A stretch of 45,091 bases of DNA from Candidatus Woesebacteria bacterium (GCA_020060105.1 JAGVAV010000039.1:1-45091); one strand, 5' to 3'. Counted from the first letter of the stretch, positions 1-45,091 are shown. Numbers and translations are program-made. The notes: generated by a model from the letters alone, not told the origin.

Positions 1-168
1 GATATACAGTATTAGAATATTTTGGTCTAGAGTAAACAATCTTGTTAAAATCGGACGGCAATTTAACTTAATTGTCTCAAATGTGTTTGATCTTTTTCAA
101 GAGTTTTGTTTACTATAGTCTAAACAATAGTTGTGAGAAAGGTTACAGAGGTATTGGGAGAAAGGAAG
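1..168. other. Non-coding end of window, no gene seen
   Basis: This stretch lies downstream of the minus-strand toast-rack gene. I see no open frame with a credible start and no clear T-run terminator. It holds an inverted pair, AGAGTAAAC near position 32 and GTTTACT near 108, and a small GTTTA...TAAAC dyad near 108-125. These could be part of a regulatory region for a gene outside the window, but nothing shows that. Confidence 0.4.
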
Positions 169-1074
169 CTATTCCCAGGTAATACCCAGGCTAGAAACTC
201 CCAGAATAAGATTTAAAGTGATCTTTTTTTCAAACCCTTCGTAGTTGTCGGACTCGTAAGTACTGGGGCCAAGGCGTTTAAAACCTTCGAGATTGTGGCT
301 GGAAAGTCCGGACTCCAGGTTTAACTTTACCCCGACTGACTTTGGGAGAGTGATGTTGACCGAGCTTGCTCCAGCATTAAGGTTTAAGTGGCTCTCCTTA
401 AGCTTATCTCCCAGTTTTAATTCTAATTTCGAGGCGCCCGTCTCAACATTGATTGATTCGGCCATAATTTCCCGAAAGTCCAAATCCAATTCAGCTGCTC
501 CGCTGTCAATGTTAAATTTGAAGGGGGTTTCAGGGTTGATTCGAAGATCTAATTTGTTATAATTGCGGTTAAAGAAAGGCCAATTACTGCTTCCTTTAGT
601 GCTTATCTTGAGACTTTGAATTTTATCCTGAAACTCCGATTTAGCAGTAAATTTCGTGCCGCTTGATTCAAAATTGCCTTTTACCAGAGCGTTGGTTTGT
701 TTTTCAGAATTAATGGTTAATTCACCGGCCCCGATTTCAAGGTCTAAAACTGCCGATTGGGCCTCCGCCTCTTTATTAAAAGAGATTGTTTCAGTTTTTG
801 GCGAACTGTTGAGGCTTCCTAGTAGCGTAAAATTGATCAGACCAAGAACGGCTAAAGTGGTGAAAGAACCGACGATTAAAGAAAGCCAACCTCGGGAAAG
901 CAGAGAGAGCCCGATGAAGATAATTAAGATCGGCCAGAGTTGCCAAAGGTTGAAGTTAAATGAGACATTGATTAGACCGATTGTTTTAGCAAGATAAGTT
1001 AAACCGATAAAGATAAGAATGACCCCGAGATATATTCGACTGAAATTAAGGCCTTTGCCTTGTTTTTCTTCCAT
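169..1074 (-). CDS. LiaF-like membrane protein with toast-rack domain
   Basis: A 301-residue protein. Residues 12-85 hold about three hydrophobic helices resembling the LiaI/LiaF transmembrane region (the WQLWPILIIFIGLSLLSRG type motif). The rest, about 95-301, is a soluble all-beta region with repeated short strands rich in Leu, Asn and Ser, as in the toast-rack domains of LiaF and related proteins. In that family the domain faces outward or inward and works with PspC or Lia partners in cell-envelope stress sensing. The start codon lies 1 base after the pspC stop, with a purine-rich GGGGAG inside the end of pspC as a possible ribosome site, so the two genes are very likely translationally coupled. 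Family assignment is from visible pattern only; the exact role is inferred. Confidence 0.72.
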   Translation of the reverse strand: MEEKQGKGLNFSRIYLGVILIFIGLTYLAKTIGLINVSFNFNLWQLWPILIIFIGLSLLSRGWLSLIVGSFTTLAVLGLINFTLLGSLNSSPKTETISFNKEAEAQSAVLDLEIGAGELTINSEKQTNALVKGNFESSGTKFTAKSEFQDKIQSLKISTKGSSNWPFFNRNYNKLDLRINPETPFKFNIDSGAAELDLDFREIMAESINVETGASKLELKLGDKLKESHLNLNAGASSVNITLPKSVGVKLNLESGLSSHNLEGFKRLGPSTYESDNYEGFEKKITLNLILGVSSLGITWE

Positions 1075-1075
1075 A

Positions 1076-1558
1076 TTAGACTCCCCTACCTCGAGAAAGG
1101 ATGTATAAGCCGATTAAGATGATCAACATGGGCCAAATCAAAGCCCAGTTAAACCAGTGAGGAAGGAGTTGATTGCCGAGAGCGAAAAGACCGATCAAGG
1201 TAAAGGCAATCCCAGCGGCGTCTCTTTTGCCCTTTAGCCAGCGGGAATTAATTTTTATTTGGTTGGCGACTGACTGAAAATTTCTTTTGGCTTCTTGAGC
1301 GGACTTAGTGATTCTCGACCCATTTTCTGAATAATTATCTTTATCGAGATTAGGATTAGCTCCATTTGGTTCTTCAGGGATTAAAAGGATCAGAATCAAA
1401 TAAAGAAGAATGCCAAATCCGCTAACCAGGGTAAAAAGGATAAAAACTGCCCGGATTAGAATTGGATCAACTTCAAAGTAGTTTCCTAATCCCCCAGCCA
1501 CCCCGGCAATAATTCGATTGTTTTTAGAACGATAAAGTTTTTTTGACTGACTATCCAT
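1076..1558 (-). CDS. PspC domain envelope-stress protein
   Basis: A 160-residue protein with a clear PspC domain at residues 6-62: KKLYRSKNNRIIAGVAGGLG, then the YFEVDPILIRAVFI segment and a hydrophobic helix ending at a Pro-Glu-Glu turn. A charged linker (65-100) follows, then two more hydrophobic segments (about 113-158) like the LiaF-type transmembrane region with the WPMLIILIGLYIL motif. PspC proteins sit in the inner membrane and respond to membrane stress. It is the first gene of a two-gene minus-strand unit with the toast-rack protein and faces away from the large plus-strand stress operon. A TTGTCA-16-TATAAT promoter lies just upstream, giving a leader of under 10 bases. Confidence 0.88.
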   Translation of the reverse strand: MDSQSKKLYRSKNNRIIAGVAGGLGNYFEVDPILIRAVFILFTLVSGFGILLYLILILLIPEEPNGANPNLDKDNYSENGSRITKSAQEAKRNFQSVANQIKINSRWLKGKRDAAGIAFTLIGLFALGNQLLPHWFNWALIWPMLIILIGLYILSRGRGV

Positions 1559-1573
1559 AGGTTAACAAATAAT

Positions 1574-1601
1574 ATTATATACGTTAAGAGTAAATTGACA
1601 A
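1574..1601 (-). promoter_or_regulatory. Promoter of the pspC unit
   Basis: On the minus strand TTGTCA (1596-1601) and TATAAT (1574-1579) are separated by 16 bases, close to the sigma-70 consensus. The expected transcription start is about 8 bases before the ATG, and no Shine-Dalgarno sequence is present. A near-palindrome TGTGACGTTACA at 1609-1620 lies just upstream, between this promoter and the plus-strand operon. Confidence 0.6.
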
Positions 1602-1632
1602 GCCCTTTTGTGACGTTACAGATACCGAAGGG

Positions 1633-1664
1633 TTGACTCTTGATCTCTCTTCATGGGCTATGAT
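1633..1664 (+). promoter_or_regulatory. Possible promoter of the stress operon
   Basis: TTGACT (1633-1638) and TATGAT (1659-1664) are good boxes, but the 20-base spacer is longer than the usual 16-18. A start near 1671 would give a leader of about 115 bases before the first gene of the plus-strand operon. The odd spacer could mean an activator or another sigma factor, or simply that this call is wrong. Confidence 0.35.
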
Positions 1665-1670
1665 AAGGTT

Positions 1671-1786
1671 GTCCCGAAACGCTAGGTAAGACTAGAAGAA
1701 ATTACCACCAAACGGACCAAGTTCCCAGGAAAACGTAACTAGTGTGAGGGCACGAGGCTGAAAGGTGGTTTTTCGTTGGAGGATAT
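1671..1786 (+). ncRNA. Structured 5' leader of the stress operon
   Basis: ACCACC (1704-1709) can pair with GGTGGT (1764-1769), closing a 54-base interior, and a run of T follows directly (1768-1773). This resembles an intrinsic terminator placed immediately before the ribosome site (GGAGG, 1778-1782) of the first gene. A CTAG-N6-CTAG dyad lies at about 1682-1695. The layout suits an attenuator, riboswitch or RNA thermometer, but I could not match it to any known consensus. The pairing is seen in the sequence; the function is inference. Confidence 0.35.
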
Positions 1787-2161
1787 ATGGCAAGGAGAAG
1801 AGTTGGGACGAGACGAGCTGGACCCACAAAAAGCACGACGAGTTGGTCCAAGCAGCGTCAAAGGCGCAAACATGATCTATATACTTCTACCTCACCGGAA
1901 TTGAGCGCTGACGATCTTGACGCTTATTGGGAAGGGGCTAATCTGGCCGGAGAAGAAACAGCCGGAGGAACCACACCGACCCCCGATCAAGATCAAGCCG
2001 ACGAGTATGGAAAAGCGTGGGGAATTGACTATGAAAGAACAGAAGCCTTAGACATTACTCGAAAAAAGAGATTGGATTCTGAAAGTCGAGACTGGCAGCA
2101 GGAGGAGCTCAAAGAAAAGAAGAGGATGGGAAAAGAAGACGAAAAGTCGGTTAAAAGTTAA
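1787..2161 (+). CDS. DUF6335-like stress-associated protein
   Basis: A 124-residue soluble protein. Residues 1-30 are very basic (MARRRVGTRRAGPTKS start), and the middle has the segment SPELSADDLDAYWEGANLAG followed by EETAGGTTPTPDQD and an E-Y-G-K-A-W-G motif. That order, an acidic TGGD/ADD-like patch, a W-E-x-A core and then GGxxPTPDQD, is what I recall of the DUF6335 family known mostly from cyanobacteria. No enzymatic residues are apparent. The C-terminal 35 residues are Lys/Glu-rich and probably helical. It is the first gene of the plus-strand run; GGAGG sits 5 bases before the ATG. The family has no settled function, so its link to stress comes from its neighbours only. Confidence 0.6.
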   Translation: MARRRVGTRRAGPTKSTTSWSKQRQRRKHDLYTSTSPELSADDLDAYWEGANLAGEETAGGTTPTPDQDQADEYGKAWGIDYERTEALDITRKKRLDSESRDWQQEELKEKKRMGKEDEKSVKS

Positions 2162-2216
2162 TCTACTGAAGTCTCAATTAGTTTAATATCAATATTTTGT
2201 AAAGGAGGTGGAAAGT

Positions 2217-2939
2217 ATGAGGTTAGAAACAAACGAGTTAGTGACGAGTCAAATTAGCCCGATTGAGGATTGGAGCGTTGCGATAAGCGCGGCAATTATT
2301 AATTTCATTGATCGTTTGCTACTGTTTATTCCGGCGTTAGTGGCGGCCATTGTCATCTTTATTGTTGGCTGGATTCTTGCCGTTATTTTGGCCGCAGCTT
2401 CGAGAAGGTTGTTGGAGGCGGTTGGCTTCAATAAAGCGGCTGATAGGGCCGGGGTAGATACTTTCCTGCAAAAAGCGGGAATAAAAATGTCTCCTTCCGG
2501 AGCAGTGGCGGGGTTAGTTAAGTGGTTTGTGATTTTGGTCTTTTTCGTGGCGGCCGTAAATGTGCTTGGCTTACCGGCTGTTTCAGATGTTCTAAACAAC
2601 ATTCTTTTGTTCATTCCTAACGTTATTGCGGCGATATTAATTCTGACGGTGGGGATAGTTTTAGCCAACTTTGTCTCAGACCTTGTCAAAGGAGCTTTGG
2701 CTACGGCAAAAGTCGGGGTAAGTGGGTTGTTGGCTTCAATTTCCCGTTGGGCAATAATCGTCTTTGCCGTTTTAGCGGCTCTAAACCAATTAAACATCGC
2801 GCAAGATTTGATTAATATCCTTTTCTTGGGCGTGGTGGCGACCTTTGCTTTAGGCGTCGGCTTGGCGATTGGTTTGGGAGGAAAAGATGTGGTTGGCCGA
2901 ACTCTCAGTGAATGGTATGAAAAGATGAGAAAGAAATAA
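2217..2939 (+). CDS. CmpX/MscS-type transmembrane protein
   Basis: A 240-residue integral membrane protein with about five hydrophobic helices (near residues 30-60, 93-115, 128-150, 170-190 and 200-222). Two conserved TM-helix repeats, each a hydrophobic stretch with an I(V/I)GWILA or LTVGIVLANF type core, mark the small conserved TM-helix family related to mechanosensitive MscS/CmpX channels. The last helix is Gly-rich (FALGVGLAIGLGGKD), like the pore-lining helix of MscS. There is no large cytoplasmic MscS beta domain, so it may be a minimal channel or scaffold. I chose the ATG at 2217 because AAAGGAGGT lies just before it; the upstream in-frame GTG at 2208 lies inside that ribosome site. 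A role in osmotic stress is inferred from the family and context. Confidence 0.8.
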   Translation: MRLETNELVTSQISPIEDWSVAISAAIINFIDRLLLFIPALVAAIVIFIVGWILAVILAAASRRLLEAVGFNKAADRAGVDTFLQKAGIKMSPSGAVAGLVKWFVILVFFVAAVNVLGLPAVSDVLNNILLFIPNVIAAILILTVGIVLANFVSDLVKGALATAKVGVSGLLASISRWAIIVFAVLAALNQLNIAQDLINILFLGVVATFALGVGLAIGLGGKDVVGRTLSEWYEKMRKK

Positions 2940-2966
2940 GTTTTGGAGGCAGAAGGAGGTATTAGT

Positions 2967-3365
2967 ATGGCTAACGGTTATGGATCTTGGATGTGTCCAA
3001 GTTGTGGAATGCCTATGTCGCCTCATGGTTACGGTTGGGGCTATGGAGGTGGTCAGATGATGGGGGGACCGATGGGCCCCATGGGCGGGCCATGGGGAAT
3101 GGGTTACACTGCCGCCACTCTACCAACGGATGAAGACATTACCAACATGGTTCTTACCAATATTGACAATGATCCCTTGATCCCTTGGGACGTGAACCTT
3201 AATGTTCGAGCGGATGCTGGAGAAGTCTTTTTGGAAGGAACGGTTCCGAATAAACGGATAAAACACGCCGCCGGGGATGACGCTTGGTGGGTGCCGGGGG
3301 TGATTGACGTCCACAACATGATTAAAGTGGCGAAAAGAGAAGAAAGAAAGCCTGAAAAGCGATAA
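2967..3365 (+). CDS. Gly/Met-rich zinc-knuckle protein with BON domain
   Basis: A 132-residue protein with two parts. The N-terminal 46 residues contain a single CPSCGMPM knuckle and a low-complexity run of Gly, Met, Pro, Trp and Tyr (GGQMMGGPMGPMGGPWGMGY). Residues about 54-122 form a BON domain: an I-x-x-M-V-x-x-x-I helix, N-L-N-V strand, GEVFLEGTVPN turn and a final V-I-D-V-H-N-M-I strand. BON domains bind lipid or other BON proteins, usually in the periplasm, but no signal peptide is present here. The Met-rich segment could bind copper or act as a flexible linker; that is a guess. AAGGAGG precedes the ATG at 2967, which decides the start over an upstream in-frame TTG. Confidence 0.7.
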   Translation: MANGYGSWMCPSCGMPMSPHGYGWGYGGGQMMGGPMGPMGGPWGMGYTAATLPTDEDITNMVLTNIDNDPLIPWDVNLNVRADAGEVFLEGTVPNKRIKHAAGDDAWWVPGVIDVHNMIKVAKREERKPEKR

Positions 3366-3386
3366 CAGATGAAGGAGGTGAAGCTT

Positions 3387-3593
3387 ATGGCTTACAGTTA
3401 TACTTCGAAGAAGTCCGGAAAAGCCTATTACTTACATTCAAGAGTGGTAACCTTGAAAAGTACGGGAAAGCAACAGACAATATTTTACTTCGCTCAGGAT
3501 GTTAGGCCTGAGTCAGCGGTAGACGAACTTCCCTCTGGATTTGAAGTGGTGGAAAACGAGAGAACGGGTCTACCCTTTTTGAGGAAGAAGTAG
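3387..3593 (+). CDS. Small conserved protein, unknown function
   Basis: A 68-residue protein with the pattern YSYTSKKSGKAYYLHS, then K-Q-T-I-F-Y-F-A, and the ending G-F-E-V-V-E-N-E-R-T-G-L-P-F-L-R-K-K. It looks like a compact beta-rich fold. I have a sense that similar short proteins are widespread in environmental bacteria, but I cannot name a characterised family. It has no membrane segment and no cysteines. The start at 3387 follows GGAGGTG at 3373-3379; an in-frame ATG at 3369 overlaps that ribosome site and was rejected. It sits between two zinc-knuckle proteins in the stress operon. Confidence 0.65.
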   Translation: MAYSYTSKKSGKAYYLHSRVVTLKSTGKQQTIFYFAQDVRPESAVDELPSGFEVVENERTGLPFLRKK

Positions 3594-3611
3594 GAATTAT
3601 GGGGAGGTATT

Positions 3612-3788
3612 ATGAAGAGGTGTCCGAGATGTAATGAACCGATGCATGAGCATCCGGAAGGATGGGTATGCGATAACTGCGGGCACATGGAGACAACGAC
3701 TAAAGAAGCGAAAAATCCAGAGACGTATGAAGGGATGCCTGAGGATTATCCGAAACGGCCCGATCAGCCTTATCCAAAGAAAGGCTAA
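3612..3788 (+). CDS. Small zinc-ribbon protein
   Basis: A 58-residue protein starting MKRCPRCNEPMHEHPEGWVC. Four cysteines at positions 4, 7, 20 and 23 form a CxxC-x12-CxxC zinc ribbon. The remaining 30 residues are charged and Pro/Tyr-rich (YPKRPDQPYPKKG end) and probably disordered. GGGGAGG (3600-3606) lies 5 bases upstream of the ATG. It follows the previous small gene by 18 bases and precedes hsp20 by 50 bases. A role in protein or nucleic-acid contacts is possible; nothing more specific can be read from it. Confidence 0.7.
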   Translation: MKRCPRCNEPMHEHPEGWVCDNCGHMETTTKEAKNPETYEGMPEDYPKRPDQPYPKKG

Positions 3789-3838
3789 CCGCAATTACCC
3801 TGTCTTGAAGTAAATTAAAGGTTTGTGTGGAGGTAATT

Positions 3839-4297
3839 ATGCCTAGAATCAAAAAAGTTGAATCTGATCGGGCTAGGCCAAGCGAATCTTTGACGGCTTG
3901 GCCGCCGAGGTGGTTTGAGGACATTTTCGAGCTACCGAGTGTATTTGGGACAATGATTCGGGGAGTGCCGGCGGATATTTACGAAACGGATGATCAGGTA
4001 GTGGTTAAAATGCCTATTCCAGGCATCAGACCAGAAGACGTGGAAATCTCGGTGGCCAGAGATACGGTGACTGTTCGCGGTGAGGTTGAAGAAGAGAAGG
4101 AGGAAAAGGAACAGAAAAAAGAGTATTACTACCGCGCTTTGCGTTATGGCAGCATGGCCAGGACATTTACTTTACCCACGCCGGTAACGACAGAAGGAGC
4201 GGAGGCCAGAGTGAAAAACGGGGTATTAACCTTAACTTTGCCGAAAGCTGAGGAGGCAAAGCCTAAAAGGGTCCAGGTTAAGGCGGAAGGAAAGTAG
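3839..4297 (+). CDS. hsp20: Hsp20 small heat-shock protein
   Basis: A 152-residue ATP-independent chaperone of the alpha-crystallin/Hsp20 family. Residues 1-42 are a variable N-terminal arm (PPRWFEDIFELP). Residues about 44-145 are the crystallin domain: VPADIYETDDQVVVKMPIPG, then I-R-P-E-D-V-E-I-S-V, and the hallmark closing strand segment V-K-N-G-V-L-T-L-T-L-P-K (the A-x-x-x-N-G-V-L signature). The tail ends in a short Lys-rich extension that lacks a clear I-x-I motif, which normally links dimers into oligomers. The start at 3839 follows GGAGG. It lies between the small zinc-ribbon gene and the triple-BON gene, supporting a stress role for the whole unit. Confidence 0.94.
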   Translation: MPRIKKVESDRARPSESLTAWPPRWFEDIFELPSVFGTMIRGVPADIYETDDQVVVKMPIPGIRPEDVEISVARDTVTVRGEVEEEKEEKEQKKEYYYRALRYGSMARTFTLPTPVTTEGAEARVKNGVLTLTLPKAEEAKPKRVQVKAEGK

Positions 4298-4312
4298 CGA
4301 AGAGAGGTGAAA

Positions 4313-4966
4313 ATGACAGATGAACAAGTAACTAACAACGTGAAGGATGCTTTGATCTGGGATATTCGGGTGGACGAAACTAAAATAGATGTCAACACAA
4401 AAGACGGAGTGGTAACCTTAAAGGGCTCCGTGCCTTCACATTTTCAAAAGACGGACGCTCAAGCGATCGCCAGCCGAATCAAAGGCGTGACAGACGTGGT
4501 AAACCGGCTAAAAGTAGAGGTTCCCCTTCCGGTTTCGGATGAGGAGATTGTTCGAGATATCCAGTCAGCTCTAGCCAGAGATGCTTTGATCGAAGAGACT
4601 CAGGTTGGCGTAAGCGCTAATCGCGGGATAGTAACTCTAACAGGAACAGTGACGGCTTATGATGATAAAACAGAGGTTGAGGACATGGCTTGGCGAACTC
4701 GCGGGGTGGTTGATGTCGTCAACGAAGTCAAAGTAATTTCTCCGATTACTCGTTCGGATAAAGAGATGGAAGCGGAAGTAAGAAACGATATTTTACGAAA
4801 CGTTCGGTTGACCCCGACTCAGATCGAAGTCAGTGTGGAAGGTGGTGTAGTCACTCTCTCAGGGACCGTGGATAGTTACATTAAGAGAAACTTAGCCGAG
4901 GGAGCGGTGCTCTGGACGCCCGGGGTGGCCGATGTGGTTAACAATATCAACGTGATTTTGAAGTAA
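4313..4966 (+). CDS. Triple BON-domain protein
   Basis: A 217-residue protein of three BON domains in tandem (about residues 1-70, 73-142 and 146-217). Each has an amphipathic helix (V-T-N-N-V-K-D-A-L, I-V-R-D-I-Q-S-A-L, M-E-A-E-V-R-N-D-I), an I-x-V-x-x-x-x-G-x-V-T-L-x-G-x-V core strand pair and a final V-x-D-V-V-N-x-(I/L/V) strand. There is no signal peptide, so unlike OsmY it is probably cytoplasmic or exported by another route. OsmY-type proteins are osmotically induced; that supports the stress context. The ATG at 4313 follows GAGAGG; an upstream in-frame GTG at 4307 overlaps that site. Confidence 0.88.
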   Translation: MTDEQVTNNVKDALIWDIRVDETKIDVNTKDGVVTLKGSVPSHFQKTDAQAIASRIKGVTDVVNRLKVEVPLPVSDEEIVRDIQSALARDALIEETQVGVSANRGIVTLTGTVTAYDDKTEVEDMAWRTRGVVDVVNEVKVISPITRSDKEMEAEVRNDILRNVRLTPTQIEVSVEGGVVTLSGTVDSYIKRNLAEGAVLWTPGVADVVNNINVILK

Positions 4967-4983
4967 AGTAGTGAGAGATAGAT

Positions 4984-5112
4984 ATGGCCAAGAAAGAAGA
5001 AAAGAAAAAAGACGAGAAAAAGAAATATGATAAGCATAAAGAACTGGTCGAAATTAAGGGACCTTTAAAGTTTCGCCGCGTTCATCGGGAACATCAACCC
5101 AAGGTTGATTAA
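4984..5112 (+). CDS. Lys-rich 42-residue peptide
   Basis: A short open frame coding MAKKEEKKKDEKKKYDKHKE and then E-L-V-E-I-K-G-P-L-K-F-R-R-V-H, ending P-K-V-D. It fills most of the gap between the triple-BON and DUF5335-like genes, and its stop overlaps the region just before the next ribosome site. The composition (over one third Lys) suggests a disordered, nucleic-acid- or membrane-binding hydrophilic peptide. The ribosome site (GAGAG) is weak. It is supported by its position in a packed operon and by a sensible codon pattern; similarity searches could change this call. Confidence 0.5.
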   Translation: MAKKEEKKKDEKKKYDKHKELVEIKGPLKFRRVHREHQPKVD

Positions 5113-5122
5113 GGAGGCAGAA

Positions 5123-5500
5123 ATGATTAAAGAAATCCGCCGGGAAGACTGGGAAACCTTTTTAGCTGACTTTAGCGCGATGAATCAAGCTAAGGTTTTG
5201 GACTTAGTCCAAGAAGATAAAGAATTGGGTAGTAATGTCTTGGTGAAAAGCCAACCTTTAATTGCTATCGAGCCGGACCTGGAAGATGAGAATTTCCCGA
5301 CGATTGACGTGATTGTCGGCGAGCTTGGTGACGATCGGCCGGCAACTCTTACTCACAGCGTCGTACGGCCGAAAAGCCTTTATTTAAAGGAATCAGAAAA
5401 CGGCGTCTTGGTGGGTTTAATTTTCGAGGCCGAAAATGGTCGGACAATATTAAGCTTTGCTACGGCGGGAAGAACGGATGACATGGTTCTCAACTTATGA
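5123..5500 (+). CDS. DUF5335-like protein
   Basis: A 125-residue soluble protein that begins I-K-E-I-R-R-E-D-W-E-T-F-L-A-D-F-S. This I-x-R-E-x-W-x-x-F-x-x-x-F-S opening and the later pair of strands (IDVIVGELGDDRPATLTHSV and SLYLKESENGVLVGLIFEAE) match my recollection of the DUF5335 family, found in stress-linked gene clusters of actinobacteria and others. Function is unknown. AAGGAGG precedes the ATG at 5123. Its stop codon overlaps the start of the downstream archaemetzincin gene by 4 bases (ATGA), so the two are translationally coupled and may act together. Confidence 0.65.
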   Translation: MIKEIRREDWETFLADFSAMNQAKVLDLVQEDKELGSNVLVKSQPLIAIEPDLEDENFPTIDVIVGELGDDRPATLTHSVVRPKSLYLKESENGVLVGLIFEAENGRTILSFATAGRTDDMVLNL

Positions 5501-6222
5501 AATATATTTATCTTCAGCCATATGGAATGATTCCAGAGTGGCTTTTAGGCAAACTTAGCCAGGATTTGGCGGCGACGTTTGATTTGGCCGTAAAAATACT
5601 CCCTTCACGCCCTGTATTAGACGAGGCTTACGATGTGGAAAGAAGTCAGTACAAAGCGGTTGAGTTTTTAACGGACTTGAGGAAAGTTGCCCCAAGGGAC
5701 GTAGAAAAAATACTCGGGGTTGCTCCGGTCGATTTGTATAACGAGCAGGCCAACTTCGTTTTTGGAGAGGCGGAGTTGGGCGGTCAGGCGGCGGTGGTTT
5801 CGATTTACCATTTGGCCGATCCGGACGAAAGCTTATACTACGCGCGTTTTCTGAAGGAATCTCTTCATGAGTTGGGCCATACTTTTGGCTTTACTCATGA
5901 TCGAAACCCGGAGTGCGTGATGAGTTTTTCGGCGTCAGTCTCTGAGGTGGATCGAAAAGGCCTGGATTTTTGCCAACCCCACTATCAACTGGTAGCCGAT
6001 CCTCAAACCCTCGAACCAGAGGACAGACAGATCTCTTCTTACTTGGAGGGTTTATCTTTCCCAGCGGCGAGGGAAGAGATCATTAAGTACGCGATTAATC
6101 TCCGAGCGCCGAAGGTAGTGTTGGAAGAATTCTTTAAATTACCCGCTTTGGGAAAGTACAACTCCGCTGACGAGGTTTTAGAAACGATCGAAAAAATTGA
6201 CCGTTATAATTTTCCAGATTAA
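5497..6222 (+). CDS. Archaemetzincin-type metalloprotease with DUF2795-like tail
   Basis: A 241-residue zinc protease. The motif HELGHTFGFTH at residues 124-134 gives the three catalytic zinc ligands (H124, H128, H134) and the general base E125. The following C140-V-M142 and C159 fit the archaemetzincin pattern, in which M142 is the Met-turn. Archaemetzincins normally have four structural cysteines around this motif; here two of the expected positions hold D135 and H162. Residues about 173-241 look like a separate DUF2795-type helical domain (YLEGLSFPAAREEIIKYAIN, then a V-L-E-x-F-F-K-L-P turn). It has no signal peptide. The start overlaps the DUF5335-like stop. Confidence 0.82.
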   Translation: MKYIYLQPYGMIPEWLLGKLSQDLAATFDLAVKILPSRPVLDEAYDVERSQYKAVEFLTDLRKVAPRDVEKILGVAPVDLYNEQANFVFGEAELGGQAAVVSIYHLADPDESLYYARFLKESLHELGHTFGFTHDRNPECVMSFSASVSEVDRKGLDFCQPHYQLVADPQTLEPEDRQISSYLEGLSFPAAREEIIKYAINLRAPKVVLEEFFKLPALGKYNSADEVLETIEKIDRYNFPD

Positions 6223-6242
6223 GTGGTTTGAAGGAGGAAGCT

Positions 6243-7373
6243 ATGTTTTTTGGTGGCGGTTTCAGGCTAGGTAAAATATTTGGCATAGAAATAAACATAG
6301 ATTATTCTTGGTTTATTATCTTCTTTTTGGTAACTTGGTCGTTGGCCTTTGGGTTGTTTCCTTTTGCTTTTCCCCAATTGGGGGTGACCCTAAATTTTAT
6401 TCTGGGAGTCATTACTTCGGTTTTATTTTTTGTTTCCGCGTTGATTCACGAGATTGCCCATTCCTTAATGGCCCGCGCTTCTGGAGTGGCGATAAATAAA
6501 ATTACCTTATTTCTATTTGGCGGGGCGGCCCAACTAACTGACGAGCCACCTTCGGCCGGAGCAGAGTTTAAGATGGCGATCGTCGGCCCCTTAAGCAGCC
6601 TTGCGTTGGCAATCATTTTTGGTCTTCTGGCTTTTGGGGCGAATTTTCAGAATATCGGGTTGCCCTTTGTTGCCGTGACCTCTACCTTGGCGGTAATCAA
6701 TTTTTGGCTTGGTATTTTTAACCTTTTGCCGGGTTATCCCCTTGACGGGGGGCGGGTTCTAAGAGCGATTATCTGGCACTACAATAAAAACCTAGAAAGA
6801 GCTACTCGGTATGCTTCTTACGCGGGGGATCTGCTTGCGGCAATTTTGGTGGTGATTGGCGTATATGAATTGATAGTGGGTGGTTTTGTGGGCGGACTTT
6901 GGCTGATATTAATCGGCTTTTTCTTGTTTCAAGCGGCGGAAAGTAGTTACAGGCAGGTTAAGGTTAGGGAAGAGTTGGAGGAGGCGGAGGTGAAAGACTT
7001 GATGTCTGATCAAGCGATTCAAGTTTCTCCCGCCATGAGCGTAGAAGAACTGGTAAATAATTACTTCTGGCGTTCGAAATCTCGGAGTTTGCCGGTGGTC
7101 GAAGGAGAGGAAATGTTAGGGATTGTAAAACTTGAAGATGTGGAAAAACACCCTCAAAGGAATTGGCAGGATTTAAAGGTTCAAGACGTAATGGTCAGAG
7201 AAGTTCAGGAAGTTTCTCCTTCGGAGAAAGCTTCTGCGGCCTTTCGAAAAATTAACCACAGCGGAGAAGATCGTTTGCCCGTAGTTAAGGAAAAGAGGTT
7301 TTTAGGTTTTATTTCCCTCAACGACATTAGTTATTATCTGACTCTTAAGAAAAAGAAAAGGTTAAGTAGGTAA
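6243..7373 (+). CDS. Site-2 protease family metalloprotease with two CBS domains
   Basis: A 376-residue membrane protein of the M50B group. Helices near 20-45, 50-75, 110-135, 140-165 and 195-225 form the core. H69-E70-x-x-H73 in ALIHEIAHSLMAR is the zinc site, and D168 in NLLPGYPLDGGRVLRA is the third ligand. Residues about 248-302 and 315-370 are two CBS domains (DLMSDQAIQVSPAMSVEEL; DVMVREVQEVSPSEKASAAF) that bind adenine nucleotides and may gate the protease by energy status. Such enzymes cut membrane-embedded regulators. The next gene is a rhomboid protease, so this unit carries two intramembrane proteases. Start chosen at the ATG after GGAGGA. Confidence 0.92.
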   Translation: MFFGGGFRLGKIFGIEINIDYSWFIIFFLVTWSLAFGLFPFAFPQLGVTLNFILGVITSVLFFVSALIHEIAHSLMARASGVAINKITLFLFGGAAQLTDEPPSAGAEFKMAIVGPLSSLALAIIFGLLAFGANFQNIGLPFVAVTSTLAVINFWLGIFNLLPGYPLDGGRVLRAIIWHYNKNLERATRYASYAGDLLAAILVVIGVYELIVGGFVGGLWLILIGFFLFQAAESSYRQVKVREELEEAEVKDLMSDQAIQVSPAMSVEELVNNYFWRSKSRSLPVVEGEEMLGIVKLEDVEKHPQRNWQDLKVQDVMVREVQEVSPSEKASAAFRKINHSGEDRLPVVKEKRFLGFISLNDISYYLTLKKKKRLSR

Positions 7374-7377
7374 ATAA

Positions 7378-8085
7378 ATGGTTCTTATTCCGATTAGAGA
7401 TAAACCCTCCACGAAGAGTTTCCCTCTAATAACCGTGCTGCTCGTGGCCGCAAATTTTGTGGTCTTTTTTCTCGAATTGACCTCTCCGAGCGTGGAAGAG
7501 TTTATTCTTACTTACGCCCTCGTTCCGGCGGAGGTTGACTTTAATGATGTTTATTCCTTGATCCCCTTTTTTACCTCAATGTTTCTCCACGCCGGTTGGT
7601 TTCACCTGCTAGGAAACATGTGGTTTCTTTGGATATTTGGTGACAACGTGGAAGGCAAGTTTGGAAAAATTAATTTTGTGCTGTTTTATTTGGGTATGGG
7701 TTTTTTGGCTGGTTTAACCCAATACTTAATAAATACCAATTCTTTTCTGCCGATTCTGGGAGCCTCCGGAGCTATTGCCGGGGTTTTAGGGGCTTATCTT
7801 TATTTTTTCCCTCGAGCAAAAGTCGAAAATCTTTTCCCACTACTAGGCTTGCCAATTGTCTTTGACTTACCCGCCTACGCGGTTTTGCTTTTATGGTTGT
7901 TTGTCCAATTCGTCTCAGGAACGTTTACCATTATTCAAGATGAGGTTGCCACCGGAGGGGTGGCTTATTGGGCGCATATAAGTGGTTTTTTTGGGGGGTT
8001 GTTTTTAAGTTGGTTAGGAAGATTATTAACCTCGCCGAGAGAAACAACCCTTTTACCCAAAAAAAGAAAGGCAAGAAAGTTTTAA
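7378..8085 (+). CDS. Rhomboid family intramembrane serine protease
   Basis: A 235-residue membrane protein with six or seven hydrophobic helices. The catalytic serine is S130 in the LGASGAIAGVLGAY helix and the partner histidine is H200 in AYWAHISGFFGGL. H76 and N80 in the HLLGNMWFLW loop and helix are the usual oxyanion residues. The family cleaves transmembrane segments within the bilayer. It starts 4 bases after the site-2 protease stop, has no separate promoter, and ends the operon; a short basic tail follows the last helix. Confidence 0.93.
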   Translation: MVLIPIRDKPSTKSFPLITVLLVAANFVVFFLELTSPSVEEFILTYALVPAEVDFNDVYSLIPFFTSMFLHAGWFHLLGNMWFLWIFGDNVEGKFGKINFVLFYLGMGFLAGLTQYLINTNSFLPILGASGAIAGVLGAYLYFFPRAKVENLFPLLGLPIVFDLPAYAVLLLWLFVQFVSGTFTIIQDEVATGGVAYWAHISGFFGGLFLSWLGRLLTSPRETTLLPKKRKARKF

Positions 8086-8256
8086 CTAGATTCAACCACT
8101 CATTCTTTCCCTGCTTCGTTTGTTGCCTTTTTTCGAGACCGGCCTTAGAATACCAATCGGTTGCATAAAGACATTAGGTCAACCACTAGATTTAGTAGTT
8201 GAGGGCTATCTGGATCTAGGCAAAGTTCTGAGCCCCATTAAAATGGGGATTTTTTG
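8086..8256 (+). promoter_or_regulatory. Intergenic attenuator-like region
   Basis: The gap between the rhomboid gene and the first carboxypeptidase holds a hairpin (CAACCACTA pairing TAGTAGTTG with one mismatch, 8179-8200) and a second, mutually exclusive pair: GGGCT (8203-8207) with AGCCC (8231-8235). The latter competes with the terminator at 8232-8256 for the same C-run. This is the layout of a terminator/antiterminator switch. No known riboswitch consensus was recognised. Confidence 0.4.
8232..8256 (+). terminator. Rho-independent terminator
   Basis: CCCCATT and AATGGGG form a 7-base-pair stem with a 2-base loop (or 6 pairs and a 4-base loop), followed by ATTTTTT. It ends transcription of the stress operon or attenuates read-through into the carboxypeptidase gene, whose likely start is only about 20 bases further on. 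Confidence 0.75.
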
Positions 8257-8274
8257 GGCCCATTTGGGCTGGGT

Positions 8275-9585
8275 ATGGATCAATTCAGAGGGTTAAGGTC
8301 TTTACTCGGGCGCGGTATTTTTATTTCCCCGACACTGAAAAAATTTACAGAGGCGGCTGCTCGAGAAAAATTTAAGAATATCTATCGATACCTAATTGGA
8401 GTTTGGAAGAAGGCAAAACATCATTATTTGTTCATTTGGGGATATTTTTACGCCTCGCAATTAATCCGCTCCGAAATGGATATTAATTTATTAAATCCGA
8501 AATGCCACCCTTTCCCAATCTGGTTTTCGGGTCAAGCCAAGAAGTTTCGGCGGAAAATCATTCTCTTTTCTTACTTTTGGTGGCGTCAGCTTTGGAAAAA
8601 GAGGTTGGGTCTCTTAAATTTAAGCCGACTTGCCGTCTTTGCTCTAATTATTTCTCTACCTTTATTTAACGCGACTCTAACCTCTCCTTCTGAAGAATCG
8701 GCCCCACCGCCAAAACCTTATATTAGCAGCGTTGACAAAGAAAAGTTGATCCCGCAAGTGAAGCAAGAAGTAACCGAAACGGACGCTTCTTTATCCTGGT
8801 GGTTGCCTTCGGAAAAAGTAGATTCCTCTCTTCCCCCGCCGTTAATTTCGGCCCGAAGCGCGGTGGCCATCGATGTCACGAATAAAAAAATCGTGTTTGA
8901 GAAAAACCCTCACCAGAGGCTTCCTCAAGCCAGTACGACCAAAATCACTACGGCGCTAGTTGCTCTTGACCGGATGGGTCCGGATGAAATGATCAGTGTT
9001 TCACCAGCCATTTCAAATATTCACCCCCAGTCCACGGTTATGGGATTAAGTTCTGGTGAAAAGCTAACTTTACGGGAACTTCTTTACGGGATGATGCTCC
9101 CTTCTGGAAACGACGCGGCGATGGCGGTGGCGGCAGGAGTGGGTAACGGCAGCGTCCCCCGTTTTGTGGGTTGGATGAACGATAAATTAGGCGAACTAGG
9201 CTTAACCAACAGCCGTTATACTGATCCTCACGGGATTGGCGGGCCGAGTCATTATTCGACCGCTTACGAACTCGCCGTCTTGGCGAAAAAAGCCATGGAA
9301 AACCCGGTTTTTCGAGAGATCGCCTCAACGGGCGTGAAAGAAATTCCGGCAAGTAACGATCACAAAAGTTACTACTTAGTTAACTTCTTAAAACCGCTTT
9401 TGGATTCGTACTCCGGTTTTGACGGAGTTAAACCTGGTTATACTGGAGCGGCGGGGCTTTGCTTGGTGGGATCGGCGACCCGAGATGGACGGACCGTTAT
9501 CACCGTCGTTCTAAACAGCACTGATCATCTACTTGATACCCAACTTCTTTTAGACTATTCCTTTGAATCTTTAAAGAGCTCTTGA
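8275..9585 (+). CDS. D-alanyl-D-alanine carboxypeptidase, S11 family, long N-terminus
   Basis: A penicillin-binding protein that trims peptidoglycan stem peptides. The S11 motifs are present: SxxK as S220-T-T-K223 in PQASTTKITTAL, SGN in MLPSGNDAAMA, and K-P-G in GVKPGYTGAAG in place of the usual KTG. A single hydrophobic helix at about 117-136 (LAVFALIISLPLFNA) probably anchors the domain outside the cell. The 115 residues before it are basic and aromatic and are not part of the usual family. Starts at 8275 (ATG) or an in-frame ATG at 8475 are both possible; neither has a good ribosome site, so the length is uncertain. Confidence 0.85.
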   Translation: MDQFRGLRSLLGRGIFISPTLKKFTEAAAREKFKNIYRYLIGVWKKAKHHYLFIWGYFYASQLIRSEMDINLLNPKCHPFPIWFSGQAKKFRRKIILFSYFWWRQLWKKRLGLLNLSRLAVFALIISLPLFNATLTSPSEESAPPPKPYISSVDKEKLIPQVKQEVTETDASLSWWLPSEKVDSSLPPPLISARSAVAIDVTNKKIVFEKNPHQRLPQASTTKITTALVALDRMGPDEMISVSPAISNIHPQSTVMGLSSGEKLTLRELLYGMMLPSGNDAAMAVAAGVGNGSVPRFVGWMNDKLGELGLTNSRYTDPHGIGGPSHYSTAYELAVLAKKAMENPVFREIASTGVKEIPASNDHKSYYLVNFLKPLLDSYSGFDGVKPGYTGAAGLCLVGSATRDGRTVITVVLNSTDHLLDTQLLLDYSFESLKSS

Positions 9586-9587
9586 TT

Positions 9588-12059
9588 TTAAGGTTTTTCT
9601 TGCCAAGAGTAAACAGGTTTTTTAAGAATTTCGTGTGCGTAAAGAAATAGCTCTGGCCGATAGACAAACTGTTCGGCGGGGGTATTATAGTTCTTTCTGG
9701 TTGCTCCTGAGTCTAGGTCTCGATTGAGGGAAAAACTTCCGGCGGCAAATAAACCTCGGCCAATAAATTGCTTATTTGAGGCTTGAGTGGTGAAAGTTCC
9801 TTTAGCCATATAGATTCCTTCGATGAATTCACTGTTGCTTTCAATGGTGATGTCACCGTTAACAATGAAAGCGATGGAACTATTCGAAGGGAGGGTGATA
9901 TTGCCTCTGATGGTTAAGTCTTGATCGATAAAGATGATCGCCTTAAGGTTGTTTGGAAAGGTGTGGTTATTGTTGATCGTTAAACTCGGGTTGGTGGCGC
10001 GCCAGAGACCGTCTGAATTGACGCTGTTGACATTACTAAAGTTGGTTACGGGATTTTTACCGGCTTGGTTTTGATAGTGGTCGATAAGATCACTGCTGGC
10101 GTGGTTATAGCCGCGTAAACTTTTGTCCGGACTAGCGGTGCCAGGCTCTATAGAGAGGTTTCCGTTTAAAACTAGGATTCCTTCGGGTTCTGAAGCACCA
10201 CTAGGAGGGGTCATTAACTCTCGAGGAGTAGCTAAGTAACCAACTTTTGTGACGGTCAGATTGCCTAAAACAACAAGGTCTCCCCCGCCTTTGGTTTGAA
10301 ACCAAGCGTTTTGCTTGTTCCAAAAGCCGAAATGAGCGTTTTGTGTTCCGCCAGCGGTAGTGATAGTGATGCTAAGAGTGGGGGCGGTGGTGGGGATCCA
10401 ACTTTCAGCCAGACTAGCCAGATCTGACAAGTTGTTGACCCAGACAGTGTGAGCTCGATTGATTGGGACGTTGTTAAAGCTAAAACTGCTTCTGGTTAAT
10501 CGGCAGTTTGTGGTATCAGTTAAGCAAACTTGGACATTTTCCGGCATATCCGTCTCGTCTCCTTGCCGAACACCGTCGCCGTTTTTGTCGTTCCAAACGT
10601 AACCCGTGATTGTGCCAATCCCCTGAACTCCGAAATCGACACTGTGGGTTCCGTTTGGATCAACCGTGACGGAGCGAGTAACCGGGGTGGTGTTCTGCCA
10701 GTTTGAAGGAACCTCAATTCGGACGGTGTGGGAACCGCGAGGGGCGTCAAAGGAAAAGTTATTTGGGTCATTGCTGTTAGTGGTTCCGCTTCCCCCTGGG
10801 CAGGGGCCACCTCCAGGCGGGTCAAGACAAATAGTCACACCGCTAACGTTTGGTTCTCCTCCGTCTTTAACTCCGTTGCCGTTTCTGTCGTCGAAAACGT
10901 TGCCGGTGACTGTCCCGGGAGGGGCAGTGGCGGTGACCGTGACGGAATCTAGGACTACTCCACCGGAACAACTGTCCCCCGTTCTTAACTGAAAGATATA
11001 GTTATGGTCATAGGTGATGGCGGTGGCTTCTTTATTTCCGGAAAGGCCGGTGCCAAAGGAAGTTCCGTCAAGACAAACGAGGGCGGAAGGGGTATTACTG
11101 GCACTCCAAGTAATCGTTGGGGTTTGGCCAAGAGTGCAGTAGGTATTTCCTTTGGCGATAGTGCAGGGATTTGGGCTGGCGGTGATCGTGCCGGCCGGAC
11201 CGGAAGCGCCGTAAACTCTTACCCAGGCCAGGTCTCCTCCGACGGCTGTCTTGTCCCACAACCGATAACCGTCCTGCCAGCGAGTGCTTTCGGCGTAGTA
11301 AGCAACGCCGTCATCGTAGGCATGTTGCCACGCGGCACGACTTTCTTCTGCTATCCAGTGAACGTCGTGATCCGCCCGGTGCACGGGAACAAGTAGAACG
11401 TTATGGCCTCTCAAATCTTGGGTAATGTAAAGTTCGAAGTAGATGGTTTCACCTGGCGTGACCGAAATTGGAGGGCTGAAGGTCGCTCCGGTTCTTTGTC
11501 CGAGACCGCCGCTCCAACCAAAAGAAGCGTCGGCTTTGCGCAAGAAATTCGGGTCGTTTAACTCCTCGGTGGTTTTCCAGGTTCCGCTGAGTTGATCTTG
11601 TTTTAAGCCTCGGTAAACTCTGATCTCTGCGGGCGAGCCAATCTGAGGGCTGCCTTCGCTGCCAACCCAGACGTCGTCAAAATATATGGCAGTTATCTGG
11701 TTAATACCTGGGGGAATCTTGATAGTTTGACCGGCGTAACTGTTTCCCGTGCAGCCTTCCCCGCAAGTTGAGTCCGGGGCGCCGTACCAGTGACGGCTCT
11801 CGCTCCATTTTTCACTGACGCTGCGCTGGTATTTATTATCCGTCGCGTTTGTCGGCCCGTGGACTAAAAGAGGGCGGGTAGGGTCGTCACACCAGATATG
11901 GTGATCATCTCTTGTCCACTGCCAAAAGAAACAGACCGTCCTGTAGTCGGGAATGGGAAGAGGATAGATGATCTCGTCGGCTTGGGCGGCTTTTGAGAAC
12001 AAGGGAAAGGCTAAGAAAAAAATAAAAAACAATAAAGACCGGAGCAGCAGCTTTTTCAT
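9588..12059 (-). CDS. Secreted surface protein with SdrD-like domains
   Basis: An 823-residue exported protein with a signal peptide at residues 1-27 (MKKLLLRSLLFFIFFLAFPL, then A-x-A). Residues about 45-285 look like a jelly-roll or carbohydrate-binding-like region; 290-375 is an Ig-like segment with Cys pairs; 380-478 and 482-580 are two SdrD/Cna-B-like modules with the VTGNVFDDRNGNGVKDGGEP and ITGYVWNDKNGDGVRQGDET openings, whose Asp/Asn loops usually bind calcium. Residues about 585-823 form a beta-helix-like domain that ends TPAEQFVYRPELF...YSWQEKP. The same ending closes the 2065-residue neighbour. It probably sits on the cell surface as an adhesin or structural protein. The start is 5 bases after the upstream gene's stop, so translation is coupled. 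Confidence 0.8.
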   Translation of the reverse strand: MKKLLLRSLLFFIFFLAFPLFSKAAQADEIIYPLPIPDYRTVCFFWQWTRDDHHIWCDDPTRPLLVHGPTNATDNKYQRSVSEKWSESRHWYGAPDSTCGEGCTGNSYAGQTIKIPPGINQITAIYFDDVWVGSEGSPQIGSPAEIRVYRGLKQDQLSGTWKTTEELNDPNFLRKADASFGWSGGLGQRTGATFSPPISVTPGETIYFELYITQDLRGHNVLLVPVHRADHDVHWIAEESRAAWQHAYDDGVAYYAESTRWQDGYRLWDKTAVGGDLAWVRVYGASGPAGTITASPNPCTIAKGNTYCTLGQTPTITWSASNTPSALVCLDGTSFGTGLSGNKEATAITYDHNYIFQLRTGDSCSGGVVLDSVTVTATAPPGTVTGNVFDDRNGNGVKDGGEPNVSGVTICLDPPGGGPCPGGSGTTNSNDPNNFSFDAPRGSHTVRIEVPSNWQNTTPVTRSVTVDPNGTHSVDFGVQGIGTITGYVWNDKNGDGVRQGDETDMPENVQVCLTDTTNCRLTRSSFSFNNVPINRAHTVWVNNLSDLASLAESWIPTTAPTLSITITTAGGTQNAHFGFWNKQNAWFQTKGGGDLVVLGNLTVTKVGYLATPRELMTPPSGASEPEGILVLNGNLSIEPGTASPDKSLRGYNHASSDLIDHYQNQAGKNPVTNFSNVNSVNSDGLWRATNPSLTINNNHTFPNNLKAIIFIDQDLTIRGNITLPSNSSIAFIVNGDITIESNSEFIEGIYMAKGTFTTQASNKQFIGRGLFAAGSFSLNRDLDSGATRKNYNTPAEQFVYRPELFLYAHEILKKPVYSWQEKP

Positions 12060-12064
12060 AATCG

Positions 12065-12538
12065 TTAATCTTTGACGATAACAAATTGATTGATTTGAAA
12101 TTCTTCACCTGGGGCGTAGCCCCCGCTGATTTTGACCTTGTCCCCTACCTTAAACTGATACATCCCGCTCAGATCGGCGTACGGAGGGGGGTTGAAGGAG
12201 CCCGCCTCTGGCCCTAAAGGAATTTTAAGGCTAAATTGTTCTCCTTCCCTCTCCAGGGTTAGTAGAAGGCTTTCTTTATCAAAGTTTGTCACCGTGCCGT
12301 TTATTTGCTGATATATCAGAGTGCTGTTAACATAGCCCTTTTTATAATCAAAAGGAACTTCCACTCTTTTTGTGTCGAGTTTGATTTGGTTGATTTCTTG
12401 TTTGAGCGAATTGTTATTGTTAACTAAGGCGAGTAGAAAAATAGCTAAAGTAAGAACAGCGATTATTAAAAACGAAGAAAAAGCTTTTTGATTATCCAGC
12501 GAGGTTAAGAAGGGACCTGATTTATGTCGTTCAAACAT
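12065..12538 (-). CDS. Membrane-anchored small beta-domain protein
   Basis: A 157-residue protein with one hydrophobic helix at about 20-42 (SSFLIIAVLTLAIFLLALV), a short coiled segment with Asn/Lys, and a C-terminal beta domain from about 75: I-N-G-T-V-T-N-F-D-K-E-S-L-L-L-T-L, then F-K-V-G-D-K-V-K-I-S-G-G. This resembles an OB-like or DUF5666-like fold, but I cannot name the family. AGGAGA lies 5 bases before the ATG. It overlaps no gene and precedes the 823-residue surface protein by 5 bases, so it may help assemble or anchor that protein. Confidence 0.6.
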   Translation of the reverse strand: MFERHKSGPFLTSLDNQKAFSSFLIIAVLTLAIFLLALVNNNNSLKQEINQIKLDTKRVEVPFDYKKGYVNSTLIYQQINGTVTNFDKESLLLTLEREGEQFSLKIPLGPEAGSFNPPPYADLSGMYQFKVGDKVKISGGYAPGEEFQINQFVIVKD

Positions 12539-12640
12539 TAAATCTCCTGAGAAAAAAGAAAAAAAATTAGTTCAACTTTTGTATACTGTTAATCTAGCAA
12601 TTTTAAGCTTGCTTGTCAATCCTTTACCTACCGCTTTTGG

Positions 12641-15600
12641 CTAAGGTAAGTTTTCCGTCCAGGAATAGAAAGACTTTTTAACTGAATCACTAGGGTGGAA
12701 AAGCAAATCTGGCCGGAATGAGAACTGTTCCGCCGGGGTGTTTGCGTTGTTGGTATCTAAATCTCGGTCAAGGCTAAATCCGCCTAAAGCGCTGAAAGAG
12801 CCGGCCGCTAGAAGTTGGGTCGCCGATCCGTCGTAGCCGGTGCGAAACTCTCCGTCAGTAAAGTAAAAGCCTTCAACTTTTGCCACGTCTCCATTGAGGA
12901 AAATGTTGCCGGAAGCGATAATTTCCACCGAACTTTTACTCCCAACGGGAACCTCAATGTTACTAGCAATCTTTAAATTTCCTTTGATCAGAACGGTCAC
13001 GATGGTGTCGTTTGGAACTGTCCAAGTGGTGACCGAACCGGTCTCGGGCGGAACGCGCAGGGTGACGGTTTGATCAGGTAAGGAAGTGGCGTCGTAATAG
13101 TATATCCCGGAAATGGTCGGTGGATTAGTCGGATCGAGATTCGAGGTAGTTGGAGATCCGGCGAGCTTGTAGAAGTAATCGTAATTGACGTTGGGCGGAA
13201 GAACCGAGGCGTTTTCATAAGAAGTTACCTTTATCTTGGTGGATTCATCCGCCCCTAGATCGACGGTTTGGCCGGAAACGACGCTTCGATCCGGGTCAAG
13301 GTTGAAAACCGCCGGAGTTTTAAAGGTGCGATCATACATTCGGTCAATCGGAGGTGGATAATATTGCTGGACCCAATCGGTAAAGGCCGAACCGCCAGAG
13401 TCGCCTCCAAAGCAGAAAATACTATGGGTTGAGCCAGTTATTCCTTCCGTACAGGATAAGCCGCTCATATTAACAAGAGTAGTGGCGGTCATGACTGTTC
13501 GGTTATTAGTGGCGGGGTTATATTCGAAAATTTCATTTGTCATTCCGGTTTGGGTAGTTCCACCAAAGCAGTAAATAAAGTTAGTCGAGGAATCAGCGGC
13601 GCAGGAGAGATAATGCCTGCCGCTAGTTAGGGTGGCTGAAAGATCAGTTGCGAGATTAGTCGCCGGATTATAGGCGGTTATTTTTGTTGAATGGCTGGCC
13701 GTACCATCGATACCGCCGAAGCAGTAAATAACATTGGTGGAACGGTCGGGGGCACAGGAGAGGCCCAACCTCTTGGTCGAAAAGGAGGTTTTATACGTGT
13801 AATATACGTTTGGGTCGGTACTCATCGGAACTAGAGTGTGGGGGTCGTACTCAATGATTTGGTCAAAATTAGCACCCTCACCGAAGCAGTAAATCTTCCA
13901 GTTGTCACTCGCGTCTCTGGCGTCAACGCAGGAAGCGTAGCTTTTAAATATTGAGGTTAAACTTCCGTCGTTTCTAACAGCCTCAGCACTAGTGTCATTG
14001 GCTCTCGGGTCATACTCAATGACTGACCAGCCTGTTCCTGTGCTGCTAGTTTGAACGCCCCCGAAACAGTAGATTTTGTTAATGTCGGCGCCATAGCCGG
14101 TGCAGGTAGCGGCATACTTGGCGCGAGGTAACTTGGCATTTTTAGTTTTCACCGCGAGAGTGTTTGGATTAAACTCGACGATTCCGTCATAAGCTTCCTT
14201 TGAACCGTCTTCTTTTTCTCGGTAACCGCCGAAGCAGTAGATGTTACTGCTTAAAGGATCCTTAGCGCAAGCGGAATCCCGGATATCGTAAGGCATCACC
14301 GTGTTGGGAAGGATGGGCGATCTGACATAATTTGCGTAGAGATCTCCCCCGTTGATCTGAAACCAACCCATCTCTGATCTTAGGCCAAAGTTAATTTCTT
14401 TAGTTATCGGGGTACCTCCAGCTGTGGAAACACTGCTAGTGTACGGGATAGAGGCGCCTGTTTCGGTGGGGTCGTTGACGTTGTACCAGCCGATCGATCG
14501 GTAAGCTGTGGGGAGGATATAGCTGAGTGAAACGTTGTCCGGCGGTAGGACCTTAGTGGTTACGGAGTAGGTGTTAAGGCAGTCTGTATCGCTGGCGAAA
14601 TTAGAATAGTCTCCGTTGAGAGAGAAAGTAATCACTCCATTATAGCAAGGCTCTCCAACGTCTTTAAGCCTATTTTTCACGACCGAATCTATCCAGACCT
14701 TTCCGGTGATGGTTACCGTTACGGGTACGACTTTGATGGTGAGAGTGATCTTTTGGTCAAACCAACCCTTCGGACCATACATTTGCCAGTTAAAGGAGTA
14801 ATCCTTATCGTTGGTGTCTGTTAAGGTTGGGGCGGTGATACCAAAGTTAAAACTATAAGTTTGGTTTGGGAGAACGCTTCCATCAACATATTCGACAATC
14901 TCGTTTTGGGCGCCCTCGGTGTTACTGTAGCCTTCCAAGCAATAAATTTTGTCCGCCGAGGGAAGATTGACACACTTGGCAAATATTTCACTAGTTGGTA
15001 AGATGGCGGTTTTCGAAAATACCAGATCTTGTTTTGGGTCGTACTCGAAGACTTGGTTAACGTTGTTTGTTCCGTCGTATCCCCCGAAACAGTAAATAGT
15101 GTGCTTGGCCGAGTTTTCCGCGCAGGCGAGATTTGACAAACTTGCGGGAAGCGTAGCGGTTTTGGGATTAACGGTGTTGCCAGCAGGATCGTATTCGAAG
15201 ATTTGATTGGTAAAGTTCCAGGAAGGGTCGTGGCCCCCAAAACAATAAATTTTATTTGTGGAGGAATCGTTAGCGCAACCTGATTCATAGATCCCGGCGG
15301 GAGTGACGGCGCCTGTAGGAGCGATATTGTGTGTGCTTGGATCAAACACGAGAACTTCGTTATAAACCGAGCCATTAAAACCTTGAAAGCAATAAATTTT
15401 ATCGTTTGCACTTTCAATGCAGTTTGAAAATATTTCTCCCCGAGGAAGGGTGCCAACGTTTGCAAGATTATTGTTTGAAGGGTCAAATTCTATGATTTGG
15501 TTTAGAAAAGCATATGAAGAATTATTACCACCGAAGCAATAAATTTTGTTCGTTAAAGAACTTTCTGAACAAACCAAAGCAGTCTGTGGTTCGGTTAGTG

Positions 15601-18600
15601 TCGTGGTGAGGGTAGTAAGATCGTCAGAGATTGGATCATAAGCAAAGATTTGATTGGTCATCGAGCCAGAAGTTATGCCCCCGAAACAAAATATCTTGTC
15701 GCTTGTGGGATCTTTGGCGCAGCCCGACCCAATCACGTTTGGGGTTGTCGCGGCCATCGTTTTAATTGTATCCGGCGGTAAAAGATCGACTTTGCTTAAT
15801 CCCCAGACGATATTTCCAGCGGGATCTTGACTGCCAAGATAGTAGCCATCGCTTTTAGTCCACTTTGTCGTTCCGCTGTTTTTAAGGGTGATTTTTACTG
15901 AGGCGGTTGCCCCCGAGACCATGGTCGTTGGACCGTCGTAGGAAACAAAAGAAGCTTTGTCGGGGGCGGTTACGGTAATAGAGATAATCGCTTTGTTATC
16001 AAATTTCACCCCTGATTTATGGACCTGCCAGTTGAAGGCTTTGATCTCATCTGTAGCTCCGGAAAGAGAAGGAGCGGTAACGCTAATTGGAAATTCAAAG
16101 GATTGCCCAGGATTGATAGTAGAGAACTGGTGTTCACTGATGGTATTTAGAGTCGCGCTATCAGTATATCCCCCAAAACAGTAAATTTTATTGGTCGTGG
16201 AGTTCTCGGTGCAGGAAAGGCCGTCGGTTCCTGACGGCAGGGTGAGAGGCTCCGTAGTGAGAGTGTCGAGAGCCGAGTTGTAAGAAACTATTTGATTAAG
16301 GAGAGTATTGCTACTGTTAAGACCTCCGTAACAATAAATTTTGTGACTACCGGAATTTTCCTTACAGGAGGAAAGGTAAGCGGCAAAAGGCAAAGTTGCC
16401 GATTTGGTGGCTAGGGTGTCAAAGACAGGATCGTACTCATAAATTTGAGCGACTTTTCCCGTGGTGCTTGTCCCGCCAAGGCAGTATATTTTGTGGCTGG
16501 CGGAGTTTTCGGCGCATTGAGTGATTATATTGCTTGGAAAGACAGCGGTTTTGGTATTTAAGCTGTTAGCCAACGGATCATATTCAAAGATCTTGTTACT
16601 TAGGCTGGTAGCGTACCCCCCAAAACAATAAATTTTATTAGTGGCAGAATTTTCGGCGCAGGAAAGGCCCCACATTCCGGCTGGTAATGTGGTAGATTTT
16701 ATGGTTAAGCTATCGCTAGAGGGGGTGTATTCTAAGATTTGGTTAGAGTAGCCCGAAGCTGTCCACCCCCCAAAACAATAAATTTTATTTGTTGAGGAAT
16801 CCTGGGCGCAAGATAATTTATCTCTAGCGGTGGGTAGCTTTGATGATTTGGTAATGAGGGTGTCATTAACGGGGTCATATTCAGTGATTTGGTCTAAGAC
16901 ATTAGTTGAATCAGACCCTCCAAAACAATAGATTTTACCGGTGGAAGTATTTTCCACGCAAGAAAGATCGTATCTTGGCGCTGGTAACAACGCAGATTTA
17001 CTAACAAAAGTATCGCTTTCTGGTAAATTCGCTTGAGTGGCTCCCCAAACATTATCTTCAGTTAGGCCAAGATGATAATTTGTGTTTTTAGACCAGCTGG
17101 ATTTGCCGATGTTTTTCATTGTTATTTTCACACTAGCATTTGCCCCGCTAACAATTGAAGAAGGTCCTTCATAAGAGACAAAGGAGGCGAGATTATAAGT
17201 AGGATCGGCAATTCTCACGAAGCCAGAGGCAAAAACGTTTGACCCGGGGTAAGTGCTTTCATAGTTCTGGCTGTGCCAGTTAAATTGATAATATCCTTGT
17301 CTACTAAATGTAAACGGAAAAGTCAGGGTTTGGCTGGTAAGACTTGGAATGATAGCAGTCTGATGGGTACTTTCCACGACAAGACTTTGGTTAGAATATC
17401 CAGCGGCTGCACTGCAGTCAGCGAGTTCTTTTTCGGTTAGGGCTGGGTTATAGATATCTTGTCCAGGACAACTGTTAACCCGATAAAGTGACGACCAGGT
17501 GGTGTCGCTTAGATCTAGGGCATTGTTGTTATAGAGAGTAATATGAAAATCCAACTTGGCGCCTTCGGAGGAATATTCAAAGATTTGATTAAGGAGTGCG
17601 CTCCCGTCGTTTCCACCAAAACAGTAAATTTTGCTGTTAGCGGTACTTTGAGTGCAGCTAAGGTTCCATCGACTGGAAGTTAGAGGGGAAGCTTTAGTGG
17701 CGAGGGTATTGTTTACCGGGTTGTATTCGACTATTTCGTTAAGAAGGCCGGAGTTTCCCGAACCGCCGAAACAGTAAATTTTATTGGTTTGAGGGTTTTT
17801 ATTGCAGGCTAAGCCCATCCTTTCACTAGGCAGGGAATTTACTGACAAAACTGCGTTGGCGTTATCTGGGCTTGAAGGGTTGTATTCGATAATTTGGTTA
17901 AGCCTGCTACCCGCTTCATTTTTTCCGCCAAAGCAATAAATTTTACGACTATATGATTCGTCGTACCCCTCGGCGCAGGAAAGATAAGCGGTATTTCCAG
18001 GCAAGGCGGCGGTTTTGATCTTAACGGCGTTGTTATCGTCCGGAGCGGTGGGATCATACTCAATAATTTGGTTAAGCCAGCCTCCGCTGGTTATCCCTCC
18101 GAAACAGTAGATTTTGTTAGTGTCCGGGTTTCTGGCGCAGGAGTGGTAGTATCTGCCTGAGGGGAGGGTGGCGGTTTTTGTTTTGATGTTAGTTCCGGTG
18201 TCAGCGGCTGCCGGATCATACTCGATGATCTGGTTAAGCCAGCTTCCCCCGCCGTAGCCTCCAAAACAATAAATTTTAAGATTGTTAGCGGAGTCGTATC
18301 CTTCAGCGCAAGAAAGACCGAGTCTTTTGGTTGGCAACGTGGCGACCTTTTTAACGTTAATGTCTGTAGCTGGGTTGTATTCTTCAACATGATTACTTGC
18401 ACCTGAGCCATCGTTACCGCCAAAGCAATACATTTTGCCTGTTTTAGGGTTTTCCACGCATGAATGTCCTTCTCTGGATACCGAGAGAAGGGCTGATTTA
18501 ATTTTAAGATCATCTCCGGGACCCATAGAAAAACCCGTTCGATAGGCATCGGGGTCGTTTTGGTAACAGGTACCGTTGGTCTCGTAGCTAGAACAGGATC

Positions 18601-18838
18601 CGGCATAACTATTTGTTCCAGCGTATACATCAACGTCACTTCCTCCGGCTTTAAACCTCGGGAAACTATAATTAACCGGGGAGCCGGAAATACTGTAACC
18701 AGCGGCAGAGTTTGGGGCTGCTCCCCAAGGAGTGGATAAATCTATCGTGCTGGCAGACACGGTTGATGAAGCTAGGAAAGTGAAAACTACTAGCGCAACA
18801 AAAATACAAATCGCTCTTTGGGCAAAGCTTTTAATCAT
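12641..18838 (-). CDS. Giant secreted protein with four six-bladed kelch-like propellers
   Basis: A 2065-residue exported protein with a signal peptide at 1-30. It contains 24 kelch-like blades of about 50 residues, each with the core N-K-I-Y-C-F-G-G and a trailing I-x-E-Y-(D/N)-P. They fall in four blocks of six: about residues 109-424, 609-906, 1023-1319 and 1513-1832. Blocks 2 and 3 interrupt NBR1-type Ig domains: the first half (SYEGPSSIVSGANASVKITM or SYDGPTTMVSGATASVKITL) lies before each block and the second half (F-N-W-Q-V/M) after it. An SdrD-like module lies at about 1375-1500. The C-terminal domain (about 1850-2065) matches that of the 823-residue protein. Sugar binding or adhesion is likely, but the ligand is unknown. 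Confidence 0.85.
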   Translation of the reverse strand: MIKSFAQRAICIFVALVVFTFLASSTVSASTIDLSTPWGAAPNSAAGYSISGSPVNYSFPRFKAGGSDVDVYAGTNSYAGSCSSYETNGTCYQNDPDAYRTGFSMGPGDDLKIKSALLSVSREGHSCVENPKTGKMYCFGGNDGSGASNHVEEYNPATDINVKKVATLPTKRLGLSCAEGYDSANNLKIYCFGGYGGGSWLNQIIEYDPAAADTGTNIKTKTATLPSGRYYHSCARNPDTNKIYCFGGITSGGWLNQIIEYDPTAPDDNNAVKIKTAALPGNTAYLSCAEGYDESYSRKIYCFGGKNEAGSRLNQIIEYNPSSPDNANAVLSVNSLPSERMGLACNKNPQTNKIYCFGGSGNSGLLNEIVEYNPVNNTLATKASPLTSSRWNLSCTQSTANSKIYCFGGNDGSALLNQIFEYSSEGAKLDFHITLYNNNALDLSDTTWSSLYRVNSCPGQDIYNPALTEKELADCSAAAGYSNQSLVVESTHQTAIIPSLTSQTLTFPFTFSRQGYYQFNWHSQNYESTYPGSNVFASGFVRIADPTYNLASFVSYEGPSSIVSGANASVKITMKNIGKSSWSKNTNYHLGLTEDNVWGATQANLPESDTFVSKSALLPAPRYDLSCVENTSTGKIYCFGGSDSTNVLDQITEYDPVNDTLITKSSKLPTARDKLSCAQDSSTNKIYCFGGWTASGYSNQILEYTPSSDSLTIKSTTLPAGMWGLSCAENSATNKIYCFGGYATSLSNKIFEYDPLANSLNTKTAVFPSNIITQCAENSASHKIYCLGGTSTTGKVAQIYEYDPVFDTLATKSATLPFAAYLSSCKENSGSHKIYCYGGLNSSNTLLNQIVSYNSALDTLTTEPLTLPSGTDGLSCTENSTTNKIYCFGGYTDSATLNTISEHQFSTINPGQSFEFPISVTAPSLSGATDEIKAFNWQVHKSGVKFDNKAIISITVTAPDKASFVSYDGPTTMVSGATASVKITLKNSGTTKWTKSDGYYLGSQDPAGNIVWGLSKVDLLPPDTIKTMAATTPNVIGSGCAKDPTSDKIFCFGGITSGSMTNQIFAYDPISDDLTTLTTTLTEPQTALVCSESSLTNKIYCFGGNNSSYAFLNQIIEFDPSNNNLANVGTLPRGEIFSNCIESANDKIYCFQGFNGSVYNEVLVFDPSTHNIAPTGAVTPAGIYESGCANDSSTNKIYCFGGHDPSWNFTNQIFEYDPAGNTVNPKTATLPASLSNLACAENSAKHTIYCFGGYDGTNNVNQVFEYDPKQDLVFSKTAILPTSEIFAKCVNLPSADKIYCLEGYSNTEGAQNEIVEYVDGSVLPNQTYSFNFGITAPTLTDTNDKDYSFNWQMYGPKGWFDQKITLTIKVVPVTVTITGKVWIDSVVKNRLKDVGEPCYNGVITFSLNGDYSNFASDTDCLNTYSVTTKVLPPDNVSLSYILPTAYRSIGWYNVNDPTETGASIPYTSSVSTAGGTPITKEINFGLRSEMGWFQINGGDLYANYVRSPILPNTVMPYDIRDSACAKDPLSSNIYCFGGYREKEDGSKEAYDGIVEFNPNTLAVKTKNAKLPRAKYAATCTGYGADINKIYCFGGVQTSSTGTGWSVIEYDPRANDTSAEAVRNDGSLTSIFKSYASCVDARDASDNWKIYCFGEGANFDQIIEYDPHTLVPMSTDPNVYYTYKTSFSTKRLGLSCAPDRSTNVIYCFGGIDGTASHSTKITAYNPATNLATDLSATLTSGRHYLSCAADSSTNFIYCFGGTTQTGMTNEIFEYNPATNNRTVMTATTLVNMSGLSCTEGITGSTHSIFCFGGDSGGSAFTDWVQQYYPPPIDRMYDRTFKTPAVFNLDPDRSVVSGQTVDLGADESTKIKVTSYENASVLPPNVNYDYFYKLAGSPTTSNLDPTNPPTISGIYYYDATSLPDQTVTLRVPPETGSVTTWTVPNDTIVTVLIKGNLKIASNIEVPVGSKSSVEIIASGNIFLNGDVAKVEGFYFTDGEFRTGYDGSATQLLAAGSFSALGGFSLDRDLDTNNANTPAEQFSFRPDLLFHPSDSVKKSFYSWTENLP
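13340..18510 (-). repeat. Tandem kelch-blade DNA repeats (24 copies)
   Basis: The part of each blade coding N-K-I-Y-C-F-G-G recurs as near-identical DNA on the plus strand, e.g. CCAAAACAATAAATTTTATT at about 15238, 16620 and 16769, and close variants near 17929 and 18260. Copies are spaced roughly 135-170 bases within each of the four blocks. The similarity is highest in block 2 (about 16120-17010), which suggests recent expansion there. This is a protein repeat, not a CRISPR or intergenic element. Confidence 0.8.
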
Positions 18839-18844
18839 AACTTT

Positions 18845-19489
18845 TTAGTTAAAGTCCCCTCGATTTAATCGGACTAGTTCCCCACCTAAGGGTACACTCA
18901 TAACGGTATCATTTCTAGTTAGGACAAAAACTAGAGAGGAATTTTGATAAAGAGGCATTGGTTCCCCCTCAGTGTTCCCAATTGTCTCGCCTCTTTTAAC
19001 GGTTTTATTTTCCGGGAGAGGTCCGACAAAATAATATGCCGCTCGGAGAAGCTTATCCTTATTAGTGAGAAGAACCATAGTTATGTCTTGTGTTTGGGTA
19101 TCCTTTGAGGATTTGGCGATTTTAATTTGACGGGAAGACACCTCACCATCGAAAGCGGCAATGAGAGGACTACCTTTTTCTATTTTCGCCCCGAAGCCTA
19201 TATAGCTTGAATCAACGCTGATATCCGTGCCGTTTTGGCAAAAGGAAGGGAGGCTGGGACAAGCAAAAGGGCCTTTTTGTTCCTCTGATGGAAGAGGAAA
19301 GGAAGCGGCTTGCAGCTCAACGAAATTTTCTTTCAATATTCTTGGTTGGGAGAGGATAAAGAATGCGGCGCTTAAAGTCAGAACAAGTGAAGTTGTCAGA
19401 ACAATCCAACGGACCAGGTTATCTTGGGCCAGGTCCTTGAGGACTTGAGTTCTCCAATTAGCTTGAATAGTTTGAGATTGATTCCTCAT
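18845..19489 (-). CDS. Membrane-anchored protein with degenerate M23-like domain
   Basis: A 214-residue protein with an N-terminal cytoplasmic segment, a hydrophobic helix at about 29-50 (IVLTTSLVLTLSAAFFILS) and an exported beta-rich domain (75-214). Segments such as F-G-A-K-I-E-K-G-S-P-L-I-A-A-F-D-G-E-V and T-V-K-R-G-E-T-I-G-N-T-E-G resemble the barrel-sandwich core of M23 peptidases, with the typical P-x-x-A-x-x-D-G-x-V turn. The H-x-H zinc motif of active M23 enzymes is missing, so it is probably a non-catalytic peptidoglycan- or partner-binding domain. It is the first gene of the surface cluster and ends 6 bases before the 2065-residue protein. Confidence 0.6.
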   Translation of the reverse strand: MRNQSQTIQANWRTQVLKDLAQDNLVRWIVLTTSLVLTLSAAFFILSQPRILKENFVELQAASFPLPSEEQKGPFACPSLPSFCQNGTDISVDSSYIGFGAKIEKGSPLIAAFDGEVSSRQIKIAKSSKDTQTQDITMVLLTNKDKLLRAAYYFVGPLPENKTVKRGETIGNTEGEPMPLYQNSSLVFVLTRNDTVMSVPLGGELVRLNRGDFN

Positions 19490-19539
19490 ACAAACAGTAC
19501 TGCACCGGAAACGTTGCTTAAGTTCTCGTTAATGATTAA

Positions 19540-19569
19540 ATCTTAACAACTTTTCCCTAAAGCTGTCAA
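19540..19569 (-). promoter_or_regulatory. Promoter of the surface-protein cluster
   Basis: On the minus strand TTGACA (19564-19569) and TAAGAT (19540-19545) are 18 bases apart, with a TGT extension before the -10 box. The transcript would start near 19533 and carry a leader of about 44 bases ahead of the 214-residue gene, and it could extend through the giant gene. Confidence 0.6.
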
Positions 19570-19583
19570 GCTAAAGTTTAGCT
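19569..19583. promoter_or_regulatory. Palindrome between two divergent promoters
   Basis: AGCTAAA-G-TTTAGCT is a perfect 7-base inverted repeat with one central base. It abuts the -35 box of the minus-strand surface cluster and lies 10 bases before the -35 box of the plus-strand carboxypeptidase. The position suits an operator shared by both units. The regulator is unknown. Confidence 0.45.
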
Positions 19584-19593
19584 CAAGTCAACC

Positions 19594-19623
19594 TTGACCG
19601 AACAAATAAGGTCTTGGTAAAAT
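19594..19623 (+). promoter_or_regulatory. Promoter of second carboxypeptidase, leaderless
   Basis: TTGACC (19594-19599), an 18-base spacer and TAAAAT (19618-19623). Only 6 bases separate the -10 box from the ATG at 19630, so transcription should start at the A of the start codon. No ribosome site is present. Confidence 0.65.
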
Positions 19624-19629
19624 TAGTAA

Positions 19630-20613
19630 ATGCCAGTTAAGAAATCTCCCCGTCCCCAAAAATATTTTGTTTATGGTGCGTTGATTTTAATTGTTATCTT
19701 ACTCATTGGCCTTAAGGTAATTTTTTCGGATTCCTCTAAGACTGCGAGTGTGAAGATATTGGGGGTTGGAAAAAACTCCTTTTCCGGTGAGGAGAAGCCT
19801 ACCCAGACCCTCCCTTTTGGGGGGTTGGATATAGGCAGCCTGAAGAGGATTGATGAGGCTGCTCCTCTTATCAGCGCAAAATCGGCTATAGCTTTGGATC
19901 TGACGGGGGAAAATTTGCTTTATCAGAAATCTGCGCAGATGAAAGTACCGGTGGCGAGCTTAGTTAAAATAATGACTGCGGTTGTGGCTTTGGAGAACCG
20001 GGATTTGAAAGAGTTACTGACGGTAAGCAAAGAGGCTTCAAGCATGGAGCCAGACAGTATGGGGCTTTACCCCGGTGAGAAATTAACCTTGGAGCAGCTT
20101 CTCTACGGGCTTCTTCTGGTTTCTGGCAACGATGCGGCGGAAGTTATTGCGGAGGGGGTAAAAGGAGACAGGCAGGAATTTTTGTCTTTGATGAATAAAA
20201 AGGCTAAAGAACTAGGGATGAACGACACTTATTATGTCAATCCTTCCGGGTTGCAAGGCGACGGGGATCATTACTCAACTGCTCAGGATCAGCTGATTTT
20301 AACCTTACACGCTTTAAGAAATGAGGTCTTTCGAAAGATTGTGGCGACTAGGGAATACCGAATTCCCACGGTTTATACCGAAGAAGAAAACCATAAAAAC
20401 TTTTGGCTTCCGAATACCTCTCCTTTAGTTGACTACCCAGGGTTTCTGGGGGTAAAGCCAGGCTACACTCCTGAAGCGGGAAGGTGTTTGATTACCTTAG
20501 TTGAGAAAGATCGGAATCAGATTTTGGTGATTGTTTTAGGGAGTGACGATCGTAAGGGAGACACGGAGGCGTTGCTTGATTACAGTTTCAAGATTCTAGG
20601 GTTAGGCAGTTAG
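19630..20613 (+). CDS. D-alanyl-D-alanine carboxypeptidase, S11 family
   Basis: A 327-residue membrane-anchored enzyme that removes the terminal D-Ala from peptidoglycan stem peptides. An uncleaved hydrophobic anchor lies at residues 12-31. The active-site motifs are S110-L-V-K113, S165-G-N167 and K-P-G in GVKPGYTPEAG, where most relatives have KTG. It lacks the C-terminal beta domain of PBP5-type enzymes and so is a minimal catalytic form. The paralogue at 8275-9585 shares the same K-P-G change. The promoter implies a leaderless transcript. The stop codon overlaps that of the convergent gene by 4 bases. Confidence 0.92.
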   Translation: MPVKKSPRPQKYFVYGALILIVILLIGLKVIFSDSSKTASVKILGVGKNSFSGEEKPTQTLPFGGLDIGSLKRIDEAAPLISAKSAIALDLTGENLLYQKSAQMKVPVASLVKIMTAVVALENRDLKELLTVSKEASSMEPDSMGLYPGEKLTLEQLLYGLLLVSGNDAAEVIAEGVKGDRQEFLSLMNKKAKELGMNDTYYVNPSGLQGDGDHYSTAQDQLILTLHALRNEVFRKIVATREYRIPTVYTEEENHKNFWLPNTSPLVDYPGFLGVKPGYTPEAGRCLITLVEKDRNQILVIVLGSDDRKGDTEALLDYSFKILGLGS

Positions 20614-22211
20614 ATTCCTCTCTTTTCAACTCTCCAACTTTCAATACTATTAAACCTATCCGCGGGAACCGTAAAGTCAACTAATTCAAATCCTTTGACC
20701 TTGGACGAAAGAATGTAATTAAAAGAAGGAAGGTATAAAAAAATTACCGGTACTTCCTCTAAAAAATATTTTTGAAAATCACTGTACTTTTCTTTTCGGC
20801 TGCTCAAATCAAGAGTTTTCCTTGCGTCTTCCAAAGCTTTATCAATTTTTGGCACGCTGAGGGCGGTAATATTGGCGTTATCCGTTTGGGTCGAGTGCCA
20901 AAGGACGTATTGGTCGGGATCCGGGTTAATTTCTTGCGAAGTAATCAAGACTTCAAATTGCCGACGGGAAACAATTTGCTCCTTTAGATCGGAAGTGTTA
21001 AAAATTCTTTGTTCTGTTTTGATTCCGAGGCTTTCCCAAGCGGCAGCTACTTCTTTGGCGATTTCCGGATAAGGAGAAATTCCTACGGTTGAAATAGAAA
21101 GGGTAAATTCTTTATCGCCTTTTTTGCGGGTATTTCCCTCTAATTTCCAGCCGGCTTTTTCGAGTAATTCTTTTGACTTTTCCAGGTTGTAGGTGTACTT
21201 TTTGTGCTCTTCTGTTTTAGCCCAGGAGAGAGACGAGACGGGAGAATAAATGGGTTGGCCTTCTCCTTCAATAGCTTCGTTAATTATCTTTTCAGTTGGG
21301 GTCGCGTAAGCCAGGGCTTGACGAACGACTCTTTCGGAAACGGGGCCGTCCTTAGTGTTTAAGAATATTCCGACAAACCTTCGGTGAGTTGGCCCAGAAT
21401 AAACCTGAAAGTTTGGCCAGTTCTCAAAAATTTTCTTTTCCTCGTGATCGACCCCGCCTAAACCGTGAATCTCGCCAAGCTTAAGAGCCTGAATGGCCAT
21501 TTGATAAGATGGGTAGTATTTGAAGACCACGTCGAGTTTATCATTACTAAGAGTGAGGTGCGTCTTAGAGGTTTCTTTAACTCTGAAAGGCCCAGTTCCT
21601 ACCGGTTTGAAATTGTTAAGAGGAATATGTTTTGGGATGATGCCTAAGGCGACAGTGGTTGGAAACGGAGCAAAAGGCTCCTTTAGTTTAAACTTAACCG
21701 TATATTCATCTACTTTGGTTATTTCAATGTCTTTAAAGATATCCTGATAGCTTCCCTGAATTGAAGGGTTTTGGGTTAGCTTGACAGTATGAATCACGTC
21801 ATCAGCACTAAACTTTTTTCCATCGTGCCAATAAACATCTTGGCGAAGATAAAAAGTGTACTCCTTACTATCTTCGACGGTATACTTTTCGGCTAAGTCA
21901 GGAACTGGTTCCCCCTTTGAGTTTACCTTAACCAAGCTGCGGTAGACTAAACGATTTATGTCCTTTTCAATATCTGTTTTTTCGAAAAGCGGATTTAAGA
22001 CGCCCGGGCTGCCGACAATTCCCTCATAATAGTACTGATGGGTATGAGCCCTTTCCAGTTTAGCTAGAGCGGGCAGAAAAAGATTGGGGTAGCTGTACTG
22101 AAGAGAAAGCCAAAGAAGGTAGATAAGAGGGAAAATCAAGATGATGAGTCGGTAATGGCGTTTAATAAGACTTAAGATATACCAATAATAAAAGCGAAAC
22201 TTTTTACTCAT
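20610..22211 (-). CDS. Oligopeptide-binding-like protein (SBP family 5), membrane-anchored
   Basis: A 533-residue protein with one N-terminal membrane helix (about 20-38, LIILIFPLIYLLWLSLQYSY) and a full family-5 solute-binding domain. Visible landmarks are G-x-x-x-x-L-N-P-L-F near the start, L-A-E-K-Y-T-V-E-D-S-K-E-Y-T-F-Y-L-R and D-V-Y-W-H-D-G-K-K-F-S-A-D-D-V (the conserved W-H-D-G-x-x-x-x-A-D-D-V box), and L-K-E-P-F-A-P-F. The anchor has no lipobox Cys, unlike typical OppA. No ABC permease or ATPase genes are nearby. It begins 4 bases after secG. It may bind peptides for a distant permease or act as a receptor or chaperone. Confidence 0.85.
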   Translation of the reverse strand: MSKKFRFYYWYILSLIKRHYRLIILIFPLIYLLWLSLQYSYPNLFLPALAKLERAHTHQYYYEGIVGSPGVLNPLFEKTDIEKDINRLVYRSLVKVNSKGEPVPDLAEKYTVEDSKEYTFYLRQDVYWHDGKKFSADDVIHTVKLTQNPSIQGSYQDIFKDIEITKVDEYTVKFKLKEPFAPFPTTVALGIIPKHIPLNNFKPVGTGPFRVKETSKTHLTLSNDKLDVVFKYYPSYQMAIQALKLGEIHGLGGVDHEEKKIFENWPNFQVYSGPTHRRFVGIFLNTKDGPVSERVVRQALAYATPTEKIINEAIEGEGQPIYSPVSSLSWAKTEEHKKYTYNLEKSKELLEKAGWKLEGNTRKKGDKEFTLSISTVGISPYPEIAKEVAAAWESLGIKTEQRIFNTSDLKEQIVSRRQFEVLITSQEINPDPDQYVLWHSTQTDNANITALSVPKIDKALEDARKTLDLSSRKEKYSDFQKYFLEEVPVIFLYLPSFNYILSSKVKGFELVDFTVPADRFNSIESWRVEKRGI

Positions 22212-22215
22212 TATT

Positions 22216-22437
22216 TTAGCCGGAAATGACTACTAAAGCCAGGGCGATTGCCATAAAGAGAAAGGCGCAGGTGATGGTTGAGAAAAAGAGGATTTTTTCT
22301 ACTCCACGGCGCGACCGATACACTGCTCCCTCACCGCCAAAAGTAGACGATAAACCTACCCCTTTGGCTTGAAGGAGAATGAAAACGACAAGAAGGCAGG
22401 CAACGATAATTTGGGATATAGTTAAAACTTCTTTCAT
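22216..22437 (-). CDS. secG: SecG, preprotein translocase subunit
   Basis: A 73-residue protein with two hydrophobic helices (about 4-22 and 52-71) joined by the conserved loop LLQAKGVGLSSTFGGEGAVY. SecG assists the SecYEG channel in export. I chose the ATG at 22437 because it gives the normal N-terminus MKEVLTISQIIVACLLV; the upstream in-frame ATG would add ten residues inside the promoter. It is the first gene of a two-gene unit with the oligopeptide-binding-like protein. Confidence 0.92.
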   Translation of the reverse strand: MKEVLTISQIIVACLLVVFILLQAKGVGLSSTFGGEGAVYRSRRGVEKILFFSTITCAFLFMAIALALVVISG

Positions 22438-22447
22438 GAACCTAATT

Positions 22448-22477
22448 ATTTTAGCACAAAGTCTCAAATTTTGGCAA
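22448..22477 (-). promoter_or_regulatory. Promoter of secG
   Basis: Minus-strand TTGCCA (22472-22477), 18 bases, then TAAAAT (22448-22453) with a TGC extension. The start codon is 10 bases beyond the -10 box, so the leader would be about 3 bases long and cannot carry a ribosome site. Confidence 0.6.
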
Positions 22478-22488
22478 GTGAGTGTAAA

Positions 22489-22890
22489 TTAATGGACAAG
22501 CCAATGAAGAAAGGAGGAAACAAAACCAATCGTCAATGAAGAGACAACGGCTGACCATAAAACATTTAGATATATAGCTGGGATGACAAAACCTTGGTAA
22601 CTGAAACCTTCAAACTGGAAGGCAATGGTATTAAAATCCGGCACAAATCGGGTGACCAAGTAAAGAATGACTAGATTGACAACCCAGCTAAAAAGACCTA
22701 AAGTCAGGAAGTTAATAGGAAGCATTAAAACGTTGATAATCGGCCGGATAAATAAAGCTAGCAGACCAAAGGCTACGGAGGCTTGGAGAAGTACGGTAAG
22801 ATCGCCTCTATAGCTTAAACCGGGAAAGAAATAAGCCACTAAGGCAAAAGAAACGGCGTAAAAGACGAAAGACCGGAGCAATCCCTTCAT
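22489..22890 (-). CDS. Holin superfamily IV-type membrane protein
   Basis: A 133-residue protein with four hydrophobic helices (about 6-22, 32-50, 57-80 and 102-128). The motif R-P-I-I-N-V-L-M-L-P-I-N-F-L-T-L-G-L-F is the hallmark of the small four-helix family named for mycobacteriophage holins (PF04020 type). Most bacterial members are chromosomal and not linked to lysis; there are no phage genes here. Function is unknown. A TTTACA-17-TAACTT promoter lies 7 bases from the ATG, so its mRNA is probably leaderless too. Confidence 0.85.
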   Translation of the reverse strand: MKGLLRSFVFYAVSFALVAYFFPGLSYRGDLTVLLQASVAFGLLALFIRPIINVLMLPINFLTLGLFSWVVNLVILYLVTRFVPDFNTIAFQFEGFSYQGFVIPAIYLNVLWSAVVSSLTIGFVSSFLHWLVH

Positions 22891-22897
22891 GTCTCAT

Positions 22898-22926
22898 AAG
22901 TTAGCATACGAAAGTTTGATTGTAAA
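22898..22926 (-). promoter_or_regulatory. Promoter of the holin-family gene
   Basis: Minus-strand TTTACA (22921-22926), 17 bases, TAACTT (22898-22903) with a TGC extension, then 7 bases to the start codon. This again predicts a transcript that starts at or within one base of the ATG. Confidence 0.5.
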
Positions 22927-22950
22927 GGTGTCATAGATAGTCTTAACCTT

Positions 22951-24195
22951 TTAAGAATGTAAGAATGATTTACGGCGCAGATGACGGTGATAATTTAAGG
23001 CGAAACGGTGGGCTTCATCGCGAAGACGTTGGATCAACTGCAAGGCGGGAGAACTTTGCGGGAGCTTAAGAGAAGCAGGTTGAATAGGTAAGAAAATCTC
23101 TTCCCTTCTCTTGGCTAAACTAATGATCGGGATGTCCCGACCAGTTTCTTTTAAAACCTCGCAGGCAACCTTTAGTTGTCCCTTTCCCCCGTCAATGACG
23201 ATAAGATCGGGTGAAGGCCAAGTATTTTTAAATCTTCGTTGGAGAACTTCTTTCAGCATTGCGTAATCGTCAACGCCGGGGCTTCGTTTTATTTTAAACT
23301 TTCGATACTGGCTTTTGTCGGCTTGGGCTTGGGTGAAGACGATCATCGATCCGCTGGCTTCCTTACCCATGGTATTGGAGATGTCGTAACATTCAATCCG
23401 GGCGGGGATTTTTTTAAGATTTAAAATCTCTTCAAGCTGGTGGAGTTCCTCGCGCCTTAGATCGTCTAAGAGATTAGGGTTTTGAAGATAATGACTGACT
23501 AACCGAGTTTGAGTGGTGACATAATTGATTGATTCGAGTTGGTCGCGTAAGAGGGCGGCTTTTTCGAAATTCAGATCCTTTGCCTTTTGGTTCATTTCTT
23601 TAGTAATTTGTTTAACTACTTTATCCTTTTTTCCTTTTAAAAACAAAATGATCTGATGGACTCTTTTTTCATACTCTTTCGGCTCGAAGTCCTTGCGGCA
23701 AGGGCCGAAACAAAGGTTAATATGGGCATAAAGACAGGTTTGACCAGGCGGGTTTTTACAAATCCAGTGGGGAAAAAGTTTTTGAATAAGCCTGATAGTT
23801 TGGCGGACGGCTCTGCTGTTAGGGAACGGACCAAAGTAGATCTTCGCCGCGTCTAGGTCTCGCAAACGGGCGGTAATTATCCGCGGATACTTTTCCTTGG
23901 TTACCTTTATGTAAAGGTAGTCTTTATCGTCCTTGAGACGGACATTATAGCGGGGACGAAACTTTTTGATAAGATTAGCTTCTAGGATTAAAGCCTCAAT
24001 TTCTGATTGGACTTCAATATAGTCGATTGACTCAATCTCCGAGACTAATAGAGAAGTTTTGGGTAAGAGGTTGTTTTGGAAATATGAGTGAACACGGCTC
24101 TTTAGATTGACCGCTTTGCCGACGTAAATAACTTGACCTTGAGCATTTTTAAAAAGATATACTCCAGTCTTGCTGGGTAAATTTGGAATGACCAT
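22951..24195 (-). CDS. uvrC: UvrC, short form without helix-hairpin-helix domain
   Basis: A 414-residue nucleotide excision repair nuclease; typical UvrC has about 600. Domains: GIY-YIG nuclease (about 10-90; TGVYLF...VIYVGKAVNLKSR), a UVR motif (about 200-235; [16 protein letters not shown]) that contacts UvrB, and the RNase H-like 5' nuclease with its D271 (YDISNTMG), D335 (VIDGGKG) and H396 (DEAHRFA) triad. The protein stops 18 residues after the histidine, so the two C-terminal HhH DNA-binding motifs are absent. The 60 bases downstream cannot encode them in any frame. A TAAACT -10 box lies 6 bases from the ATG. Confidence 0.93.
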   Translation of the reverse strand: MVIPNLPSKTGVYLFKNAQGQVIYVGKAVNLKSRVHSYFQNNLLPKTSLLVSEIESIDYIEVQSEIEALILEANLIKKFRPRYNVRLKDDKDYLYIKVTKEKYPRIITARLRDLDAAKIYFGPFPNSRAVRQTIRLIQKLFPHWICKNPPGQTCLYAHINLCFGPCRKDFEPKEYEKRVHQIILFLKGKKDKVVKQITKEMNQKAKDLNFEKAALLRDQLESINYVTTQTRLVSHYLQNPNLLDDLRREELHQLEEILNLKKIPARIECYDISNTMGKEASGSMIVFTQAQADKSQYRKFKIKRSPGVDDYAMLKEVLQRRFKNTWPSPDLIVIDGGKGQLKVACEVLKETGRDIPIISLAKRREEIFLPIQPASLKLPQSSPALQLIQRLRDEAHRFALNYHRHLRRKSFLHS

Positions 24196-24228
24196 GAGCC
24201 TAGTTTAGCAGAAATGAAACCAAAATAA

Positions 24229-24262
24229 AACACACACCGGGTGTGTGTTAGCTAGACACATC
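24229..24262 (+). repeat. REP-like element, copy A
   Basis: A perfect 21-base palindrome (AACACACACC-G-GGTGTGTGTT, 24229-24249) followed by AGCTAGACACATCAGGATTT. It lies between the start of uvrC and the end of the RAYT gene. The GTGTGTGTTAGCTAGACAC part is identical to copy C at 35732-35770. Confidence 0.75.
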
Positions 24263-24267
24263 AGGAT

Positions 24268-24933
24268 TTATTCCAAAACGAGATGTTTTATATCTTGAAG
24301 CTTTCTTTGGTAGTCTAGCTGATCGAAAACGAAATTTTGGTAACTTAAGTTCTTGAAATGGTTTAGAATAATATCACCTTTAATAAATGGCAAGAACTTT
24401 TGCCCTAAAAAATTTGAAAGGGAAGACCAAGGATAGCCTGCTAAGTTTTCCTTTTCTATCAAGTAAGAAGAAACGGGATTTAAATGAATGTAACGATTGA
24501 CATGCAAAAGCTGTTCTTCCGATTCAATCCTGACCGCTTTAAACATTGATTCAAAGAGCGGGCCAGTTCTGTTTAACTTAATGTTAAAGTACCTGGCATA
24601 ACTGTTTTGGAGATTCTTCATAAAAACTGAGATTCCTTTATCGGAAAGTTGCTGTAAAAGGAAGTGGATATGGTTTGGCATGAGGCAGAAAGAAATAATG
24701 TTGACTAAGTTTTTATTTTGGTTGATTTTGTTTAGGAAAGCTATCTTTTCTTGTTCGTTTAAGCGATTAAAATGCGAGTACCTCATTGGGAGGTTTTCAA
24801 ACCGGTAAAAGTTAACTAAATTAATAAACCTCTGATAGTCACGTTTGTCTATAAAGATAGGATTTCTTGCTACCCCTCGATTGATGACGTGGTAAATTTC
24901 GTTATTTGCCAAAGGAGTTTTTCGATACGGCAT
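24268..24933 (-). CDS. REP-associated tyrosine transposase (RAYT, Y1 family)
   Basis: A 221-residue single-strand DNA transposase of the IS200-like Y1 group. It begins MPYRKTPLANNEIYHVINRG, the usual RAYT opening. The HUH metal motif is H88-I-H90 in CLMPNHIHFLL; the likely catalytic tyrosine is Y112 in LQNSYARYFN; R-T-G-P-L-F-E-S-M-F-K and Y-I-H-L-N-P-V are further family landmarks. RAYTs are domesticated enzymes that move short REP palindromes rather than themselves. REP-like copies in opposite orientation lie on both sides. The gene has a TTGACA-17-TAAAAT promoter 6 bases from its ATG. Confidence 0.92.
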   Translation of the reverse strand: MPYRKTPLANNEIYHVINRGVARNPIFIDKRDYQRFINLVNFYRFENLPMRYSHFNRLNEQEKIAFLNKINQNKNLVNIISFCLMPNHIHFLLQQLSDKGISVFMKNLQNSYARYFNIKLNRTGPLFESMFKAVRIESEEQLLHVNRYIHLNPVSSYLIEKENLAGYPWSSLSNFLGQKFLPFIKGDIILNHFKNLSYQNFVFDQLDYQRKLQDIKHLVLE

Positions 24934-24939
24934 ACTCTC

Positions 24940-24968
24940 ATTTTAAATACCGATTCCTGAGGTGTCAA
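24940..24968 (-). promoter_or_regulatory. RAYT promoter, -35 box inside REP copy B
   Basis: Minus-strand TTGACA (24963-24968), 17 bases, TAAAAT (24940-24945), then 6 bases to the ATG (24933). The TTGACA is part of the conserved GACACCTCAGGAAT arm of REP copy B. It predicts a leaderless transcript. Confidence 0.6.
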
Positions 24969-24992
24969 TACGTTCCACACCGGGTGTGTGCA
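24952..24992 (-). repeat. REP-like element, copy B, inverted
   Basis: Read on the minus strand: CACACACCCGGTGTG, a diverged loop, then GACACCTCAGGAATCG. It matches copies A and C but lies in the opposite orientation, on the other side of the RAYT gene. The arms are less perfect than in copy A. Confidence 0.7.
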
Positions 24993-25004
24993 AAAGTGTA
25001 AAAA

Positions 25005-26900
25005 CTAGAAGGTTGTTTTCTTTTTAAGTTTTCCGAGGATGATTAGGAAACCCGCGAAAACTAAGGTGGCTAGAGCGAAAAGGGCGACCCAAGGAACAAA
25101 GCCGTAAGTGAGAAAAGGTTCAATTTTGATTGGTTTGACAACCGATTCTTTAACTTCATCTCGACCGTCCGTACCAACGAGCTCAAGGCTTAGAGGGTCG
25201 GTTTTACTTAGGAAAACATCTTTAGTGCGTAGCTTAAGGTTAAAGCGTTTTGTTTCATAAGGTAAAACAGTCCCCACCTCCAGAGTTTTTTGAGAAAGAA
25301 TTTCTAGCTCTTGGGTGTTGATGATGAGTTTGGCGTTTTGCAAAGCTTTACTACTGGTATTTTTGACTTGGACTTCAATGTTGGTCGAAAATCCGGCCGG
25401 CAAGTTATCTTGGCTTAGTTCCAGAGTGATCTTGGGTTTATCCGTTGGATTACTTTGGCTAAAGGTAACTTTGACATCCCCTTGGCTGTTTGGGTCAATT
25501 TTATAACTTCCCGCCGGGTATGGCTGCTGAGAGGAGATTCCACGAATGGCGAAAACAAAATGGTTTGTGTCTAACTTGTTAAAATAATCAAGGCCTCCGG
25601 TAGTTGATCCCCAAGTCGGGTCAACGGAAATCCAACGGCTCTTCTCAAAGTCATAATATTGGGGCCAGGCATGTAAGACATCGCTGTTTTCTTTACCGCC
25701 AATGGTGGTTGGACGAAGTTTCTTATTTTCTGTGTAAGCAAAACCATCCAGTTCTCGGGCCGGAATGCCGGCGGCTCTGGCGAGGGCGATGAACAAATCG
25801 GTAAACTCCATACAAATTGCTTGGTCGGGATTCCGAAGAGCGGTTAAAGCGCCCATCCTTTCCAGATTTGGGTCTTTGACTCTTTCGTAGCCGTAATTGA
25901 GGGTATTGACCACATACTCATAGATCGCTTGAGGCGTTTTTAATTCTTTGGCTTTCTCCAAAATTAAGGGATCGTTTGACTCCCAATATTTATCAGGTTT
26001 GAGATAGCCGCTTAATTTAGTGCTTTCCCATTTTTTAGTTTGGAAATGACTATCATTAGCGATAATTTTAACGGAACCCATAACGGTGATATCAAGCTTG
26101 GTATCTCTTTCTAACTTGTAGCGGGCGAGATAATTACCATCTTCATCGGTAAAAAACATTTCTGGGAGAGGGTTAATATTGGTAAAGTAGACTTGTTGAG
26201 TCTCGGTGTCAGGAGGAAGCGTGATATCAGCGAGACTAGTAAGGAGGCTGTCATTCTTTAAATGGTATTTTAGTTCAAAGTCAAAAACTTGATGTGGGCC
26301 AAAGGCGGCCACTACCCCGCTTTTCGCTAACTGTTCTTTGTCAAAGCGATACTCCTTTTTGTCGTTTTCTTGTTCGTTTTTGGGTTTAGGTGAGATATAA
26401 TGAAGATCACCGTAAGCTTTTGGGACTCTTAAAGAGAGGTTGTAAGTTTCGATGTCTTCAATGTTGGCTAATTTTGGAACGTTTAATTCCCAGATAAAAC
26501 CGTTTTTGGAGGCAGCCTCTTCAAGGCGATATTTGAGCTGAAAATTTAAGCTCCTATTTTGGCCGATGACTTTATCGTTGAACTTTAGAAATATTTCAGT
26601 TGAATTTTCCTTATAATTTACCTGAGGATTTATTTTTCCGCTTCCATCCTTTGCCTCTACATCGCTTACTTTGGTTGAACCAATGCTTAAGGTGTACTCG
26701 GTAGCGTAATAGTTGCGGGTGAGATTTGTTAGCTTGATATTTTGGCTGACTAAAGTTATTTCTTCTTCTTCGAAATCGTAGGTCACGTCGTAAGTAGCGG
26801 AAAACTTTTCAGACGCAAAAGCACTGCTAAATGAAGCGCTTAGCAGGGAGAGTAAGAAAAAAAACGAGGAAAGTAAAATAATTTTTTGGATTTTATTCAT
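25005..26900 (-). CDS. Membrane-anchored transglutaminase-like protein
   Basis: A 631-residue exported protein with a signal peptide (1-28), a long beta-rich region (30-330), a transglutaminase/protease-like core (about 335-440), an Ig-like domain (about 480-590) and a C-terminal membrane helix (about 603-625) with a Lys tail. The catalytic triad is C363 (AICMEFTDLF), H410 (VLHAWPQYY) and D427 (SVDPTWG). In bacteria such domains act as cysteine proteases or cross-linkers at the surface. It lies alone between the RAYT gene and the receiver gene, on the same strand. Confidence 0.88.
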   Translation of the reverse strand: MNKIQKIILLSSFFFLLSLLSASFSSAFASEKFSATYDVTYDFEEEEITLVSQNIKLTNLTRNYYATEYTLSIGSTKVSDVEAKDGSGKINPQVNYKENSTEIFLKFNDKVIGQNRSLNFQLKYRLEEAASKNGFIWELNVPKLANIEDIETYNLSLRVPKAYGDLHYISPKPKNEQENDKKEYRFDKEQLAKSGVVAAFGPHQVFDFELKYHLKNDSLLTSLADITLPPDTETQQVYFTNINPLPEMFFTDEDGNYLARYKLERDTKLDITVMGSVKIIANDSHFQTKKWESTKLSGYLKPDKYWESNDPLILEKAKELKTPQAIYEYVVNTLNYGYERVKDPNLERMGALTALRNPDQAICMEFTDLFIALARAAGIPARELDGFAYTENKKLRPTTIGGKENSDVLHAWPQYYDFEKSRWISVDPTWGSTTGGLDYFNKLDTNHFVFAIRGISSQQPYPAGSYKIDPNSQGDVKVTFSQSNPTDKPKITLELSQDNLPAGFSTNIEVQVKNTSSKALQNAKLIINTQELEILSQKTLEVGTVLPYETKRFNLKLRTKDVFLSKTDPLSLELVGTDGRDEVKESVVKPIKIEPFLTYGFVPWVALFALATLVFAGFLIILGKLKKKTTF

Positions 26901-26963
26901 CTAAATAAACGTTAATTGCTCAGTTAGCGAATTTAAACTTGAGAAGCTGATTAGTCGTTTCCC

Positions 26964-27356
26964 TTAACCCTCATTGACCCAAGTACCGGCTTTTTTGGAT
27001 ATTTCCTCCGGCGAAAACTGAGACTTAACCAGATATTCATTTGCCCCCAGGACCAGACCTTTTTCCACCATGTCTTGTTCGTCAAAGTTGGAAAGAATAA
27101 TTACCGGAGTCACTTTGGTTTTCGGGTTTTCTCTAAGCCTTTTCAAAACCTCGAAGCCATCCATCCCCGGCATTTTAATGTCAAGAAATATTAACTTTGG
27201 ATTTTCACTCCAGGCCTTTTTCAAACCCTCTTCGCCGTTTTCGGCGGTTACCACTTCGTATTCATCCAGAGAAAGCTTAAGCTTATAAAGTTCCAAAACT
27301 TCTTTTTCATCTTCGATTAATAAGACCTTGACTTTTTCTTCTCTTGAGGTTACCAT
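26964..27356 (-). CDS. Stand-alone response regulator receiver
   Basis: A 130-residue CheY-like receiver without an output domain. The acidic pocket is E15-D16, the phosphorylation site is D59 in LIFLDIKMPG, the switch Ser/Thr is in VIILSNFDE and the Lys is in EYLVKSQ. GGAGG lies 5 bases before the ATG. It follows the GAF-PAS-PAS kinase gene on the same strand after a 62-base gap, so it is probably that kinase's phosphate acceptor. Signalling would be by protein contact. Confidence 0.92.
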   Translation of the reverse strand: MVTSREEKVKVLLIEDEKEVLELYKLKLSLDEYEVVTAENGEEGLKKAWSENPKLIFLDIKMPGMDGFEVLKRLRENPKTKVTPVIILSNFDEQDMVEKGLVLGANEYLVKSQFSPEEISKKAGTWVNEG

Positions 27357-27418
27357 TCTGCCTCCAATTTTTAATTAACCTTTTCGGTTAACCGAGTTTA
27401 GACTTTAATATTAACATT

Positions 27419-29470
27419 TCAATTAGCTTTTGGCAACACAAACTTAAAGGTTGAGCCTTGATCGAAAGTTGAGTCAACGCTGACTGATCCCCCATGCATT
27501 TCGACCAGATTTTTCACAATGAACAAACCAAGACCAGTGCCCTTATTTTCTTTGATGTAACTTCCGCTTACTTGCTGGAATTTTTGGAAGAGGGTGGGAA
27601 TAACGTGCTTTGGTATTCCGGTTCCGTTATCTTCAACTTCTACTGCGACTGAACTGCCTTTTCCCTTTACCCTGACCACGACTCTCCCCTTTTCTTGGGT
27701 AAATTTAATCGCGTTATCGACTAAGTTGGTCAGAACTTGCTTAATTTTTCCTCGATCAGCTAAAATCTGATAGTCGTCACACCCCTCATTAACTAAGTAG
27801 AGGGAAATCCGTTTATTTTTAGCCGTAACTCTTAATTCTTCAACAACCTCTTCGATAAGAGATTTAATTTGGACTCTTTCCGGATAAATCTTCAGGCGGT
27901 TTTCTTCGATTCTCGCCACGTTTAATAAATCCTCAACGAGGTGAGTCAGTCTTTGAGTGTCTTTGTAAATCTTATTAAAAATTATATTGTGACGGGGAGA
28001 AATTTCTCCAAGGTCGCCAGCCAGAAGCATGGAAAGGTAACCGTTAATAACGGTTAATGGGGTTCGGAGTTCATGAGAAGCGATGGAGACAAATTCCGAC
28101 TTGGCTCGATCAAGCTCCTTTAGTTTGGTAATGTCTCGCATGACTTGAATTATCCCTTGCATTTTTCCGCTTGGTCCTCTTAAGGGGCTGTAACTTGAGC
28201 CAACCCAGATTTCCTTTCCGTATTTAGTTTTTATTTTATGTTCAAAGTAAGGAATCGGCTCATTACTCTCTTTTAATTTTTTCAAAGGACAGTTGCTGGT
28301 GCAGATTTTGTCCCCCTTACGGTCATACTCGGAGTTAACTTCGTAGCAGCGTTTACCAATCGTTTCTTCCGAACTGCAGCCCGTTAAAATTTCAAAGCCG
28401 GGATTAACCTTTTTAATTCGGTATCTGTTGTCTAAAATGACGATTCCTTCGTCGACATTATTAAAGACCGCTTCCCAGCGTTCTTTCTCTTGGGCTTTCC
28501 GCTTAAGCCCCTCTTGGATTTTGCTTTCCTGTTTGACTAACTGAGTGACGTCTCGGAAACTGTTGATGACTCCGGTGATTCGCCCCCGGCTATCGTAGCG
28601 TGGGGAATAGGCGCCAATAAAGTATTTACGGCTGTTTTTGTGCTGAAAAACAAAGCTGCCTCGCACGACCTCACCGGCATAAGCAGCCTTTTTAAAAGCC
28701 TTCATACGATCAAAGTTTTGGGTAATATGCCCATCGAGATAATCCGATTCTTTCTCAAAGAATACTTCGGCGCGGTTTTTCCCAAGGATATTTGTTTTAA
28801 GCCGAAAAAGTTCAGTAGCCGCTCTGTTTATATTAAGGACGTTACCTTTCTTGTCGTAAGTTATAATTCCGTCGGGGATCGAGTTTTGAATGCTTTCGAG
28901 ATTGTACTTTTCCTGGCTGATTTCGTCATAAAGCCGAGTGTTTTCTAGAGTGATGGCGGCCTTTCCAGCTAAAAGAACCGCTAGGCCAATTTCATCTTCA
29001 GTGAATACCCTTTTTTCTTTAGTTTCGTCAATAACCATCACCCCGATCGTTTTCCCTTTTACTTTCATCGGGACATAAAGAGAAGATTTGATGTGAAATC
29101 TTCTAACCAGTTTTTGATAAGTGCCTTTGGCCTTTGAAGCGTTTTCGATGCAGGCGACTTTTCCCGTCTTTATCACTTCCGCCGTCATGGAATTACTGTT
29201 CAGACTGATTGGGGTGTCCTTCCAAAGGCTGACGATATTTTCTGAGGTTGACGCTTGAGGGATAAGGAATTTTCTTTCCTCATCAACAAGAAAAATCGTG
29301 CACCTCTCGACGTTAAAGATTCGGGAAATTTGTTTAGCGATAAGTGTGATTAATTTTTCCGTGGAAAGAGTGGAGCTGAGAGCCTCAGCAAATTTAAGTT
29401 CGATTTTGATTTTGTCTTTTTTGATCAACTTCACTCTCTTTAATTTTTGGGCGAGCTGGGAATTTTGCAT
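27419..29470 (-). CDS. Soluble GAF-PAS-PAS sensor histidine kinase
   Basis: A 683-residue cytoplasmic kinase with no membrane helix. Domains: coiled start, GAF (about 30-175), two PAS domains (about 190-310 and 330-440, the second holding several cysteines in the CYEVNSEYDRKGDKICTSNC stretch), HisKA with H466 in ASHELRTPLTVINGYL, and an HATPase with N-box DNAIKFT, G1 VEDNGTGIP and G2 GTGLGLFIVKN. It probably senses an internal ligand or redox state; the Cys-rich second PAS suggests thiol or metal sensing, though that is inference. Its promoter (TTGTCA-17-TAAAAT, 29480-29508) overlaps the end of uvrA. Confidence 0.92.
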   Translation of the reverse strand: MQNSQLAQKLKRVKLIKKDKIKIELKFAEALSSTLSTEKLITLIAKQISRIFNVERCTIFLVDEERKFLIPQASTSENIVSLWKDTPISLNSNSMTAEVIKTGKVACIENASKAKGTYQKLVRRFHIKSSLYVPMKVKGKTIGVMVIDETKEKRVFTEDEIGLAVLLAGKAAITLENTRLYDEISQEKYNLESIQNSIPDGIITYDKKGNVLNINRAATELFRLKTNILGKNRAEVFFEKESDYLDGHITQNFDRMKAFKKAAYAGEVVRGSFVFQHKNSRKYFIGAYSPRYDSRGRITGVINSFRDVTQLVKQESKIQEGLKRKAQEKERWEAVFNNVDEGIVILDNRYRIKKVNPGFEILTGCSSEETIGKRCYEVNSEYDRKGDKICTSNCPLKKLKESNEPIPYFEHKIKTKYGKEIWVGSSYSPLRGPSGKMQGIIQVMRDITKLKELDRAKSEFVSIASHELRTPLTVINGYLSMLLAGDLGEISPRHNIIFNKIYKDTQRLTHLVEDLLNVARIEENRLKIYPERVQIKSLIEEVVEELRVTAKNKRISLYLVNEGCDDYQILADRGKIKQVLTNLVDNAIKFTQEKGRVVVRVKGKGSSVAVEVEDNGTGIPKHVIPTLFQKFQQVSGSYIKENKGTGLGLFIVKNLVEMHGGSVSVDSTFDQGSTFKFVLPKAN

Positions 29471-29479
29471 AACAGGCTA

Positions 29480-29508
29480 ATTTTAACAGATATTTAAAAA
29501 GGTGACAA
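29480..29508 (-). promoter_or_regulatory. Promoter of the GAF-PAS kinase gene inside uvrA end
   Basis: Minus-strand TTGTCA (29503-29508) lies within the last codons of uvrA; 17 bases on is TAAAAT (29480-29485) with a TGT extension. The ATG is 9 bases further, so the leader would be only 2-3 bases. Confidence 0.5.
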
Positions 29509-32388
29509 TACCTTTTGTAGATATTGGCCAGTATGGGATGTAGAGTTTTTCGCGACTTCCTCTGGTGTTCCGGCGACGACCACTTCTCCCCCTCCGTCCC
29601 CGCCTTCCGGGCCTAAGTCGATGATCCAATCCGCGTTTTTAACGACGTCCAAATTATGTTCGATGACTAAGACGCTATTTCCTCCTTCCACTAGCCTGAA
29701 AAGGACTTTCAGAAGATTGTCAACATCCGCAAAGTGAAGACCGGTGGTGGGCTCATCAAGGATATAGAGAGTTTTTCCGGTTGCTCTTCGAGATAGCTCG
29801 GCGGCTAGTTTGATTCTTTGGGCTTCACCGCCGGATAAGGTGGGAGCGCTTTGACCAAGGTGGAGATAGTTTAGACCTACGTCGTAAAGAGTTTGCAGCC
29901 TTGATTTGATGGGGGGAAGGTTATGAAAGAAATTTAGAGCTTCTTCAACCGTCATATCCAGCACTTGAGAGATATTTTTCCCTTTATATTCGATTTCGAG
30001 AGCTTCTTGATTATACCTTTTGGCTTGGCACGCCTCGCAGGGAACGTAGACGTCTGGGAGAAACTGCATTTCGATCTTAATGATGCCGTCTCCTTGACAA
30101 GTCTCGCAGCGACCGCCTTTAACGTTAAAAGAAAATCTTCCAGCACCGTAACCTCGAGATTTGGCTTCAGGTGTTTTGGCAAATATTTCTCGGATAAAAT
30201 TAAAGGCTCCGGTGTAAGTGGCCGGATTTGAGCGGGGAGTCCGCCCAATTGGTGATTGATCAATATTGATCACCTTATTGAGATGTTCTGTTCCTTTTAT
30301 TTCAAGGTGTTTGCCGGGTTTCTCTTTTGCCTTATAAAAGTTCGCGGCTAAAGCTTTGTATAAAATATCGTTAATTAAGGTTGACTTACCGCTTCCTGAA
30401 ACCCCGGTCACGCAAACGAACTTGCCCAGGGGTATCGAGACGTTAATTTTTTTCAGATTGTGTTCCTCCGCGCCAAGAATAGTTAGAGTTAACGGTTTTC
30501 CTGAGGGAGAAAGGTTGTCTTTAGTTTTATTTGGAAGACCGACAACTTTTTGGCCAGAAAGATAAGGCCCGGTGACCGACTCAGGGTTAGCGATAATTTC
30601 TTGAGGGGTGCCTTGAGCGACGATACGGCCGCCGTGCTTACCGGCGCCAGGACCGATGTCAACGACCCAATCTGAATTGAGAATGGTTTCCTCGTCGTGT
30701 TCAACAACGATTACGCTGTTGCCCAAGTCCCGCAGCCCTTTTAGGGTTTCGATAAGCTTTTGGTTATCTCTTTGATGAAGACCGATTGAAGGCTCATCTA
30801 GAACGTATAAAACTCCGGTTAACCCAGAACCAATCTGAGAAGCCAAGCGAATTCTTTGGGCTTCCCCACCGGCCAAAGAGGAAGCGGATCTCTCTAAGCT
30901 AAGATAATCTAAACCGACGTCGATTAAAAATTTTAGGCGAGTCCGAATTTCTTTAAGGATTTGATGGGCAATGCTGATTTCTTTTTCCGATAAGGTTCTT
31001 TCGTTTAATGAATCAACCCAATCTTTAGCTTCTTTGATCGGCAGACGAGAGACGTCGGTGATTGATTTATTGGCAACCGTGACAGACATGGCTTCAGGCT
31101 TTAACCTTGATCCCTGACAAAGCGGGCATTTTTCCTGGCGCATATACTTTTGAATTTCATTTTTGACGTAGTCAGAATCAGTTTCTTTAAATCGCCGGCT
31201 TAAATTGGGAATTATTCCTTCGAAAGTTGTTGTGTAGGTGCGGGTTCGGTTAAAGCGATTTCGAAAAGTTACTTTTAGTAAAGAATCGTCCCCGTAAAGC
31301 AAGGCTCTTAAAGCTTCCGGAGAAAGGTTTTTTATCGGCTCTTGAAGAGAAAATCCTTTATTTTCGGCCAGAGCTTTAACTAAACCTTTGTGCCAGGAGT
31401 CAGAAGCCATCAGCCTTGACCAAGGCATGACTCCTCCTTCCATCACGGAAAGGCTGGGATTAATGACTAACTCCTGATCAATTTCTAGCGTTGCGCCCAA
31501 ACCGCCGCAATGAGAGCAGGCTCCGTAAGGAGAATTAAAACTAAAGGTTCGCGGTTCAATCTCCGGAAGGGAAACTTGACAGTGGGGACAAGCAAATTTT
31601 TCGGAAAAGACTAAATCAACCAACTCGTTCGTCTGTAGGGGGGTATCGCAATACGCCCCTACTTTGCCATTACTTTTTTGTAAAGCAACGATGACAGTCC
31701 CCTCCCCTAGTTTTATGGCTGTTTCAACGGAGTCGGTTAGGCGAAGTCTGTCTACCGGTAATATTAGCCGATCGACGACTGCCTCAATGTGATGATTTTG
31801 ATATCGACTGATTTTAAATTTTTCTTCAAGCTCGTAGACTTTCCCGTCAACTCGAACGCGCAGATAGCCCTTTTTCTTCAAATCGGCAAAAAGCTCTTCA
31901 TACGTGCCTTTACGTCCTCTAACTATCGGGGCGAGAATCAAAATTTTACTTCCCTCGTTGAGTTGATTGATCTGATCAACAATTTGTTGAACGGTTTGAC
32001 TACTGACTTCTCGGCCGCACTTGGGACAGTGAAGATGACCAACTCGGGCGAAAAGGAGCCTCAGATAATCGTAAATTTCGGTGATCGTGCCTACCGTCGA
32101 ACGGGGGTTGCGGGAAGCCGATTTTTGGTCAATAGAGATGGCCGGAGAAAGCCCCTCAATTTGGTCAACGTTTGGTTTTTCCATCAGACCTAAGAATTGC
32201 CGGGCATAAGCCGAAAGCGACTCGACGTAGCGGCGCTGACCTTCGGCGTAAATGGTGTCGAAGGCTAATGAAGATTTGCCGCTTCCAGAGATGCCGGAAA
32301 ATACGACCAGTTTATTTCGAGGAACTTCTAGGCTGATATTTTTTAGATTATGCTCGCGGGCTCCGCGGATCACAATTTTGTCTGACAT
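29494..32388 (-). CDS. uvrA: UvrA, excinuclease ABC subunit A
   Basis: A 964-residue DNA damage sensor with two ABC ATPase modules. Start chosen at the ATG giving [20 protein letters not shown], the family norm; an upstream in-frame start would add 30 residues across the promoter. Walker A motifs are [13 protein letters not shown] and [11 protein letters not shown]; signature motifs are [19 protein letters not shown] and [19 protein letters not shown]. Zinc modules include CPHC...CSHC and CETCQGDG...CEAC. It loads UvrB onto damage. An extended -10 box (TGTTAAAAT) lies 11 bases upstream of the ATG. Confidence 0.97.
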
Positions 32389-32482
32389 AACAAAGATTAA
32401 TTTTAACACTTTTGGGAAATATTTGGAAGGGTAAAAGCCGTATTTACACCCAAGATATTTCTCTAGCAAGCACAGCATTTAA

Positions 32483-32511
32483 TTGACAGCTATAGGATTT
32501 TATGGTATATA
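32483..32511 (+). promoter_or_regulatory. Promoter of first KGG gene
   Basis: TTGACA (32483-32488), 17 bases, TATATA (32506-32511), with a TGG extension before the -10 box. It is one of the strongest promoter matches in the window. The TTGACAGC start and TGGTATAT end are repeated in the promoter of the second KGG gene. Confidence 0.75.
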
Positions 32512-32546
32512 TTGAAGTCAAATACTATATTTTAAAGGAGGGAGTG

Positions 32547-32876
32547 TTGACAAAGGGAGGGATGACGGTTGCCCAAGCTGGGAGGCTTGGCGGGTCGGCG
32601 GTCAAGAAGAAGTATGGGCTGCAGTTTTACGCTACTATTGGAAAAAAAGGTGGAGAGACTGTCGCCAAGCGTCGGGGTCCAGAGTTTTACTCTGAGATTG
32701 GTAAGAAGGGCGGCACGGCCGTCAAAGAAGGTCACGGTTCGGATTACTACCACCTGATCGGCCGAAAGGGTGGCCAGGCGATCAAGGAGAAGTATGGACC
32801 AGATTACTTCTCGGCGATTGGAAAAATGGGGGCGAGAAGCAAGGAAAGAAAGAGGAACGGTCAAAACGGTCGGTAA
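32547..32876 (+). CDS. KGG-repeat hydrophilin, first copy
   Basis: A 109-residue, highly charged, Gly-rich protein built of 20-residue units of the form I-G-K-K-G-G-x-x-V-x-x-x-x-G-x-E-F-Y-x-x. Four full units and one partial unit are present. The period and the G-(R/K)-K-G-G core resemble bacterial GsiB/KGG stress proteins and plant group 1 LEA proteins, which protect against water loss. I favour the TTG at 32547, 5 bases after GGAGG; an ATG at 32562 is also possible. The ATG at 32502 was rejected because it overlaps the -10 box. A terminator follows. Confidence 0.82.
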   Translation: MTKGGMTVAQAGRLGGSAVKKKYGLQFYATIGKKGGETVAKRRGPEFYSEIGKKGGTAVKEGHGSDYYHLIGRKGGQAIKEKYGPDYFSAIGKMGARSKERKRNGQNGR

Positions 32877-32899
32877 GGACTAGGGAGGGATGATCCAGC

Positions 32900-32950
32900 G
32901 GGCTTGAAGATGATTCACTCAAGAACTATCTTCAAGCCCCTTCTTTTTTA
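32900..32950 (+). terminator. Terminator of first KGG gene
   Basis: GGGCTTGAAGAT (32900-32911) and ATCTTCAAGCCC (32928-32939) form a perfect 12-base stem with a 16-base loop, followed by CTTCTTTTTT. Confidence 0.88.
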
Positions 32951-33205
32951 GCTAACCTACCTGCATTTCCGTTTCACTTTTTTGGGATTGTTTTGATAGT
33001 CAAACTATATGAAAAATTCCAAATTCAAAATCCAAATCACCAAGTATTGTTTGAACTCAAATGACTAAATCCAAAACGTTTTGATTTTTGAACCCGATTA
33101 AATCGGGTTTGAATTTGATTATTGGTCATTGTTTGGTCATTGGAATTTGGTGATTGGTGCTTTATATTCTAGATTCTTAAAAGTGCCGGTTGGTTAATTT
33201 TATTA
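32951..33205. repeat. AT-rich intergenic inverted-repeat element
   Basis: Within the long gap between the two KGG genes (32877-33249) no gene is seen beyond the terminator. From about 33013 to 33160 the sequence is an imperfect inverted repeat: ATCACCAA at 33036-33043 pairs with TTGGTGAT at 33147-33154. Inside are the 12-base palindrome CAAAACGTTTTG (33072-33083) and a perfect 9-base stem AACCCGATT-A-AATCGGGTT (33091-33109). TTGGTCATTG is repeated directly nearby. It may be a MITE-like remnant. Confidence 0.5.
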
Positions 33206-33211
33206 TGGCGC

Positions 33212-33241
33212 TTGACAGCCAGGAAGAACTTGTGGTATATG
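33212..33241 (+). promoter_or_regulatory. Promoter of second KGG gene
   Basis: TTGACA (33212-33217), 18 bases, TATATG (33236-33241), again preceded by TGG. The box sequences match those of the first KGG gene, suggesting common control. Confidence 0.7.
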
Positions 33242-33273
33242 GCTGATAAATGTCTTTAAAGGAGAACAAAGGG

Positions 33274-33591
33274 ATGAGTGATCAGGTCGGGGTGATGAGC
33301 GTTCGCGAAGCGGGAAGGAAGGGAGGCAAAGCGGTCCGAGAAAAGTACGGGCTGGAGTTTTATTCTCACATCGGAAAGAAGGGCGGTACGGCGGTTGCTC
33401 GAGAACGCGGCTCGGAATTTTATTCCGAGATTGGCAAGAAGGGAGGAAACACCGTTGCCGCTCAACGGGGACCAGAGTTTTACGCGGAAATCGGCCGTAG
33501 GGGTGGGGAAAAGTTAAGGGATAGCGTTAGCCCTAGCTATTACTCGGATATCGGTCGGAAAGGCGGGCGGGGCAGAAAGAGACCTAAATAG
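33274..33591 (+). CDS. KGG-repeat hydrophilin, second copy
   Basis: A 105-residue paralogue of the first KGG protein, again with four 20-residue units (A-G-R-K-G-G-K-A-V, I-G-K-K-G-G-T-A-V and so on) plus a basic partial unit ending R-K-R-P-K. The fourth unit has lost the usual Gly before the F-Y pair (SVSPSYYSD). The start at 33274 lies 9 bases after AAAGGAG; the upstream ATG at 33250 precedes that ribosome site. The gene has its own promoter and terminator, so promoter, gene and terminator seem duplicated as one cassette. Confidence 0.85.
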   Translation: MSDQVGVMSVREAGRKGGKAVREKYGLEFYSHIGKKGGTAVARERGSEFYSEIGKKGGNTVAAQRGPEFYAEIGRRGGEKLRDSVSPSYYSDIGRKGGRGRKRPK

Positions 33592-33615
33592 TTGCTCCGG
33601 CATTTTGCTTGATCG

Positions 33616-33651
33616 GGGCTTGAGATTTTCTTCTTAAGCCCTTTCTTTTTT
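33616..33651. terminator. Terminator between second KGG gene and uvrB
   Basis: GGGCTTGAGA and TCTTAAGCCC form a 10-base stem with one G-T pair, followed by TTTCTTTTTT. It ends the plus-strand KGG transcript and overlaps the 3' end of uvrB on the other strand. Its GGGCTTGA/AAGCCC arms resemble those of the first KGG terminator. Confidence 0.78.
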
Positions 33652-35676
33652 CAGCTCGCTGATTTGGTCGCGCAAAAGGGCGGCTTTTTCAAATTCTAGC
33701 GTCTGAACTGCCTGCTTCATTTGTTTTTCCAAATCTTTGATTAATCTTCTTATTTCTTCTTTAGGAACCGAGGCCAAATCTAATTTTTCTTTCGTAGTTT
33801 CAGTTTGAGGTTGAAGTTCCTTTAATCTTTCGCTAATGTCTTTAACCGCTTTTTGGATGGCGGTGGGAGTGACGTTATGCTTTTGATTATATTCAAGCTG
33901 GATTTTTCGGCGCCGACTAGTTTCTTCAACCGCTTGTTGAATGGATTTGGTAAGGTTGTCGGCGTACATGATTACCTGGCCGCGAATATGCCTGGCCGCC
34001 CGGCCGATCGTTTGAATCAAAGAAATTTTTGATCTTAAGAAACCTTCTTTATCGGCGTCTAGAATGGCCACTAAGGAAACTTCCGGTAAATCTAGGCCTT
34101 CGCGCAGCAAGTTGATCCCCACGACCACGTCGTAAACCCCGGTTCTTAAATCTCGCAGAATGCCGACTCTTTCAAGGGTGTCGATGTCTGAATGAAGATA
34201 CATCACTTTAATCCCTTCCTCGCTAAGGTAAGAAGAAAGTTCCTCGGCCATTCTTTTAGTTAGGGTGGTTACCAAAACCCTCTCCCCGGATCTGACTCGG
34301 GTTTCAACTTCTTTGACTAAATCTCTTATTTGCCCTTCGGTGGGTCGGATGGAAATAGCCGGGTCAAGTATTCCGGTTGGGCGGATGACTTGCTCGGCGA
34401 CTTGTTCGGATAAAGACAGCTCGTATTCATCAGGGGTGGCCGAGACGAAAACGACTTGATTTAACTTTCGGATAAACTCCTCGTAACGCAAAGGCCGGTT
34501 ATCCATGGCCGAAGGAAGACGAAACCCAAAATCGATCAAGGTTTGTTTCCGGCTTCTTTCCCCGGCCCACATCCCCCGGATTTGAGGGAGGCTCATGTGG
34601 GATTCGTCAATAATAGTTAGAAAATCTTTGGGCCCGCCCCCCGAAGCCTTCTCGATCCCCGTAGTTTTAGCGGAGGGGATGGTGAAGGGGGGAAAGTAAT
34701 CCAATAAAGTGTAAGGAGGTTCGCCGCTTTTTCGGCCGTCAAAATAACGGGAATAATTTTCAATCCCGCTGCAGTAGCCCAACTGCTGGATCATTTCCAG
34801 ATCATACTTGGTTCTTTCCTCGATTCTTTGAGCTTCTAACAACTGATTGTTTTTTTGAAAATAGGCGACCCTTTCGGAAAGTTCTTTTTCAATTTCTTTG
34901 ATCGGGTTATCGGTATTTTCAAAAGGCATCACGTAATGTTTGGCGGGAAAAACTTCGACTTTTTCGGCGAAGTTTATAACTTCCCCATTGACCGGGTCAA
35001 AATAGATAATTTTTTCCAGCTGAAGGCCAAAAAAACTTAACCTCACTCCCCTTTCTTCATCCGCCGGGTAAATGTCGATTACATCTCCCTTGACCCTAAA
35101 GGTTCCCCGCTTAAAATCTAGATCGTTTCTTTCGTATTGAAGGCTGACCAGGCTGGCTAACAACTCACTTCTTTCGTAGGAACGTCCGACCTGAACAGTT
35201 AGAGTACTGTTTTTATAAGACTGCGGAGAGCCGATGTTGTAAATGCAGGAAACGGAGGCGACGATGATCACGTCGCTTCGGGTAAGCAAGGCTTTAGTCG
35301 CGGCGAGGCGAAGACGGTCGATCTCTTCATTTATCTGAGCGTCCTTTTCAATGTAAAGATCTTTGTGGGGAACGTAGGCTTCGGGTTGGTAGTAGTCATA
35401 GTAAGAGACAAAATATTCCACCGCCGCTTCGGGGAAAAACTCTCGAAATTCGCTGGCTAGCTGGGCGGCTAAAGTCTTATTATGAGCGATTACCAGTGTG
35501 GGTTTTCCCACTTTAGCGATGACATTGGCCATAGTGTAAGTTTTTCCCGTGCCGGTAGCACCCAAAAGGGTTTGGTACTTCACTCCATGTTTAATTCCCT
35601 CAGTGAGTTTTTCAATCGCTTGGGGTTGATCACCGGTGGGAGAAAAAGCCGAAACAAGAACGAACTTTTCATTCAT
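33634..35676 (-). CDS. uvrB: UvrB, excinuclease ABC subunit B
   Basis: A 680-residue helicase-like subunit that verifies damage and recruits UvrC. The Walker A motif is [14 protein letters not shown]; the beta-hairpin region has [12 protein letters not shown]; the helicase motifs include [16 protein letters not shown] and [11 protein letters not shown]-terminal UVR domain ([20 protein letters not shown]) mirrors that of UvrC. The start giving [20 protein letters not shown] was chosen; the upstream in-frame start would run through the promoter. A TTGTCA-17-GAAAAT promoter ends 6 bases before the ATG. Confidence 0.97.
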
Positions 35677-35682
35677 GACCCC

Positions 35683-35711
35683 ATTTTCGCAAAAATAGTT
35701 CCAATTGACAA
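35683..35711 (-). promoter_or_regulatory. Promoter of uvrB, leaderless
   Basis: Minus-strand TTGTCA (35706-35711), 17 bases, GAAAAT (35683-35688) with a TGC extension, then 6 bases to the ATG. The dyad ATTTT-CGC-AAAAAT overlaps the -10 box and might be a regulator site. Confidence 0.5.
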
Positions 35712-35731
35712 CCCTATCACGCACTTCACTT

Positions 35732-35770
35732 CACACACCCGGTGTGTGTTAGCTAGACACCTCGGGAATA
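35732..35770 (+). repeat. REP-like element, copy C
   Basis: CACACACC-C-GGTGTGTG (35732-35748) is a perfect 8-base stem, followed by TTAGCTAGACACCTCGGGAATA. It matches copy A at 24229-24262 over its core and lies about 11 kb from the RAYT gene, in the uvrB-lexA intergenic region. Confidence 0.75.
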
Positions 35771-35798
35771 ACAAAAAGTTAAAAAGTTAACTTTTTGT
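35771..35798. repeat. Strong hairpin next to REP copy C
   Basis: ACAAAAAGTTAA (35771-35782), a 4-base loop and TTAACTTTTTGT (35787-35798) make a perfect 12-base stem. It begins directly after the REP copy, between divergently transcribed genes where no transcript is expected to end. The rest of the 35677-36016 gap is AT-rich and contains only the uvrB and lexA promoters. Confidence 0.6.
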
Positions 35799-35857
35799 GT
35801 TAATCCTACGAAGTTAGGCCATTAAAAACTGATCCATTTTGATTATCTAAGATCTAG

Positions 35858-35889
35858 TTGACAAGGAACCGAAAATATGGCCATAATTT
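35858..35889 (+). promoter_or_regulatory. lexA promoter with overlapping palindrome
   Basis: TTGACA (35858-35863), 18 bases, CATAAT (35882-35887). An 18-base near-palindrome, AAAATATGGCCATAATTT (35872-35889, core TATGGCCATA perfect), covers the -10 box. That is where an autorepressor site would be expected. It does not resemble the E. coli or Bacillus LexA boxes. Confidence 0.5.
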
Positions 35890-36016
35890 AACCAAAGAAA
35901 AACCAACAATAATTTAAAATTTTAATTTCAAATTGAAAATTTCGGCTCTACTAAAAGGACTGCATTTAAGGTTTAAATAAGAGAGTTTACCAGTTTAAGC
36001 TTTAAAGGAGGAAAAT

Positions 36017-36631
36017 ATGGCCCCTGTTATTTACAAACGTCAGCGCGATTTGCTCGATTTCATTTCTCAGTACATGCAAAAACACGGTTATGCCCCGACT
36101 CTCCCGGAGATTTGTGACGGGATTGGGGTTCGCTCTCCGGCCACGGTTCATGAGCATATTATGAACTTGGTGGTCAAAGGAGTTTTGAGGAAAGTGGACG
36201 GGGCACGTCGAGGAATCGAGATTGTCGATCAAAAGATTGCCGGTTGGGTTGGGGGCGTCGAAGTACCCCTAGTTGGTTATATCGCCGCCGGGCAGCCGAT
36301 CGAAGCGATTGAAAACCCCAATGAGACGATTAACATCCCGACTGACATGATGGGAAGACACCGAACATTTGTCCTTCAGGTTAAAGGTAATTCCATGATT
36401 GAAGCGGCGATTGAGGACGGAGATTATGTGGTTATCGAGCAAAAGGAGACCGCCGACGATGGCGATATCGTGGTGGCCCTTTTAAATGAAAGTTTCGCGA
36501 CTTTAAAGAGATACTATAAAGAAAAAGATTGTATTCGTCTAGAACCGGCTAATTCGACGATGAACGCGATCCGAACAAAAGACGTTCGGATCCAAGGTAA
36601 AGTAGTCGGAGTGATTAGGAAATATAACTAA
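36017..36631 (+). CDS. lexA: LexA repressor
   Basis: A 204-residue SOS repressor. Residues 1-70 form the winged-helix DNA-binding domain (Y-A-P-T-L-P-E-I-C-D-G-I-G-V-R-S-P-A-T-V-H-E-H). The self-cleavage bond is A91-G92 in YIAAGQPIEA; the catalytic dyad is S126 (KGNSMIEAAI) and K164 (FATLKRYY). All residues needed for RecA-stimulated autocleavage are present. AAAGGAGG precedes the ATG, and the leader is about 120 bases. It is divergent from uvrB, a common SOS target. Confidence 0.96.
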   Translation: MAPVIYKRQRDLLDFISQYMQKHGYAPTLPEICDGIGVRSPATVHEHIMNLVVKGVLRKVDGARRGIEIVDQKIAGWVGGVEVPLVGYIAAGQPIEAIENPNETINIPTDMMGRHRTFVLQVKGNSMIEAAIEDGDYVVIEQKETADDGDIVVALLNESFATLKRYYKEKDCIRLEPANSTMNAIRTKDVRIQGKVVGVIRKYN

Positions 36632-36634
36632 AGC

Positions 36635-37009
36635 CTATTTAATGTAGGTTTTAACTTCGGAAACAACTTGGTTGGGAGTGTAGGCACTTTTAACTAAGTA
36701 GCTGTTAGCGCCGAGGTCGAAGCACTGTTTAATTATTTCATCTTGGCCTAAGTTAGTTAGGATAATAACGGGAATGTTTTTGGTTTCAGGGTTGCCTTTA
36801 ATTGCTTTTAAAACATCTTGGCCATTTACTTTCGGTAACATCAAATCAAGGAGAATTAAATCCGGAACTTCTCCGATGATTTTTTTCGTTCCTTCTTCGC
36901 CGTCCACCGCGACCACAACGTCAAAACCTTCTTTTTTAAGCTGTCTTTCGTAAAGATCTCTAACAAAAAAATCATCTTCGACAATGACAATTTTTTTACC
37001 GTTGCTCAT
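36635..37009 (-). CDS. Stand-alone response regulator receiver
   Basis: A 124-residue CheY-like receiver with no output domain. The acidic pair is E11-D12-D13, the phosphorylated residue is D55 in LILLDLMLPK, and the closing motif is N-S-Y-L-V-K-S-A-Y-T. It resembles the other receiver at 26964-27356 along its length. AAGGAGG lies 8 bases before the ATG. It converges on lexA (stops 3 bases apart) and is divergent from the membrane kinase gene, its probable partner. Confidence 0.92.
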   Translation of the reverse strand: MSNGKKIVIVEDDFFVRDLYERQLKKEGFDVVVAVDGEEGTKKIIGEVPDLILLDLMLPKVNGQDVLKAIKGNPETKNIPVIILTNLGQDEIIKQCFDLGANSYLVKSAYTPNQVVSEVKTYIK

Positions 37010-37099
37010 CTTTATTACCTCCTTGGAAATGACTGATAATGATGCTTTCTAATAATAAAAATACCATGTTTTAATCAAAGAAACAAGCCCCACTTGACT

Positions 37100-37108
37100 T
37101 GCTATAAT
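37100..37108 (+). promoter_or_regulatory. Extended -10 promoter of membrane kinase gene
   Basis: TGCTATAAT (37100-37108) is a full extended -10 box. No good -35 box is found at the usual distance, as is typical for extended -10 promoters. The leader would be about 40 bases. Confidence 0.5.
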
Positions 37109-37155
37109 AAGTTAGTGAATAATATTGATAAGTAATCTGTTACTAGGTTTAAAAG

Positions 37156-38436
37156 ATGACTTCTGCCGAACTGAGTTATTTAAAAAGATACCGCAAAGTT
37201 GTTGAAATTACCATTTGGTTTTTAATAATTTTTTCTTTTTTGGTAATTAACTTTGGTCCTTCTAAAGCCTCCGGAGCAAACCAGTTATACGCAAATTTAA
37301 CCCTAATCGTTGGTTTCATTTTCACCACCGTTTACTACTATATTGTTGTCCCTCGTTATGAATCTAGAGCTTTGGTGACAGCGAGCGCGGTCTTTTACGC
37401 TCTTCTAACCGTTTTTCTAGTTTGGTTTTCCGGAATGGATAAAAGTTTGTTGACCGGACTTCTAGTCGTTCCGATTATGATCACGGGAATGCTTTTAGGA
37501 GTGGTTGAGCTAACCTTAGTTATTGTGATTGAGTACGGATTCATTTTTCCAATGACGGTTTATTACTATCAAACGGAGGGTTGGAGTAATTCAACCATTG
37601 GTTTGGCTCGATTATCTGTGGCTATCTTTATTATCGGGGTCGTTGGTTTTGTAAATACTCGCGAACTTTCTAAACGAGCGAAGGAAGGGACTCAGATGAA
37701 AGAACAGGCGGAAAAGATGATGGAAATTACCAAGGTTAAAGATGAGTTTTTGGCAATGTCTTCACATAACCTTCGAACGCCGGTCGGCGCGATCAAGGGT
37801 TATTTAGACATTTTTATGCATGGAGAGGCCGGAAAACTGACTAAGGAACAAAAATTGATGTTGGAAAAAATCAAAATAAATAATGATCGGTTATTTGAAA
37901 CGGTGGAAGAATTAGTCAATATCTCGGTTATTGAGTCAGGAACCTTGAGTTTATTTACTCAACCGGTGGCCATTGAACAGTTGGTTTCTAAGAATCTCGC
38001 CGGTAATTATGAAACCAAGGCAAAGGAAAAGGGAATAGAGCTGGTTTTTGAAAAACCGGAGAAGAAACTGCCTTTAGTTAAAGTTGACGTTCGCCGATTC
38101 AACGAAGCTTTTTGCGGTTTGGTGGATAACGCGATCAAGTTTACTGATAAAGGGTTGGTCACGGTGAGGCTTCATCAAGAGGGGGACTTCCTAGTTGTTT
38201 CCGTGATTGATACTGGCCGAGGGATTCCCAAAGAGGAGATAGACAAGCTTTTTCAAAAGTTTTACCGAGTTGAAAACGCCTTAAACTTTGGCACTGAAGG
38301 GAGCGGTTTAGGTCTGTATATGGCTAAATTAATTATCGAGGCTCACGGAGGCAAGATTTGGATTGACTCTGAGTTAGGGAAAGGAAGCACCTTTAGTTTT
38401 ACGGTTCCGATAATAAAAGAGGAAGAACCAATATAA
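37156..38436 (+). CDS. Membrane sensor histidine kinase
   Basis: A 426-residue kinase with about six membrane helices in residues 15-170 and no large extracellular loop. A short coiled coil (175-195) leads to HisKA with H204 in the unusual form [17 protein letters not shown] (most relatives have S-H-E-L-R-T-P). The HATPase motifs are [16 protein letters not shown] and [12 protein letters not shown]. It likely senses a membrane or intramembrane signal and passes phosphate to the neighbouring receiver. GlcG-like and GAF proteins follow on the same strand. Confidence 0.92.
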
Positions 38437-38467
38437 TAGTAAAAATTTATTTTCCAAAGGAGGAAGT

Positions 38468-38869
38468 ATGGACATTACTTTAGAGCAAGCCAAAAAAGTG
38501 ATTGAGGTCGCTCAAAAGAAAGCTAAAGAACTGGGTTTTCCCGCTTCGGTGGCGGTGGTTGATTCGGGGGGTAACCTAGTGGCTTTGGAAAAGCAGGATG
38601 GGGCAATTTTAGCCAGCGTGGGGATCTCTCAAGAAAAGGCTTACAGCGCTGCCTCGACGGGTTATACGACTGAACAACTCGGCGGAATTTCTCAGCCAGG
38701 CCAGTCTGCCTTTGGCTTAGCTCACGCCGATAAAGGAAGAATGACGATTTTTGAGGGCGGTGTGCCTCTTATGAGGGATGGAAAAATAATCGGTGGAGTT
38801 GGCGTTAGCGGAGGTTCGGCTCCTCAGGATGGAGATTGCGCCGAAGCAGCGGCCGCTGCGATTAAGTAA
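38468..38869 (+). CDS. GlcG/HbpS family protein
   Basis: A 133-residue protein of the GlcG/DUF336 family: L-E-Q-A-K-K-V-I-E-V-A-Q-K-K-A opening, V-A-V-V-D-S-G-G-N-L-V-A-L core, K-A-Y-S-A-A-S-T-G motif and a Gly-rich V-G-V-S-G-G-S end. HbpS-type members bind haem or cobalamin and report oxidative stress to a kinase in Streptomyces; others have no known ligand. No signal peptide is present. AAAGGAGG precedes the ATG and the gene follows the membrane kinase by 31 bases, so it may modulate that kinase. That link is inference. Confidence 0.88.
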   Translation: MDITLEQAKKVIEVAQKKAKELGFPASVAVVDSGGNLVALEKQDGAILASVGISQEKAYSAASTGYTTEQLGGISQPGQSAFGLAHADKGRMTIFEGGVPLMRDGKIIGGVGVSGGSAPQDGDCAEAAAAAIK

Positions 38870-38904
38870 TAAGATTTAAAAGCTGTCTTCAGTGAAGAAA
38901 AGAA

Positions 38905-39546
38905 ATGTTTTTTGACTTGCTTGCTGCAGGTAATTTGTTAGTTCTGATTTATCTGGCTTTTCAACTAACGATGTTTAGAAAGGAAGTCAAGGTTAGGTCT
39001 CGTTTGGAAAAAAGACTTGAAAATTTCGAAAGCGCTTTCAAAGCTTTTTTTACCCTAGTTAAAGCTGAGTTTCCCGAAGGAGATAAAAAAAAGGAAGATG
39101 CCTATCTTTTGTGGTTCCTTAAAGAAATCGAAAAAAGGTTAGGATTTACCAGCGAAACTTTTTCCTTGCTGGATGTGGAAAATCAAGTCCTGCGTTTAAG
39201 ATTTGATTATCAATTTCCCCAAGAGTATGTTAATCTTAAAAAAACTTTGTTTCCTTCTAAACCGGCAAGATCAATAGATGGTTTTGCCTTTAGCACCAAG
39301 CAACCGGTCGTTTCTAATGACACCATTCATGACCCAACCTTGAGATATTTCACTCATCTTACCCGATTTTTACCTTTTAAATCCTATTTATGCGCTCCAG
39401 TCGTTTTTAAGGGTAGGTCGATCGGCCTTTTTTTGATTGGAGACTACCACTTTAACCGTTTTGGGATTTATGAAGTCCGGGTATTGATGATTGTCGCTAA
39501 CTATCTTGGTTTGAATTTTAAGGTGATAAAAACATGGAATCAATAA
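38905..39546 (+). CDS. Membrane-anchored GAF domain protein
   Basis: A 213-residue protein with one helix at about 3-22 (LLAAGNLLVLIYLAFQLTMF), a coiled segment (25-55) and a GAF-like domain (about 65-210) with the closing strands SYLCAPVVFKGRSIGLFLIG. It has no enzyme or DNA-binding output. It overlaps the next gene by 13 bases, and that gene has the same architecture. Confidence 0.72.
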   Translation: MFFDLLAAGNLLVLIYLAFQLTMFRKEVKVRSRLEKRLENFESAFKAFFTLVKAEFPEGDKKKEDAYLLWFLKEIEKRLGFTSETFSLLDVENQVLRLRFDYQFPQEYVNLKKTLFPSKPARSIDGFAFSTKQPVVSNDTIHDPTLRYFTHLTRFLPFKSYLCAPVVFKGRSIGLFLIGDYHFNRFGIYEVRVLMIVANYLGLNFKVIKTWNQ

Positions 39547-40100
39547 TTTTAGGGTTTAGTCTAATCGCTATCACCGGAGCTATTTTTTTCCTAAAGCATA
39601 AGTTAGGAGAAATACGTCAGGAAAACAAAATTTTAAAGGCTAAAGCGGAGGAAGAAAATCAGAAGTTAACCGTTCTTTACAACATTACTCAAGCCGTGGC
39701 CCAAAACGAAAACGAGGCTGAAATTATTAAGATTATTTTAGCGGAAATGGCCGAACTTGGCTGGGATAAAAGCGCTCTTTGGTTAATGGGAAAGGGGCTT
39801 TCTCTAAAATTGGCTTATTCTCATGGCTTTTCGAAAGAGTGCCTCAATCTGGCTCAGCGCCAGGCGATTAGTGTAAAAGAGGTAAATGAAGAAGCCTTTT
39901 CTCTTAACGAGCAATCTGAAGTTGAAAAAGATCCTTTAGCCAAGATGAACAAGTTAAGATCTATCTTGGTTGTCCCTTTGGCTGAAAAGAAAAAGATAAA
40001 AGGAGTTTTGAAGATTTACGCCGCAGAGGAAAATAGGTTTGGCGACTTTGAGATTAATTACTTCTTAGTGGTTTCGAAATTTTTATCAAAGGTTCTTTAA
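39534..40100 (+). CDS. Membrane-anchored GAF domain protein, second of pair
   Basis: A 188-residue protein with a helix at about 3-20, a Lys/Glu-rich coiled coil (22-50) and a GAF domain (about 50-187) ending near the last strand (R-S-I-L-V-V-P-L-A-E-K-K-K-I-K-G-V-L-K-I-Y). As with its upstream partner there is no output domain. The overlap of 13 bases implies coupled translation, and the matching anchor and coiled coil suggest a heterodimer. Its stop overlaps that of the convergent ferredoxin gene by 3 bases. Confidence 0.72.
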   Translation: MESIILGFSLIAITGAIFFLKHKLGEIRQENKILKAKAEEENQKLTVLYNITQAVAQNENEAEIIKIILAEMAELGWDKSALWLMGKGLSLKLAYSHGFSKECLNLAQRQAISVKEVNEEAFSLNEQSEVEKDPLAKMNKLRSILVVPLAEKKKIKGVLKIYAAEENRFGDFEINYFLVVSKFLSKVL

Positions 40101-40333
40101 ATCTTTGGTTTTACTTTAATCGCGCAGTCGGGACAAAAGAGCTCGCAAAGCCCGCACTGGGTACAGGTTTTATCATCAACCTCCGGAGCGGGGGTGCTGT
40201 AATAATTCATTTCTTCCTGAGACCAACTTAAGGCTTTCACTGGACACTTCTCCAGGCAAATGCCGCAACCCTTGCAAAGATCCTTATAGATTTCGAGTTT
40301 TGAAGAAGGTTTTTCGACTACTTTAAATGTCAT
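40097..40333 (-). CDS. 2-oxoacid:ferredoxin oxidoreductase delta subunit (2x[4Fe-4S])
   Basis: A 78-residue ferredoxin-like subunit with two full cluster motifs: C-K-G-C-G-I-C-L-E-K-C-P and C-T-Q-C-G-L-C-E-L-F-C-P. It passes electrons from the catalytic beta subunit to external ferredoxin. It overlaps the gamma gene by 4 bases (ATGA) and ends the four-gene unit. Confidence 0.9.
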   Translation of the reverse strand: MTFKVVEKPSSKLEIYKDLCKGCGICLEKCPVKALSWSQEEMNYYSTPAPEVDDKTCTQCGLCELFCPDCAIKVKPKI

Positions 40334-40812
40334 ACGACTCCTGCATTGTAACCTGCCTTTAAGGCTTCGAAATTTACTTTAATAATCCCCTCGTCTTTAA
40401 CCGATTTCTTTTGCAAAATCTCATCCAAGGTGTTCTCCACGGCGGTTAAAGAAAGGAGACCGATTTTTTTAAGAAGCATTCCCAAGACAAAGACGTTGTG
40501 GACTCTAGGAGGAAAGTCAATCTGCGCAAGTTCAAAAAGCGAAATAACGTGAGTGGTTTTTCCCAGGTGGGGTCTGACTCTTTCTTTGGCTCTTTGGCAC
40601 ATCAGAACCATAAAATCAGCTTCCTTAAATTTTGGGTAAGCGATTGGGTGACTGTCAATCTGAACAAAAGCAATAGAGACTCCGCCTCTTTGCTCCACCC
40701 CAAAATTCGGGATATAAAGAGAATACTTACTGAGTTTATAAGCGGTTCGGGCCAAGACTTCGGCGATGAGCTGAACTCCTTGCCCGCCTTCTCCGGCGAT
40801 AAGAATCTTCAT
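40330..40812 (-). CDS. 2-oxoacid:ferredoxin oxidoreductase gamma subunit
   Basis: A 160-residue subunit with the opening KILIAGEGGQGVQLIAEVLA and P-N-F-G-V-E-Q-R-G-G-V-S-I-A-F-V, both typical of the gamma chain. It contributes to CoA binding and complex structure. It lies between the beta and delta genes on the same strand. Confidence 0.92.
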   Translation of the reverse strand: MKILIAGEGGQGVQLIAEVLARTAYKLSKYSLYIPNFGVEQRGGVSIAFVQIDSHPIAYPKFKEADFMVLMCQRAKERVRPHLGKTTHVISLFELAQIDFPPRVHNVFVLGMLLKKIGLLSLTAVENTLDEILQKKSVKDEGIIKVNFEALKAGYNAGVV

Positions 40813-40840
40813 AAAAATCCCCCAAATTTGATTATTAGCG

Positions 40841-41554
40841 TTAAAGTTCTTTGCAAGGAAAGATTTTTTGCATTTTTAAGTTAAAATCAAAGCTTCCCTT
40901 GGCGTCGGTTTTCCAATTAACTGGGCAAAGCGAAAGAATCTCAACCAGGCTAAACACTTTATCGTTAATTTGTTTTTCCAAGGCCGTCCGTAAATATTTT
41001 TTTAGAATTGCCGGTTGGCTGACCGATCCTCGGGCGACATAAGCGTTTAGCGGAGCAACTGATCTGATCAACTCCGGACCCAAAAATGGTTGGCCGGTTA
41101 TAGTTAAGTCCCTTCCTTTTGGCGTGGTGGAGGTGATTTCCCCTTCGAGGGTGGTTGGGGCCAGTTGGCCACCGGTCATGGCGTAGCAGGTGTTATTTAA
41201 GACTAAGGCAGTAAGGGGGTTATTCCGAATGGCGGCGTGAAGTAGGTTTTGCAGCCCGATGGCGTAGCCTCCCCCATCCCCCATTAGGGCAAGAACCACC
41301 TTTGAGGGGTCGGCTAACTTAAAGCCAACCATAGTCGCCGTTGTCCTGCCGTGATGCGTATGAGTGGTGGGGAAGTCAAAATAATCCCAGGCCAAAAGAG
41401 AGCAGCCGATGTCTAATCCCAGAACGGTTTTTTCCTGAATTCCTAATTCGTCGATCACTTGGCCGAGCATTTTAAACATCAAACCATACCCGCAACCGGG
41501 GCAGAACTTTGATGGCTTACTAGATTGTTTATAACATTTCGGAAAAGGAACCAT
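40841..41554 (-). CDS. 2-oxoacid:ferredoxin oxidoreductase beta subunit, TPP-binding
   Basis: A 237-residue catalytic subunit. C-P-G-C-G near the start holds cluster ligands; the thiamine diphosphate and magnesium motif is G-D-G-G-G-Y-A-I-G ... L-N-N-T-C-Y-A-M-T-G-G-Q. It converts a 2-oxoacid plus CoA to acyl-CoA, CO2 and reduced ferredoxin. The substrate (pyruvate, 2-oxoglutarate or branched-chain) cannot be told from the sequence by eye. Confidence 0.93.
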   Translation of the reverse strand: MVPFPKCYKQSSKPSKFCPGCGYGLMFKMLGQVIDELGIQEKTVLGLDIGCSLLAWDYFDFPTTHTHHGRTTATMVGFKLADPSKVVLALMGDGGGYAIGLQNLLHAAIRNNPLTALVLNNTCYAMTGGQLAPTTLEGEITSTTPKGRDLTITGQPFLGPELIRSVAPLNAYVARGSVSQPAILKKYLRTALEKQINDKVFSLVEILSLCPVNWKTDAKGSFDFNLKMQKIFPCKEL

Positions 41555-41621
41555 ACTAAAAAATCAAATATTAAATATCAAAGATCAAAAGTACATATTT
41601 AAATCCAAAAAGAAAAATACT

Positions 41622-42614
41622 TTATTTCACTATCTCCTTGATTTCCTCCGGGGTAAATCCCAAGGCCGGTTTATAAATTTCCTGAACTTCCAGTTCGAGA
41701 CCGAAAAGGGCTTCTTTGACGATTCGGCCAAATTGCCCATAGGAAGATTCAATGATGGCGATTTTTTCGTATTTTTTAGCGACAATCCGGGCATCTTGGA
41801 CAGGAAAAGGCCAGAGGGTAATTGATCGGAAAAGGCTGACTCCGGCCGCTTTAGCCGCCGCGGCCACGATTCCGTGGGCAAAAACTAAGGTTTTGGTCTG
41901 ACCCGGCCGATGTTCAAACTTACTGACTTGGGATGAGGCTTCTTGCCAGGCTTTCTTATGACGAACGTTTAGATCATAAATTTCTTCTTCCAGGTTGAAA
42001 CAGTTTCTCAGATTAACGTTTCCTTCAAGGATTGGTTTGGCATTAATTAAAATGCCTGGGTTGTGCAAGTTGACTTCCCCTTTCATTTTTCCTAAATATC
42101 CGTCAAATAAAACAAAAGTGGGAAAGCGGTAAAGCCAGGCGTTATTAAAAGCTAAAATGGTCAGATCATAAATTTCCTGCAAATTCGAGGGAGAGTAAAC
42201 AATTCGGTACCCTTCCCCATTGCCGCCGAAGGCGGTCAGGGTGGTTTCTTGTTGGGAATAAATGACCGTCCCAGTCGAAGGTCCCCCTCTTTGGCCAATC
42301 AGGCCAACAAAAGGGACCCTAAGGGCTTCGGCCATTGAGAGCGGATCCTGCATTAAGACGTTGCCCGGCCCGGCGGTGGAGGTAAAGGCCTTTTTTCCGG
42401 CTAGGCAAGCCCCAACAACGCCGAAACCAGCCGCTCCTTCGTCCTCGGTCTGAAGATATTTTTTTTGATGTTGGGTGGCTAGACTGATCCAGGTGGAAAG
42501 AACTTCGGTGGTTGGGGTGATGGGGTATCCAAACATAACTTCCGCTCCAGCCGCGAGGGCTGCTTGGGCGGCGACTTCGTTTCCCATCAAAAATTGTCTT
42601 TGGGCAGTCTGCAT
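41622..42614 (-). CDS. 2-oxoacid:ferredoxin oxidoreductase alpha subunit
   Basis: A 330-residue subunit with the pyrimidine-domain motif FGYPITPTTEVLSTW, the S-T-A-G-P-G-N-V-L-M-Q-D loop and the G-Q-R-G-G-P-S-T-G-T signature. I chose the ATG at 42614, the usual start just before the first conserved region; a longer frame would cross the promoter. The promoter places transcription at the ATG. The 67-base gap to the beta gene is AT-rich with short repeats (ATCAAA) and no gene. Confidence 0.93.
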   Translation of the reverse strand: MQTAQRQFLMGNEVAAQAALAAGAEVMFGYPITPTTEVLSTWISLATQHQKKYLQTEDEGAAGFGVVGACLAGKKAFTSTAGPGNVLMQDPLSMAEALRVPFVGLIGQRGGPSTGTVIYSQQETTLTAFGGNGEGYRIVYSPSNLQEIYDLTILAFNNAWLYRFPTFVLFDGYLGKMKGEVNLHNPGILINAKPILEGNVNLRNCFNLEEEIYDLNVRHKKAWQEASSQVSKFEHRPGQTKTLVFAHGIVAAAAKAAGVSLFRSITLWPFPVQDARIVAKKYEKIAIIESSYGQFGRIVKEALFGLELEVQEIYKPALGFTPEEIKEIVK

Positions 42615-42620
42615 GCTTTT

Positions 42621-42650
42621 ATTATACGAGGGTGAAAATGTAAAAGTCAA
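42621..42650 (-). promoter_or_regulatory. Promoter of oxidoreductase operon, leaderless
   Basis: Minus-strand TTGACT (42645-42650), 18 bases, TATAAT (42621-42626), and exactly 6 bases to the ATG. It is the clearest leaderless promoter in the window. Confidence 0.72.
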
Positions 42651-42665
42651 AGGGGAAAATAGGGG

Positions 42666-42694
42666 TTGCAAAATATTTAAGATTATTTTAAGAT
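42666..42694 (+). promoter_or_regulatory. Possible promoter of the large surface gene
   Basis: TTGCAA (42666-42671), 17 bases, TAAGAT (42689-42694). It is divergent from the oxidoreductase promoter, whose -35 box lies 16 bases away. The match is moderate. Confidence 0.4.
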
Positions 42695-42738
42695 TAAATA
42701 AGCAAACAAGTAAAGGGTTATTATTCCTTCTGCCAAGA

Positions 42739-45091
42739 ATGAGAAATATTTATCGAAAAATTAAATCCTCCAAGTTGGCCGTTTTCTTTCTCGGATTATT
42801 TTTAGTTTCCATTGTTTTAAATGTGGTTTTTGTTTTATTTCTTAGGAAAGTTACTTTTATCTCATATCAATTTAATTATTCCCCTGAAGGGCCCCTCTTC
42901 TCAGAAATACTTAAGACGAAAGATCTTTCTTCTTTAGTTTTAGAGTCTAACTTTTTTTATTTTCTTCTTGCTTTAGTCTTTGGCTTGGTTTTTATAGTTC
43001 TTTACTTGACTCACGACCGTTGGGAAACGAGTATTAATTATCGCTTGGCCTCGCACCCTCACTCCAAGGTTAAGAATTTTAAGCTTCACCGTTATTTTCA
43101 TTGGTTGATGCTTCTGGTGACCGTTTTTGTTTTAGCCGTGGGGATGAGTGTGGAGTTTCAGGAAAAATCCAAGGTGACGAAAGCGGCCACTTACACGAAA
43201 ACCTGGACTTCGTATAACGATTTTCACTTTAAAAACGGGGTTTCCGGAACCACTTCGACTCAGTCGGGGGTGACGATCAGCGGTTCGGGAACGCCGACAG
43301 ACGCGACCGGGTCAGTCAGTTTGACTTACACTTCTTCCTCCAGCGCCCAAACCTCAGATAGTGACTTCAACGGCGGGACCTTGACTCAGGCAACAGTCAG
43401 CGGGACCGGCGATTCGGGTCAAGTGAATTTAGCCGTAGTTACCACCGGCGATGTTTGGGCCACCATGAGTAGTACCCCGGCTATCTTCTCGACTGGGGGA
43501 TCTTTAGTCTACCCAGGTTCCGGAGATTATCTTTACACCTTTCGCGGAGGCGGCTATGTTAATTTTTACCGATACTCAATTAGCGGGAACAGTTGGGAGA
43601 GTCGGACCAACGCCCCGCTAAGTGTTTCCGTTGGAGGGTCGTTAGTCTACCCTGGTTCCGGAGATTATCTTTATGGTTTACGGGGGAACAATTATACCGA
43701 CTTTTTGCGTTATTCCATTAGCGGAAACAGTTGGGATAGCTTAACTTCGGCTCCGGCAACAGTGCGATGGGGAGGATCTTTAGTTTACCCCGGCTCAGGA
43801 GATTACCTTTACGCTTTTCGGGGAAATACCACAACTGACTTCTGGCGATACTCAATCAGCGGAAACAGTTGGGAGTCTCGAGCTTCGCCTTCGGCAACAG
43901 TCGGTGAAGGGGCAGGTTTAGTTTACCCCGGCTCAGGAGATTACCTTTACGCTTTTCGCGGAGGCAGCACCACTGACTTTTGGCGCTATTCCATCAGCGG
44001 AAACAGCTGGGATAGCCTAACTTCGGCTCCCGGAGCAGTTTGGAATGATGGGAATAGCTTAGTCTATCCAGGTTCAGGCGATTACCTTTACGCTGCCCCA
44101 GGAAGTGACGACTTGTGGCGATACTCCATTAGTGGTAACAGTTGGGAAACAGACTTAACTGGCCCCGTAGCAACATGGGGCGGTGGAAAATCCCTAGTTT
44201 ACCCAGGATCTGGAGATTACCTTTACGTTCTCAGGGGAGGCGCTACCCAAGACTTTTGGCGCTACGCTTTTAGAACCACCTATCAATCCTCCGGGGATTT
44301 TGTTTCCTCGACGGTTGACACCGGCCAATCCTCTTCCTTTACGACCTTGGGTTTCAATGTTTCTAAACCAACGGATACGAATATTCAATTTCGATTAAGA
44401 TCCGCCACTTCCGAGGCAGCTTTAACCGAAGCGACTTGGTATGGGCCAGCTTCGACAGATGACTATTACACTTCCACGGGAACGGCGATAAACAGTATTC
44501 ACAATGGGGATCGGTACGTGCAGTACAAGGCTTTTCTGACCACCTCCGACACGACTCAAACACCCACGCTGGCCGATTTGACGATTAATTATCAGTATTA
44601 CCCTTCTTCCGGGACCATTTCCAATCTCGTTTTAGACACCACCGCGGAATCCGTTTTTGGCGACCTTTCCTGGTCGGCTTCTACTCCGGCGGGAACTTCG
44701 GTTAAGTTCAGAGTTAGAACCGCTTCTTCGGAAGCAGGGTTGTCCGCCGCTTCATGGTCTGCCTATATCACCACTTCCCCCACGGACGTCTCAGAAGCCG
44801 ATAATCAATACGCGGAGCTAGAGATTACCTTAGAAAGCAGTGACGGGGTAAACACCCCCACTTTAAATGATATCTCTTTAGTTTACGCTCAAAACTCTTC
44901 TCCGGTCGTCGCTACCCCTTCCGCTTCCTTAGCCACCGATGGAACAGGAGTGGTGAGCCTGACATATAATTTATCCGACGCGGAAGAAGGGTTATGCACC
45001 GACAGCGGAGTTTGCGCCGGAGTGGATGAGGGAAATGTAAACGTAACTATTCAATATTCAACAGATTCAGCTAACTGGTCTAACGCTTCGA
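42739..45091 (+). CDS. Large exported protein with six-repeat propeller, partial (3' end missing)
   Basis: An open frame of at least 784 codons that runs off the window. Two hydrophobic helices lie at about residues 11-37 and 72-95, and a third at about 126-142 (WLMLLVTVFVLAVGM-like). From about 160 the protein is Ser/Thr/Gly-rich and beta. Residues about 253-513 hold six repeats of S-L-V-Y-P-G-S-G-D-Y-L-Y ... R-Y-S-I-S-G-N-S-W, each about 43-45 long, kelch- or propeller-like. Two fibronectin- or concanavalin-like domains follow (D-T-G-Q-S-S-S-F; V-K-F-R-V-R-T-A-S-S-E-A). No good ribosome site precedes the ATG. Confidence 0.78.
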   Translation, partial: MRNIYRKIKSSKLAVFFLGLFLVSIVLNVVFVLFLRKVTFISYQFNYSPEGPLFSEILKTKDLSSLVLESNFFYFLLALVFGLVFIVLYLTHDRWETSINYRLASHPHSKVKNFKLHRYFHWLMLLVTVFVLAVGMSVEFQEKSKVTKAATYTKTWTSYNDFHFKNGVSGTTSTQSGVTISGSGTPTDATGSVSLTYTSSSSAQTSDSDFNGGTLTQATVSGTGDSGQVNLAVVTTGDVWATMSSTPAIFSTGGSLVYPGSGDYLYTFRGGGYVNFYRYSISGNSWESRTNAPLSVSVGGSLVYPGSGDYLYGLRGNNYTDFLRYSISGNSWDSLTSAPATVRWGGSLVYPGSGDYLYAFRGNTTTDFWRYSISGNSWESRASPSATVGEGAGLVYPGSGDYLYAFRGGSTTDFWRYSISGNSWDSLTSAPGAVWNDGNSLVYPGSGDYLYAAPGSDDLWRYSISGNSWETDLTGPVATWGGGKSLVYPGSGDYLYVLRGGATQDFWRYAFRTTYQSSGDFVSSTVDTGQSSSFTTLGFNVSKPTDTNIQFRLRSATSEAALTEATWYGPASTDDYYTSTGTAINSIHNGDRYVQYKAFLTTSDTTQTPTLADLTINYQYYPSSGTISNLVLDTTAESVFGDLSWSASTPAGTSVKFRVRTASSEAGLSAASWSAYITTSPTDVSEADNQYAELEITLESSDGVNTPTLNDISLVYAQNSSPVVATPSASLATDGTGVVSLTYNLSDAEEGLCTDSGVCAGVDEGNVNVTIQYSTDSANWSNAS
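43495..44277 (+). repeat. Six tandem propeller repeats
   Basis: Six units of about 130 bases encode S-L-V-Y-P-G-S-G-D-Y-L-Y followed by (D/N)-F-W-R-Y-S-I-S-G-N-S-W; the sixth is incomplete at its end. The DNA is highly alike between copies (TACCCCGGCTCAGGAGATTA recurs at about 43784 and 43923), which points to recent duplication. Confidence 0.8.

Follow-up and report, generated by a model that had tools for sequence, protein, structure and literature searches.

Architecture of the locus

The window analysed here is a stretch of 45,091 nucleotides from a Candidatus Woesebacteria genome of 1.09 Mb in 40 contigs. A single open reading frame on the minus strand, running in one frame without interruption, encodes a protein of 2065 residues in which four propeller blocks are set among other domains. 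The features annotated in and around this gene are listed below.

12641..18838, minus strand: gene of the 2065-residue protein, single open frame
18749..18838, minus strand: probable Sec signal peptide, residues 1-30 (read from a basic start, a hydrophobic core and an ASA-type end)
18515..18748, minus strand: segment preceding block 1, residues 31-108 (pLDDT <50; no Pfam match)
17567..18514, minus strand: propeller block 1, six Cys-pair blades, residues about 109-424 (motif scan; pLDDT about 95)
17195..17566, minus strand: segment following block 1, residues 425-548, possibly Ig-like (no convincing relative; low pLDDT)
17012..17194, minus strand: NBR1-type Ig domain A, first half, residues 549-609 (HMM nodes 1-64)
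16124..17005, minus strand: propeller block 2, six Cys-pair blades, guest in Ig A, residues about 612-905 (motif scan, HMM split, model)
15953..16123, minus strand: Ig domain A, second half, residues 906-962 (HMM nodes 63-99; PF16158 profile 62-108)
15767..15952, minus strand: NBR1-type Ig domain B, first half, residues 963-1024 (HMM nodes 3-72)
14879..15766, minus strand: propeller block 3, six Cys-pair blades, guest in Ig B, residues about 1025-1320 (motif scan, HMM split)
14726..14878, minus strand: Ig domain B, second half, residues 1321-1371 (HMM nodes 65-110)
14369..14725, minus strand: SdrD_B-like region, residues 1372-1490 (matches a paralogue in the same genome and a sister-genus 451-residue protein)
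14303..14368, minus strand: C-terminal domain, first part, GWFQINGGDLYANYVRSPILPN, residues 1491-1512 (alignment with empty-site relative)
13331..14302, minus strand: propeller block 4, six Cys-pair blades, guest in the C-terminal domain, residues about 1513-1836 (motif scan, empty-site alignment)
12644..13330, minus strand: remainder of the C-terminal (DUF7305-type) domain, residues 1837-2065, with the W-x-E-x-x-P tail of the family at its end (relatives)
9588..12059, minus strand: 823-residue paralogue with SdrD_B and the same C-terminal domain, without a propeller
18845..19489, minus strand: 214-residue gene immediately upstream, one apparent membrane segment

The N-terminus is probably a Sec signal peptide, and the protein would thus be secreted. 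No membrane or wall anchor was found in the 2065 residues.

Blades, blocks and cysteines

A total of 24 blades were found by motif scan, and they fall into four blocks of six (motif starts at residues 136-404, 636-885, 1049-1298 and 1533-1807). None of the blocks has five or seven blades, which agrees with the count that the sequence-only reading had made. The kelch repeat, a double glycine followed by an aromatic strand, is matched by Pfam kelch families far above cut-off, with E values down to 1e-91. AlphaFold2 (AF2) models of blocks 1 and 2 show six four-stranded blades in a closed ring at a pLDDT of 95-98, and the best fold matches in the PDB are six-bladed Kelch structures with TM scores (target) of 0.80-0.88.

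The blocks also give weak matches to the N-acetylneuraminate epimerase and mutarotase profiles, which would suit propellers that are enzymes of the mutarotase or galactose-oxidase-like kelch kind carried on a stalk, instead of binding heads. These matches are far under the curated cut-offs (78.9 bits against 416) and are explained by the shared kelch repeat. Furthermore, two blades are not more similar for sharing a position (0.493, vs 0.496 for blades that do not), and such interchangeable positions argue against a unique active site. We regard an enzymatic role as improbable and favour binding heads.

Each of the 24 blades contains exactly two cysteines, as do all six blades of the paralogue on contig C34, and these blade cysteines account for 48 of the 55 cysteines in the protein. 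The sequence-only reading had missed these pairs, which the model places face to face across the A-B hairpin. Written as an exact DNA pattern, the Cys-blade motif has nine matches in the window, all of them inside this gene, and none in 100 shuffles. In all six blades of the AF2 model of block 2, the paired cysteines lie on adjacent antiparallel strands and are exactly in register. Twelve cysteine columns are invariant in all 15 aligned propellers, and every one of the 18 extracted propellers has 12-14 cysteines. The pairs are predicted from the model to staple each blade as a disulfide. The genome has genes for two thioredoxin_4/DsbA-type proteins. A search of it for VKOR, which usually re-oxidises DsbA in such bacteria, found none.

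The guests open with a D-type strand ('LxTKSATLP') and close after a C-type strand ('NQIxEY'), and the same start and end were observed in guests that terminate a protein (L052, L053). By this reading, the first and last strands in the block 2 model (66-73 and 355-360) would be the outer strands of the closing blade.

Blocks 2 and 3 inside NBR1-type Ig domains

Blocks 2 and 3 each interrupt an NBR1-type Ig domain whose halves lie where they had been placed from the sequence, and uninterrupted relatives confirm the split. The continuity of the NBR1-Ig domain is broken in both copies by about 295 residues. When the halves are joined, the score against the Pfam profile PF16158 (NBR1-Ig) is better than that of either half. 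The joined halves of Ig A match with E 6e-6 and 27.2 bits, the cut-off being 28 bits, whereas singly the second half reaches E 0.025 and the first half has no match. For Ig B, the joined halves match with E 0.0011 and 20.0 bits (same cut-off of 28) and neither half matches alone. A 1016-residue counterpart in the sister genus scores 31.2 bits, above the cut-off.

We also built an Ig HMM from four uninterrupted relatives, one from the sister genus (L037) and three loci representing two other families of the same class (L056, L057, L062). Around block 2 the two halves cover nodes 1-64 and 63-99, and around block 3 nodes 3-72 and 65-110; the joined halves align end to end with the uninterrupted Ig domains of the other families. 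Since the HMM splits both domains at matching nodes, blocks 2 and 3 occupy the identical loop, located between a strand ending 'VWG..xVxLP' and a strand starting 'PGxxxxFxF'. The joined Ig A and Ig B are 44% identical.

An AF2 model of residues 545-970 has a mean pLDDT of 91.1 and a pTM of 0.82. In this model the Ig halves form strands at 7-59 and 369-413 with the propeller between them, tied by linkers of about 6 and 8 residues. Both halves are ordered, as the nested plan proposed earlier would predict, and their packing against each other is read from the pLDDT and pTM values. Of the continuous Ig domains only the first halves entered the alignment, so it is the Ig B row, together with physics, that pairs the halves in the model. 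Packing of both Ig A halves into one domain is thus supported at the level of a model.

Block 4 and propeller-free counterparts

Block 4 lies inside the start of the C-terminal domain, after 'GWFQINGGD', where it had been placed from the sequence, and a relative with an empty site confirms this. A sister-genus protein of 451 residues (L037 1798-3153, minus strand) matches residues 1370-1519 with its positions 92-241 and residues 1845-2065 with its positions 239-451, the two stretches meeting at the propeller site. On this alignment, the 451-residue protein represents the empty site for block 4. Outside the insert it is 43% identical to the first quarter-thousand residues of an 801-residue paralogue in the Woesebacteria genome, which carries one Cys-propeller at the same site as block 4. 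The C-terminal domain is found free of any guest in two further paralogues of this genome (9588-12059 in the window, and L009) and in many members of the class, where this host domain is common.

The sister-genus protein of 1016 residues combines one uninterrupted NBR1-Ig domain above the Pfam cut-off with an SdrD_B-like region and the C-terminal domain described here; a Pfam scan of it gave no kelch match. The gene at 18845-19489 has a homologue (L037 10725-11429; E 3e-24) directly upstream of the 1016-residue gene, and a homologous S11 peptidase is encoded in the neighbourhood of both genes. By domain content and gene order, the 1016-residue protein is taken as the propeller-free counterpart of the 2065-residue protein. 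Homologues lacking the propellers, with the host halves adjacent, were thus found for blocks 2, 3 and 4. As to direction, the many guest-free relatives suggest a gain in this genome, as opposed to a loss in the sister genus.

Block 1 and the reading as separate domains

The claim that block 1 similarly interrupts an N-terminal region was not confirmed, although the block itself is a clear six-bladed propeller (pLDDT about 95). No Pfam family matched the flanks, a search for their relatives returned noise with no clear relative, and residues 31-108 and most of 427-552 were modelled from the single sequence with low confidence (pLDDT mostly <50).

These flanks, having no recognisable domain and a low pLDDT, are what would be expected if the protein were arranged as beads on a string, with short independent linker domains between one propeller and the next and with presumed halves that are really separate small domains. 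The failure of a similar nesting in another surface-protein family (42475-45090 of the window, and UBA1449 L045) points the same way: propellers nested in a jelly-roll were considered there and rejected, as the jelly-roll of the relatives starts at that place, after many unrelated domains. For blocks 2-4, on the other hand, relatives hold both halves adjacent with one consistent split point, and the joined halves outscore single halves by far. We therefore consider a string of separate domains quite unlikely and retain nesting for these three blocks.

Relatives of the Cys-pair propellers

A scan of 84,980 species genomes with the pattern C-x7-KIYCFGG gave 16 loci. Cys-pair kelch blades were present in 12 of them, most with a readable set of six; the other four (L041, L042, L044 and L047) have no kelch protein and were taken as chance matches. 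In Kerfeldbacteria the Cys-pair propeller lies within an RHS-repeat protein. UBA1449 has three propeller blocks in 2007 residues and is the only other protein with more than one block among the Cys-pair relatives seen. The remaining loci belong to two Colwellbacteria, a Paceibacterota, Woesearchaeota, Diapherotrites, Pacearchaeota (cut by the end of the locus), two Aenigmarchaeota, a Phycisphaerales and one other bacterium.

In the two Colwellbacteria the guest follows the first strand of an Fn3-like domain. The same protein also holds an uninterrupted Fn3-like copy, whose length matches when it is aligned over the joint, the first piece being only 9-14 residues long. Within the home phylum, real matches were observed in this genome only among 380 sampled genomes, and no Cys-pair propellers were found elsewhere in the class (374 genomes), where the search gave only cysteine-less kelch proteins of another kind. 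Outside this genome, propellers of the same kind are rare and patchy in occurrence, turning up in further CPR bacteria, in DPANN archaea and in two additional bacterial records. They share six blades, 12 cysteines and the same entry and exit strand with the blocks described here and differ in having other hosts or in lying at chain ends.

Origin of the propellers

For blocks 2, 3 and 4, the uninterrupted relatives, the HMM split, the predicted fold of block 2 and the empty-site counterparts bear out repeated domain-in-domain insertion as the sequence-only reading had it; for block 1 such an insertion is putative. Four separate insertions, on the other hand, do not follow: Ig A and Ig B are alike and split at the same loop, and the site of block 4 is common to the paralogue in the same genome. 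Because of this likeness and shared loop, blocks 2 and 3 may represent one insertion followed by tandem duplication.

The four propellers might instead be recent in-place copies of one another within the gene, with no notable insertion process. The possible duplication of blocks 2 and 3 as a unit fits this alternative, and the AU test does not reject a single clade for the propellers of this genome (p about 0.40); the propeller tree is star-like. Nevertheless, the propellers of this genome were grouped together in no bootstrap tree, and those of the 2065-residue protein are only 30-47% identical to one another. Block 2 is as near to propellers of Colwellbacteria (50%) and Woesearchaeota (47%) as it is to block 1 (47%), and at least two different host folds are occupied. 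We judge in-place copying to be unlikely and prefer insertion as the source of the nested blocks. Recent duplication of blades or blocks was also dismissed on finding only 12 repeated 20-mers in the gene, and horizontal gain marked by an odd base composition was dismissed as the GC contents overlap (propellers 0.44-0.48, hosts 0.43-0.50).

A wider reading is that stapled six-bladed propellers form a general class of plug-in guests, spread among Patescibacteria, DPANN archaea and a few other bacteria through several independent insertions into unrelated hosts (NBR1-Ig, DUF7305-type and Fn3 domains). Propeller ends that exit together on the outermost hairpin would account for such behaviour. We offer this tentatively, at somewhat less than an even chance.

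Proposed architecture and function

The explanation that we consider probable is that of a secreted surface protein of the Patescibacteria type, in which whole six-bladed kelch propellers have been inserted into loops of host domains and serve as putative binding heads on a stalk. The sequence shows guests 2 and 3 in one and the same loop of the two NBR1-type Ig domains, while guest 4 occupies a loop of the C-terminal domain. Each guest would start with strand D of the last blade and end after strand C of that same blade, which places its ends next to each other in the block 2 model. With ends that exit side by side, such a propeller could easily be placed in a hairpin loop and tied at two points through short linkers. 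The cysteine pair in register across each A-B hairpin would act as a staple. The Ig, SdrD-like and C-terminal domains would stack into a stalk with the propellers mounted on it laterally; the modelled linkers of about 6 and 8 residues fit a two-point mount, and the stalks may be rigid, as the sequence-only reading proposed. The domain types suggest a surface binding array, which may be an adhesin or a ligand-binding array and plausibly mediates attachment to other cells or polymers.

A paralogue of this family adjoins pilM-pilN-pilO in two genera. A pilus-operon location as a general trait of the family was dismissed, since the genes around ten further relatives did not show it. A Pfam scan of the 2065-residue protein found no pilin or PilY1 domain, by which a type IV pilus tip adhesin would be recognised.

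Comparison with known systems

Kelch propellers and NBR1-Ig domains are already known kinds, and so are propellers nested singly. Six kelch blades are shared with Keap1, KLHL20, NS1-BP and the designed SAKe6. Kelch propellers of the Keap1, KLHL20 and NS1-BP type are cytosolic and located at the chain end, whereas the protein described here is predicted to be secreted, has two cysteines in each blade and carries its propellers within other domains. In prolyl oligopeptidase the propeller interrupts another domain in sequence, and members of the prolyl oligopeptidase/DPP4 family have a propeller within or beside an alpha/beta hydrolase domain. That propeller, however, has seven or eight blades and is a single one gating an enzyme, while here the hosts are Ig or C-terminal surface domains and the arrangement is repeated.

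The DPP10 propeller is an open ring without velcro (PMC4350108). In PorZ, a surface protein of the type IX secretion system, an N-terminal strand closes the propellers (PMC5121618); PorZ differs in having two seven-bladed propellers in series, not nested and of another fold family. PilX2 of Saccharibacteria, from the same phylum, is a pilin with a seven-bladed propeller and a proposed host-binding factor (PMC12206443). The likeness to PilX2 and PilY1-type pilus adhesins lies in the Patescibacteria surface propeller (PilX2) and in the paralogue beside pilus genes; the PilX2 propeller is of the RCC1 type at the C-terminus of the pilin, in contrast to nested kelch propellers with no pilin part seen.

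The open-licence papers searched contained no Cys-paired propeller that is nested repeatedly and has empty-site relatives. The claim that no protein of this plan has been described is thus upheld there for multiply nested kelch propellers, but is too broad for single nested propellers, which are known elsewhere.

Implications

The relatives provide before-and-after sequence pairs for a domain of roughly 300 residues entering other folds repeatedly in one polypeptide, and such pairs are seldom so clean. Propellers with adjacent ends would make natural, engineerable loop guests, and they look like plug-in parts for the construction of surface proteins. The cultivated members of these bacteria, which are mostly known from sequence, are all attached to other microbes, and the proteins described here are candidate host-binding surface proteins.

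Swappable domains in large surface-type proteins

A second large surface-type protein was found at the end of the contig, where its gene runs past the contig end:

42475-45090, forward strand, second large surface-type protein

This protein contains a six-bladed propeller that lacks cysteines and so differs in kind from the Cys-pair type (SLVYPGSGDYLY...FWRYSISGNSWES), followed by a jelly-roll type domain that also occurs in a surface protein of UBA1449 (L045). Its paralogues, from the same genome (L090) and from the sister genus (L091-L093), have in common with it the frame before and after the middle, and the middle domains differ, being LamG/DUF2341-like, glycine-rich or another WRIEKRD-repeat propeller among the paralogues. 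The middle is a swappable slot.

Other loci

A Cys-pair propeller was also observed mid-way in the repeat region of an RHS/YD-repeat protein from Kerfeldbacteria (L039, 1-5664). Within the window, uvrC and a transglutaminase-core protein gene flank a transposase gene:

24268-24933, reverse strand, IS200-type Y1 transposase gene

Conserved C-terminal features of the secreted family

Nearly all members (the 12641-18838 protein and its relatives in L008-L022) have a W-x-E-x-x-P tail within one or two residues of the protein end, a possible signal for export or attachment. A family member immediately precedes pilM-pilN-pilO in two genera:

L008, 611-3016, family member directly before pilM-pilN-pilO
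L038, 1-2727, family member directly before pilM-pilN-pilO

One of these proteins has a propeller and the other PA14 and F5/8C domains; at this site the same C-terminal domain bears different putative binding domains in the two genera.
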